Source: Gammaproteobacteria bacterium (GTDB lineage: Bacteria > Pseudomonadota > Gammaproteobacteria > JAJPIJ01). From it: 44,855 bases of DNA. Below the pieces are notes generated by a model that had not been told where the DNA came from, ran no database searches, and saw only the letters and a program-made list of their open reading frames with translations. The DNA lies in the NCBI GenBank assembly GCA_021324815.1, contig JAJPIJ010000015.1, forward strand, positions 1 to 44,855, written 5' to 3'. Positions 1 to 44,855 of the stretch are shown piece after piece; within the stretch, counting starts at the first letter, position 1; every line of letters begins with the position of its first letter. The translations under genes and the position numbers were made by a program.

Positions 1-138
1 ACCGGATCCACCGCCGGCAAGGACATCCATGTCGATGTTTGTTCCGCCTGCCACCCCTTCTACACCGGCAAGCAGAAGCTGGTCGACACCGCCGGACGCG
101 TCGACAAATTCCGCAAGAAGTACGGCATTAAAAAGTAG
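1..138 (+). CDS. rpmE: 50S ribosomal protein L31 (3' end only)
   Basis: The first 45 codons of the window read in frame 1 as the C-terminal part of ribosomal protein L31 and end at a TAG. Diagnostic pieces are [14 protein letters not shown] and the basic end [14 protein letters not shown]31 binds the 50S subunit near the central protuberance. The CSAC cysteine pair seen here is the C-terminal half of the zinc site of the zinc-binding L31 form; the N-terminal cysteines lie outside the window. A strong intrinsic terminator follows directly, so this gene ends its transcript here. Identification is firm; the gene is cut by the window edge. Confidence 0.95.
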
Positions 139-163
139 ATTCCTTTCTACCGGTCTACCGGAT

Positions 164-197
164 TGCAAAAAAAAGGCGCGGCCAGGCGCCTTTTTTA
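164..197 (+). terminator. Rho-independent terminator of rpmE
   Basis: An A-run is followed by GGCGC, a six-base loop (GGCCAG), GCGCC and a run of six T. Together the A and T flanks extend the stem. It sits 25-60 bases after the rpmE stop codon. Confidence 0.9.
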
Positions 198-225
198 TTG
201 ACCGCATCACGGGCAAGATGATGGC

Positions 226-1011
226 ATGAGATCACGCCAGTGGCCGGCCGCGGCCCTGCTTCGCGGTCCGGCGGCATCGCTTTGCCTGCTTTTGGCGGCC
301 ACCGCGTGGGCGGAGGAATGCGCGCCCCGGCGGATTGACGTTACCGCCACCATCGCGGCGATTTACGACGGCGACACCGTGCGGCTGGCGGACGGCCGGG
401 TGGTGCGGCTCATCGGCGTGAACGCGCCCGAGGTGCGCCATGAAGAGGCGCCGGCGGAACCGTATGCCGACCAAGCCGCGCGGGCGTTGTACGCCCGGGC
501 GCCGCCGGGCACGCGCGTCATGTTGTCCTTTGACGCCGAGCGGTACGATCACTACCAGCGGCTGCTGGCGCATGTGTTTCTGCCGGACGGCTCCAATCTA
601 CAGGCCTGGATGCTGCGGGAGGGTTACGGTCAGCTGCTGGCGGTTTCCCCCAACTTCGCCTATCTCGCCTGCTACCACGCCTCGGAGGAGGAGGCGCGAA
701 GGGCGAATCGCGGACTCTGGGCGCTGCCCTACTACCGGCCGGTGGACGCGGGAAAACTGAGCGCCAGGCTCACCGGCTTCAGGGCGGTGAGCGGCGTCAT
801 CAGGAGCGTTCACCACCGCGGCGGCGTCACCTGGCTCGCGCTGACCAATAAATTCTCGATCAAGATTTATGATCGAGACCTGCGCTATTTCGCGGGCACG
901 GACCTGAATCGCTGGCGCAACCGCATGATCGTGGCGCGCGGTTACGTGGTCGCCGTGCACGGGCGTTTTGGAATGCAGATCCATCATCCCTTGAGTGTGG
1001 AATTCAGGTAA
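226..1011 (+). CDS. Secreted thermonuclease (SNase)-like protein
   Basis: A 261-residue protein with an N-terminal signal peptide (hydrophobic LCLLLAATAWA, cleavage near residues 29-31). The staphylococcal-nuclease fold follows at about 38-165: YDGDTVRL carries the calcium-binding acid, RLIGVNAPEV the first catalytic Arg and Glu, and ERYDHYQRLLAHVF the segment of the second catalytic Arg. The family hydrolyses DNA and RNA phosphodiester bonds. The C-terminal 90 residues (LTGFRAVSGVIRSV onward) look like an OB-type extension found in proteobacterial homologues. The start is the first ATG after the rpmE terminator; it has no good Shine-Dalgarno, so the exact start is uncertain. It appears monocistronic. 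Confidence 0.85.
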   Translation: MRSRQWPAAALLRGPAASLCLLLAATAWAEECAPRRIDVTATIAAIYDGDTVRLADGRVVRLIGVNAPEVRHEEAPAEPYADQAARALYARAPPGTRVMLSFDAERYDHYQRLLAHVFLPDGSNLQAWMLREGYGQLLAVSPNFAYLACYHASEEEARRANRGLWALPYYRPVDAGKLSARLTGFRAVSGVIRSVHHRGGVTWLALTNKFSIKIYDRDLRYFAGTDLNRWRNRMIVARGYVVAVHGRFGMQIHHPLSVEFR

Positions 1012-1190
1012 GGCGCGGGCGCGGGAGGCGGGCTTTGTCACCGGGGCAAGCGGGCCCCCCTGATGGCGGCGGGCTCGTGTGCCGGGCGCGTTCAATACCG
1101 CCGGCTGGAAGCCGCCGTTCAATTGACGAGAGGCGCATTCCATTTTGATCTTAAACAACTTTTGTGCCGGAAGCCCGCCGTCTCGACCCA

Positions 1191-1220
1191 TTGAACTTTC
1201 AGACAGGGTTCAAGTCTTAT
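1191..1220 (+). promoter_or_regulatory. Candidate sigma-70 promoter of the small RNA
   Basis: TTGAAC (1191-1196) is followed after 18 bases by TCTTAT (1215-1220), a fair -35/-10 pair. It would start transcription near 1226-1228, exactly at the first stem of the stem-loop series downstream. The -10 box is weak, so this is a suggestion only. Confidence 0.4.
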
Positions 1221-1226
1221 TTTCCA

Positions 1227-1351
1227 CACGTACCTCAACGGACGTGCCCGCTCAACCTCCCGAGCGGGATGAAACATGCCCGGCCTCCCCAGCCGGGCCC
1301 CTCTAAACCCCCGGGTAATTAACTCCCCCTGTTATACCCGGGGTCTTTTTT
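1227..1351 (+). ncRNA. Candidate small RNA with four stem-loops and C-rich loops
   Basis: Between the nuclease and cytochrome genes lie four consecutive perfect stem-loops. Stem 1 is CACGT/ACGTG (1227-1231/1242-1246). Stem 2 is CCCGCTC/GAGCGGG (1247-1253/1262-1268) with loop AACCTCCC. Stem 3 is GCCCGGC/GCCGGGC (1278-1284/1292-1298) with loop CTCCCCA. Stem 4 is CCCCGGGTA/TACCCGGGG (1309-1317/1335-1343), whose loop holds CTCCCCC, followed by TCTTTTTT. Each loop exposes a pyrimidine motif (CCTC to CTCCCCC) complementary to Shine-Dalgarno GGAGG. Known small RNAs such as sX13 of Xanthomonas and the CcsR family of Rhodobacter have this design. The site is near c4/dsbA, the neighbourhood where spf/ErsA-type RNAs are encoded in other gammaproteobacteria (recalled, not checked). 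It could instead be a leader attenuator of the cytochrome gene. Confidence 0.65.
1309..1351 (+). terminator. Intrinsic terminator of the candidate small RNA
   Basis: Nine-base-pair GC-rich stem (1309-1317 with 1335-1343) followed by TCTTTTTT. It lies 80 bases before the cytochrome start codon, so it ends an upstream transcript rather than the cytochrome message. Confidence 0.8.
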
Positions 1352-1431
1352 CCCGCGCGGCGCGTCCGCGCCGGTTCTGCGAAGGGCGGCGCTTTGGTGT
1401 ATTCTTTGCCGCACTTTGCACCTTGTCCGGG

Positions 1432-2040
1432 ATGTCTAACGTGAAGAAACGACTGGGAATGAGCCTCGCGCTCAGTGGTTTTTTGTTGCTGACGCCCACG
1501 CTGCATGCCGGCGATGGCGCGCAAAAGGCGGCTGTTTGCGCCGCCTGCCACAATGCCGACGGCAACAGCACCAATCCCGAGTGGCCGAAACTGGCGGGCC
1601 AGGGGGCGCGCTACCTTCGGGAACAGTTGAGGGCCTTCAAGGGAGGGACCCGTAAAAACGCCACGATGGCGCCAATGGCGGCCAATTTAAGCGACGAGGA
1701 CATCAAGGCGGTGGCGGAATACTTTGCCGCGCAAAAGCGCACGATCGGCGCCGCCAAACCGGAGCTGGTCGGCGCCGGCGAGCGGCTGTACCGCGGGGGC
1801 AACAACGCCACCGGAGTGCCGGCCTGCATGGCCTGCCATGGCCCGCGCGGCTCCGGCAATCCGGCGGCGGGCTACCCGGCCCTGGGCGGACAGCACGCCG
1901 TCTATGTCGCCCGGCAGTTGGACGCCTACCGCACCGGCGAGCGCGCCACGGACGGCAACGCCATCATGCGCACGATTGCGGCGCACTTGAGCGCGGCGGA
2001 GATCGAGGCGGTGTCGTCCTACATTGAAGGATTGCACTAG
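1432..2040 (+). CDS. Dihaem c4-type cytochrome c
   Basis: A 202-residue periplasmic electron carrier. A signal peptide (LGMSLALSGFLLLTPTLHA) is followed by two homologous class I cytochrome c halves. Each has one haem-binding motif, CAACH and CMACH. Candidate distal methionine ligands are ATMAPMA in the first half and NAIMRT in the second. The c4 family shuttles electrons between the bc1 complex and terminal oxidases. The start chosen is the ATG directly before the charged n-region; the longer open frame upstream would read through the terminator of the preceding small RNA. It lies 67 bases before resB and is probably co-transcribed with the cytochrome maturation genes. Confidence 0.9.
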   Translation: MSNVKKRLGMSLALSGFLLLTPTLHAGDGAQKAAVCAACHNADGNSTNPEWPKLAGQGARYLREQLRAFKGGTRKNATMAPMAANLSDEDIKAVAEYFAAQKRTIGAAKPELVGAGERLYRGGNNATGVPACMACHGPRGSGNPAAGYPALGGQHAVYVARQLDAYRTGERATDGNAIMRTIAAHLSAAEIEAVSSYIEGLH

Positions 2041-2107
2041 GCCGCCAATCCCGACCGCTTCCCGGTGGTCCGGCCCCGGGCCCCCTCACGCAGGTGACGT
2101 TCCGATC

Positions 2108-4144
2108 ATGAGCAACACCACCTCCCGCCCCGTGCTGCGCGCCGCCGTTCGCTTCCTGGGCTCGATGAATCTCGCGATCACGCTCCTGGTCGGCGTGGCC
2201 ATGGCGTCGGTCGTCGGCACGGTCCTCAAGCAAAATCAGCCCTATCCGGATTACCTGGCCAAGTTCGGCCCCTTCTGGTTTGAGGTGTTCCGCTCGCTGG
2301 GGCTCTACGATGTCTATACCGCGGCGTGGTTCCTGTTCGCGCTGGCCTTTCTCGTGTTCTCGGTCAGCGTCTGTCTGTGGCGCAACGCGCCGCTCATGAT
2401 GCGCGCCATGCGCGACTATCAGGAGGGCCGCGGCCGGCGGCAGCTGGAGCGGCTTAAATTCAGGCGCGAGTTCGTCAGCCCTTGCGAAATCACGAATGCG
2501 CGGAATGTGATCCAGCAGGCGCTGCGCCGGCAGGGCTATCGATGCAGGACGCGATCGGCCGGGCCGCGGCACTGCACCGTGGCGGCCATCCGCGGCTGGG
2601 GCAACCGGCTGGGCTACCTCTGCACGCATTCCGCCGTGGTGCTGATCTGCGTCGGTGGATTGCTGGACGGCAATGTGCCGTTGAAGGTGGGGACCCTGCT
2701 GGGCCGGCTGCGGGTCGAAACGCGCGATCTGCCGGCATCAGAGGTGCCGGCGGAGAGCCGGCTGCCGCGGGACAATCCCTCCTTTCGCGCCAGCGTGCTG
2801 ATCCCGGAGGGACAGCGCGCGGACGCCGCCTACGTCAATGTCGCCGACGGTTACCTGCTGCAACCGCTGCCGTTCGTCGTCGCGCTGAGAAAATTCCGCA
2901 TCGAGCATTACCAGACCGGCCAGCCCAAATCGTTCGAGAGCGACGTGACCCTGAGCAAGCCCGGATGGACGGCGCCGCGGGATTACACCATCGCCGTCAA
3001 TCATCCGCTGAGCGTGGAAGGCTACACGCTGTATCAGGCGAGTTTCGAGGACGGCGGCTCCCGCCTTCGATTGCAGTTGCATCGATGGCGCTCGCCGGAT
3101 GTGGAGGAACTGGAGGCGCGGGTGAATACGACCGTGACCCGAGACGAGGATGGACGGGAACTGCGCCTCGAGTTCACCGACTTTCGCCGTTTCAATCTCA
3201 ACCCGGCGCCGGCGGAGGACGGCGCGCGGCGCGCCTTCATCGACTATGGCCCCAGTTTCACCTACCGCCTGCGGCAGGCCGACGGCACGGCAAGGGAGTT
3301 CGTCAATTACATGCAGCCGGTGACCCTGCAGGGCCGCGCCTATTTCCTGAGCGGCGTGCGCGACTCGCCCGCCGATGAACTGCGGTATCTGCACATACCG
3401 GCGGATGAGGACGGCACGCCCGATCAATTTTTGTCGCTGGCGCGGGCGCTGTACGACGATTCCCGCTGGGCGCGCGTGATGCCGCGCGTACTTGAAGACG
3501 CCGCCCCCGCCGCCGCGCGGGACGCCACCTTGCACTCGAACCTGGAGCAGGCCCTGCGGCGGCTGCTCATCCTGTTCCGGCAGGGCGGCCTGGACGCGGT
3601 GTTGAACTTCGTCAACGCCGTGGTGCCGGAGGCCCACCGCAGCGCCGCAGGCGAGGCCTACGTCAAGCTTCTGCAAACAGCGCTGCGGGCGTTTTATGAC
3701 GATATACAACCGCCGCCGCGCCCCGTTTCAGCCGCTGCCGAGCAGGAAAGAAATCTGTTCCTGAAGGACGCCTTCGCCGCGCTCTCCGTCCTGCCGCTGT
3801 ACGGCTCGCCGTTTTACCTTTCGCTTTCCGGCTACACCGAGGTGCTGGCCAGCGGCCTGCAAATCACCCGCACGCCGGGCAAGCGCGTGGTTTATCTCGG
3901 CTTTGGTCTGCTTCTTGCCGGCGTGTTCCTGCTATTTTATGTGCCGTACCGTAGAATATGGGCGTGCCTGGAGGCGCGCGGGGACGAAACCCGCGTGTTG
4001 CTTGCGGGCACGGCCCTGCGGCATGAGCCGGATTTCGACCGGGAATTTTCGCGTCTGGCGATGAAGGTCCATCGGGACACGGGGGCGCGGCCCATGCCGC
4101 CGGTTGCAACCCTTGCCGGCACCCCCGGTCAGAGGGAAACATGA
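2108..4144 (+). CDS. resB: Cytochrome c biogenesis protein ResB/Ccs1
   Basis: A 678-residue membrane protein of System II cytochrome c maturation, which with CcsA exports haem and attaches it to apocytochromes. Seen: an N-terminal membrane segment after LGSMNLAITLLVG, a second after residue 70 (FLFALAFLVFSVSVCLW), a third with the conserved His (CTHSAVVLICVGGLL). A long periplasmic domain contains the family hallmark NHPLSVEGYTLYQASF. A C-terminal membrane segment is VVYLGFGLLLAGVFLLFYV. The start is the ATG at MSNTTSRP rather than the longer frame that overlaps the cytochrome gene. Its stop overlaps the ccsA start (ATGA), which indicates translational coupling. Confidence 0.93.
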   Translation: MSNTTSRPVLRAAVRFLGSMNLAITLLVGVAMASVVGTVLKQNQPYPDYLAKFGPFWFEVFRSLGLYDVYTAAWFLFALAFLVFSVSVCLWRNAPLMMRAMRDYQEGRGRRQLERLKFRREFVSPCEITNARNVIQQALRRQGYRCRTRSAGPRHCTVAAIRGWGNRLGYLCTHSAVVLICVGGLLDGNVPLKVGTLLGRLRVETRDLPASEVPAESRLPRDNPSFRASVLIPEGQRADAAYVNVADGYLLQPLPFVVALRKFRIEHYQTGQPKSFESDVTLSKPGWTAPRDYTIAVNHPLSVEGYTLYQASFEDGGSRLRLQLHRWRSPDVEELEARVNTTVTRDEDGRELRLEFTDFRRFNLNPAPAEDGARRAFIDYGPSFTYRLRQADGTAREFVNYMQPVTLQGRAYFLSGVRDSPADELRYLHIPADEDGTPDQFLSLARALYDDSRWARVMPRVLEDAAPAAARDATLHSNLEQALRRLLILFRQGGLDAVLNFVNAVVPEAHRSAAGEAYVKLLQTALRAFYDDIQPPPRPVSAAAEQERNLFLKDAFAALSVLPLYGSPFYLSLSGYTEVLASGLQITRTPGKRVVYLGFGLLLAGVFLLFYVPYRRIWACLEARGDETRVLLAGTALRHEPDFDREFSRLAMKVHRDTGARPMPPVATLAGTPGQRET

Positions 4145-5337
4145 GTGGTGCCAACATCTCGTCGGGGGTAGGCATGTCGGTCGCGCCTTTGGTCATGGAC
4201 ACATTGCCGGCGGAGGACGCCGGCGCGGTCGATCAACGCCGTTACTACCGGCCGTTCATCGCCCTGCTTTGGTCCGCATGCGCCTGGACGCTGGCGCGCT
4301 ACGGCCGCGCCATGGACGGCTACGAGATCATCATCCTGCTCGGTGTGGCGGCGATATTGACCTGGCTGACGCGCCGTTATGCCCCGTTGCGCACCCTGCT
4401 GCTGGCGGTGGCCGCCGCGAGCCTCGCCGCGATCGTTCTCTATCGGCACGATTTGACACGGGCCGAAACGCATTTTGCGCTGAAATATTTCCTGTCGAGC
4501 GGCGCGGCCACGATGTGGATGTGCGTGTTGTTCGGCATGGCCACCCTGGCCTACGCCCTGCACTGGTGGCGACGCTCGCCGTACGCGGGTCAGCTGGCCA
4601 CGGCGCTGGCCTGGGCCGCGACGGCGGCGGGACTGACCGCGATGATGGTGCGCTGGCGGGAGTCGTATCTGATCGCCGCCGATATCGGCCACATCCCCAT
4701 CAGCAACCTCTACGAAGTCTTCGTGCTCTTCTGTCTCATCACCGCGCTCGTTTATCTCTATTACGAGCGCGAATACCGCACCCGCAGTCTCGGCGTGTTC
4801 GTGATGACGATCATCTCGGCCGCGATTGGGTTTCTGTTGTGGTACTCGTCGTCGCGCGGCGCGGACGCCATCCAGCCGCTGGTGCCGGCGCTGAACAGTT
4901 ACTGGATGAAGATCCATGTGCCGGCGAATTTCATCGGCTACGGCTGTTTCTCCATCGCCGCCATGATCAGCGTGGCGTATCTGCTGCGTGAGCGGGGCGG
5001 GGCCTTCTTCGCGGCGCGGCTGCCGCCGGCCGCGGTGCTGGATGAGTTGCTCTATAAGATCATCGCGCTCGGCTTCGCCTTCTTCACGCTGGCGACCATC
5101 CTGGGCGCGTTGTGGGCGGCGGAGGCCTGGGGCGGCTACTGGTCGTGGGATCCGAAGGAGACCTGGGCCTTGATCGTCTGGCTCAATTACGCCGCCTGGC
5201 TGCATCTGCGCATCGTGCGCGGCTGGGAGGGCCGGGTGATGGCATGGTGGGCGCTCGTGGGTTTGCTGGTCACCAGCTTCGCCTTTCTGGGCGTCAATAT
5301 GTTTTTGTCGGGGCTGCATTCCTACGGTCAACTTTAA
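4141..5337 (+). CDS. ccsA: Cytochrome c assembly protein CcsA (haem handling)
   Basis: A 398-residue polytopic membrane protein of the CcmC/CcmF/CcsA haem-handling family and the partner of ResB. The tryptophan-rich haem-binding segment WGGYWSWDPKETWALIVW lies at about residues 330-347. Histidines in flanking membrane helices (for example KIHVPANFIGYG and LHLRIV) are candidate haem ligands. The C-terminal TSFAFLGVNMFLSGLHSYG is typical of the family. It begins inside the resB stop codon. The product completes the System II synthetase that would serve the upstream cytochrome c4. Confidence 0.94.
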   Translation: MSGANISSGVGMSVAPLVMDTLPAEDAGAVDQRRYYRPFIALLWSACAWTLARYGRAMDGYEIIILLGVAAILTWLTRRYAPLRTLLLAVAAASLAAIVLYRHDLTRAETHFALKYFLSSGAATMWMCVLFGMATLAYALHWWRRSPYAGQLATALAWAATAAGLTAMMVRWRESYLIAADIGHIPISNLYEVFVLFCLITALVYLYYEREYRTRSLGVFVMTIISAAIGFLLWYSSSRGADAIQPLVPALNSYWMKIHVPANFIGYGCFSIAAMISVAYLLRERGGAFFAARLPPAAVLDELLYKIIALGFAFFTLATILGALWAAEAWGGYWSWDPKETWALIVWLNYAAWLHLRIVRGWEGRVMAWWALVGLLVTSFAFLGVNMFLSGLHSYGQL

Positions 5338-5356
5338 TGATATGAAAGGTGCCGCA

Positions 5357-6049
5357 ATGAAACCGTCGTTTGCCGTTTTGTCCGCGCTCGTGCTCGCCTG
5401 GCTGGTGGGGGCGCAGTTGCTGTCCGCGAAAGAAGCGGGGGGGACACCCATTCATGAAGCCATCACCCTCACCCAGGGCGGCAATTACCGGGTCATCGCC
5501 GCGCCCCAGCCCACCCGCACCGGCGACAAGATCGAGGTGCTGGAAATCTTCTGGTACGGCTGCCCGCACTGCTACGCCTTCGAGCCCTACATCAACCAGT
5601 GGCTGAAGACCAAGCCCGCCGACGTGGAATTCCGCCGCCTGCCCGCCGTGTTCGGCGACAAGTGGGCGCCGGGCGCCCGCGTTTACTACACCGCCGTGAC
5701 GCTCCATGTGCTCGACAAGGTCCACCCCGCGTTTTTCCGCGCCCTGCATGAGGAGCATCGCAAATTCGAAACCGCCGACGATTACGCCCCGCTGTTCGTG
5801 CAAGCGGGCGTGAACCAGGATGATTTCTCCAGGGTCTTCAATTCCGGCGAGACGCTGGAGCAGGTCAAGCAGGCGGCGCTTGCGGGCCAGGCTTACGGCA
5901 TCGAGGGCGTCCCCAGCGTGATCGTCAACGGGAAATACCTCACCGCCGGCGCCATGGCGGGCAGCTATGAGGCGATGATCCAGGTCATCGACGGCTTGGT
6001 GGAACTGTCGCGCCGCGAGAAGGCCGCGACGGCAGCCACGGCAAAGTAG
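5357..6049 (+). CDS. dsbA: Periplasmic thiol:disulfide interchange protein DsbA
   Basis: A 230-residue exported oxidoreductase that introduces disulfides into periplasmic proteins. After a signal peptide (FAVLSALVLAWLVGAQLL) the thioredoxin fold has the DsbA active site FWYGCPHCYAF. The cis-proline loop GIEGVPSVIVNGKY lies near the end. The start at MKPSFAV is preferred over an ATG 15 bases upstream because AAAGGTG sits six bases before it. Twenty bases separate it from ccsA, so it is probably the last gene of the cytochrome operon. Apocytochromes must have reduced CXXCH cysteines, so a disulfide enzyme beside them is meaningful. Confidence 0.93.
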   Translation: MKPSFAVLSALVLAWLVGAQLLSAKEAGGTPIHEAITLTQGGNYRVIAAPQPTRTGDKIEVLEIFWYGCPHCYAFEPYINQWLKTKPADVEFRRLPAVFGDKWAPGARVYYTAVTLHVLDKVHPAFFRALHEEHRKFETADDYAPLFVQAGVNQDDFSRVFNSGETLEQVKQAALAGQAYGIEGVPSVIVNGKYLTAGAMAGSYEAMIQVIDGLVELSRREKAATAATAK

Positions 6050-6075
6050 CGCTGAAACCGCCTAGCAGGACGCGG

Positions 6076-6169
6076 AAAAAGTCCGTCCAGGACTTTTTCA
6101 GCCACGCCAGGCAAAAAGCGCGGTTTTTTGCCCTGCCTCATTTTTCAATCGCGTGGCGCGATTGAAAAA
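6076..6169. repeat. Hairpin-rich element and bidirectional terminator between dsbA and gshA
   Basis: Three perfect hairpins: AAAAAGTCC/GGACTTTTT (6076-6084/6090-6098), GGCAAAAA/TTTTTGCC (6110-6117/6125-6132), and a 13-bp stem from TTTTTCAATCGCG (6141-6153/6157-6169). The last has T-runs on both strands and can end both convergent genes. The first and third resemble two hairpins at 34762-34806 (TTTTCAAT...ATTGAAAA and AAGTCCG...CGGACTT, then TTCAG), so this may be one copy of a dispersed repeat. Confidence 0.7.
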
Positions 6170-6175
6170 CGGCGG

Positions 6176-7480
6176 TCAATCCCCCGACTGTTGGGAGACC
6201 ATTTCGCGGCCGGCGGCGAGCAGCGCCAGCCGCGCCACCACGCCGTAGGCGTAAAATCGATTGGCCTGCGCGTCCGGCGCCAGCCTCCGATCCGGGGAGA
6301 TGCAGCAGTCGGCGAACGCCAGCGGCTCGAAGCGCATGCCGGGCGCGTTGAGGTTCTCCGTCACCGTTCGTTCCGTGTGCACGCGGTAGAAGCCGCCGAC
6401 CACGTGCCGATCGATCATGTACACGACCGGCTCGGCCACGGCCGGCGGCTCGCCCCAGGTCTCGTGCGTGTACACGCCCTCCTGGATGATCACGTTGCGG
6501 ATGGCCTGCCCCTCTTTGGTGGTGGCCATGCGCGTGCGCTGCTTGCGGTTGAGCGTCATCACCTCCCCCGGATCGTGCACGGTCATGACGCCCATGCCAT
6601 AGCTGCCGGCGTCGGCCTTGACGATGATGAACGGCCTGGCGGTGATGCCGTAGTGATCGTAGCGCTGCTGGATTTCCGCCAGCAGCTCGCCGGTGTGGCG
6701 CTGCAGGCAGTTCATGCCGGTGCCGTCCATGAAATTGACCTCGCCGCAATTTTTGAACAGCGGCTCGATCAGCCAGGGATCGAGGCCAATCCTGGCGCCG
6801 AATTCCCGCGCCACGGCGGAGTAGTGGGTGAAATGCCGCGATTTCAGGCGCGTCGCCCATCCCATGGTGAGCGGCGGCACCACCGGCTGGGCGAGATTCT
6901 CCAGCAGGGCCGGCCGCCCGCCGGAGAGATCGTTGTTCAACACGACCAGATCGGGCGTGAACTCGCCGACGCGAACCTGATCCCCGGCGCGGATAAGCGG
7001 CTCCAGCGTCAGCGTCCTGCCGGAGGGCAGATCGATGTTTTGAGGCGCCGCCAGATCAGGCAGCAGCGATCCAATGCGCACCTCGAAACCCGCCTTTTCG
7101 ATGATGGCGCGCAGCACGGCCACGTTTTCCAGATAAAACAAATTGCGGGTGTGGCTCTCAGGCACGATGACGATGCGGCCGGCCTGGGGATGAATGCGTT
7201 CCACCGCCGCCTGCATCGCCTGGATGCACAGGGGCAGAAACACGGGGTTGAGGTTGTTGAATCCGGCGGGGAACAGATTGGTGTCCACCGGCGCGATCTT
7301 GTAGCCGGCGTTGCGCAGGTCGACCGAGGTGTAAAACGGCGGCGGCGACTGCCGCCACTGCTGGCGGAACCAGCCCTCGATGGCGGCCTGGTGATCGAGC
7401 AGATGCCGCTCGACATGCGCCAGCGGACCACTGCCGGCGGTCATGAGGTTGGGAACGGCGCTGAACGTGTGCATGGACAT
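6176..7480 (-). CDS. gshA: Glutamate-cysteine ligase (Acidithiobacillus-type family)
   Basis: A 434-residue cytoplasmic enzyme for the first, ATP-dependent step of glutathione synthesis. It resembles the distinct family first named from Acidithiobacillus ferrooxidans rather than the E. coli type. Recognisable stretches are PVDTNLFPAGFNNLNP near residue 60, VPESHTRNLFYLENVA, the ATP-grasp-like FIIVKADAGSYGMGVMTV, and YMIDRHVVGGFYRVH near the C-terminus. The start MSMHTFSAVPN is chosen because the upstream extension is arginine-rich and unlike the family. It lies 34 bases after rsmE in the same direction and is the last gene of the rsd-bioA-rsmE-gshA series. Confidence 0.88.
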   Translation of the reverse strand: MSMHTFSAVPNLMTAGSGPLAHVERHLLDHQAAIEGWFRQQWRQSPPPFYTSVDLRNAGYKIAPVDTNLFPAGFNNLNPVFLPLCIQAMQAAVERIHPQAGRIVIVPESHTRNLFYLENVAVLRAIIEKAGFEVRIGSLLPDLAAPQNIDLPSGRTLTLEPLIRAGDQVRVGEFTPDLVVLNNDLSGGRPALLENLAQPVVPPLTMGWATRLKSRHFTHYSAVAREFGARIGLDPWLIEPLFKNCGEVNFMDGTGMNCLQRHTGELLAEIQQRYDHYGITARPFIIVKADAGSYGMGVMTVHDPGEVMTLNRKQRTRMATTKEGQAIRNVIIQEGVYTHETWGEPPAVAEPVVYMIDRHVVGGFYRVHTERTVTENLNAPGMRFEPLAFADCCISPDRRLAPDAQANRFYAYGVVARLALLAAGREMVSQQSGD

Positions 7481-7514
7481 GGCCGGATTGTACACCAGGG
7501 CGCGTGACGACGAG

Positions 7515-8264
7515 TCAACGATAATCGCCCCACAGGGCTTGAATGGCGGCCAGCGCCGCCAGCGCCGCGGTTTCCGTGCGCAGGATGCGCGAACCCAGCC
7601 GCGCGGGCCGGTAGCCGCGGGCTTCGGCGAGCGCGAATTCGGCCTCACTCAATCCGCCTTCCGGCCCGATCACGATCGTGATCCCGCCGGGCGCCGGCGC
7701 GGACAGGCGCGCGATCGGCAACTCCGCCCCAGGTCGCAGCACAACGCCGGTGCCCACGAGCGGCCGCGACAGCCATTCGTCGAGGCGGGAGACCGGCAGC
7801 AACGCCGGCAGGCGGTTGCGGCCGCACTGCTCGCAGGCGTGGATCACGATTTGCTGCCAGTGCGCGTGGCGCCTTTCCGCCTGGGCCGCATCCAGCCTGA
7901 TCACGGTGCGCTCCGTGATCACGGGCACGAGGGTGTTCGCGCCCAGTTCAACCGCCTTCTGCAAGGTGAAATCCATGCGCTCGCCGCGCGATATGCCCTG
8001 CACCAGCGTGATGGCAAGCGCCGGTTCCCGCGACGTTTCAACGCAGGATTCCAACGCCACCACGGCGCGCCGCCGGTCCAGCTCCATCAATCTGCCGCGG
8101 CATTCCCCGCCCGTGCCGTTGAACAGGCAAACCTCCTGTCCGTTCTTCACGCGCAGCACGTGCCGCAGATGATGGCGGGCGGCTTCATCCAGCGTCACGT
8201 TCGAGCCGGCCGCGAGCGCGGCGTCTACGTACAGGCGGGGAATGCGCACGGCAAGAATTCTCAT
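7515..8264 (-). CDS. rsmE: 16S rRNA (uracil-1498-N3)-methyltransferase RsmE
   Basis: A 249-residue SPOUT-class methyltransferase that modifies U1498 of 16S rRNA with S-adenosylmethionine. An N-terminal PUA-like domain (HHLRHVLRVKNGQEV) is followed by the knotted domain. Knot motifs are IVIGPEGGLSEAEF and LGSRILRTETAALAAL, which form the cofactor pocket. QGISRGERMDFTLQKAVELG is also family-typical. The start overlaps the bioA stop codon (ATGA). Length matches the family. Confidence 0.95.
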   Translation of the reverse strand: MRILAVRIPRLYVDAALAAGSNVTLDEAARHHLRHVLRVKNGQEVCLFNGTGGECRGRLMELDRRRAVVALESCVETSREPALAITLVQGISRGERMDFTLQKAVELGANTLVPVITERTVIRLDAAQAERRHAHWQQIVIHACEQCGRNRLPALLPVSRLDEWLSRPLVGTGVVLRPGAELPIARLSAPAPGGITIVIGPEGGLSEAEFALAEARGYRPARLGSRILRTETAALAALAAIQALWGDYR

Positions 8265-9628
8265 TCACGGGTGGCGATGTCGATGCCCTCGGCGGCGACC
8301 CCCGCCAGGAAGCGGATTTCCTCCGGCGTGATCACGTACGGCGGCATGAAATAAACGACGTCGCCGAGCGGTCGCAGCAGCGCCCCGCGCTCCAGAGCGT
8401 ACTGATAGACGCGCCGGCCGCGGCGTTCCTGCCAGGGGTAGGGCTGGCGCGTGGCCTTGTCCCGCACCATCTCCACCGCGGCGATCATGCCGCATTGGCG
8501 CACCTCGGCGACGTGCGGGTGATCGGCGAGCGGGGCGAGCGCGTAGCGCATCACCTCCGCGAGGCCGCGGTTGCGCTCGATGACGGGCTCCTCCTCGAAG
8601 ATGTCCAGCGTGGTCAGCGCCGCGCGGCAGGCCAGCGGGTTGCCGGTGTAGCTGTGCGAGTGCAGAAACGCCTTGAGCGTGGTGTAATCGTCGTAGAACG
8701 CCTGGTAGATTTCCTCCGTGGTCAGCACCGCCGACAGCGGCAGATAGCCGCCCGTGAGACCCTTGCCCAGACACAGGAAGTCCGGCGCGATCTCGGCCTG
8801 CTCGCAGGCGAACAGCGTGCCGGTGCGCCCGAAGCCGACGGCGATCTCATCGGCGATCAGGTGCACGTGGTGGCGGTTGCACAGTTCGCGCAGCAGGCTG
8901 AGATACACCGGGTGGTACATGCGCATGTGGCCGGCGCACTGGACCAGCGGCTCCACGATCACGGCGCAGACGGATTCGGCGTGTTCGGCGAGAAGCGCCG
9001 CCATCGGCTCCACGCGGCGGCGGGAATATTCCTGCCAGGATTCGCCCGGCGCGCGGTGGTGGCAGTCCGGCGACGGCGCCACCAGCACCGGCATGAGCAG
9101 CGGGGCGTAGGTCTCGCGGTAGAGCGGCACGCCGCCCACGGCCAGCGCGCCCAGCGTCTCGCCGTGGTATCCGTTGTCGAGGCAGATGAACCGGCATTTT
9201 TGCGGCCGGCCGCGGTTGCGCCAGTAATGGAAGCTCATCTTGAGCGCGATTTCGACGGCGGCGGAGCCGCTGTCGGCGTAAAAGCAGCGCGTCAGTCCCG
9301 GCGGCGCCAGCGCGGTCAGCCGCTCGGCGAGTTCGATGGCGGGGGCGTGGGTGAAGCCGGCGAGCAGCACGTGCTCCAATTGCTGCAACTGATCCTGAAT
9401 GGCGGCGTTGATGCGGGGGTGGGCATGGCCGAAGAGATTGACCCACCACGAGCTGATCGCGTCAAGATACCGGCGGCCGCCGAAATCCTCCAGCCACACG
9501 CCCCGCCCCCGGCGCAGGGGGACCGGCGGCAGCGTCTCGTGATCCTTCATCTGCGTGCACGGGTGCCACAGCACCGCGCGGTCGCGCCGCTGCCATTGGC
9601 TGATGATCGTGGGATCAGCCGCGGGCAT
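8261..9628 (-). CDS. bioA: Adenosylmethionine-8-amino-7-oxononanoate aminotransferase
   Basis: A 455-residue PLP-dependent aminotransferase that converts KAPA to DAPA in biotin synthesis, using S-adenosylmethionine as amino donor. Seen: [12 protein letters not shown] near the N-terminus, [14 protein letters not shown], the cofactor segment [15 protein letters not shown], and the PLP-binding lysine in [15 protein letters not shown] near residue 289. The start at MPAADPT is preferred because GGAG lies five bases upstream; an ATG nine codons earlier has no ribosome-binding site. No other bio gene is in the window. It is coupled to rsmE by a 4-base overlap. Confidence 0.95.
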
Positions 9629-9700
9629 GGAATCTCCGCCGTGGTGTGGTGTCATGGCGGACGTGCGCGCGATCGCGGGGTGACGCCTTGGCGGGCGGGA

Positions 9701-10186
9701 TCAACCGCCGGCGTGATCGGCGCGTTCGCGCGGCACCTGCGCGCCCAGCATGGCGGTGATGATCCGATCCTCCAGCTCGGCGCGGGTGGCCAGCTGTTCA
9801 CCCAGCGCCGACAGGTCCCCGGCCAGGCTGTCGAGGAGGTGAAAATTCCATTCACCGCCGTAGCGGTCGTTGAAGTCCATGGCCGCGTCGGTGGTCGTGG
9901 CGATGCGGTCATACACCTCGCGCGCGGCCAGCGCCACCGCCTGACGGCGTTCCCTGCCCGCGACGATGCGGTGATAAAGATTGAAATGACCCGCCGCGAC
10001 GTAATCGACCAGCATCTGGGTGAAGTCCCGCAGGGCCTCGTGCACCGGTTTGTCGACGGTGAACGGCTTCAATTCCAACACTTCGCACATGGACACCAGC
10101 ACCTTACGCCGCTGCTCCAGCAGGCGGTCGATGTGACGGCGCGAGCCTTGGCGGCGCCACGGCGGGTTCTGGGATGGGTCGGGCAT
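9701..10186 (-). CDS. rsd: Anti-sigma-70 regulator Rsd/AlgQ family
   Basis: A 161-residue cytoplasmic, all-helical protein of the Rsd/AlgQ family, which binds region 4 of sigma-70 and favours alternative sigma factors. The hallmark is LVDYVAAGHFNLYHRI near residue 70, preceded by CEVLELKPF and followed by an acidic helical C-terminus. E. coli Rsd is 158 residues. The start MPDPSQNPP gives this length; the longer open frame upstream codes for arginine- and alanine-rich sequence without family similarity. It lies 72 bases before bioA in the same direction. The window has a sigma-54 promoter (pqqA), so sigma-factor competition is relevant. Confidence 0.85.
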   Translation of the reverse strand: MPDPSQNPPWRRQGSRRHIDRLLEQRRKVLVSMCEVLELKPFTVDKPVHEALRDFTQMLVDYVAAGHFNLYHRIVAGRERRQAVALAAREVYDRIATTTDAAMDFNDRYGGEWNFHLLDSLAGDLSALGEQLATRAELEDRIITAMLGAQVPRERADHAGG

Positions 10187-10543
10187 GGGCGGTTCTGGTT
10201 TTTTTTGGCATTGTAGCACCCCGATGCCGGCCGACAATCCGGCGCGCGGCATGAAAAGCGCCCGCTCCGTGGTCCGTTCCTCCATGCTCAAATTGACCTC
10301 CAGAGCCGCCGCGCGCAGGCGCCGCCGTGGCAGATGGAAAATCCGGCCGGCCGCGGCGCGGCCATGAACGGTTCGACGTTGGTCCTGAATCCCGGCCGCG
10401 CCGTCAGGCTGTCCGGTGAATCGGCGGAGGTGAAGAGGGAACCTCCGTGGCGCAAGCATGCACGCCCAACAGCCGGGCCGTGAAGCACGACGCCGTCAGA
10501 CTGGAATGTTTGGCAGGCATCGGTCAAACTGAACAACCACGCC
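10187..10543. other. Intergenic region without recognised gene
   Basis: About 360 bases between the divergent rsd and kinase genes. The sequence is GC-rich with short open frames on both strands that have no family character and poor ribosome-binding sites. It must contain the rsd promoter; I see no clear box for it, no RNA gene and no repeat. Confidence 0.5.
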
Positions 10544-10556
10544 TATAATTTATTCA
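10544..10556 (+). promoter_or_regulatory. Perfect -10 box next to the kinase start codon
   Basis: TATAAT occupies 10544-10549, six bases before the ATG at 10556. Transcription from it would start at or within a base or two of the start codon, giving a leaderless message. No good -35 is visible (CGGTCA at 10521-10526 has the right spacing), and no Shine-Dalgarno precedes the ATG. Confidence 0.5.
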
Positions 10557-12010
10557 TGAAAATCCCGGGATATGACATCCTGAAGCCGATTGGCATCGGC
10601 GGCATGGCCACGGCCTATCTGGCCGTGCAGACCTCGCTGCAACGCCGGGTCGTGCTCAAGGTTCTGCACAGCACCGACGCCACGACGGAGGAAAACGTCG
10701 AACGCTTCATCAAGGAAGGCCACATCCTGGCGTCGCTCAATCACCCGAACATCATCACCATCCACGACATCGGCACGGCGGACAAACTCGTTTATCTGTC
10801 GATGGAGTTTGTCGAGGGCGGAGATCTCAAGGACCGCATCAGCAAGGGGGCGCTGCCGCCCGCCGAGGCCCTGTCCATCGTCAAGGCGATCGCCGCCGGC
10901 CTCAACGCCGCGCACAAGAACGGCGTCATCCACCGCGACGTGAAGCCGGCCAACATCCTGTTCCGCAAGGACGGCACGCCGCTGCTGACCGATTTCGGCA
11001 TCGCCAAGAAATTGAGCGCCAGCGTCGATGAGCTCACCCGCACCGGCACCTTCCTCGGCAGCCCCAACTACATGGCCCCGGAACAGGCCGAGGCGGGCCC
11101 CATCGACGGCCGCGCCGACATCTATGCGCTGGGGGTCATTTTCTACGAGATGCTGACCGGCCGCAAACCCTATCAATCGCAGTCGGTGATCAACGTCATC
11201 GTCCAGCACAAGCAGGCGCCGGTTCCGCAATTGCCGCCGCCCCTACGCGACTACCAGCCGCTCTTGGATTTGATGATGGCCAAGGATCGGCGTGATCGTT
11301 TCCGTGACGCGGAGAGCCTGCTGCACTACGTGGACAAGTTCGAACATGATCAGCACGCCCGCGCGATCGCCGCCGAGAGGGGCGGCGGCCACCCCTCATG
11401 GCGCGCTCGCGCGCAGGCCGCGGCACAGGCGGCGGGCCGCCGGCGCGTTTCCGTATTTTTGACCGTCGGTTTCATTCTCTCCTCGCTGGCCTACGGCATC
11501 GTTTTTTACTATGCCCGGCAGCTTAAAATCACGCCCGATTCCAAGGATCAGCAACCGCCGAAATCCGTCATGCAACAGGACGAGCCGGCGATGACCGCCA
11601 CCGGCCAGAAGCCGGAGATCCAGGGCCAGGTCGTGCCGGCGGTCGATGTGCGCACCGCCCTGCTCTGGCTGGCGGAAAAGAGCCTCGATGAATACCGCCT
11701 GACCGCGCCCCCCCAGAACAACGCCTATTATTATTATTCCCGCCTGCTGCAAGTGGAGCCGGACAGCGTGCAGGCGCAGGAGGGATTCAAGAAGATTGCC
11801 GCTCGCTTTGCCCTGCTGGCGGAACGGGAAATGGCCCGCGGCAACGATGACGAGGCCCGACGATACGCGCACATCGGCCTGCAACTCGATCCGGGCAACG
11901 CCCAGCTGCGGCAGTTGAGCGCGCTGTCCACCACGCCCGCGCCGCGGGGCTTCTGGCGGAATCTCGCGCGCTTGTTCGGGGATTCGGGGGCGGCGGCGGA
12001 AAAGAAATAA
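10556..12010 (+). CDS. Membrane-anchored eukaryotic-like Ser/Thr protein kinase
   Basis: A 484-residue protein. An N-terminal kinase domain (1-265) has the glycine loop IGIGGMA (12-18), catalytic Lys35 (VVLKVL), HRDVKPAN with the catalytic Asp near 128, DFG near 146-148, and the MAPEQ activation-segment end. A single membrane helix at about 298-320 (VFLTVGFILSSLAYGIVFYY) puts the C-terminal 160 residues outside. That region has tetratricopeptide-like helices (NNAYYYYSRLLQVEPDS; YAHIGLQLDPGNAQLRQL) and may sense or bind partners. Such kinases phosphorylate cytoplasmic proteins. No phosphatase or FHA-domain gene is adjacent, so its target cannot be read from context. The start cannot lie later because the glycine loop begins at residue 12. 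Confidence 0.93.
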   Translation: MKIPGYDILKPIGIGGMATAYLAVQTSLQRRVVLKVLHSTDATTEENVERFIKEGHILASLNHPNIITIHDIGTADKLVYLSMEFVEGGDLKDRISKGALPPAEALSIVKAIAAGLNAAHKNGVIHRDVKPANILFRKDGTPLLTDFGIAKKLSASVDELTRTGTFLGSPNYMAPEQAEAGPIDGRADIYALGVIFYEMLTGRKPYQSQSVINVIVQHKQAPVPQLPPPLRDYQPLLDLMMAKDRRDRFRDAESLLHYVDKFEHDQHARAIAAERGGGHPSWRARAQAAAQAAGRRRVSVFLTVGFILSSLAYGIVFYYARQLKITPDSKDQQPPKSVMQQDEPAMTATGQKPEIQGQVVPAVDVRTALLWLAEKSLDEYRLTAPPQNNAYYYYSRLLQVEPDSVQAQEGFKKIAARFALLAEREMARGNDDEARRYAHIGLQLDPGNAQLRQLSALSTTPAPRGFWRNLARLFGDSGAAAEKK

Positions 12011-12014
12011 CCCG

Positions 12015-12515
12015 CTAGGGGGAGGGCGGGGCGGGGGGCGGGGACAGCCCGGCGGAGTGCGCTTCATCCCAGCGTCGCAGGGCCTCCTTCAATTTGGCCA
12101 GCACCTCCGCTGACACCTTTGGCGACTCCTCCGCGGGCGCCGCTGCGTCGGGCGGGTTTGACGCCGCCGCCCGGTTCGCGGTGTCATCCGCAAACGGCGA
12201 GGCCGGGAGGGTGGCATCCGGGGCGGGCGCGGCTGCGGCGGCCGGCGCCGTGATCACCGGCGCGGCATTCTTGAAGGCCTGCTCGCGCAGCGCCTGGCGC
12301 GTCTCCTCACTGACCGTGATCCGGGTATCGTCGATGATCTGGCCGTTTTCAAACACGAATATGCGCGGCCCCGCCTCGCCGCTGCGATACCAGGCCGGGG
12401 GGACGCCGGACATGTGGGTGCGTCCGCTGCCCGGGTCAACCCATTGATACATGCGGGCCCACGCGGCGCGATCCAGCGCCAGCGCCAGCAGGCAGGCAAT
12501 GCATATTCTCCACAT
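12015..12515 (-). CDS. Secreted DUF4124-type protein
   Basis: A 166-residue exported protein of unknown function. A signal peptide (MWRICIACLLALALDRAAWA) is followed by the DUF4124 signature MYQWVDPGSGRTHMSGVPP, seen in many small periplasmic gammaproteobacterial proteins. The middle (residues about 75-130) is Ala/Pro-rich and probably unstructured. A short helix with KVSAEVLAKLKEALRRWDEA follows and then a proline-rich end. The start at MWRICI is chosen because it begins the signal peptide. It converges on the kinase gene with 4 bases between the stops. Confidence 0.8.
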   Translation of the reverse strand: MWRICIACLLALALDRAAWARMYQWVDPGSGRTHMSGVPPAWYRSGEAGPRIFVFENGQIIDDTRITVSEETRQALREQAFKNAAPVITAPAAAAAPAPDATLPASPFADDTANRAAASNPPDAAAPAEESPKVSAEVLAKLKEALRRWDEAHSAGLSPPPAPPSP

Positions 12516-12577
12516 GGATTTCAGTATAGCACCGCGTGACTGGATTATTATTCGCCAGTCGATGCGGCGCCATCGTG

Positions 12578-14236
12578 ATGCCATTCGTGAATGAATTGAT
12601 CGCCGATCTGCGCGCGGGCGCGAATCTGGATGCCCGTGTCGCGGAGCTGTCCGCCCTCCCCGCGCGGGAGAGGGCGGCGTGGACGGCCGTGTGGCTCAAC
12701 CTGCTCGAAGAGGAGGACCCCGTCGCCCGGCGCGCCGGATTTTTTGCGCTCCAGCATTGCTGGTCGGCAGCCGCCCGCGAGGCGGTGATCCGTCATCTGG
12801 GCGGCCGTGAGTCGGAGGTGCGGCGGATGGCGGCCATCGTGCTGGAGCGCGGCGAAGGGCGCGCCTTTCTGGCGCAGGCCGCGGCGCGCTGGCTGGACGA
12901 TCCGGATCCCATGCTGGCCGGTGAGGCGGTGGCGCTGGTCGACGGCATGTACCCCGATGTGGCGCGCCTGCGCCGCGCCCTGGACCGGCCGGCGCTGCGC
13001 CCCTTTCTGCAATGCAATCTGTCGCGCTACGACGACCCGTCATTGGCGGGATCCCTGCTCGGCTGCCTGGATGACGATAACCCCGGGGTGGCGCGCGCGG
13101 GACTGGCGGCCCTGATCCAGCAGACCGACCCGCCGGCCGCCGCGCATGCGCGCTGTCGGGAACTGCTGCGCCATGCCTGGCCGGAGGCGCGCGAGCTGGC
13201 CGCCGAATATTTTTTCTGGCATGGCCACAGCGGCGATTGCGCCGCGCTTGAAGCGGCGCTGGCGGCGGAGTCGGATCGCCATGCCGCCGCAGGCCTTGAT
13301 TCCAGCCTGCGGACGATCGAACGGCGCTCCCATTCGCGATGGCGGCGGCGACCGCCCGCCCCGCAGCGCTTCGAACCACGCTGGTGCTATCAGGGCCGCG
13401 CGCCGGGCGCGGAGTTTCTGCGCCGGCGCCAGGCGCGTTTCGATCAACTGGCGGGGCACTGCGGGCTGCCGCCACGCTCCGTGCAGGCCAGTCACCGCGA
13501 CACGAGCACGGGCGTCCCCCCGGTGCACAAGCCGCCGCTCGTCGTTCCCGTCCGCCAATACGCCGCCGCGCCGGACGACAGCTTCGGGGCGGGCACGGAC
13601 AAGGCCAACCGCACCTACACCGAGCTGGTGCATGTCGGCGAGGATGTGGGCTGGGACGGGGAGGCACGGACCGTGGTGGCGATCGCGGACGGCCTCGTGC
13701 GCGAAGTCGGCTGCATCGAATCCTGGGGCAACATCGTGATCATCGAGCATCGACTGGCCGGAATCGTCGGCGACGATGTGCATCGCCAGATGGAGCGGTT
13801 CTCGCCCGTCGTGCAGGAACCGGTTCGGGGGGCGGACGGCAGCCTGCTCTGTTGCAGCGTGTACGCGCATCTGGGTCCCGGTATCCGCCACACGCCGGGC
13901 GCGGCCATTCGCGCGGGGGAAAAAATCGGGGCCATAGGACGCCCCCATACCTGGGAAAACGGCGGCTATCGCGCGCACCTGCATTTCGCCGTGCACCTCG
14001 GTCCCTACTGGCAGACGCCGCGCCCCGGCAGCCGGATCGACATGCGTTTTGAAGGACGGCGCTTTGAAGGCATCGTCCGCCAGGCCGATTGGCGGCAAAT
14101 CATCGCCACCATCGAGATCGGCGGGCGGACGAGGGAGGTGGTGCGCGGCGCGCACTGGCTATGCGGCTACGTGTCCCCCGCTCATTTTGCCGGGGGTGCG
14201 CACGGCTGGCTAAATCCCCGCTGGTTGTTTTCGTGA
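12578..14236 (+). CDS. HEAT-repeat/LytM (M23) metallopeptidase-like fusion protein
   Basis: A 552-residue protein in two parts. Residues about 1-245 are helical HEAT-like repeats (for example ARRAGFFALQHCWSAAAREA, SEVRRMAAIVLERG, DPMLAGEAVALVDG, NPGVARAGLAALIQQ). An Arg/Pro-rich linker leads to an M23/LytM domain at about 330-500. Its zinc ligands are present: HVGED (His352, Asp356) and AHLHF (His467, His469). LytM enzymes cut peptidoglycan cross-links outside the membrane, but I see no signal peptide or membrane helix. The LytM domain may therefore work in the cytoplasm, use another export route, or bind rather than cut. The start at MPFVNELI is the first ATG giving repeat-like sequence. It ends one base before the stop of the convergent corA-like gene. 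Confidence 0.8.
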   Translation: MPFVNELIADLRAGANLDARVAELSALPARERAAWTAVWLNLLEEEDPVARRAGFFALQHCWSAAAREAVIRHLGGRESEVRRMAAIVLERGEGRAFLAQAAARWLDDPDPMLAGEAVALVDGMYPDVARLRRALDRPALRPFLQCNLSRYDDPSLAGSLLGCLDDDNPGVARAGLAALIQQTDPPAAAHARCRELLRHAWPEARELAAEYFFWHGHSGDCAALEAALAAESDRHAAAGLDSSLRTIERRSHSRWRRRPPAPQRFEPRWCYQGRAPGAEFLRRRQARFDQLAGHCGLPPRSVQASHRDTSTGVPPVHKPPLVVPVRQYAAAPDDSFGAGTDKANRTYTELVHVGEDVGWDGEARTVVAIADGLVREVGCIESWGNIVIIEHRLAGIVGDDVHRQMERFSPVVQEPVRGADGSLLCCSVYAHLGPGIRHTPGAAIRAGEKIGAIGRPHTWENGGYRAHLHFAVHLGPYWQTPRPGSRIDMRFEGRRFEGIVRQADWRQIIATIEIGGRTREVVRGAHWLCGYVSPAHFAGGAHGWLNPRWLFS

Positions 14237-14237
14237 A

Positions 14238-15230
14238 CTACAGCAATTTGTGATGCCGCATCAGCCAGATCAGCGTCCCCACGATGCCCGCCACCAGCAG
14301 CCAGAAAAACAGGTAGCCGTAGCGCCAGTGCAGTTCCGGAAAAATCTCGAAATTCATGCCGTAGACACCGGCCAGAAAGGACAGCGGCAGAAACAGGGCG
14401 CTCAATACCGTCAACCGGCCCATGGTGCGGTTGGTGCGATGGGTCACCATGGACATGTGCAGGTTCAGCGATTGCGTCAAAATGTCGCGATCCAGCATCA
14501 CGTCCTGCATCACGTGATCAATGACGCCGACCATGTGGGCCAGCGCCGCCTGGGTGGCCTCGCTCAGGAAGATCGAGCGGCGCGTGGCGAGCTCGGTGAG
14601 CACGCCGCGCGCGGGCGCCAGCACGGCGCGGAAGTGCAGCAGGTTGGCGCCGATGGCGGCCACTCGGTTGAACACCCGTTCATCGTCGTCGGCGAACAGC
14701 TGGCGCTGCAAATCGCGAACGCCGGCCTCCAGCCGTTCCTGCACGCCGGCGTAATGCTCCACCAGGTGATCCCAGAGTTCGTAGATGAGGAAGCTCGGGC
14801 TTTGCGCGAAGCGCACGAAGTCGGAGGCGTATTCCCGCCGCATCGCGTTCAGGAAGATGCGCGGGCCGTCGTGCAAAGTCAGGAGATAGTGCCGCGTCAT
14901 CACCACGTGCACCGGCTCGGGCGTCAGGCTTCCCTCCGCCCCGATTTGGCAGTCGGCGATGACCAGATGCAGTGATTCCTCCTGCCGCGACAGGAAGGTG
15001 TTTGCCTCGGTGTTGAACAGCCCATCGATCAAGCCCTCGCCAGGCAGACCCACGTCGGCCAGCAGCCGCCGCGCTTCCGCGGCATCCACGTAATCGATGT
15101 CCAGCCAGATGAATGCGCCGGACGCCATCGCCGCGCGCACCTCACCGGCGTTCAGCGCGGCGAGCTGCTTGGCGGCGAAGTCGAAGCGGACGGCGGCCAG
15201 GCGCGCGCCGGAGTGCTCTGGTTTGCCCAT
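14238..15230 (-). CDS. corA: CorA-family divalent metal transporter
   Basis: A 330-residue inner-membrane channel protein for Mg2+ (or related divalent ions; some family members export Zn2+). The N-terminal cytoplasmic domain is mixed alpha/beta. A long stalk helix leads to two C-terminal membrane helices. The signature YGMNF sits after the first (LSALFLPLSFLAGVYGMNF), and the last helix is YLFFWLLVAGIVGTLIWL, followed by a short basic tail. The start MGKPEHSG gives the normal family length; the open frame extends far upstream but into low-quality sequence. Confidence 0.92.
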   Translation of the reverse strand: MGKPEHSGARLAAVRFDFAAKQLAALNAGEVRAAMASGAFIWLDIDYVDAAEARRLLADVGLPGEGLIDGLFNTEANTFLSRQEESLHLVIADCQIGAEGSLTPEPVHVVMTRHYLLTLHDGPRIFLNAMRREYASDFVRFAQSPSFLIYELWDHLVEHYAGVQERLEAGVRDLQRQLFADDDERVFNRVAAIGANLLHFRAVLAPARGVLTELATRRSIFLSEATQAALAHMVGVIDHVMQDVMLDRDILTQSLNLHMSMVTHRTNRTMGRLTVLSALFLPLSFLAGVYGMNFEIFPELHWRYGYLFFWLLVAGIVGTLIWLMRHHKLL

Positions 15231-15550
15231 GTCCCTGTCCCGGTTTTTAGCGGGCAGGCTACGCCGCGGCGCAGGGTGGGTCAATGAGGAGGTGTCCGGG
15301 CACCGGGGCGGCTGTGATGGGCGACAGCCACCGCTCTGGATGGTGATCGTGCCTGCGGAAGACAGATAAACCGGGTCCCCCGGGCGCACGTCCACGGGCC
15401 GGACCGCCGGCATGCCCACGACGGGCAGGCGCGCAATGCGCGGCGGAACGCGGGGCGCAATGATCCCCGCCGCTGCGGCAGCGGCAGGAAATTCAAAAGG
15501 CGCCGCCCCCCGACGCTTGCTGAATGGACGGCGGCGTGGGTGAAATCTCT
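15231..15550. other. Intergenic region without recognised gene
   Basis: About 320 bases between two genes of the same strand. Open frames through it on both strands have no family features. It should hold the corA promoter; I see no convincing box, terminator or RNA gene. Confidence 0.5.
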
Positions 15551-17431
15551 TCAAGAGGCCGCTGGCGCGGCGCCGTCGCCGTACATGCGTTTCAGTTCCT
15601 CGCCGACGCGCGCGGCACTGGCCGCCTGCCGCGTCAACGGCGGCGAGACCGCCAGTTCCAGCGTACGCGTCAGACCGCGATAGATGCGGAGGAGCGCAGG
15701 ACTCCGCTCGCGGCTGAACAGGGTGCCCCATGCCCCGCGCAGGGTCACGGCGAGGACGGGCCGGCGGCAATTCGACAGCAGGGCGTCGAGCCCCTCCACG
15801 CGCAGGGGCATCCCCCCGTCCGGCGCCGGATCAGGCGTCGCGAACACGCACACGAGATGGCCGGCGCGCAGCAGTCTTTCCACCCCTTTCCGCCAGTGGC
15901 GGCGCTTCGCGATGGCCCCCATCCGCCGCAACAGCAGCCCCGGAAATGGCCCCCGCAGTTCCACTTCGTTGACGACAAAACGAATCGGCCGATGGCTGGC
16001 GGCGGCGATCAACAAGGCGTCGATATGGGTGACGTGGCTGGCGATCAGCAGCGCGCCGCCCGATTCCGGCAGGTGTTCCGTGCCGCGCGTGCGCAGGTGG
16101 TAAAGGCTGTGCACGAGCAGCCAGATGAGAAAACGGACGAAATATTCCGGCACCAGGGTGTAGATGAAAACCGCCACGCCGGCATTCACCAGCGCGGTCG
16201 CGAGCAGCACCTGCGGGATGTCGAGGCCGAGCTTGAAGAGTCCAATGGAAAACGCCGCCGAGCCCACCATGAAAAGGGCGTTCAGGATGTTGTTGGCGGC
16301 AATGACCCGGGAGGTGTGCGTGCGCTCGCTGCGGGTTTGAATCACGGCGTACAGCGGGACGATGTAAAGGCCGCCGAACAGGCCGATGGCGGCGAGATCG
16401 GCGAGCAACCGCGCCGTGCCGGTGCTGCGTAAAAAATCCACCGTCGTCATGGCTTCCCCCAGCGGCGCAAAACCGCGGCAGGCGAGGTGGAAATCCGCGC
16501 CGAACAGGGTGAGACCGATGGAGCCGAACGGCACCAGTCCCATCTCGACCTTGTGCCCGGACAGGCGCTCGCACAGCAGCGAGCCCACGCCCACGCCGAT
16601 GGAAAACACCGTCAACAGCACGACCACGACCGATTCGCCGCCCCGCAGCACGCCCTTGGTGAGATCGGGAAACAGCGACAGGAACACGAGACCGTAGAAC
16701 CAGAACCACGAAATCCCCAGCAGCGACAGGAACACCGTGCGGTTGCCGCGCGCGAAGCGCAGGCTGCGCCAGGTTGCCGTGATCGGATTGAAATTGACGC
16801 GCAGCAGGGGATCGGCCGGCGGCGAGGGCGGCACCCGGCGGGCGGCGGCGTAGCCGCCGGCGGCCACCGCCAGCGTGCCGGCGGCGACCAGCCAGTGGCC
16901 GTGCTGGCGATCGGCGATCAACAGTCCGCCCGCGATCTCGCCCAGCAGAATGGCGACGTTGGTGCCCATCTCGACCAGGCCGTTGCCGCCGACGATCTCC
17001 TCCTCGTTGAGGTGTTGCGGCAGAAAGGAATACTTCACCGGCCCGAACAGCGTCGAGTGCAGCCCCATCAGAAACAGCGCCGTCACCAGCGGCGCGGCGC
17101 TGTGCAGTATGAAGCCCAGCGCGCCCAGGGCCATGATGGAAATTTCGAACAGCTTTATGGCGCGCATCATCCGCGCCTTGTCGAATTTGTCCGCCAGCTG
17201 TCCCGCCACCGCCGAAAACAGAAAGAAGGGCAGGATGAACAGGGCGCCGCAAAAGGCGTTGAAATCCCGCGACTCCATGCCCAGCGGGCGCGTGGTCTGA
17301 TAGGTGAGCATCAGCACCAGCGCGATCTTGAAAAAGTTGTCGTTGAAGGCGCCCAGAAACTGGGTGATGAAAAAAGGCAGGAAACGCCGTTCACGCAGGA
17401 GGACGAACTGGTTGTTGTTTTTGGGCTTCAT
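15551..17431 (-). CDS. MFS lysophospholipid transporter-acyltransferase-like fusion
   Basis: A 626-residue protein. Residues 1-420 are an MFS transporter like LplT, which flips lysophospholipids (FFITQFLGAFNDNFFKIALV is the family start). Residues about 425-626 are a PlsC-like acyltransferase of the Aas type, with the HX4D motif HVTHID, the segment VNEVELRGPFPGLLLRRMGAI, and LAVTLRGAWGTLFSRE. Together the family re-acylates lysophospholipids. The usual FPEGxR motif that binds the glycerol phosphate is not seen; the place reads FATPDPAPDGGMPLR. The adenylating domain of full Aas is also absent. The start MKPKNNNQF is the standard one. The gene is divergent from the next one. Confidence 0.85.
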   Translation of the reverse strand: MKPKNNNQFVLLRERRFLPFFITQFLGAFNDNFFKIALVLMLTYQTTRPLGMESRDFNAFCGALFILPFFLFSAVAGQLADKFDKARMMRAIKLFEISIMALGALGFILHSAAPLVTALFLMGLHSTLFGPVKYSFLPQHLNEEEIVGGNGLVEMGTNVAILLGEIAGGLLIADRQHGHWLVAAGTLAVAAGGYAAARRVPPSPPADPLLRVNFNPITATWRSLRFARGNRTVFLSLLGISWFWFYGLVFLSLFPDLTKGVLRGGESVVVVLLTVFSIGVGVGSLLCERLSGHKVEMGLVPFGSIGLTLFGADFHLACRGFAPLGEAMTTVDFLRSTGTARLLADLAAIGLFGGLYIVPLYAVIQTRSERTHTSRVIAANNILNALFMVGSAAFSIGLFKLGLDIPQVLLATALVNAGVAVFIYTLVPEYFVRFLIWLLVHSLYHLRTRGTEHLPESGGALLIASHVTHIDALLIAAASHRPIRFVVNEVELRGPFPGLLLRRMGAIAKRRHWRKGVERLLRAGHLVCVFATPDPAPDGGMPLRVEGLDALLSNCRRPVLAVTLRGAWGTLFSRERSPALLRIYRGLTRTLELAVSPPLTRQAASAARVGEELKRMYGDGAAPAAS

Positions 17432-17498
17432 TGTTGAGATAAGCTGCTCAGTCCATTCTAATGGCAGCCGGCAGCACACACGAAGGCAATTTAAACCG

Positions 17499-18236
17499 AT
17501 GCCCGCGCTTTTTCGCACCCTGTTCCCCGCCGCCGCCTGCGGCGCGCTGGTGCTGGCGGGGGCCTGGCTGGCGGATCGCCTCATCGGCCTGATCCTGCCG
17601 GGCGACCCCTGCCATGACTTGCTGATGTTCGTGACGGTGGGTTATTTCAGCGTCGTGTTCCTGGCGGCAATGCTCTATCTCGTGGGGCTGACGCTGAGGA
17701 TCACCCGGCCGCACCGGCGGCACCTGTTGCCGCGGCGGACGGCCACCCATGTGCTGGGCTGCGCCGCGTTGGGGTTCTCCGCGCTGACGCCGTTTATTGT
17801 GCTCCACGGTCCGCACAGCGGGGTCGCCTATGGTGAACGCGTGGCGGTGACGGAGGCCCTCGGGCGAACGGTGCTGCTTCAGCAGGCGCTGGCGGCATTT
17901 TGGCGCGCCCATGGCCGCTTCCCCGCCGATGTGCAGGAATTGGCCTGGGTCCCGCCGGATCAATCCACCGCCAGCTCAGTCCGCCGCATAGCGTTTGATG
18001 CGCTGGGCCACATCACCATAGAGTTCGCCAGCCGGCGCTACACGCACCTGGATGGACGGACCTTGGTGCTGCGCCCGCAATGGCAGGCCGGCCAGTGGCT
18101 GTGGAATTGCCAAGGCGGCAATCTCTCCGATGGGCAACGCCCTGTGATATGTCGGCGCCGCGCGGTTTGCCAGGAACTTTATACTGTTTTGAAGGGCGAG
18201 GGTTCGAAACCAACTGGAGAGGGAGAGGAAGAATAG
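17499..18236 (+). CDS. Polytopic membrane protein with pilin-like C-terminal domain
   Basis: A 245-residue protein. Three hydrophobic segments lie at about 8-33, 41-66 and 84-103. The rest (about 113-230) resembles the globular part of type IV pilins. TVLLQQALAAFWRAHGRFPAD resembles the pilin helix end. Later come FDALGHITIEFA, RTLVLRPQWQAGQWLWNCQGG and two more Cys, as in the C-terminal beta-sheet and disulfide loop of PilA. There is no prepilin peptidase site, so it would stay in the membrane rather than join a fibre. The start ATG gives an N-terminal membrane helix; GAAGG lies 12 bases before it, which is long spacing. Its function is unknown; the assignment of the domain is by eye. Confidence 0.65.
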   Translation: MPALFRTLFPAAACGALVLAGAWLADRLIGLILPGDPCHDLLMFVTVGYFSVVFLAAMLYLVGLTLRITRPHRRHLLPRRTATHVLGCAALGFSALTPFIVLHGPHSGVAYGERVAVTEALGRTVLLQQALAAFWRAHGRFPADVQELAWVPPDQSTASSVRRIAFDALGHITIEFASRRYTHLDGRTLVLRPQWQAGQWLWNCQGGNLSDGQRPVICRRRAVCQELYTVLKGEGSKPTGEGEEE

Positions 18237-18398
18237 CAGGCGGGGCGGTCATCCTGGCTGATAAAAACCACAGGAGTGGTTTCATATAACCCCTGCCAGT
18301 TTGAACAGGAGGCTTGAGGCAGAAAATTCAAATCACAAAAGTTTTATAACGTTTTGTTTAAAAAGGGTATTTATTTTATTCAGTTAAAAAGCGTTATG

Positions 18399-18414
18399 TG
18401 GCACGAGTTCTGCT
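18399..18414 (+). promoter_or_regulatory. Sigma-54 promoter upstream of pqqA
   Basis: TGGCACGAGTTCTGCT matches the -24/-12 consensus TGGCACG-N4-TTGCW at all but one base. GG (18400-18401) and GC (18412-18413) are separated by exactly ten bases. Transcription would begin near 18425, about 45 bases before the pqqA start codon. A palindrome CTAGAC-ATG-GTCTAG (18413-18427) covers the -12 to +1 area. Expression would need an enhancer-binding activator. Confidence 0.75.
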
Positions 18415-18468
18415 AGACATGGTCTAGAAGTTTTTTACCACTCATACACAAACGACTTGGAGGTTAAC

Positions 18469-18543
18469 ATGACTTGGGAAACTCCCGCATTCAGCGATGT
18501 ACGTTTCGGCTTTGAAGTCACGATGTACATCAGCAACCGTTAA
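18469..18543 (+). CDS. pqqA: PQQ precursor peptide PqqA (orphan)
   Basis: A 24-residue peptide, MTWETPAFSDVRFGFEVTMY followed by ISNR and TAA. It has the PqqA pattern W-x2-P-x3-D-x-R-x-GFEVTMY-x3-R. Glu16 and Tyr20 are the residues that PqqE cross-links and that become the PQQ skeleton. The start has an ideal ribosome-binding site (TTGGAGG, five bases from the ATG). A sigma-54 promoter lies upstream and a strong terminator 27 bases downstream, so it forms a one-gene transcript. No pqqB, C, D or E is in the window; these must be elsewhere in the genome if the peptide is matured. Short genes of this size are missed by usual gene callers. Identification by sequence is strong; activity is inferred. 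Confidence 0.93.
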   Translation: MTWETPAFSDVRFGFEVTMYISNR

Positions 18544-18569
18544 TTCAAAACGGTTCAAGTAATACGACG

Positions 18570-18599
18570 AAGGGGCCAACCGGCCCCTTTCGTTTTTTT
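18570..18599 (+). terminator. Intrinsic terminator after pqqA
   Basis: Eight-base-pair stem AAGGGGCC/GGCCCCTT (18570-18577/18582-18589) with loop AACC, followed by TCGTTTTTTT. It separates pqqA from the convergent sthA. Confidence 0.92.
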
Positions 18600-18627
18600 A
18601 GGCGGCGTCCTCCAGCCACCCGCCCGG

Positions 18628-20013
18628 TCAGGAGGGGAAGCGGTTGTAGGCGTCCAGCGCGGCGACCTTGTAGGCCTCGGCGAGCGTGGGATAGTTGAAA
18701 ACCGTGTCGACGAAATAATCGAGCGTGCCGCCGAAACTGAGCACCGCCTGGCCAATGTGGATCAGTTCGGTGGCGCCCTCGCCGACGATGTGCACCCCCA
18801 GGAGTTTGCGATCGTCGATGCCAAAGATCAGTTTGAGCAACCCCTCCCGCAGGCCGAGGATCTGACCGCGCGAAGTCTCCCGGAAACGGGCGACGCCGAT
18901 TTCATGGCGGATGGCGGCCTTGACCACCTCTTCCTCGGATTTGCCGATCACGCTCATCTCCGGCACCGAGTAGATGCCGAACGGAAACAGATCGCAGCGG
19001 GCCGAGGTCGGCACGCCGAAGGCATGGCAGGCGGCATGGCGGCCCTGCTCCATGGAGGTGGAGGCGAGGCTGGGAAAGCCGATGACATCGCCGGCCGCGT
19101 AGATGTGCGGCACGCTGGTGCGGTAATGCTCGTCCACCTTGATGCGGCCGCGCTCATCGGGGGTGATGCCGGCGTTTTCTATCTTGAGCTCGTGGGTGAC
19201 GCCTTCGCGCCCGGCGGCGAACAGCGCCATCTCCGCGCGCACCTGTTTCCCGCTGGCCAGATGTAGCCGCACCTGACTGCCGAGGTCCTCTATCGAAACC
19301 ACCTTGTCGCCAAGACGGATGTTGACGTCGCGGTCGCGCAGGTGATGGATGAATTCATCGACAATCTCGCGATCCAGAAACTCCAGCATCTCCCTGCGGC
19401 CGTCGATCAGCGTCACTTCGATGTCGAGCGCGCTGAAGATGGAGGCGTACTCGACGCCGATGACCCCCGCGCCCACGACCACCATGCTGCGCGGCAGGGT
19501 CGTCAGGCGCATGATGTGGTCGCTGTCGAGGATGTTGGTGCCGTTGATGGGCGTGCCGGGCGGGTGCGCCGGCTTGGTGCCGGAGGCGATAAGGATGAAT
19601 TTGCCATGGTAATCCTTGATGCTGCCGTCGGGGTGCTCCACGCGCAGCGTGTGCGGATCGAGGAACTGCGCCGTGCCGACCAGCGAGGTGACGCCATTGC
19701 GGGCGAACTTGTGTTGCAGCACCTCGATCTCATGGCGGATGGTGATGTCCAGGCGCTGCATCAGATCCTCCGCCGTGATGCGCTGCTTGACGCGGTAGCT
19801 GCGGCCGTAAAAGCCGCGCTGCCGCCAGCCGGAGAGATAAAGCACGGCCTCGCGCAGCGTCTTGCTGGGGATGGTGCCCGCGTGCAGGCAGGTGCCGCCG
19901 ATGGCCGTGTGCCTCTCGATCACGGCCACGTTCATGCCGAGCTTGGCCGCCTGGATGGCCGCCCGCTGACCGGCCGGCCCGCTGCCGATGGCGATGTAGT
20001 CGAACTGCTCCAT
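18628..20013 (-). CDS. sthA: Soluble pyridine nucleotide transhydrogenase
   Basis: A 461-residue FAD flavoprotein that transfers hydride between NADPH and NAD+. It has the FAD-binding IGSGPAGQRAAIQAAKLG at the N-terminus, a second dinucleotide fold VVVGAGVIGVEYASIFSAL, and IYAAGDVIGFPSLAS. The redox-active disulfide of dihydrolipoamide dehydrogenase is broken: CLHAGTIPSK has Thr in place of the second Cys, which is typical of SthA. C-terminal dimerisation includes HIVGEGATELIHIGQAVL. The start MEQFDYIAIG has GGGGG four bases upstream. It is divergent from the moxR operon. Confidence 0.92.
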   Translation of the reverse strand: MEQFDYIAIGSGPAGQRAAIQAAKLGMNVAVIERHTAIGGTCLHAGTIPSKTLREAVLYLSGWRQRGFYGRSYRVKQRITAEDLMQRLDITIRHEIEVLQHKFARNGVTSLVGTAQFLDPHTLRVEHPDGSIKDYHGKFILIASGTKPAHPPGTPINGTNILDSDHIMRLTTLPRSMVVVGAGVIGVEYASIFSALDIEVTLIDGRREMLEFLDREIVDEFIHHLRDRDVNIRLGDKVVSIEDLGSQVRLHLASGKQVRAEMALFAAGREGVTHELKIENAGITPDERGRIKVDEHYRTSVPHIYAAGDVIGFPSLASTSMEQGRHAACHAFGVPTSARCDLFPFGIYSVPEMSVIGKSEEEVVKAAIRHEIGVARFRETSRGQILGLREGLLKLIFGIDDRKLLGVHIVGEGATELIHIGQAVLSFGGTLDYFVDTVFNYPTLAEAYKVAALDAYNRFPS

Positions 20014-20129
20014 GCCGCCCCCGTTTATCGTTGTTTTCAGGCAATTTAACAACAACGCCCTCGCGAGTACAGAACCGCTCGGCTATGCTTACAGTCACAT
20101 CATCCATGTCAAAACGCCGGGGAACCTCC

Positions 20130-21083
20130 ATGCCAGGGCCGCTGCAATCCGTCAAGACCGTCCATCCGGACGACCGCGCCGCCTTCGAAGCGGTGGTGGC
20201 CGCCGCCGCGCGGGTGATCGTCGGCAAGGATCATGAGCTTAAATTGTCGCTGGCCTGCCTGCTGGTGCGGGGCCACCTGCTGATCGAGGACCTGCCCGGC
20301 GTGGGCAAGACCACGCTGGCCCATGTGCTGGCCAGGACGCTGGGCTTGAGCTTCCAGCGCATACAGTTCACGAGCGACCTGCTGCCGGCGGACGTGGTCG
20401 GGGTGTCCGTCTATGAGAAGGACACCGGACACTTCAGCTTTCATCCCGGGCCGCTGTTCGCGCAGCTCATACTCGCCGATGAAGTGAACCGCGCCACGCC
20501 GCGCACGCAGAGCGCCCTGCTCGAGGCGATGCAGGAGCATCAGGTCACCGTGGACGGCAAAAGCCACGCCCTGCCGCAGCCCTTCTTCGTGGTGGCCACG
20601 CAAAATCCCTTTCATCAGATCGGCACCTTCCCGCTGCCGGAATCGCATCTGGATCGCTTTCTGATGCGCATCGAGCTGGGTTATCCGGACAACCGCGCCG
20701 AACGCGTGCTGCTCAAGGGCCGCGACCGCCGCGAGCTGCTGGAATCGGTGCATCCCGTGATCGGCCCCAAGCGGCTGATGGAGTTGCAGCAGCGGGCGGA
20801 GGAGGTGCATGTCAGCGATGCCTTGATCGATTACCTGCAGGACCTGCTCGATTTCAGCCGCCGGGCGCCCGCGTTCGCCGCCGGACTGTCGCCGCGCGCG
20901 GGCATCGGGCTGCGGCGCACCGCGCAGGCCTGGGCGCTGCTTTCCGGGCGCATGCACGTGCTGCCGGAGGACGTGCAGGTGGTCTTGACGCCCGTGGTCG
21001 GCCACCGTTTGCGCGGCAGCGACCGGGAAAGCACGCCGGCCGCCGTGGCCGAGCAATTGCTGCGCGCGGTGCCTGTTCCTTGA
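20130..21083 (+). CDS. MoxR-family AAA+ ATPase
   Basis: A 317-residue cytoplasmic AAA+ ATPase, thought to act as a chaperone in maturing partner complexes. Walker A is [12 protein letters not shown] (residues about 57-68), Walker B is [12 protein letters not shown], sensor 1 is [18 protein letters not shown], and the arginine-finger region is ESHLDRF. It begins the conserved trio MoxR-DUF58-transglutaminase. The start MPGPLQSV is taken because of GGGGAA shortly upstream; three earlier in-frame ATGs are possible. Confidence 0.93.
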
Positions 21084-21129
21084 TGCAAAAGCCCGGTCCC
21101 GGGATATTCGCGGCTTCGAAAATCGACTC

Positions 21130-22119
21130 ATGCGCGCACTGGCGGATTTCTGGGCGCGGATGCCGGGCAGTCCGGCGACGGACGCCGCCGTCGAACCGCT
21201 GACGCTGGATCGCAGGCACGTCTACATCTTCCCCAACCGCGCCGGCCGCCTTTATGCACTGATGCTGGGCGTGGTGCTGCTCGGCGCCATCAACTACAAC
21301 AACAGCCTCGGTTACGGATTCACCTTTCTGTACGCCAGCCTGTACGTGGTGGCGCTGCTGCACACCTACCGCAATCTGGTGGGGCTGCGTTACGGCGGCG
21401 GACGGTGCGCGCCGATTTTTGCGGGCGATATCGCCTCCTTCAGCCTGAGTCTCGACAATCGCGGCGGACCGCCGCGCTACGCCGTCGCCCTCAAGCCCGC
21501 GCCCGACGCGCAGCGCTGGTACACGGAGGATGAACAGGCGGCCCTGACGAGCGTCGATGTCCCCGCCGATGACACCACGGCGGTGCGGATCGACATTTCC
21601 GCGGCGCGGCGCGGCTGGCTGCCGCTCAATCGCGTGGAAATCCAGACACGCTTCCCGCTCGGTCTTTTCACCGCCTGGTCCTACTGGCGGCCGCCGCTGC
21701 GGGTCTTGGTATATCCGCGGCCGGCCGGCCCGCTGGCGCTGCCCGCAAGCGGCGCGGAATCGGACAGCGAGGAGGGCGGGCGCCAGCCCGGCACGGATGA
21801 TTTCGCCGGCTTTCGCGACTATCGCCTGGGCGACTCCCCGCGCCACATCGCCTGGAAGGCGCTGGCACGCGAACAGGGGCTGCACGTGAAGCGCTTCGCC
21901 GGCGGACGGACGGATGAAGTCATCCTGAGACTGGCTGATGCGGCACTGCTGCCCGATCTGGAACAGCGCCTGTCACAATTGTGCAAATGGGTGCTGATGG
22001 CCGAGGCGGCGGGTTTGAGTTATGGCCTGGAATTGCCGGGCAAATCCATTCCCGCCGGCCAGGGCACGGCCCACCGCGAGCAATGCCTGCGGGCGCTGGC
22101 GCTGTTCGGACAGCCATGA
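21130..22119 (+). CDS. DUF58-domain membrane protein
   Basis: A 329-residue protein with two N-terminal membrane segments (YALMLGVVLLGAINYNNSLGYG and FLYASLYVVALLH), followed by a beta-rich region. The DUF58 signature FAGFRDYRLGDSPRHIAWKA is at about residues 235-255. The family is the standard partner of MoxR ATPases and may carry a von Willebrand A-like fold. Function is unknown at the biochemical level. Its stop overlaps the start of the transglutaminase gene (ATGA). Confidence 0.9.
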   Translation: MRALADFWARMPGSPATDAAVEPLTLDRRHVYIFPNRAGRLYALMLGVVLLGAINYNNSLGYGFTFLYASLYVVALLHTYRNLVGLRYGGGRCAPIFAGDIASFSLSLDNRGGPPRYAVALKPAPDAQRWYTEDEQAALTSVDVPADDTTAVRIDISAARRGWLPLNRVEIQTRFPLGLFTAWSYWRPPLRVLVYPRPAGPLALPASGAESDSEEGGRQPGTDDFAGFRDYRLGDSPRHIAWKALAREQGLHVKRFAGGRTDEVILRLADAALLPDLEQRLSQLCKWVLMAEAAGLSYGLELPGKSIPAGQGTAHREQCLRALALFGQP

Positions 22120-24098
22120 AGCCGCCGCGCGCATCCCCGTCGTCGCCTGCGCTGACTCTGGAACGCATCGCCTGGCTGGTGGCGGCGCTGCTCGTCATCA
22201 TCCTGCCCCACGCGCTGCGGCAGCCCCCGTGGGTGATTACGGTATTTCTGGCACTCGCCGGCTGGCGGATTCTGGGATTCACGGGGCGCCTGCCGCTGCC
22301 CGACGCGCAACACCCGCCGCTGGCCCTGCTCAAGCAGGCGCTGGGCCTCCTGATTTTCGTGGTGGTCTACCTCGGCAATGATCGCACCCTGGGCCGCGAT
22401 GCCGGCGTCTCGCTGCTCATCATGCTGCTGGGATTGAAGGTGCTGGAGATGCAGCGGGTGCGGGAATACTACCTGGTGGCGATGCTGGGGTACTTCCTGG
22501 TCATCACGCATTTTTTCTATTCGCAAACGCTGCTGCTCGCGTGTTACCTGCTGGGCGGGGTAATGCTGCTCACCGCCAGCCTGATCGGTTTTCAGGATGC
22601 CCGCCGGGCGCTGCCGGCCCTCGGGCGGCTGTCGCTCGCAAGCCGGCTCATGGCCAACGCCCTGCCGCTGATGGTGCTGATGTTCTTTCTGTTTCCGCGC
22701 GCGGCGGGACCGTTGTGGAGCCTGCCCAAGGACGCCCATGCGGGCCTGTCGGGATTGAGCGAGGAGATGTCCCCGGGACTCATATCGCAGCTCGGACTGA
22801 ACGACAATCCGGCCTTTCGCGTCGAGTTCAAGGGGCCGGCGCCGGCGCCAAGCGAGCTGTACTGGCGCGGTCCGGTGCTGGCGCGCAGCAACGGGCAGAC
22901 CTGGAGCCGCGGTGTCACCGGCGACCTCGCGCCGCCGCCCATCCAGGGGCACGGCGCCCGCTACGAATACACCATCACGCTGGAGCCGCACAATCAACGC
23001 TGGCTGTTCGTGCTGGAGCAGCCCTCGGCGCTGCCCGCGGGCAGCCGGCTGACGCGCGATCTGCGCGTGCTCGTCCCGAATCCGGTGGTGCAACGGCTGC
23101 GCTACACGGCGCAATCCTACCTGCGCAGCGTCGTGACCGACTTCAACCCCCGGGAGATCGCCGAGGCGCTGGAACTGCCGCGTGGTTTCCACCCACGCGC
23201 CATCGAACTGGCAAGGCAGTGGCGCGGACAGTCGCAGGCCCCCATCGACGTCGTGCGGCGCGCGCTTGAATATTTCCGCAGCGAGCCGTTCTACTACACG
23301 CTGACGCCGCCGCTGCTGCAGGGCGACAGCGTCGATGAATTCCTGTTCGACACGCGCCGGGGATTCTGTGAACACTATGCCGCCGCGTTTACCATCCTTA
23401 TGCGCGCCGCCGGCATACCGGCGCGGGTGGTGACCGGCTATCAGGGCGGCGAGTACAACGCCATCGGTGGCTACCTGATCGTCCGCCAGCGCGACGCGCA
23501 CGCCTGGAGCGAGGTGTGGCTGGGCGACCGCGGTTGGGTGCGCGTGGATCCGACGGCGGCCGTGGCGCCGAACCGCATCGAACGCGGCATCGACCAGGTC
23601 CTGCCGGAGCCCATACTCGACATGCCCTTCGAGCTGCACAACGTCGCGGTGCGCCAGGTGTTGAAGCAGTTCCACGACGTCTGGGACACCGTCAACAACC
23701 GCTGGAACCAGTGGGTGCTGGGCTACAACGCGCGGCGCCAGACCGAGCTGATGTCCCAGTTCGGCTTCGAGCCGAATCTGGGCAATCTGGCGCTGACCTT
23801 CGTCATCGCCACCAGCGCGCTCGCGTTCTGCACCGCGCTGTGGCTGTTGCGACGGCAGACACGGCCGGACCCGGCGCGGGCGGCCTACGACCGTTTCTGC
23901 GCCAAGCTGGCGCGCCGCGGCGTGCGGCGCGCGCGCCACGAGGGGCCGCAGGATTACGCCCGGCGCGCGGCGGTGGCGCGGCCGCGGCAGGCGGGCTCGA
24001 TCCTCCGCATCTCGGATCTGTACATGCAGGCGAGATACGCCGGCGATCAGCGGGCGTTGCGCAACCTGCAGCAGGCGGTCCGTTCCTTCCGCGCCTGA
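22116..24098 (+). CDS. TgpA-type transmembrane transglutaminase-like protein
   Basis: A 660-residue inner-membrane protein. Residues 1-190 are a block of membrane helices (DUF3488-type). A periplasmic transglutaminase-like domain at about 370-490 has the catalytic triad Cys418 (RRGFCEHYA), His462 (RDAHAWSEV) and Asp478 (RVDPTAA). A membrane helix near 565-585 (LALTFVIATSALAFCTAL) and a cytoplasmic DUF4129-like tail follow. In Pseudomonas TgpA is essential, but its substrate is not established. It is the third gene of the MoxR operon and overlaps DUF58 by four bases. Confidence 0.9.
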   Translation: MKPPRASPSSPALTLERIAWLVAALLVIILPHALRQPPWVITVFLALAGWRILGFTGRLPLPDAQHPPLALLKQALGLLIFVVVYLGNDRTLGRDAGVSLLIMLLGLKVLEMQRVREYYLVAMLGYFLVITHFFYSQTLLLACYLLGGVMLLTASLIGFQDARRALPALGRLSLASRLMANALPLMVLMFFLFPRAAGPLWSLPKDAHAGLSGLSEEMSPGLISQLGLNDNPAFRVEFKGPAPAPSELYWRGPVLARSNGQTWSRGVTGDLAPPPIQGHGARYEYTITLEPHNQRWLFVLEQPSALPAGSRLTRDLRVLVPNPVVQRLRYTAQSYLRSVVTDFNPREIAEALELPRGFHPRAIELARQWRGQSQAPIDVVRRALEYFRSEPFYYTLTPPLLQGDSVDEFLFDTRRGFCEHYAAAFTILMRAAGIPARVVTGYQGGEYNAIGGYLIVRQRDAHAWSEVWLGDRGWVRVDPTAAVAPNRIERGIDQVLPEPILDMPFELHNVAVRQVLKQFHDVWDTVNNRWNQWVLGYNARRQTELMSQFGFEPNLGNLALTFVIATSALAFCTALWLLRRQTRPDPARAAYDRFCAKLARRGVRRARHEGPQDYARRAAVARPRQAGSILRISDLYMQARYAGDQRALRNLQQAVRSFRA

Positions 24099-24105
24099 AT
24101 CCGGC

Positions 24106-25881
24106 TCAGCGGTTGACGGCGGCGCCGCGGGCATCCGCCGCCACGCCTTCGACGGCCTGCAGCCGATGCAGGCGCGCATACACGCCGCCCTGCCCGAGCA
24201 GCGTGGCATGGGTGCCGGTCTCCACGATGCGGCCCTCGCTCAACACCACGATGCGGTCGGCGTTTTCGATCGTCGACAACCGGTGGGCGATGATGAGGCA
24301 GGTGCGGCCGCGGCGCAGCGTCTCCAGCGCCTCCTGGATGTGGCGCTCCGAGGCGGTGTCCAGCGCCGAGGTGGCCTCGTCCAGGATCAGGATCGGCGCG
24401 TTCTTGAGCAGGGCGCGGGCGATGGCCAGCCGCTGGCGCTGTCCGCCCGACAGCCGCATGCCGTTCTCGCCGATGAGCGTGTCCAGCCCCTGCGGCAGCG
24501 GCCGCACGAACTCCATGACCCGCGCCGCCTCGGCGGCGCGCACGACCTCGTCGTCGGAGGCACCGCGCAGCGCCCCGTAGGCGATGTTGTTGCGGATGGT
24601 GTCGTCGAACAGCACCACGTCCTGGCTGACCAGCGCGATCTGCGCGCGCAGCGAGGCCAGCGTGAATTCACGGATATCCATGCCGTCGATGGTCACGGCG
24701 CCCTGCTGCGGCTGGTAGAAGCGCGGCAGCAGGGCCGCCAGCGTGCTTTTGCCGCTGCCGGAGGCCCCGACGATGGCCACGGTCTCGCCGGGCGCGACGG
24801 TGAGGGACAGATCGCGCAGCGCCGACTCCTGGGTGTCATCGTAGGCGAAGCTCACGTGGTCAAAGCGGATCTCGCCACGCGGGCGCTCCAGCGCCCGGCG
24901 CCCGTGATCGGGTTCGGGGGGCTCGTCCATCAGCGCGAAGATGCTCTCGGACGCGGCCAGGCCGCGCTGCAGGCTTTCGTTGACGCCCACCACCCGGCGC
25001 ACCGGCGCCTGCAGCAGGGTCATGGCGGTGAAGAAGGACACGAATTCACCGGTGGTCATGAGCCTGGAGGCCGACAGCATCATGGCGGCGTATACCATCG
25101 CGGCGATGCCGCAGGAGATGATGAACAGGATCACCGGCTCGTTGATCGCCGCCGCCATGATGACCTTCATGCCATACTTGCGCGCGGCATCACTGGCCCG
25201 CTCGAAGCGCTCGGTTTCATAATCCTGGCCGCCGTACACGCGGATGACCTTGTGCGCCTTGATGGCCTCCTCGGCGACGTGCGCGATGTCACCCATCGAT
25301 CGCTGCACGCGCCGGCTCATGTCGCGCAGCCGCACGCTGATGCGCCGCACAACACGGACGATGATCGGCCCCAACAGGGCCACCACCAGGGTCAGCCGCC
25401 AGTGGAGGTAGATCATGTAGCCCAGCAGCGCCACGATGGAGAGGCTGTCCTTGACCCCCACCATCAGCACGCGTGTCACCGATTGCTGCACCTGGGCCAC
25501 GTCATAGGTCAGCCGCGACAGCAGTTCGCCGGCGCGGCTGCCGTCGTAGAAACGGGCGGGCAGGCGCACCAGGTTGCGGAACATGTCATTGCGCAGGTCG
25601 GTCATCACCCGCTGCGCCACCCAGTTGAGGGACACGGTGCTGACGTAATTGAGCGCCCCGCGCACCACGAACAGGAGGACGATGAGCAGGGGAAAAAGGA
25701 GCATGCGGCCCGAGGATCGGGTGAGGAAGCTGCCGTCCAGAAAGGGCTTGAGCAGCGCCGGCAGCACCGGATCGGTGGCGGCATAGATCACCATCGAACC
25801 GAGACAGAGCGCGAACACGCGCCAGTGCGGGCGGACGTAGCCGAGCAGCCTGGCATAGAGTTGCCGTGGGGAGGAGGTCAT
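24106..25881 (-). CDS. msbA: Lipid A flippase, ABC exporter MsbA
   Basis: A 591-residue half-transporter that flips core-lipid A across the inner membrane. Residues 1-330 carry six membrane helices. The nucleotide-binding domain has Walker A GASGSGKST (near residue 375), Q-loop ALVSQDVVLFDD, signature LSGGQRQRLAIARAL, Walker B ILILDEATSALD and the switch His in IIAHRLST. Length agrees with MsbA (about 580). It converges on tgpA with seven bases between the stops and diverges from the phosphoribulokinase gene. Confidence 0.93.
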   Translation of the reverse strand: MTSSPRQLYARLLGYVRPHWRVFALCLGSMVIYAATDPVLPALLKPFLDGSFLTRSSGRMLLFPLLIVLLFVVRGALNYVSTVSLNWVAQRVMTDLRNDMFRNLVRLPARFYDGSRAGELLSRLTYDVAQVQQSVTRVLMVGVKDSLSIVALLGYMIYLHWRLTLVVALLGPIIVRVVRRISVRLRDMSRRVQRSMGDIAHVAEEAIKAHKVIRVYGGQDYETERFERASDAARKYGMKVIMAAAINEPVILFIISCGIAAMVYAAMMLSASRLMTTGEFVSFFTAMTLLQAPVRRVVGVNESLQRGLAASESIFALMDEPPEPDHGRRALERPRGEIRFDHVSFAYDDTQESALRDLSLTVAPGETVAIVGASGSGKSTLAALLPRFYQPQQGAVTIDGMDIREFTLASLRAQIALVSQDVVLFDDTIRNNIAYGALRGASDDEVVRAAEAARVMEFVRPLPQGLDTLIGENGMRLSGGQRQRLAIARALLKNAPILILDEATSALDTASERHIQEALETLRRGRTCLIIAHRLSTIENADRIVVLSEGRIVETGTHATLLGQGGVYARLHRLQAVEGVAADARGAAVNR

Positions 25882-25950
25882 CGTGATCGCCGTCGCATGA
25901 CTTCGATTATCCTATACACTGACCCCGTTAAGAAACGGCACATCACCGGT

Positions 25951-26835
25951 ATGTCCAGGGCCCATCCCATCATCGCCGTGACCGGCTCCTCCGGCGCCGG
26001 CACCACCAGCGTCAAGGCCGCCACCGAACACATCTTCCGCCGCGAGGGCCTGCGCGCCGCCATCGTCGAGGGCGACAGCTTCCACCGTTACGACCGCGCC
26101 ACCATGCAACAGCTGGTCGACGCGGCGCGCCGTGAAGGCCGCCGGCCGGTGACCCACTTCGGGCCGGAGGGCAACCTGTTCGAGGAGCTGGAGGCGTTGT
26201 TCCGGGAATACGGCGAATCGGGCCGCGGCCGGCACCGCCATTACGTCCACACCGAGGAGGAGGCCCGCCGCCACCAGCGTCCGCCCGGCACCTTCACGGA
26301 CTGGGAGCCGCTGCCCCCCGGCACCGATCTGCTGTTCTACGAGGGATTGCACGGCGGCTTGATCGCCGATCCGATCAACATCGCCCGCCACGTGGACCTG
26401 CTTGTCGGCGTGGTGCCCATCATCAATCTCGAGTGGATCCAGAAGATCCACCGCGACCGCGCCGTGCGCGGCTATTCCGCCGAGGCGGCCACGGCGGCCA
26501 TCTTGAGCCGCATGCACGATTACGTGCACTACATCGTGCCGCAATTCTCGCGCACCGACGTGAACTTCCAGCGCGTGCCGATGGTGGACACCTCCAATCC
26601 CTTCGTGGCCGGCGAGATCCCCGGCAACGATGAGAGCCTCGTCGTGATCCACATCGCCAACCGGCGCAAGTTGCAGCCGGATTTCCGTCATCTCCTGGAG
26701 ATGCTCGCCGGCTCGTTCATGTCGCGCCCCGACACGATCGTGGTGCCGGCCGGCAAAAAGACCTCCGCCATGGAGCTGATCCTGGGGCCGGCCATCGAAC
26801 GCCTGCTGCGCGACAGCGGCCGGGCGGCGCATTAG
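25951..26835 (+). CDS. prk: Phosphoribulokinase, class I
   Basis: A 294-residue kinase similar to class I bacterial phosphoribulokinase, which makes ribulose-1,5-bisphosphate with ATP. The P-loop is GSSGAGTTS (residues about 11-19). Further hallmarks are VEGDSFHRYDR, VTHFGPEGN, LLFYEGLHGG, VGVVPIINLEWIQKIHRD and PQFSRTDVNFQRVPMVDTSNPF. The class includes both true Calvin-cycle enzymes and the E. coli PrkB type; no RuBisCO gene lies in the window, so its use in carbon fixation is inferred only. The start MSRAHPIIAV is the conserved one; the Shine-Dalgarno is weak. Confidence 0.9.
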   Translation: MSRAHPIIAVTGSSGAGTTSVKAATEHIFRREGLRAAIVEGDSFHRYDRATMQQLVDAARREGRRPVTHFGPEGNLFEELEALFREYGESGRGRHRHYVHTEEEARRHQRPPGTFTDWEPLPPGTDLLFYEGLHGGLIADPINIARHVDLLVGVVPIINLEWIQKIHRDRAVRGYSAEAATAAILSRMHDYVHYIVPQFSRTDVNFQRVPMVDTSNPFVAGEIPGNDESLVVIHIANRRKLQPDFRHLLEMLAGSFMSRPDTIVVPAGKKTSAMELILGPAIERLLRDSGRAAH

Positions 26836-26861
26836 GCCCCCCGGCGGGTCATTTTTTTGCG

Positions 26862-28079
26862 TCATGTCTTGGCCGGCAACCGCGTTTGCGTCCCGGGCGC
26901 GGTGGTGGCCAGCAGCAGGCCGCGGCGATGGGCGCGCAAGGCGGCCTCGCGCTCGCCGAGTTGTTCCAGTGTTTCGGCCAGCAGGCGGTGGGCGAGCGGT
27001 GTCGGCGCTTTCTGGATCAGTTCCTCGAGATACGAACGGGCCTTGCCCCACAGCCCGTTGCGCACGCACAGTTCGCCGATCGTCAGCAGCAGATCCGCAT
27101 CGCCGGGATGTCCGGCCAGCCAGTCCTCGGCGTGGCGCAGTTGCTCGATGCCGTCGCTGGAATTGATCTCGCCGTACAACCTGACGAGATCCCCGCGCCA
27201 GGTTTTCGCCAGCGCCTGGCGGACCGCCTTCAGGGCGGCGTCGGGTTTTCCGGCGGCGTTCAGCGCGCGGGCGTACCAGCCCATGAGCACCGGATTGCGG
27301 CGCAGATCGCGCGTCAATTTCCCCCAGGCGTCCGCCAGCGCCGGTCCGGCGACGGCCGCGCCGCCGGAGTTGAGCAAGCGGCCGACGGCCTCGGCCTCCC
27401 ATTGCTCCAGTTGTCCCCGCGGCACCTCGCGGTGCCGGCGCAGGCGTTTGCACAGCGCCACCACCTCGGCCCATTCCCCGCGGGCGTGGTGATAAACCAG
27501 TTGCAGCCTGAGCGTCGGGCCGTGGTCGCCGTCAATCTCGATCAGCCTGTTGAGCGCGGCGCGCATCGTCTCCCAGTCGCCGGCCTGCGCCGCCGTCTCG
27601 GCGCGGGTCATCCACACCGCCTGCTCCGCGGATTTCCCCTCCGCCTGCGCCAGGCGCAGATAGCGTTCCCGGCGATCACCGGCCTGCTGCGCCTGCGCCG
27701 CGCGGGCGGCGCCCAGATAATGCAGCAGCGGATGGGCGCTGTGCGCCGCGCTGCGCGAAAGCAGCTTCTCCGCCCGCGGCCACTCGCCGCAGGACAGCGC
27801 CAGCAGGCCCGCGGACAGGGATTCCTGCGCGCGCTTAAGGCGGCGGCGCCTGAACCACTCCCGGACACTGCCCGGCGATTGCCACAGGCCGATGCAGAAG
27901 CGCAGGAAAAAATACAGGACCGTGGCGGCCAGCACGGCCAGGATCGCGAAAAACACCGCGCTGGTGCGCAGCACCCGGCCGTGGAAGCCGACGATGACGA
28001 AACCGGTGTCGGCCAGCAGGAAATGGCCGGAGATCACGGCCGCAAGCAGCACCCCCAGGCTGATCAACAGGAATCTCAT
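26862..28079 (-). CDS. hemY: HemY-like inner-membrane TPR protein
   Basis: A 405-residue protein with two N-terminal membrane segments (FLLISLGVLLAAVISGHFLL; SAVFFAILAVLAATVLYFFL) and tetratricopeptide-like helices to the end. Typical HemY pieces are DTGFVIVGFHG and VWMTRAETAAQAGDWE. It is proposed to coordinate haem-synthesis enzymes; its biochemical role is unproven. Not to be confused with Bacillus HemY (protoporphyrinogen oxidase). The start overlaps the hemX stop (ATGA). Confidence 0.9.
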   Translation of the reverse strand: MRFLLISLGVLLAAVISGHFLLADTGFVIVGFHGRVLRTSAVFFAILAVLAATVLYFFLRFCIGLWQSPGSVREWFRRRRLKRAQESLSAGLLALSCGEWPRAEKLLSRSAAHSAHPLLHYLGAARAAQAQQAGDRRERYLRLAQAEGKSAEQAVWMTRAETAAQAGDWETMRAALNRLIEIDGDHGPTLRLQLVYHHARGEWAEVVALCKRLRRHREVPRGQLEQWEAEAVGRLLNSGGAAVAGPALADAWGKLTRDLRRNPVLMGWYARALNAAGKPDAALKAVRQALAKTWRGDLVRLYGEINSSDGIEQLRHAEDWLAGHPGDADLLLTIGELCVRNGLWGKARSYLEELIQKAPTPLAHRLLAETLEQLGEREAALRAHRRGLLLATTAPGTQTRLPAKT

Positions 28080-29155
28080 GGCGTGGCCGTCGAGGTGTTG
28101 TCCGCGGCCGGCGGGAGGACGGGATTGCCACCGCGGTCCAGCAGGGACTGCACGGCGGCGAGCGATTGATCCAGTGACGGCAACGCCGGCGTCAGTTCCG
28201 CGCCGCGCATCTCGCCCGTGGTCTTGAGCAGGGCGGCGACATCGCTGGATTGCGTGTCGTAATAGCGGTTGAGAAGCCGCTCGATGTGCGTGAGCGTGGC
28301 GCGCAGATTGGCCGTGTCGAAACGCAGCACCTGCAGCCGCGCCGAGGCGAGTTCCAGGCGCAGGGTCTGCTGCAACAGATAGCGCTTGCCGGGATCGAAA
28401 ATCACGTCATCCGGCACCGTCATGTCCTTCACATCGACCAGCTTGACCAGGTCGCGCCACATGCCGAGCAACACCTCGCGCCAGCCCTGCGGAGGCGCGG
28501 GCGGGGGCGGCGCGGAAGCGTCGCTTTCGCGGCTGCCATCCTTGAGCGGCAGATTCTCCACGCGCTCGATCCAATCCGCCAGCGTCAGTGCCATGCCGGC
28601 CACGTCGGGTGTTTTCACCGCCTGCAACGCGTTGCGATCGGCGATGATCCGGCGTCGTAACGGAATGAATTCCGGATTGCCCTGCGCCGCCAGCCGGTTG
28701 TCGGCGGCGTCGAGCGCGGCCAGCGCCGTGGGCACGTCGCGTTCGAGCAGCAGCCGCTGGGCGGCGACGGTCAGCAGGTAATGCACCTCGCGCAGCACCC
28801 AGCCCTCGCTGTGGCGGGTTTGCTCGGACAGCAGATGCGACAGCGTGTCGGCCAGTTTTTTCTGCTCGTCCCGCGCGGCGGCGAAATCGCTTCGCAATGC
28901 CTCGAGCTGTTGCTGCTGCCGCGCCTGTGCGTTCTGCCATTGCAATTGCAGGGATTGCGCTGTCTCCCTTGTTTTTTGATCCTGCAGGGACAGCCGTGCC
29001 GCGAGGTGCTGATAGGCAAAGCCTCCCGCCGCCGCCAGCGTGATTGCCAGCAACAGGCCAAGCCAGCCCGGCCATGACGAAGCCGTGCGCGCAGCAGCCG
29101 CCTTGGGAGGCGGGGAGACGACGGATGGCTGTTCCGGGGCGGTGTTTTCCGTCAT
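28076..29155 (-). CDS. hemX: HemX-like membrane protein
   Basis: A 359-residue protein with a short cytoplasmic N-terminus, one membrane helix (WPGWLGLLLAITLAAAGGFAYQ, about 28-50), a coiled-coil stretch (LQLQWQNAQARQQQQLEALR) and a helical periplasmic domain. The segment REVHYLLTVAAQRLLLERDV is typical of the HemX family, often mislabelled uroporphyrinogen-III methyltransferase. It normally follows hemC and hemD; here it follows ppx by 29 bases and neither is present in the window. Confidence 0.88.
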   Translation of the reverse strand: MTENTAPEQPSVVSPPPKAAAARTASSWPGWLGLLLAITLAAAGGFAYQHLAARLSLQDQKTRETAQSLQLQWQNAQARQQQQLEALRSDFAAARDEQKKLADTLSHLLSEQTRHSEGWVLREVHYLLTVAAQRLLLERDVPTALAALDAADNRLAAQGNPEFIPLRRRIIADRNALQAVKTPDVAGMALTLADWIERVENLPLKDGSRESDASAPPPPAPPQGWREVLLGMWRDLVKLVDVKDMTVPDDVIFDPGKRYLLQQTLRLELASARLQVLRFDTANLRATLTHIERLLNRYYDTQSSDVAALLKTTGEMRGAELTPALPSLDQSLAAVQSLLDRGGNPVLPPAADNTSTATP

Positions 29156-29184
29156 GAGGGACGCTCGCGGTTGGATGAACGATT

Positions 29185-30681
29185 TTACTTGTATTTGAGC
29201 TTGATCTCAGCCGCACGCAGGTATTCCGACTCCTGCTCCAGGTCGGCCAGCGTCAGGGGGTGATCCTCCAGCCAGCCTTCGGGAAAGCGGAGTTTCAAGG
29301 TTTCATCCTCCGCCGCCAGTTCCAGCCGGGGCGGGGCGGCGTCGGTGCGGCTGCGCTGCAGGACCACGGCCAGCCGGAGCACCGCGCATAATCGCTTCAG
29401 ATCGCGAACCTGGCGCTCATCGAGGCCCTGCAATTCCGCCAGCGGAAACTTGCGGCGATGCGCCCGCACCATGAACGCGAGCCGCCCCTGCTCGCCGCGC
29501 GAGAATCCCGGCATGTCGAGATGGGTCAGCAGGTAGCCGCCGTGCTTCTGGTACTGGCTGTGCGAGACGGACAGGCCGATCTCGTGCAGCCACGCCGCCC
29601 AGGCCAGCAGCCGCCGGTATTCCTCGCCCTCCAGCCTCCACAGGGGCGCGATTTGATCGAAAAACATGAGGGCCATTTTGCGCACGCGCCTGGCCTGGGC
29701 CTCGTCGATCTGGTAGCGCGCCCCCACCTCCGCGACCGTGTTTTCACGAACGTCGTGTTGATGGAGGCGGCCGACAAGGTCGTGAATCAAACCCTCCCGC
29801 AGCGCGCCGTCGGCCACGGTCATGGACTCGATGGACATGGCCTCGAACGCGGCGCTCAATATCGCCGCGCCGCCCGTGAACACCGGCGCGCGCTCCTCGG
29901 AGAGGCCCTTGAGCTTCAGTTTGTGGATGCTGCCGGCCTCGATCATGGCCGCAATCAATTTCTGCAGCGCCGCGGCGGTGATGGTGTTTTTGCTCCAACC
30001 CGCCTCGCGGACGATCTCCTGCACCGTCAGTATGGTGCCGGAGGCGCCGATCTCCGAATCCCAGCCCAGGCGCCGGTAGGTCGTGCCGACCGTCTCCAGT
30101 TCCTGCATCGCCGCCAGCCGCGCCCTGCGCATGGCCGTTTCGGTGATGACGCCGTCCGGGAAGAAACGCTGGCTCATGCTGACGCAGCCCATGTGCAGGC
30201 TTTCCATGTGCTGCGGCTCGAAATGGCGGCCGATGATGATCTCGGTGCTGCCGCCGCCGATGTCCAACACCAGCCGCCGCTTGCCGTCGTCCTCCAGCGC
30301 GTGGGCCACGCCCAGATAGATGAGACGCGCCTCCTCGTGGCCGGAGATCACGTCGATGGGGTGGCCCAGCGCCTCCTGCGCGCGGGCGAGAAAAACGGCG
30401 CTGTTGCGCGCCCGGCGCAGGGTGTTGGTGCCCACCGCGCGCACGCAGCCGGCGGGCAGGCCGCGCAGGCGCTGGCCGAACCGGCGCAGGCAGTCCATCG
30501 CCCGCACCATGACCTCGTCGGTGAGACGGCTGCGCTCGTCGAGCCCGCCCGCGAGTCGCACCATCTCGCGCAGCTTGTCCACCACCTTCAACCGCTCGCC
30601 CTGCACCTCGGCGATGATCATGTGAAAACTGTTCGAACCCAGATCAACGGCGGCGGCGGTTTCGGCGGCGGCGGTGCCCAT
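29185..30681 (-). CDS. ppx: Exopolyphosphatase (Ppx/GppA family)
   Basis: A 498-residue enzyme of the actin-like ASKHA fold that releases phosphate from polyphosphate or pppGpp. Phosphate-binding loops VDLGSNSFHMIIAEV (N-terminus) and LVLDIGGGSTEIIIG (about 145) are intact, as is VRAVGTNTLRRARN. The C-terminal HD-like domain includes WLHEIGLSVSHSQYQKHG. Length fits Ppx better than short GppA proteins. It is the first gene of a ppx-hemX-hemY series and divergent from the rhodanese gene. Confidence 0.93.
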   Translation of the reverse strand: MGTAAAETAAAVDLGSNSFHMIIAEVQGERLKVVDKLREMVRLAGGLDERSRLTDEVMVRAMDCLRRFGQRLRGLPAGCVRAVGTNTLRRARNSAVFLARAQEALGHPIDVISGHEEARLIYLGVAHALEDDGKRRLVLDIGGGSTEIIIGRHFEPQHMESLHMGCVSMSQRFFPDGVITETAMRRARLAAMQELETVGTTYRRLGWDSEIGASGTILTVQEIVREAGWSKNTITAAALQKLIAAMIEAGSIHKLKLKGLSEERAPVFTGGAAILSAAFEAMSIESMTVADGALREGLIHDLVGRLHQHDVRENTVAEVGARYQIDEAQARRVRKMALMFFDQIAPLWRLEGEEYRRLLAWAAWLHEIGLSVSHSQYQKHGGYLLTHLDMPGFSRGEQGRLAFMVRAHRRKFPLAELQGLDERQVRDLKRLCAVLRLAVVLQRSRTDAAPPRLELAAEDETLKLRFPEGWLEDHPLTLADLEQESEYLRAAEIKLKYK

Positions 30682-30703
30682 GGCCGGATTATATAGAGTT
30701 TTG

Positions 30704-30747
30704 TTTACAATCCACGAACGGGCGGGGCTATACTGCCGCCATTCGTG
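30704..30747 (+). promoter_or_regulatory. Possible promoter with inverted repeat for the rhodanese gene
   Basis: TATACT (30729-30734) fits a -10 box, with TTTACA (30704-30709) at a long spacing of 19 bases. The arms CACGAA (30713-30718) and TTCGTG (30742-30747) are symmetric around the -10 box and could bind a repressor. Confidence 0.35.
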
Positions 30748-30767
30748 AATTTACAAGGAGACGCCGC

Positions 30768-31187
30768 ATGCCGACATCCGTGGGTCGCGTCAACCCGCAG
30801 GAGGCCCATGCCATGATGCGGCGCACGCCCGGCGCGGTGCTGCTGGACGTGCGCAGCCGCGTGGAGTTCGACTATGTCGGCCATCCGCCGGGCGCCCTGC
30901 ACGTGGCCTGGAAGGAATTCCCGAACTGGGAGATCGATCCCCATTTCGCCGGGCGCGTGCGCGCCGCCCTGAAGGAACATGGCATCGCCGATCCGGAGGG
31001 CACGCCCATTTTTGCGATCTGCCGCAGCGGTCACCGCTCGCTGGCGGCGGCCGAGGAGCTCGCGCGTCACGGCTTCAGGGCGCTGTACAACGTCGAGGAG
31101 GGTTTCGAAGGGGACAAGGATGCCGCCGGTCATCGCAATACCGTCAACGGCTGGCGGGTGCGCGGCCTGCCGTGGGAACAAACTTGA
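30768..31187 (+). CDS. Single-domain rhodanese (sulfurtransferase)
   Basis: A 139-residue cytoplasmic rhodanese. The active-site loop CRSGHRS (Cys near residue 85) carries the persulfide. LLDVRSRVEFDYVGHPPGA is the usual N-terminal half, and NVEEGFEGDKD with NTVNGWRVRGLPW is typical of small proteobacterial single-domain forms. It transfers sulfane sulfur to an unknown acceptor. AAGGAG lies seven bases before the ATG. No partner gene follows in the same direction. Confidence 0.92.
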   Translation: MPTSVGRVNPQEAHAMMRRTPGAVLLDVRSRVEFDYVGHPPGALHVAWKEFPNWEIDPHFAGRVRAALKEHGIADPEGTPIFAICRSGHRSLAAAEELARHGFRALYNVEEGFEGDKDAAGHRNTVNGWRVRGLPWEQT

Positions 31188-31502
31188 AGGAACCTTCCAA
31201 CTTGCCGCGTCCGTGAGCGGGGAGATATCACCATTTTCAATGATGGCCGGGCCGCTGAAAATGAAGGAAAGTGAAAACGCGGCTGCGGCACGGTGACTGC
31301 TGGTGACTGCATGGTGGCGGGGGGGCAGGCGTGGGCGCCTCCTCTCCGTTCAACACGGCCGTTGCTCTTCTGCCCGGGAAAGCCGCCACGCGGGGCCACG
31401 AGTCGGGGGCGCTTTCTCCGTCCATCGCGACGGAGTGAAACGTGTGGGCCAAAACGTGTTGCGATGATGATCCAAACGCCAGGGCCCGCAGGTCAAGGCG
31501 CA
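31188..31502. other. Intergenic region, left edge of the regulator/folE2 block
   Basis: About 315 bases between convergent genes. No tRNA, integrase or clear terminator is visible. GGTGACTGC occurs twice in tandem near 31294-31315. This may be the left junction of an acquired block, but I could not find a copy of the tRNA-derived repeat here. Confidence 0.4.
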
Positions 31503-32138
31503 CTAGCCCTTGGACGTGAATTTAAAGCGGCATACATTGCCGCCGCGCGCCATGCACTCTTGGTGATCGACCTGGCTGTCGGTGAAGGTTTCGAGCAGCG
31601 CCAGATCCAAGCGGCAGATTTCAGGATTCTTCATCGCGAGGCTGTGATACACGCAGTTGTCGGCTTCGATCACCGGCGTGCCGCCCGACGTCGTCGCGTT
31701 CCTCGCGTCGTAGCCGAGCCGGTCCATCACTTCGGCGAGCCGTTCGACTTTCTGCTTGCGGGTTTTGAGCGCCGGGTATTGGCTGCGCAATTGCTTCGCG
31801 ACCTCTGAACCGATCGCGTTCAAACGCTTGCCCAGACCTTCGGTTCCGTGCTCGCGCCTGATCGATTCGACCACCAATTGGGCCAACCAGGAGTAATGAC
31901 GCGGGAAGATTTCTTTGCCTTTCTCGGTCAGCACATAGATCTGATGCGGCCGGCCTCCCGAAGGGCGCGTCGCGCTTGGTGCGACCAGGCCGTCACCTTC
32001 CAGTGCCGCGAGGTGTTGCCGCACCGCGTTACGCGTAATCTTGAGACCTTTCGAGAGCTTGTCCACCGTCAGGCCGGACTTGTCCTTGAGCAGCAGTTTG
32101 AGCAGTTGTCGCTGCCTATCACCTAATATTTCAAGCAT
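31503..32138 (-). CDS. Winged-helix regulator with four-Cys (probable Fe-S) domain
   Basis: A 211-residue transcription factor. The N-terminal winged helix (LTVDKLSKGLKITRNAVRQH, residues about 23-42, then GDGLVAPSATRPSGGRPHQI) resembles the SufR/ArsR group. The C-terminal domain ends with Cys162, Cys175, Cys195 and Cys203. SufR uses a comparable four-cysteine set (C-x12-C first pair identical in spacing) for a 4Fe-4S cluster, so redox, NO or iron-sulfur sensing is inferred. AAGGAG lies seven bases before the ATG. It is divergent from the helical-protein/folE2/reductase genes and is the obvious candidate to control them. Confidence 0.85.
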   Translation of the reverse strand: MLEILGDRQRQLLKLLLKDKSGLTVDKLSKGLKITRNAVRQHLAALEGDGLVAPSATRPSGGRPHQIYVLTEKGKEIFPRHYSWLAQLVVESIRREHGTEGLGKRLNAIGSEVAKQLRSQYPALKTRKQKVERLAEVMDRLGYDARNATTSGGTPVIEADNCVYHSLAMKNPEICRLDLALLETFTDSQVDHQECMARGGNVCRFKFTSKG

Positions 32139-32226
32139 CTAGCGCTCCTTTCCGGCCGGGCATTTTCTCTGTCGTGCCCCTGCCAGCTTTTAATAATTAT
32201 AGTCGATCTGACACTAAATACAAATA

Positions 32227-32268
32227 AAACATATTTAGATTGACAAAGTATGTTTAGCACTATATTCT
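32227..32268 (+). promoter_or_regulatory. Promoter with overlapping operator-like inverted repeat
   Basis: TTGACA (32240-32245) forms a perfect -35 box, with TATTCT (32263-32268) at 17 bases or TATATT (32261-32266) at 15 as -10. AAACATA (32227-32233) and TATGTTT (32249-32255) are a perfect seven-base inverted repeat that brackets the -35 box. A bound regulator would block polymerase; the divergently encoded regulator is the likely ligand. Confidence 0.6.
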
Positions 32269-32320
32269 GGAGCGGCAACATCGAACTTTTAACCTCAACC
32301 GACTTGTCAAGGAGAATGCA

Positions 32321-32980
32321 ATGAAACTGATTAAAAAATCCCTCATAGTGGCTTCGATCCTGGCCGCGTTCCTGGTGGCAGCCGCGCCGGCGTTCGCACA
32401 GGATGCTGAGCAAGCTGTTATTGCTCAGGCGCCCGCTGTCGCGAAGGTGGCCGAAACCGGCGCCGTACTGCGCGACCTGTGGGTGGGCCACATCTTCTGG
32501 GTGCGCAACGTGGTCGTCGACACTTTCGCGGGAAACAAAAAAGCGGCGGCTGTGGCGGAGAAGGAAGTCGTCGCCAACGCCAAGGCGATCGCCGGGGCGA
32601 TAGAGCCATACTACGGCAAGGAGGCTTCCGAGAAACTATTTACTCTGCTCGCCGGGCACTACGGCGCGGTCAAGCAGTACCTCGAGGCGACCGCCGCTGG
32701 CAGCAAGTCCAAACAGGATGCCGAGGTCAAGAACCTCACTGCCAATGCAAGCGAGATCGCCAAATTTCTGAGCGGCGCCAACCCCAATCTACCGTTCGAC
32801 ACGCTGAATGGCCTGCTGCTTGCACACGGCGGCCATCACATCCAGGAGATCCAGCAGCTGCGCGCCAAGCAATACGCCGAAGAGGCGCAGACCTGGGAAG
32901 CGATGAAGAAGCACATGTATGTCATCGCCGACGCGCTCGCCGGCGCCATCGCCAAGCAGTTCCCGGCGAAGTTCAGTTAA
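32321..32980 (+). CDS. Exported His-rich helical-bundle protein, unknown function
   Basis: A 219-residue protein with signal peptide (LIVASILAAFLVAAAPAFA, cleavage near 26). The mature part is all-helical, with histidines at regular places: LRDLWVGHIFWVRNVV (His57), LLAGHYGAV (His113), LLAHGGHHIQEIQ (His169, 172, 173), MKKHMYVIADAL (His198), and the end AKQFPAKF. The LWxxHxxWxR start and QFPxKF end recur in unnamed, mostly Gram-positive proteins of unknown function (recalled). The His/Glu pattern fits a metal or haem site in a four-helix bundle, which is inference. The start follows AAGGAG. It is first in a three-gene series with folE2 and a reductase. Confidence 0.75.
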   Translation: MKLIKKSLIVASILAAFLVAAAPAFAQDAEQAVIAQAPAVAKVAETGAVLRDLWVGHIFWVRNVVVDTFAGNKKAAAVAEKEVVANAKAIAGAIEPYYGKEASEKLFTLLAGHYGAVKQYLEATAAGSKSKQDAEVKNLTANASEIAKFLSGANPNLPFDTLNGLLLAHGGHHIQEIQQLRAKQYAEEAQTWEAMKKHMYVIADALAGAIAKQFPAKFS

Positions 32981-32992
32981 TTGCTCAAGGCA

Positions 32993-33021
32993 TGCGCAGT
33001 GGGCCCTGGGCTCACTGCGCA
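32993..33021 (+). promoter_or_regulatory. Strong intercistronic hairpin without T-run
   Basis: TGCGCAGTGGGCC (32993-33005) pairs with GGCTCACTGCGCA (33009-33021), 13 pairs including one G-U, loop CTG. No T-run follows, so it is not a normal terminator. It may stabilise the upstream message or limit expression of folE2, whose ATG is 13 bases on. Confidence 0.65.
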
Positions 33022-33033
33022 AACAAAACGAAC

Positions 33034-33888
33034 ATGAATGCTCCAGAGAAAGTTGCCTTCCTTCCTGATATCCAGTTACAGGTGGATACCCGCGACCTGC
33101 GCATCGACGCCGTAGGCATCAGCCGGGTCCGCTATCCAATGACAATCCTGGACGATAGGAGACTGTTGCCGACGATCGCAACATTGTCGATGACGGTGGG
33201 CTTGCCCGCAGCCACGAAAGGCACCCATATGTCCCGTTTTATCGAGCTGCTGGAGGCGCGTACGGAGGCGCTCGACCAGGAAGGATTCAAGAGAATCCTG
33301 CTCGAGATGCTAGATAAGCTCGAAGCTCGCAGCGGTACGATCGAGATGCGGTTTCCCTACTTTGTAAGAAAGACCGCACCCGTCTCAGGGGTGCAAAGCC
33401 AGCTCGATTACGAGGTCTGCTGGCGAGGCAGCGTGTCCGACGACGGGCGCTACTCGTTCTCGATGCACGTAACGGTACCGGCAACGAGTCTCTGCCCCTG
33501 CTCGAAAGAGATCTCCGCTTACGGTGCCCACAATCAGCGCTCGCATATCAGTATCGAAACCGAGCTTATAGGCGAGATGGCGATCGACGAATTGATCGCC
33601 ATTGCTGAACGCAGCGCCTCCTGTGAGGTGTACGGCCTACTAAAGCGCCCGGATGAAAAATACGTGACCGAGCGCGCATACGAGAATCCGAAGTTTGTCG
33701 AGGACCTCGTACGTGACGTGGCGCTCGCGCTGAATAAAGAGCCGCGCGTGGGTGTTTACGCGGTCGAGGCGGAGAACTTCGAATCGATCCACAACCACTC
33801 CGCCTTCGCGCGCATCGTGCGGACCACGCAGTCGGATAAGCGGCAGGACCGGCATCTGCATCTTTTATCAACGGGGACAACAAGATGA
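33034..33888 (+). CDS. folE2: GTP cyclohydrolase FolE2 (type IB)
   Basis: A 284-residue enzyme that converts GTP to 7,8-dihydroneopterin triphosphate, the first step to folate and other pterins. Hallmarks: DTRDLRIDAVGISRVRYPM near the N-terminus, the active-site LCPCSKEISAYGAHNQRSH, and HNHSAFARI near the end. Type IB does not depend on zinc as FolE does and is often induced by zinc shortage or stress in other bacteria. The start MNAPEKVAF matches the family although no Shine-Dalgarno is present, perhaps because it lies just after a hairpin. It overlaps the reductase gene by four bases. Context suggests a conditional pterin supply under control of the divergent regulator. Confidence 0.92.
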   Translation: MNAPEKVAFLPDIQLQVDTRDLRIDAVGISRVRYPMTILDDRRLLPTIATLSMTVGLPAATKGTHMSRFIELLEARTEALDQEGFKRILLEMLDKLEARSGTIEMRFPYFVRKTAPVSGVQSQLDYEVCWRGSVSDDGRYSFSMHVTVPATSLCPCSKEISAYGAHNQRSHISIETELIGEMAIDELIAIAERSASCEVYGLLKRPDEKYVTERAYENPKFVEDLVRDVALALNKEPRVGVYAVEAENFESIHNHSAFARIVRTTQSDKRQDRHLHLLSTGTTR

Positions 33889-34607
33889 CCACTTACGAAG
33901 CAAGACTCGAAGGACGCGAAGAAATCGCGGAACGCACCATGGCGCTTCATTTCGATAAGCCAACCGGCTTCAGTTTCAAGCCCGGGCAGGCGATCGATGT
34001 CGTACTCATTGATCCGCCAACCACCTACACTCAAAGCGCCCGCCATACGTTCTCTATCGTGAACGCACCGTTTCAAGACGAATTGGTCGTTGCCATGCGC
34101 ATGCGCGACAGTGCGTTCAAACGCGCATTGAAGTCCTTGCCGATCGGCTCGCCCGTCAAGCTCGAAGGGCCGTTTGGATCGTTCACCCTACACAACGATC
34201 GCGCGCGCGCGGCGATCTTCATCGCCGGCGGCATTGGCATCACCCCGTTCATGAGCATGCTGCGGCAGGCGGCGAAGAGCCAGTTGCCACAACGCCTGTT
34301 ATTGATCTATTCCAACCGGCGGCCGGAGGATGCCGCCTTCCTGACGGAGCTGCAGGAGCTTGAACAACGGAACGAAAACTTTCGTCTTCTCGCAACAATG
34401 ACGGAGATGGGCAAATCCGCCCGAAAGTGGGACGGAGCGACCGGTCTTGTCAACGTAGACATGGTGAAACATTGCGTCGGCGGGCTTGTGGCGCCGATCT
34501 ACTACGTCGTAGGGCCCCCGGCGATGGTCAGGGCGATGCAGGACGTGCTGAGCCAGGCTGGCGTCGCCGGGGACGACATCCGCACCGAAGAGTTTTATGG
34601 CTACTAG
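33885..34607 (+). CDS. Ferredoxin reductase-like FAD/NAD(P)H oxidoreductase
   Basis: A 240-residue flavoprotein of the ferredoxin-NADP reductase fold. An N-terminal FAD domain has ARHTFSIVNAP in the flavin-binding place and GPFGSFTLH. The pyridine-nucleotide domain has FIAGGIGITPFMSMLR and the C-terminal YYVVGPPAMVRAMQDVL. It lacks an iron-sulfur domain, so the partner must be separate. The start overlaps the folE2 stop (ATGA). Its electron acceptor is unknown; the helical protein or a pterin is conceivable from context. Confidence 0.88.
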   Translation: MTTYEARLEGREEIAERTMALHFDKPTGFSFKPGQAIDVVLIDPPTTYTQSARHTFSIVNAPFQDELVVAMRMRDSAFKRALKSLPIGSPVKLEGPFGSFTLHNDRARAAIFIAGGIGITPFMSMLRQAAKSQLPQRLLLIYSNRRPEDAAFLTELQELEQRNENFRLLATMTEMGKSARKWDGATGLVNVDMVKHCVGGLVAPIYYVVGPPAMVRAMQDVLSQAGVAGDDIRTEEFYGY

Positions 34608-34674
34608 AGCGATGGAATTTCCTCTTCGCTAATCCTCGATATGCCTCGTGCCCATTGCCTCGCGGGTGACAAGG

Positions 34675-34687
34675 CGGCGGGATTCGA
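34675..34687. repeat. 13-nt copy of the tRNA-Arg T-arm region (possible att remnant)
   Basis: CGGCGGGATTCGA occurs here and again at 34833-34845 inside the tRNA-Arg gene, in direct orientation 158 bases apart. The shared piece is the T-arm side of the tRNA 3' half, where many integrases recombine. It may be the trace of an integration or excision on the 3' side of the tRNA. Confidence 0.5.
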
Positions 34688-34739
34688 CTTGGCTGGATGC
34701 CATCTTTCGACGAGGACATGAACGCCAAGGGCCGGGATT

Positions 34740-34806
34740 GCAGCACATGGATGTGCTGCCGTTTTCAATGGCGATAAGCCATTGAAAAGAAGTCCGGGAC
34801 GGACTT
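34740..34806. repeat. Three-hairpin repeat element
   Basis: Perfect hairpins GCAGCACAT/ATGTGCTGC (34740-34748/34751-34759), TTTTCAATGGC/GCCATTGAAAA (34762-34772/34778-34788) and AAGTCCG/CGGACTT (34790-34796/34800-34806), followed by ATTCAG. The last two resemble the hairpins at 6076-6098 and 6141-6169. Confidence 0.65.
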
Positions 34807-34823
34807 ATTCAGAACATCGAAGA

Positions 34824-34900
34824 TGGCGCGCCCGGCGGGATTCGAACCCACGACCTCAGGCTTCGGAGGCCTGCACTCTATCCAGCTGAGCTACGGGCGC
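34824..34900 (-). tRNA. tRNA-Arg (anticodon CCG)
   Basis: A complete cloverleaf on the minus strand with encoded CCA. The acceptor is GCGCCCG/CGGGCGC, the D-arm follows AGCTCAGCTGGATAGAG, the anticodon stem is CAGGC/GCCTG with loop CTCCGAA, and the T-loop is GGTTCGAATCC. The anticodon CCG reads CGG arginine codons. Its 3' end faces the folE2 block. Confidence 0.97.
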
Positions 34901-34950
34901 TGATGATTACAGCGCTAGAGTAGCGCCCGGAGGTCCGGCCGTCCACCCGC

Positions 34951-35217
34951 TTAAAGCGGGCACTTTCTGTCCTTGTGACCGGTGCCGGCGGTGAAGCCAT
35001 CCTCATAAAGGGACTGTTCCCCCTTTTTCGCGCATTCCGCGTAGTGCTCCGCCTCCTTGATTTTTGCCGGCGGGAACTCCGTGCCGTCTTCGTAGCCGTC
35101 GTACCAACAGGTGCAGCGCGAATCGTCGGGCGCGGCGATCGTGCCCGGGGCGGCGGTGAGGCCGAGCACCAAGGCTGCGGCAGTCGCCCATCTTGTGCTG
35201 CTGGCTTTGCTCTTCAT
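34951..35217 (-). CDS. Small secreted cysteine-containing protein
   Basis: An 88-residue protein not recognised as a known family. A signal peptide (WATAAALVLGLTAAPGTIAA) leaves a mature part of about 60 residues. It is acidic, with four cysteines (RCTCW, YAECAKK, DRKCPL) and two YEDG-like stretches. The start MKSKASS has GGAGG seven bases upstream. It lies downstream of the HEAT-repeat protein and pilin genes on the same strand. Cysteine spacing suggests disulfides. Confidence 0.7.
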   Translation of the reverse strand: MKSKASSTRWATAAALVLGLTAAPGTIAAPDDSRCTCWYDGYEDGTEFPPAKIKEAEHYAECAKKGEQSLYEDGFTAGTGHKDRKCPL

Positions 35218-35270
35218 AGGCAATCCTCCAAGCGGTTCTGGAGCTGTTTGCGTCCGGTGGTGATGTTCCA

Positions 35271-36002
35271 TCAATGCGTCTGCGCGGCCGGCGACGTCAG
35301 CTTTTGCGCGGCGGATCGCGGGCGTTTGTAGGCGGCGTCGAGGACCTCGGCAATCAATTTGCTGCGCGCAGGCTCCTTCTCCTTGAAGGCGTCGCGAAGC
35401 TCGATCAGCGTCTTCCTGGCGAGATCATTATCCATCAGCCCCAGTCCGGTGATGGCGCTCTGCGCCACGTAGGGGTTGCCGCCCTCGGCGTATTTCCGCA
35501 ACAAGGGGATGTCGGCGGGATCGCCATTGAAGCCGAGCGCCACCGCCACCTGGGCGCGGATGAACTCATGGCTGGCGTCCTTCTGGCCGCGGATGTAGTC
35601 CTGATATTCACGGGTGTCGACGATCTTCATGCGGTTGAGCGTACTGGCCAGCGCCACGCGCGCCGGCGGTTTTTCGAGCAGGTCCCAGGACAGCTCCGGG
35701 TAGGCGGCGCGTCTGCCGGCCCAGATGTCGTCAAGCAGGTGCCACACGCCGCGATGCCAGCGCATGGCGTAGAGCGCGTGCAGCGAATTGGTCAGCAGGG
35801 CGACGTTGCGCTCGGTCAGCGCCAGGCGCACATCGGCCAGCGTGGCGTGCCCCGTCAGCAGGGCGAACTTGACGCGTTGCTCCACGACGGGCGGCAGCGA
35901 GCTTTTGGGTTCTTCGTGCGCCGCCGGCGGGGCGGCGGCAACCGTCACCGCGCCGCCGAGGCCCAGCAACAAACCCAGCGCCAGCAGGGCATCACGCATC
36001 AT
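35271..36002 (-). CDS. Exported HEAT-repeat protein linked to the pilin operon
   Basis: A 243-residue protein with signal peptide (LLALGLLLGLGGAVTVAAA). The mature part is helical, with HEAT-like units such as EFIRAQVAVALGFNGDPADI and NPYVAQSAITGLGLMDNDLA at about 150-200. It starts four bases after the pilE stop, so the two are probably translated from one message. Function unknown; a role in pilus assembly or in regulation of pilus is suggested only by position. Confidence 0.75.
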   Translation of the reverse strand: MMRDALLALGLLLGLGGAVTVAAAPPAAHEEPKSSLPPVVEQRVKFALLTGHATLADVRLALTERNVALLTNSLHALYAMRWHRGVWHLLDDIWAGRRAAYPELSWDLLEKPPARVALASTLNRMKIVDTREYQDYIRGQKDASHEFIRAQVAVALGFNGDPADIPLLRKYAEGGNPYVAQSAITGLGLMDNDLARKTLIELRDAFKEKEPARSKLIAEVLDAAYKRPRSAAQKLTSPAAQTH

Positions 36003-36006
36003 CCGC

Positions 36007-36450
36007 TTATCTGCCCCAGCAGTCGTTGATGTCCGCGGCGGCGGTGGAGGTGGATATCCCACGTGCACCGGTCTGATTCAGCGTGAAGTTGCCGCACTTG
36101 CTGTCGGTGAAGCCATTGGGCGCGGCGGTCAGCGTGTACGTCTGGTTCGAAGGACCGGTAATCGTCGCCGACAGGGTGTAGTAGTTGTTCTTGCTGCTCA
36201 CGGACACGTTGATGCCGCCGGCGCCGATGACATTCGTGTACTGATTGTTGTCGGAATACCAGCGTTCCTCCCGCGCCGCGAGGTCCAGCAGCGCCGCCCT
36301 GCCTTCGGCCCGCTTGCCCCTGAGCACGTAAGCCTCGTAGGATGGCAGCGCAATCGCGGCGAGTATGGCCACGATGGCCACGACGATCATCAATTCCAGG
36401 AGGCTGAATCCACCCAGCCCGCCTGCATTCAGAGTCTGTCTTGGATTCAT
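36007..36450 (-). CDS. pilE: Type IV minor pilin PilE-like
   Basis: A 147-residue prepilin. The leader ends in GG before FSLLELMIVVAIVAILAAIA, with the essential Glu at position 5 of the mature protein. The globular part ends with a Cys pair (SKCGNFTL and NDCWGR) that forms the usual C-terminal disulfide loop. It lies 100 bases downstream of pilY1, as in Pseudomonas fimU-pilVWXY1E clusters. Minor pilins prime pilus assembly and carry the PilY1 tip protein. Confidence 0.92.
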   Translation of the reverse strand: MNPRQTLNAGGLGGFSLLELMIVVAIVAILAAIALPSYEAYVLRGKRAEGRAALLDLAAREERWYSDNNQYTNVIGAGGINVSVSSKNNYYTLSATITGPSNQTYTLTAAPNGFTDSKCGNFTLNQTGARGISTSTAAADINDCWGR

Positions 36451-36550
36451 GACTGTTTCGCCTCTTCAATGGGTGGTTTGCGGGTGTTCATTGTCGTCCC
36501 CGGCGATGGAAAGTGAAATACCCCGGCGATGTCCGGCGGAGCGTTTATCA

Positions 36551-39500
36551 TCATTCCTCCTGGTACCAGTAGGTGCGATAGCGGGGCAGGCTCAGGATCT
36601 TGCCGATGTTCTGGGCGCCGCCGCCGGTGCCGATGAGCAGCGTGACGCCGCTGCCCGTGAAGATGGGCACCACCTCGGAGGGAATGCCCGAGCCGAGAAC
36701 CTGCGAGCGATCACCCAGCCCCAGCGTGCCGGTGGTGTTGGTGATATCCCAGTTGTAGGTCGCCGCCGTGGTGAGAATGTTGAAGTTGTACGCCTTGCCC
36801 GCGCCGGCGTTGGCCGAGCACGTATTGCTGCTGAATTCCGGCAGGTAGCTGGTGAGGAACACGGTATCCGCGATGGTGACCGGCGCCGACAGCCCCTTCT
36901 CGCCGGTGTCGGGGAAGGCGAAGAACCAGCCCGACGATCCCTGTATGGTGGCGAGATCGGCGTCGGTGGGTGAAAACACCCTGTTGGTCGCGTCAACCAT
37001 GTTGGCTTCGCTGATCGGCGTGCCGCCGGTGGCCGGATAATTGTCGGCCACATGGTCGCCGTTGCTGTCGGTCATGAGGCCGATGGTCTTGTCGCGGAAG
37101 GCATAGACGCGGTCCAGGACATTCGTGTCGAGCGGATGGCCGCGGTTGCCGCTGGCGATGATGACGTAGTCATATTCGCCGTTGGTGGCGTTGGAATAAA
37201 TATTGTCCTTCACCTGCACCACCGAGGGCGGGTAGAAGAACCGCCGCTGCTTGGAGAGATTGGCCGGGTCGGAGATGGACGCCAGCAGGCCGACCACGCT
37301 GCCTCCCGCCGGGTTGGTGGAGCTGCTCGGGTTGACATCGGGATGGAGATCCACGCGCCAGACCTGGCCGCCGGCGTCGCCCACGTACAGGCGATCCACC
37401 GCGCCGTCGCCGTCGGTATCCACCGCCGCGATGTCGGAGGGAATGGCGTAGGTCATCTGCGGCACCACGATGGTGGCGTTGGAGCCCGGGCCGCCAATCG
37501 AGAAGATCAGATTGCCCGTGTCGGCGTTGACGATGTAGATGGCGTTGCCGTTGTTGGGATTGGGCATGGTCTGTCCGGTGTTGGGATCGGGTTGCAGGTT
37601 GCCGAAGCCGTTCTCGAGCGCGGCGTCATAGCCGCCGGCGAAGATCAGGACCGGCGTCTTGGGCGGGTTCGACGTGGTCAGGATGTCCACGGCTTGCGGC
37701 TTGGACCATGTCTCGCCGAGGCGCGGGAAGCTCGCGCTGCCGCCGTCGATGCGCCACAGGAACTTGGGGATCACCTTGTCGCTGACGTTGGCCAGTGTGC
37801 TGCTGGGCGTGATGTCGAGGGCATAGATGTGATTGCCGCCGCGGCGCATGCCGATGTAGGCGATCACCTTGTCGCCCTGCGAGGGGTCGATGATGCCGTC
37901 GCCGTTGACATCGACGGTGCGCACGGTGGGCGTGTCGTCGAGGCCGTAGATGTGAGGGGCCTGCGCATCGTTGAACAGGGCCTGCTGGTTGCCGAGCACG
38001 GCCTGCGGCATGAACTCCCAGTCCTCGGCGCCGGTCGAGCCGTTGAGCATGTGCAGACCGCCGTCGTTGGTGCCGACCAGCACCTTGTCGATGAAGTTGC
38101 CGCCGCTGTCCTTGCCGTAGGTGACCACGATGGGGCTGCTGTGCAGGACGTCGCCGAAGGACCAGCGGGTGTCCGTGGTGCTGCCGTCGTTGTTCTCGTC
38201 CTTGATGTCCTGGCCCAGCATCCACAGGATCAGGTTGTTGCAGGTCGTGTCGTTGAGCGCCGGGTTGGCGCAGATGGCGTTGCGGATCGGCTGCGCGGCG
38301 GCGACGTTGTAGTCGGACGCGCTGGAGGTGATCCGCGATCCGACGGCGTCAAGCGAGGTGCCGCTCGCCGGCGTGGCGCCCGTGGAAGTGATGTCGATAT
38401 AGATTGTCCGCTGCGTGAAATCGGTGAGATCACCGCCGGCGCCGCCGTTGGTGGTGGTCTGGCCGTTGATTTCAACGTAGGGGTTGTTGCCGGTCCAGAG
38501 GTTTCTGGAGGAGGTGGTGAACAGGCCGTCCGAACCGACCGCGACGTTGCCGTTCAAGTCGAGCACGTCGCCCAGATTGCAGCCGGTCGAAGGATCGTCG
38601 CAGATGTTGTATTTCTTGACGTTGCCGTTCCACTTGACCTGCAACTGCGGCTGGAACAGGCCGAAATACACCTCGTTGCGCGAGAACAGGCGGTTGAAGG
38701 CGTTGGCCGCGATGGCCGGCGCGACGAAGGAACTCTGCTGCGAGAGGATGGTGGCGAAGGTGGTGGTGAAGAATGACACCAGCTGATCGGCGGTGAAGGC
38801 GTCCACGTAATGGCTGTCGCTGCCGGTGACGCTGCCGCCGGAGGCCTTCACCATGTCCTTGAGGAAACGGACGGAACCGGGATCCGGCGCCAGGGTGCAA
38901 CTGGTAGCCTGTGACTGTTTGGTACCGGTGCCGCTGGGGGAGACGGTGCCGGCGACGCAGCAGACGAGGTTGCCGTTGACCCACGCCGGCGTGTCACCGC
39001 AGAGGTTGAAGCCCACGCCAAAGAAGTTGTCCAGCCGCTGGGTGCCGCCGATGGTGGTGGAGAGATCGTTGTTGTGCAGCCAGTTGACGAGTTCACGCCC
39101 GCACTGCTCGCCCTGCGGGATGGTGTTGCCGGTGGTGGTGTCGCCCTTGCTCTGGTCCGTGGTCAGGCGGCAGGTGGTGCCCACCTGGCTCTGCACCAGG
39201 CTCAAGCCGTGATCGACGCCGTTCTCCGTGTCGTTGTGGTTGGCGATGCCGTCGGTCAGGAACACGATGTGATTGGTCGCGCACGACAGGCTCGAGGTGA
39301 TCGGGCTGATGTACACCGGGCTGCCGGCGATGTGCTCGCCGGCGATGCCGTCGGGGGCGATGCCGGTGGCGCAGGCGGTCGAGCTCAGGGTGCTGTCCGT
39401 GCAGCCCGCCGGCCGCTCCAGCGTGCCGCCGGTATAGGATGCCGGGTGGCTCACGCGCGTCTGGGCCTTGTTGGCGGATTGCTCGCTGCGCTGCTTGCCC

Positions 39501-42500
39501 CAGACCACGTTCAATCCACGATAATACTGCGACGCCTCGTACAGCGTGCTCACGATCGGCGTGTAGCCGGCCGCGGTGAAGCCGTCCACCTGTTGTTTCA
39601 GGACGTCGCGGACGGTGGTGACCACCGGCGGCAGCACGCTGCCGCCCCATTGCACCTGGATGACGAGGATGGGCGCCTGGCCCGGCGAGACGTCGTTGGA
39701 CATCGCCTGGCGCTTGTTCGTGGTCGATCCGGTGGCGATGATGGAGAGGCTCTGGAAGGGATTCCAGCCGGGCTGGTTGACGATTTCCTGGACGATGTTC
39801 TTGAGATCGGCGCTTTGCGTATTCGTGTCGGTGGGCGTGACCGTTTCATTGGCCGTCCAGTTGGGCACGCCGGCCTGCGTGACCGACGCCGCGGTCAGGG
39901 TGCGGGACGAGATGTTGCTGGTCGTGGTGGTGAAGGCCGGTGAATCGCTGATCAGCTCGCCGCGGTAGGTGACGTTGAGGCTGCCGCTGTTGTTGGTGGT
40001 GGAGGTGTATTGCAGGAAGGCGTGCAGGATCGTGGTGTTGCGCGGGATGTTGATCTTCTCGAAGCGCATGCCCTCGATGCTGGTTGACTGGAAGCTCAAG
40101 GAGTTGCCGGTGGTGCTCACCGCATGGGTGCTGACGTTCTCCTCGGCGTCGTCGGAACTCTGCGAAATTTGCCGCTGCACGATCTCATTGATGCAGCCGC
40201 CGCCAGCGGGCAGGCTGCTGGCGTCGTAGGTGACGTGCAGGATGGGCGCCTTGGAGGGGTCCTTGTCGGCGCTGTAGGCATAATACGTATCGGCGCCCAT
40301 GATGCGGTGAACGAAAAAGGTCATGTGATTGTTGCCGCACCAGCCGCTCTGGTTGACGATCTCCTGCACGACGCTGGTGAGATCCGGCGTGGCGTAGGCT
40401 TGGTCAGTCACCCAGCCGCCGGTCAGCCCCGTTGTGCTGTTCCACGCCACGCTCGATGACGTTTTGGTGCGGCTGTTGACGTTGTCGCTTGCGGTGGTGA
40501 AGGGGGTGCTGTCGTTGGCGAGCTCACCCCTGATGATGATATTGGTCGTGGGATCGGTGGCGGCAGTGGGTTTGGAGGCCGTGAATTCTATGCTGGCGCT
40601 TTTGATGACGGCGCCCTGCGGGATGCCGACGTTGGTGAAGCGCAAACCGATTTTCTCGTTCTGATTGACCGACCAGGGACCCGGTTCGTAGGTCACATCC
40701 AGCACCGGATGGTTGGCGACCGTGCTGCCGGCGCCCTGCTCGGTGTAGGCGCGACGGCTGGTCGGGCCGTCGTGGGTGGTCAGGAACACCATGTCGCCGG
40801 CGGGGACGGGGGTGGTGCCGATCAATGCCCCGTCGTCATTGCCCTTGTCGCCGGTCATCGAGGTCTTGGTGGACTCCACCATGGTATCCAAGGTGGCGGC
40901 CGCATTCAGTCCAGTAATGGCATATACGGAGGTATTGTCCGGCTTCTGGCTGGTGCAGGCGCCGGGCGTGGTGGTCCACGCGGAATTGACCGTGGCCACC
41001 CTGGTGTTGCTATAACTGGTGATGGTTCTGGTTTGTCCGGCGCACTTGCCGGCGGTGATTGTAATCGTCATGCCGTTGTAATAGCCGCTCGTGGCCGGCG
41101 CGGTCGCCGATAGATTAATCGTATTGGTGGCGCCGGAAGTGGACGCCGCGGTGCCGAGGATGGCCGTCGGCGGCGACCAACTGCCGGGGATGGCGGCACC
41201 CAAAGCCCCCCTGAAACACCCACCCGCACCACCGGCAGTGGGGTTTAAGAGGTTGACCGGGTTGGCGATGGCAACACTACTGTTTTGCGTACTTTGCACG
41301 CCCCGGCAGACGATTTCCTGAACGATGGGAGAGAGATCAGGCGTGGTGTAGGTGTTGCCGCTGCTCCAGTCCGGCATGTCCCAGGCCACCGTCGCCTGCG
41401 TGCCGGCCACGGCGTTGCGGTGCGAGATGTCACCCGTGGTGCCGGTAACGATGGGCACCCTGCTGTTGATGGAATAAGTTGAAAGAGCTGGCGGTGGGGT
41501 TGTCCAGTTGGAACTGACCGTGGCGACTCTGGTGCCGCCGTTGTAGGCGGTGATGGTGCGGACCTGCCCGGCGCCGGTGCCGCTGGTGATCGTGATGGTC
41601 GCGTTTTTGTAAAAGTTTGCGGTAGATGAGGTTGGCGGTACTCCGACGGCGTCAAGTGTGATGGTGTTGGAGCCGGCTAGGCTTGGAGTGGTGCCGGTGG
41701 TGTTCATGGTGTCGCTCTGGCCGAAATAGTGAACGATGTTGTCGCCGGCGTCGCTGTTCCTGGCCTTGTAGGTGATGTGCGCGTCCACGATACGGGCACC
41801 ACGGGGGATGGCAAGGTCCGTGAAACGCAAACCGTTGATCTGCGTTGGATCGAAATTAAGAGTCGAATCGTTGTTCGAAATGCTGCCGGAAGTCAGGATT
41901 TCCTCGCGCGTGTCATTGCAATTGCCGCTGCTGCTTCGGCAATCGGGGATCGTGGTGCCGCCCGAACCGAGACCGTAGTCATAGGCGGTGGCGGTGGACT
42001 GCCAGAGGGTGCAGGTGACGCCCGTGCCCGAGCCGTTTTGCTTGAAGATATTGCTGGATGATCCCGTCGATCCCACAAAGGTGCCCAATGGGTTGCTTGT
42101 ATTGGCGTTGGGGCAGGCCGGCGAGCCTGTTTGCGAGACAAAATCTCCCAGGATGAGATTCTGATCGTTGAGTCTGACGAAAGTCTGGCTGTTCGGTTGG
42201 GCGGGGTTAAACGGTGCGCCATCCAGATTTTCCTCGGCGTCGTCGGCGGGGACGCCGATGCGCGTGTTGACCTGGACATTGTTGTTGCTGGCGCAGTTGC
42301 CGGTGACGGTGCAGGCGTCGGCGTCGATGTTGGCGATGGGGAACAGGATGGGGCCGCCGACGTCGGTGAAGCGCATCAGCCCCACGTTGACGTTGCTCAG
42401 CTTATCGAGCAGTTGCTTCAGCGCGATCTGCATGTTCTGCATGCGCGACAGGTTGGGCGTGGTGGGGTCAAGATCATCGACGGTGGTGGCCATGCTGCCG

Positions 42501-42664
42501 GAGGTGTCCATGATGAGCAGCACGTTCGGCTGTACGCCGCCGTTGTTGGTGTTGTTGCCGAGATAAATCTCGGTGTCATCGGCGCCGGCCGGCATGGCGG
42601 CCAACATCCCGGCGAGGGCGGCGGTCGCGGCGTGTATCAGGCGCTGGGTGGATTTCGCTTTCAT
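36551..42664 (-). CDS. pilY1: PilY1-type pilus tip adhesin, very large
   Basis: A 2037-residue exported protein, against about 1160 in Pseudomonas. Signal peptide to about residue 28; then an interrupted von Willebrand A domain starting with the metal-site motif DTSGSM at 53-58. Residues about 250-1005 hold three beta-rich modules not found in standard PilY1 (LRFTDLAIPRG, LRFTNVGIPQG and MRFEKINIPRN mark them). Residues about 1300-2037 are the conserved C-terminal propeller, with the calcium loop DTDGDGAVDRLYVGD near 1746 and DVNGDGIIDPSQGD earlier. PilY1 caps the pilus, promotes extension and takes part in adhesion and surface sensing. Low complexity is high in Ser/Thr. Confidence 0.92.
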   Translation of the reverse strand: MKAKSTQRLIHAATAALAGMLAAMPAGADDTEIYLGNNTNNGGVQPNVLLIMDTSGSMATTVDDLDPTTPNLSRMQNMQIALKQLLDKLSNVNVGLMRFTDVGGPILFPIANIDADACTVTGNCASNNNVQVNTRIGVPADDAEENLDGAPFNPAQPNSQTFVRLNDQNLILGDFVSQTGSPACPNANTSNPLGTFVGSTGSSSNIFKQNGSGTGVTCTLWQSTATAYDYGLGSGGTTIPDCRSSSGNCNDTREEILTSGSISNNDSTLNFDPTQINGLRFTDLAIPRGARIVDAHITYKARNSDAGDNIVHYFGQSDTMNTTGTTPSLAGSNTITLDAVGVPPTSSTANFYKNATITITSGTGAGQVRTITAYNGGTRVATVSSNWTTPPPALSTYSINSRVPIVTGTTGDISHRNAVAGTQATVAWDMPDWSSGNTYTTPDLSPIVQEIVCRGVQSTQNSSVAIANPVNLLNPTAGGAGGCFRGALGAAIPGSWSPPTAILGTAASTSGATNTINLSATAPATSGYYNGMTITITAGKCAGQTRTITSYSNTRVATVNSAWTTTPGACTSQKPDNTSVYAITGLNAAATLDTMVESTKTSMTGDKGNDDGALIGTTPVPAGDMVFLTTHDGPTSRRAYTEQGAGSTVANHPVLDVTYEPGPWSVNQNEKIGLRFTNVGIPQGAVIKSASIEFTASKPTAATDPTTNIIIRGELANDSTPFTTASDNVNSRTKTSSSVAWNSTTGLTGGWVTDQAYATPDLTSVVQEIVNQSGWCGNNHMTFFVHRIMGADTYYAYSADKDPSKAPILHVTYDASSLPAGGGCINEIVQRQISQSSDDAEENVSTHAVSTTGNSLSFQSTSIEGMRFEKINIPRNTTILHAFLQYTSTTNNSGSLNVTYRGELISDSPAFTTTTSNISSRTLTAASVTQAGVPNWTANETVTPTDTNTQSADLKNIVQEIVNQPGWNPFQSLSIIATGSTTNKRQAMSNDVSPGQAPILVIQVQWGGSVLPPVVTTVRDVLKQQVDGFTAAGYTPIVSTLYEASQYYRGLNVVWGKQRSEQSANKAQTRVSHPASYTGGTLERPAGCTDSTLSSTACATGIAPDGIAGEHIAGSPVYISPITSSLSCATNHIVFLTDGIANHNDTENGVDHGLSLVQSQVGTTCRLTTDQSKGDTTTGNTIPQGEQCGRELVNWLHNNDLSTTIGGTQRLDNFFGVGFNLCGDTPAWVNGNLVCCVAGTVSPSGTGTKQSQATSCTLAPDPGSVRFLKDMVKASGGSVTGSDSHYVDAFTADQLVSFFTTTFATILSQQSSFVAPAIAANAFNRLFSRNEVYFGLFQPQLQVKWNGNVKKYNICDDPSTGCNLGDVLDLNGNVAVGSDGLFTTSSRNLWTGNNPYVEINGQTTTNGGAGGDLTDFTQRTIYIDITSTGATPASGTSLDAVGSRITSSASDYNVAAAQPIRNAICANPALNDTTCNNLILWMLGQDIKDENNDGSTTDTRWSFGDVLHSSPIVVTYGKDSGGNFIDKVLVGTNDGGLHMLNGSTGAEDWEFMPQAVLGNQQALFNDAQAPHIYGLDDTPTVRTVDVNGDGIIDPSQGDKVIAYIGMRRGGNHIYALDITPSSTLANVSDKVIPKFLWRIDGGSASFPRLGETWSKPQAVDILTTSNPPKTPVLIFAGGYDAALENGFGNLQPDPNTGQTMPNPNNGNAIYIVNADTGNLIFSIGGPGSNATIVVPQMTYAIPSDIAAVDTDGDGAVDRLYVGDAGGQVWRVDLHPDVNPSSSTNPAGGSVVGLLASISDPANLSKQRRFFYPPSVVQVKDNIYSNATNGEYDYVIIASGNRGHPLDTNVLDRVYAFRDKTIGLMTDSNGDHVADNYPATGGTPISEANMVDATNRVFSPTDADLATIQGSSGWFFAFPDTGEKGLSAPVTIADTVFLTSYLPEFSSNTCSANAGAGKAYNFNILTTAATYNWDITNTTGTLGLGDRSQVLGSGIPSEVVPIFTGSGVTLLIGTGGGAQNIGKILSLPRYRTYWYQEE

Positions 42665-42724
42665 GGACGTTTCCTCAGGATGAAGATGTCGCAGTCAAAC
42701 ACGGTCTCGTATTCGGAAGATTTC

Positions 42725-43183
42725 CTACTTCTTGGCCACCTGGTAGGCGCCCTGGTTGAGCGTGGTGGTGGATCCCGTCACAGTCGTGCCGGTGGCCGAC
42801 ATGTTGAAGTAGTAATAGGCGAAGCGGCTGATGTCCCAGCCGGAGCCGCGCGGGGGCGGGGTCGCCTGCACGAACACCGAGGTGTAGGTGGTGCTGGCGT
42901 TGTACGTTCCGATCGCCTGCGGCGCGCTGACGTAGGGCGCGGCCGGGGTGTTGCTGGTGTTGAACGCGTTGCTGTCGGCCAGCGCCATGGACAGCCCCGA
43001 CTCCGCCGTCTGGAAGGCGCGGTTGATCTCCTGCACGTTCGAGGCCATGCGCTCCTCCATGGTGTTCATGTTCATGGCGGTGACGGCGAGCAGCGTCATG
43101 ATGGCCAGCAGGATCAGCGCGATGATCAGCACCGCGCCGCGCTGGGCGCGTAAAGAGGCGGGTCGTGAGTATCGTGTGTTCAT
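42725..43183 (-). CDS. pilX: Minor pilin PilX
   Basis: A 152-residue pilus assembly protein. The N-terminal signature RGAVLIIALILLAIMTLLAV and the following NMNTMEERMASN are typical of PilX_N. The usual Gly-Phe cleavage site with Glu5 is replaced by GAVLI, as in other PilX proteins. It overlaps pilW by four bases and lies 60 bases before pilY1. Confidence 0.9.
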   Translation of the reverse strand: MNTRYSRPASLRAQRGAVLIIALILLAIMTLLAVTAMNMNTMEERMASNVQEINRAFQTAESGLSMALADSNAFNTSNTPAAPYVSAPQAIGTYNASTTYTSVFVQATPPPRGSGWDISRFAYYYFNMSATGTTVTGSTTTLNQGAYQVAKK

Positions 43184-44274
43184 TGGTTTATCCTGTTTCG
43201 CAGCAAGACAGTGGCGGTGTACACACGGCGCCGGTAACGATCATTCATGGGGCCGTAGTTCGTGTTCAGCAACTGGTAGGTCTTGGCGTCGAGATCCACA
43301 CCGGTCTGGTCCGGGCTCCTGGCCAGCAGCGCGATCTGCACGCTGACGACGTTGGCCCAGTTGGTGACGGCATCGGCCTGCCGGTAGGCGTCCGCGACCC
43401 GGTCGCCGTTGGTGTCCTCGCCGTAGAGAATCTCCATGTGCTCGATGCCCTCGGCCAGCGGCTGGCCGGCGGCGGTGCCGACGGCGAGGCACAGGTTGCG
43501 CTGGCCGTCGTCGGCGGTGGTGTTGTCGCAATCGCCGTCGCCGATGTAGTAATGGTTTTCCTTGAAGCCGCCGATGGAAACCTTCGAGAAGGTGGCGCCG
43601 TAGGTGTTGCACAGGTTGTTGGCGGCGGCGGTGCAGACGCCGTCGTTGACGGCGACGTTGCCGGCCTGCGGCAGCGTCACGGTGGCGGGATAGGCGCCGG
43701 GCGTCGCGACCGCGCCGACGGTGAAAACGTCGGTGCTGACGCAGTCGGAGACGGCGATGTTGGAATTGGGGGCCGGCAACTGGCTGGCATTCGGAATGCT
43801 GACGGTCACGACATCGCCCGTGGACGCCATGTCGGCGCTGACATTGACGATATTGGTGTCCAGATAGCGCAGCGTGATGCCGTCACTGCCGCCGGAGGCG
43901 AAGGAGGGCGGGGCGGCGTTCGTGGGGTGCCACTTGCCGTTGTTCTCGGTGCCCTCGAAACCCTCGATGCTGTCGGTGAAATCATAAGCGGCGCCGTTGA
44001 CGTGGTTGTGCATCGCCGAGGGATTGTTGTACGCGCCGCAGCCGCTGTACCCCGCCATCCGGATGTCCCGCGTCAGGACGTCGAGGGCGTAGCGGGCGTT
44101 CTCCTGCAATCTGCTGGTCTGTTCCTGTTCGCTGTAGGAGCGCTTGTTGGCGACAAAAATGGAGACCGTGACCGCCAGCAGTATGAGGGCAATGACGATC
44201 GCCACCATGACCTCGATCAGCGTCAGCCCCGCGCTGTGTCGCGGCAGTGCCATTTTTCCGCGCGGGAGGTTCAT
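43180..44274 (-). CDS. pilW: Minor pilin PilW
   Basis: A 364-residue prepilin-like protein. The cleavage site is SAGLTLIEVMVAIVIALIL. The first helix is followed by SRLQENARYALDVLTRDIRM, typical of PilW. The globular part has several cysteine pairs and ends RRVYTATVLLRNR. The start MNLPRGKM overlaps the pilV stop (ATGA). Confidence 0.92.
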   Translation of the reverse strand: MNLPRGKMALPRHSAGLTLIEVMVAIVIALILLAVTVSIFVANKRSYSEQEQTSRLQENARYALDVLTRDIRMAGYSGCGAYNNPSAMHNHVNGAAYDFTDSIEGFEGTENNGKWHPTNAAPPSFASGGSDGITLRYLDTNIVNVSADMASTGDVVTVSIPNASQLPAPNSNIAVSDCVSTDVFTVGAVATPGAYPATVTLPQAGNVAVNDGVCTAAANNLCNTYGATFSKVSIGGFKENHYYIGDGDCDNTTADDGQRNLCLAVGTAAGQPLAEGIEHMEILYGEDTNGDRVADAYRQADAVTNWANVVSVQIALLARSPDQTGVDLDAKTYQLLNTNYGPMNDRYRRRVYTATVLLRNRINQ

Positions 44275-44741
44275 GGCTGGAAGGTGTAGTTGACGTTGTG
44301 CAGTTGGTTGTCGCGATCGGTCCACGACAACGTGATGGTGTACTGACCGCCGGCGGCGGTGATGTTGGCGGTGCTGCCGGGCGGCAGGGCGAAGTCCACC
44401 TGGTTTTCCCAGCAGCCCAGATCATTGGCGGCCGACGCGGCCACGGTGTAGTCGCAGGCATTGGTTCCCGCGGGGGTCTGGGCGACGTAGGGTGTTGGAA
44501 GCGCATAGTTGACGGCGTTGGCGCGATTGGCCCTCATGCGATCGATGATGTCATAGGCCAGCGTGCTGATCTGGCTGCGCAGATAGGCGCCGTGGTTGTA
44601 CTTCACGCCCTGCACTATCAACGCCGCGATGCCGAGCATGCCGATGGCGAGCACGAGCACCGCGACCAGCACCTCAATGAGGGTGAAACCGGCCATCGGC
44701 CGGCTCGCGTTGCGTTCGGAGTGGGGGGTCATGTCGTTCAT
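44271..44741 (-). CDS. pilV: Minor pilin PilV
   Basis: A 156-residue prepilin with cleavage site MAGFTLIEVLVAVLVLAIG, typical of PilV. Two cysteines (NACDYTV and LGCWENQ) are in the middle. The C-terminal VDFALPPGS and ITLSWTDRDNQL are like other PilV proteins. Its start overlaps the stop of the upstream fimT-like gene (ATGA). Confidence 0.92.
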   Translation of the reverse strand: MNDMTPHSERNASRPMAGFTLIEVLVAVLVLAIGMLGIAALIVQGVKYNHGAYLRSQISTLAYDIIDRMRANRANAVNYALPTPYVAQTPAGTNACDYTVAASAANDLGCWENQVDFALPPGSTANITAAGGQYTITLSWTDRDNQLHNVNYTFQP

Positions 44742-44855
44742 GGGCAGAGGAATGAAGTATTTGTGCTGGGCCGGCCGGTGCCGGAGATGGTGACCTGGCG
44801 GCCGTTCACGCCGGGGCGGTCATCGCAGATGTTGAAGGTGGCGGCGTTGTCGATG
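44738..44855 (-). CDS. fimT: FimT/GspH-type minor pilin (3' end only)
   Basis: On the minus strand the last 118 bases read FNICDDRPGVNGRQVTISG then TGRPSTNTSFLCP and a TGA. This matches the C-terminal end of GspH/FimT pseudopilins, where C-D-x-R-G and GRP are typical. The rest lies beyond the window. It would be the first or an early gene of the pilus operon running to pilE. Confidence 0.8.
   Translation of the reverse strand, partial: IDNAATFNICDDRPGVNGRQVTISGTGRPSTNTSFLCP

Follow-up and report, generated by a model that had tools for sequence, protein, structure and literature searches.

Why does a genome hold a gene for the PQQ precursor peptide PqqA apart from the genes of the processing enzymes, and what would switch such a gene on? 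To our knowledge, the switching of PQQ production is only partly understood, and no general explanation has so far been offered for multiple pqqA copies. The question is raised by a pqqA gene in a stretch of gammaproteobacterial DNA of 44,855 nucleotides, hereafter the window. In the preliminary description, this gene was seen as encoding a 24-residue orphan PqqA, with its own ribosome-binding site, sigma-54 promoter and terminator, between a membrane protein gene and sthA. All these elements were recovered, and two predicted enhancer dyads, overlooked in the first reading, can be added to them:

17304..18236, + strand: membrane protein ORF, 5′ neighbour of pqqA, not pqq-related; its true start is probably further in
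18255..18270: distal predicted enhancer dyad TGGCTGATAAAAACCA, 16 bp, 144 bp upstream of the -24 element (sequence comparison)
18277..18292: proximal predicted enhancer dyad TGGTTTCATATAACCC, 16 bp, 122 bp upstream of the -24 element (sequence comparison)
18399..18414, + strand: sigma-54 -24/-12 promoter TGGCACGAGTTCTGCT, predicted start ~18425 (consensus fit)
18459..18463, + strand: GGAGG ribosome-binding site (sequence reading)
18469..18543, + strand: pqqA, 24 codons and stop, product MTWETPAFSDVRFGFEVTMYISNR (ORF reading, Pfam)
18569..18597, + strand: intrinsic terminator, 9-pair stem and T-run, GAAGGGGCCAACCGGCCCCTTT and CGTTTTTTTA
18628..20055, - strand: sthA-like pyridine nucleotide-disulphide oxidoreductase gene, convergent 3′ neighbour

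In a profile search, the peptide matches the Pfam PqqA family (PF08042) with 41.5 bits for a cut-off of 21.1, and E16 and Y20 provide the Glu-x3-Tyr cross-link residues that make it a PqqA. The order acyltransferase/MFS gene, membrane protein gene, pqqA and sthA, together with the sigma-54 site, is also found in the other genome of the genus. The C-terminal part of the membrane protein ORF gives a match to the Pilin domain (PF00114).

Sigma-54 promoter and paired dyads upstream of pqqA

The promoter had been described as near-perfect, and such elements are indeed enriched over chance at pqqA genes. The GC of the -12 element stands at 18412-18413, which places the predicted transcription start near 18425, in agreement with the first reading. 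An rpoN gene is present in the genome and the TGGCAC-N5-TTGC-type element occurs above chance, as expected of a sigma-54 (RpoN) promoter. The stretch 18200-18700 gave no sigma-70-like site. A palindrome, CTAGACATGGTCTAG, which lies over the predicted start (18413-18427), was set aside as it is absent from the sister species.

In a sample of 369 gammaproteobacterial genomes, pqqA was present in 51. A sense-strand sigma-54 site scoring at least 13 was found within 160 bp for 51 of the 91 pqqA upstream regions of these 51 genomes, and an antisense one for none (0/91). At the same threshold, the control rates were 7/607 for regions upstream of other ORFs, 16/3886 for random windows and 17/4550 for dinucleotide shuffles; the score matrix was drawn up by hand to approximate the published consensus, and the threshold was chosen after a first look at the scores. 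With a threshold of 12, 55 sense sites were counted vs 0 antisense, 10 other-ORF, 28 random and 36 shuffled, so that the contrast is independent of the exact threshold. The sigma-54 sites of pqqA genes are not due to chance. A scan of named genomes gave at least 119 pqqA stretches with such a site, with Thiotrichaceae, Methylohalomonas, Caballeronia, Polaromonas, Hydrogenophaga and Pseudomonas viridiflava among the matches listed.

When pqqA upstream regions were read side by side, a dyad, TGGTT-N6-AACCA, became apparent at about 100-160 bp upstream of the -24 element. With at most one mismatch, it is found in 43 of 58 sigma-54 pqqA upstream regions, for 0.2 expected in shuffles; dyads with gaps other than 6 occur in only 0-4 of the same 58 regions. 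As the dyad was first seen in part of this 58-region set and then counted there, the other dyad tests carry more weight. The exact pair (two dyads with 6 bp between them, at most three mismatches) was searched genome-wide in 56 whole genomes including that of the window. In the 2.37 Mb of the latter, it occurs at two places, 18255-18292 in the window and C27:26618-26655, each upstream of a pqqA gene. In the 55 other genomes it is almost always at pqqA, the five off-target places all being within long ORFs. The reversed pattern, used as a control, gave no match in the window's genome and three chance matches over the 56 genomes. Spacing between dyads is most often 22 bp, as in the window; a third pqqA copy, on contig C23, is preceded by two dyads with 21-bp spacing. 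Furthermore, the distances from dyad to -24 element show a phasing of about 11 bp (R 0.62, nominal p 8e-8), matched by 0 of 5000 jittered sets, as expected if an activator must face the polymerase.

Among the matches listed in the named-genome scan, 59 of the 119 sigma-54 pqqA loci carry the dyad, these loci overlapping partly with the genomes in which it was discovered; most of the others encode Burkholderiales-type peptides. The Burkholderiales-type genes (L147-L265, e.g. L154, L157, L165) have -24/-12 sites and no TGGTT-N6-AACCA. As far as their upstream regions indicate, they are a second sigma-54 class with another activator.

A candidate kinase-regulator pair

Comparison of the enhancer-binding proteins of four genomes poor in such proteins pointed to an NtrC-family response regulator (C48:24654-26021), whose gene is directly preceded, here as in other genomes, by that of a HAMP histidine kinase (~C48:23181-24638). 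In a search of 73 genomes, regulator orthologues were found in 31 pqqA genomes at 49-100% identity, all other genomes giving 45% or less, and in 0 of the 22 genomes without pqqA. Of the 31 pqqA genomes with the regulator, 27 have the dyad, vs 0 of the 20 without it (Fisher p 1.4e-10, uncorrected for kinship; the genomes being related, such p-values overstate independence). Regulator and dyads are both present in about 13 families. Since, in the sampled genomes, the combination of dyad and sigma-54 control of pqqA is found only with the kinase-regulator pair, this pair is the probable switch, and its regulator is a candidate for the co-varying enhancer-binding protein envisaged in the preliminary description.

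In the window's genome, the system adjoins none of the pqqA genes found. In other genomes, the kinase gene and pqqA occur together at 17 loci. At 16 of these the two genes diverge, at a distance of less than about 450 bp, and the intervening DNA contains dyads in 12 of the 16; at the remaining locus, that of genome G134, all genes run in the same direction. In G237, about 2 kb separate the regulator orthologue from an orphan pqqA. Where pqqA stands beside the regulator in G031 (L113), G237 (L354) and G122 (L069), dyads are seen but the -12 element is changed (TGAT, TGGA). In three genomes, G011, G124 and G173, the regulator is present and the sigma-54 pqqA genes are devoid of good dyads. In G162, the system is diverged (regulator 56%, kinase about 35% identity) and the pqqA genes have neither dyads nor -24/-12 sites. 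This genome contains nine pqqA (L058-L062, L033, L083), most of which have a shared palindrome, TCAGGAAAATCCTGA or a sequence close to it, at about 90-110 bp on the upstream side; by the look of these regions, they are under a different regulator.

The regulator is composed of the Pfam domains Response_reg, Sigma54_activat and HTH_8 (Fis-type), with D51 among the near-invariant columns, as in the NtrC family. However, its GAFTGA loop is replaced by GAFTSA, so that its contact with sigma-54 needs proof. GAFTGA is found in 0 of the 30 orthologues extracted, 27 of which have GAFT[S/N/H/T]A, the other three giving no GAFT-x-A match; the other enhancer-binding proteins of the window's genome have GAFTGA or a motif close to it. 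Pfam recognises HAMP, HisKA and HATPase domains in the kinase, whose sensor region has no Pfam match and is modelled as an all-helical bundle (pTM 0.43). The fold search was dominated by the kinase core, and no clue to the sensor's ligand came from Pfam, model or fold search. Thus, the link to alcohol or nitrogen status suggested earlier receives no direct support, the regulator not being NtrC (a separate NtrC-like protein is also encoded) and the sensor giving no ligand hint.

The orphan gene in a proposed scheme of PQQ supply

It is quite probable that pqqA genes are transcribed from their sigma-54 promoters under activation by this unnamed two-component system, the orphan being one target of a small regulon. 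This reading draws on features that can be demonstrated in the sequences themselves, namely the dyads, the promoter, their co-occurrence with the regulator, gene adjacency in other genomes and helical phasing. Phosphorylated by the kinase, the regulator would occupy one face of the double helix at the paired dyads, which lie upstream of the promoter at 122-144 bp, and would activate the sigma-54 polymerase at 18399-18414. The product would be a short single-gene pqqA mRNA ending near 18597. As the same kind of dyads and promoter precede the pqqA genes of C27 and C23, all precursor genes would rise together with the orphan, and the additional copy would increase the ratio of precursor to enzyme. 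The peptide would be processed in trans by Pqq enzymes made from elsewhere in the genome, to give PQQ for an XoxF-type methanol dehydrogenase.

The genome is 98% complete. It has three pqqA and three pqqE, so that the window gene is an orphan at its own place and not genome-wide. A complete pqqABCDE operon is found on C27, with PqqB, C and D recognised by ORF reading, homology and NCBIfam, and the two further pqqA copies are at the head of this operon and on C23. The latter belongs to a pqqADE mini-cluster without B and C (G000:C23:131600-133200; L014:5613-7200), with its own sigma-54 site and dyads. Its peptide is more divergent, ending GFEVTAYVYVR, and similar clusters occur in G002, G003 and G123; the product of the mini-cluster may be other than PQQ itself. 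The PQQ methanol/ethanol dehydrogenase family gave one full-length match, encoded on C21 and with a DYD motif; this motif being typical of the lanthanide-type XoxF, we take the enzyme to be of the XoxF type. No dyads were found upstream of xoxF with at most two mismatches. As pqqBCDE is present elsewhere in the genome, the preliminary description is not refuted by a lack of these genes. The proposed tie of pqqA to a sigma-54 activator is supported, with a candidate now named. A precursor regulated on its own is not supported, the operon-head gene sharing the same control: all three pqqA copies have dyads and sigma-54 sites, a likeness that went unnoticed in the first reading, so that the orphan is not wired apart from the pathway.

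Which enzymes would use the orphan peptide may be asked. A second set, pqqB-pqqC-DE, has no adjacent pqqA (G000:C23:118907-122025; L013:4908-8026), and the orphan might mainly supply it. This is compatible with activation by the two-component system, and it appears somewhat unlikely, as the orphan and operon peptides differ by one residue (K2T) and any PqqD/E set could take either. In this set, PqqD and PqqE domains are joined in one 472-aa ORF, and genes for a GMC-type oxidoreductase and a cytochrome oxidase lie beside it. The near identity of the two peptides, along with the frequency of extra pqqA copies, might also suggest a redundant duplicate, brought in together with its promoter and serving no purpose in itself. 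This is unlikely: in the sister species the orphan is kept at the same place with promoter and dyads intact while its surroundings have diverged, and orphan pqqA genes are concentrated in regulator-bearing genomes (37 of the 39 classifiable ones, seven of them in G162 alone, tandem copies being counted singly).

Another activator was the first suspect. A GlrR-like enhancer-binding protein and a hybrid kinase are encoded about 4 kb upstream of xoxF, the only PQQ alcohol dehydrogenase gene found, and the GlrR-like clade is represented in 16 pqqA genomes vs 0 of the 22 without pqqA; such an activator would tie pqqA to methanol oxidation. The candidate was rejected and is now very improbable, since its gene adjoins glmS, the protein is nearest to GlrR, no close relative was found in G014, G166 and G315, all of which have dyads and sigma-54 pqqA, and xoxF lacks an upstream dyad. 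The glmS, GlrR-like and hybrid histidine kinase genes are in a row (G000:C21:12531-18445; L270). Finally, a role other than in PQQ synthesis is hardly credible given the full conservation of the core and cross-link residues of the peptide. One such role, lanthanide acquisition, has been a matter of speculation for M. extorquens, whose orphan pqqA2/A3 respond to lanthanide supply (PMC11317620).

Activation by the kinase-regulator pair might extend to PQQ import. A TonB receptor gene of G134 is preceded by TGGCATAATAGTTGC and by another dyad pair, with 20-bp spacing. The receptor resembles PqqU/YncD (E 9e-109 to PDB 9c4o and 6v81) and scores under the NCBIfam PqqU cut-off. At the named locus L232, a PqqU homologue gene has TGGCACGCTTTCTGCA and one weaker dyad; the neighbouring pqqU homologue of M. 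lacus has neither dyads nor a sigma-54 site. Activation of pqqU by the same system in G134 is thus suggestive only. Import and synthesis of PQQ have been inferred to be generally under independent regulation (PMC12124388). As to the signal of the kinase, cofactor demand or shortage would be a guess, helped by the dyads and promoter of the G134 pqqU. One may go further and imagine, though we hold it to be doubtful, that the pair is a dedicated PQQ-supply sensor which, via sigma-54, sets pqqA production and, in some species, pqqU import. If true, homeostasis of a peptide-derived redox cofactor would be achieved through control of the precursor peptide. Whatever the signal, the cis element and the candidate regulator predict co-switched pqqA genes in about a dozen gammaproteobacterial families, including the cultured methylotroph Methylohalomonas lacus. 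They offer a testable reason for orphan pqqA genes and a starting point for PQQ over-production, and they may connect PQQ synthesis with import.

Comparison with known systems

Orphan pqqA genes and sigma-54 two-component systems are both already known. In the open-licence PMC literature, no link between sigma-54 and pqqA control was found, nor the combination of an orphan pqqA with a dedicated system. Additional pqqA genes are described in Methylorubrum extorquens (pqqA2, pqqA3) and in Methylovorus sp. MP688, which has five; these extra copies are also away from pqqBCDE and responsive to conditions and, unlike the window pqqA, are described with neither sigma-54 promoter nor enhancer in the text consulted (PMC11317620). 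On a limitation of PQQ supply by the precursor, as proposed in the preliminary description, the same text quotes conflicting views, PqqA being rate-determining in Methylovorus and pqqA dispensable in M. extorquens. Other regulators also act on pqqA or the pqq operon, AmsSR in Acinetobacter baumannii and AgmR in Pseudomonas. AmsS combines a hybrid layout with 14 predicted transmembrane domains, and sigma-54 is unmentioned in the AmsSR paper; AgmR is presented as regulating transcription of the pqq operon, with no description as an enhancer-binding protein (PMC10112286, PMC12997753).

By its architecture, the present system is closest to the Zra/Ato type (ZraSR, AtoSC, NtrBC), which likewise pairs a kinase with a receiver-AAA+-Fis regulator. 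The nearest NCBIfam models are AtoC, PEP-CTERM RR and NtrC for the regulator and AtoS and ZraS for the kinase, with scores well under the curated cut-offs (347 vs 714 bits; 133 vs 646); neither protein reaches an equivalog cut-off of AtoSC, ZraSR, NtrBC or GlrKR. The GAFT[S/N/H/T]A loop and the helical sensor further distinguish the system from these relatives. With the known importer PqqU (YncD), the connection would be through regulation, its homologue in G134 sharing dyads and sigma-54 promoter with pqqA.
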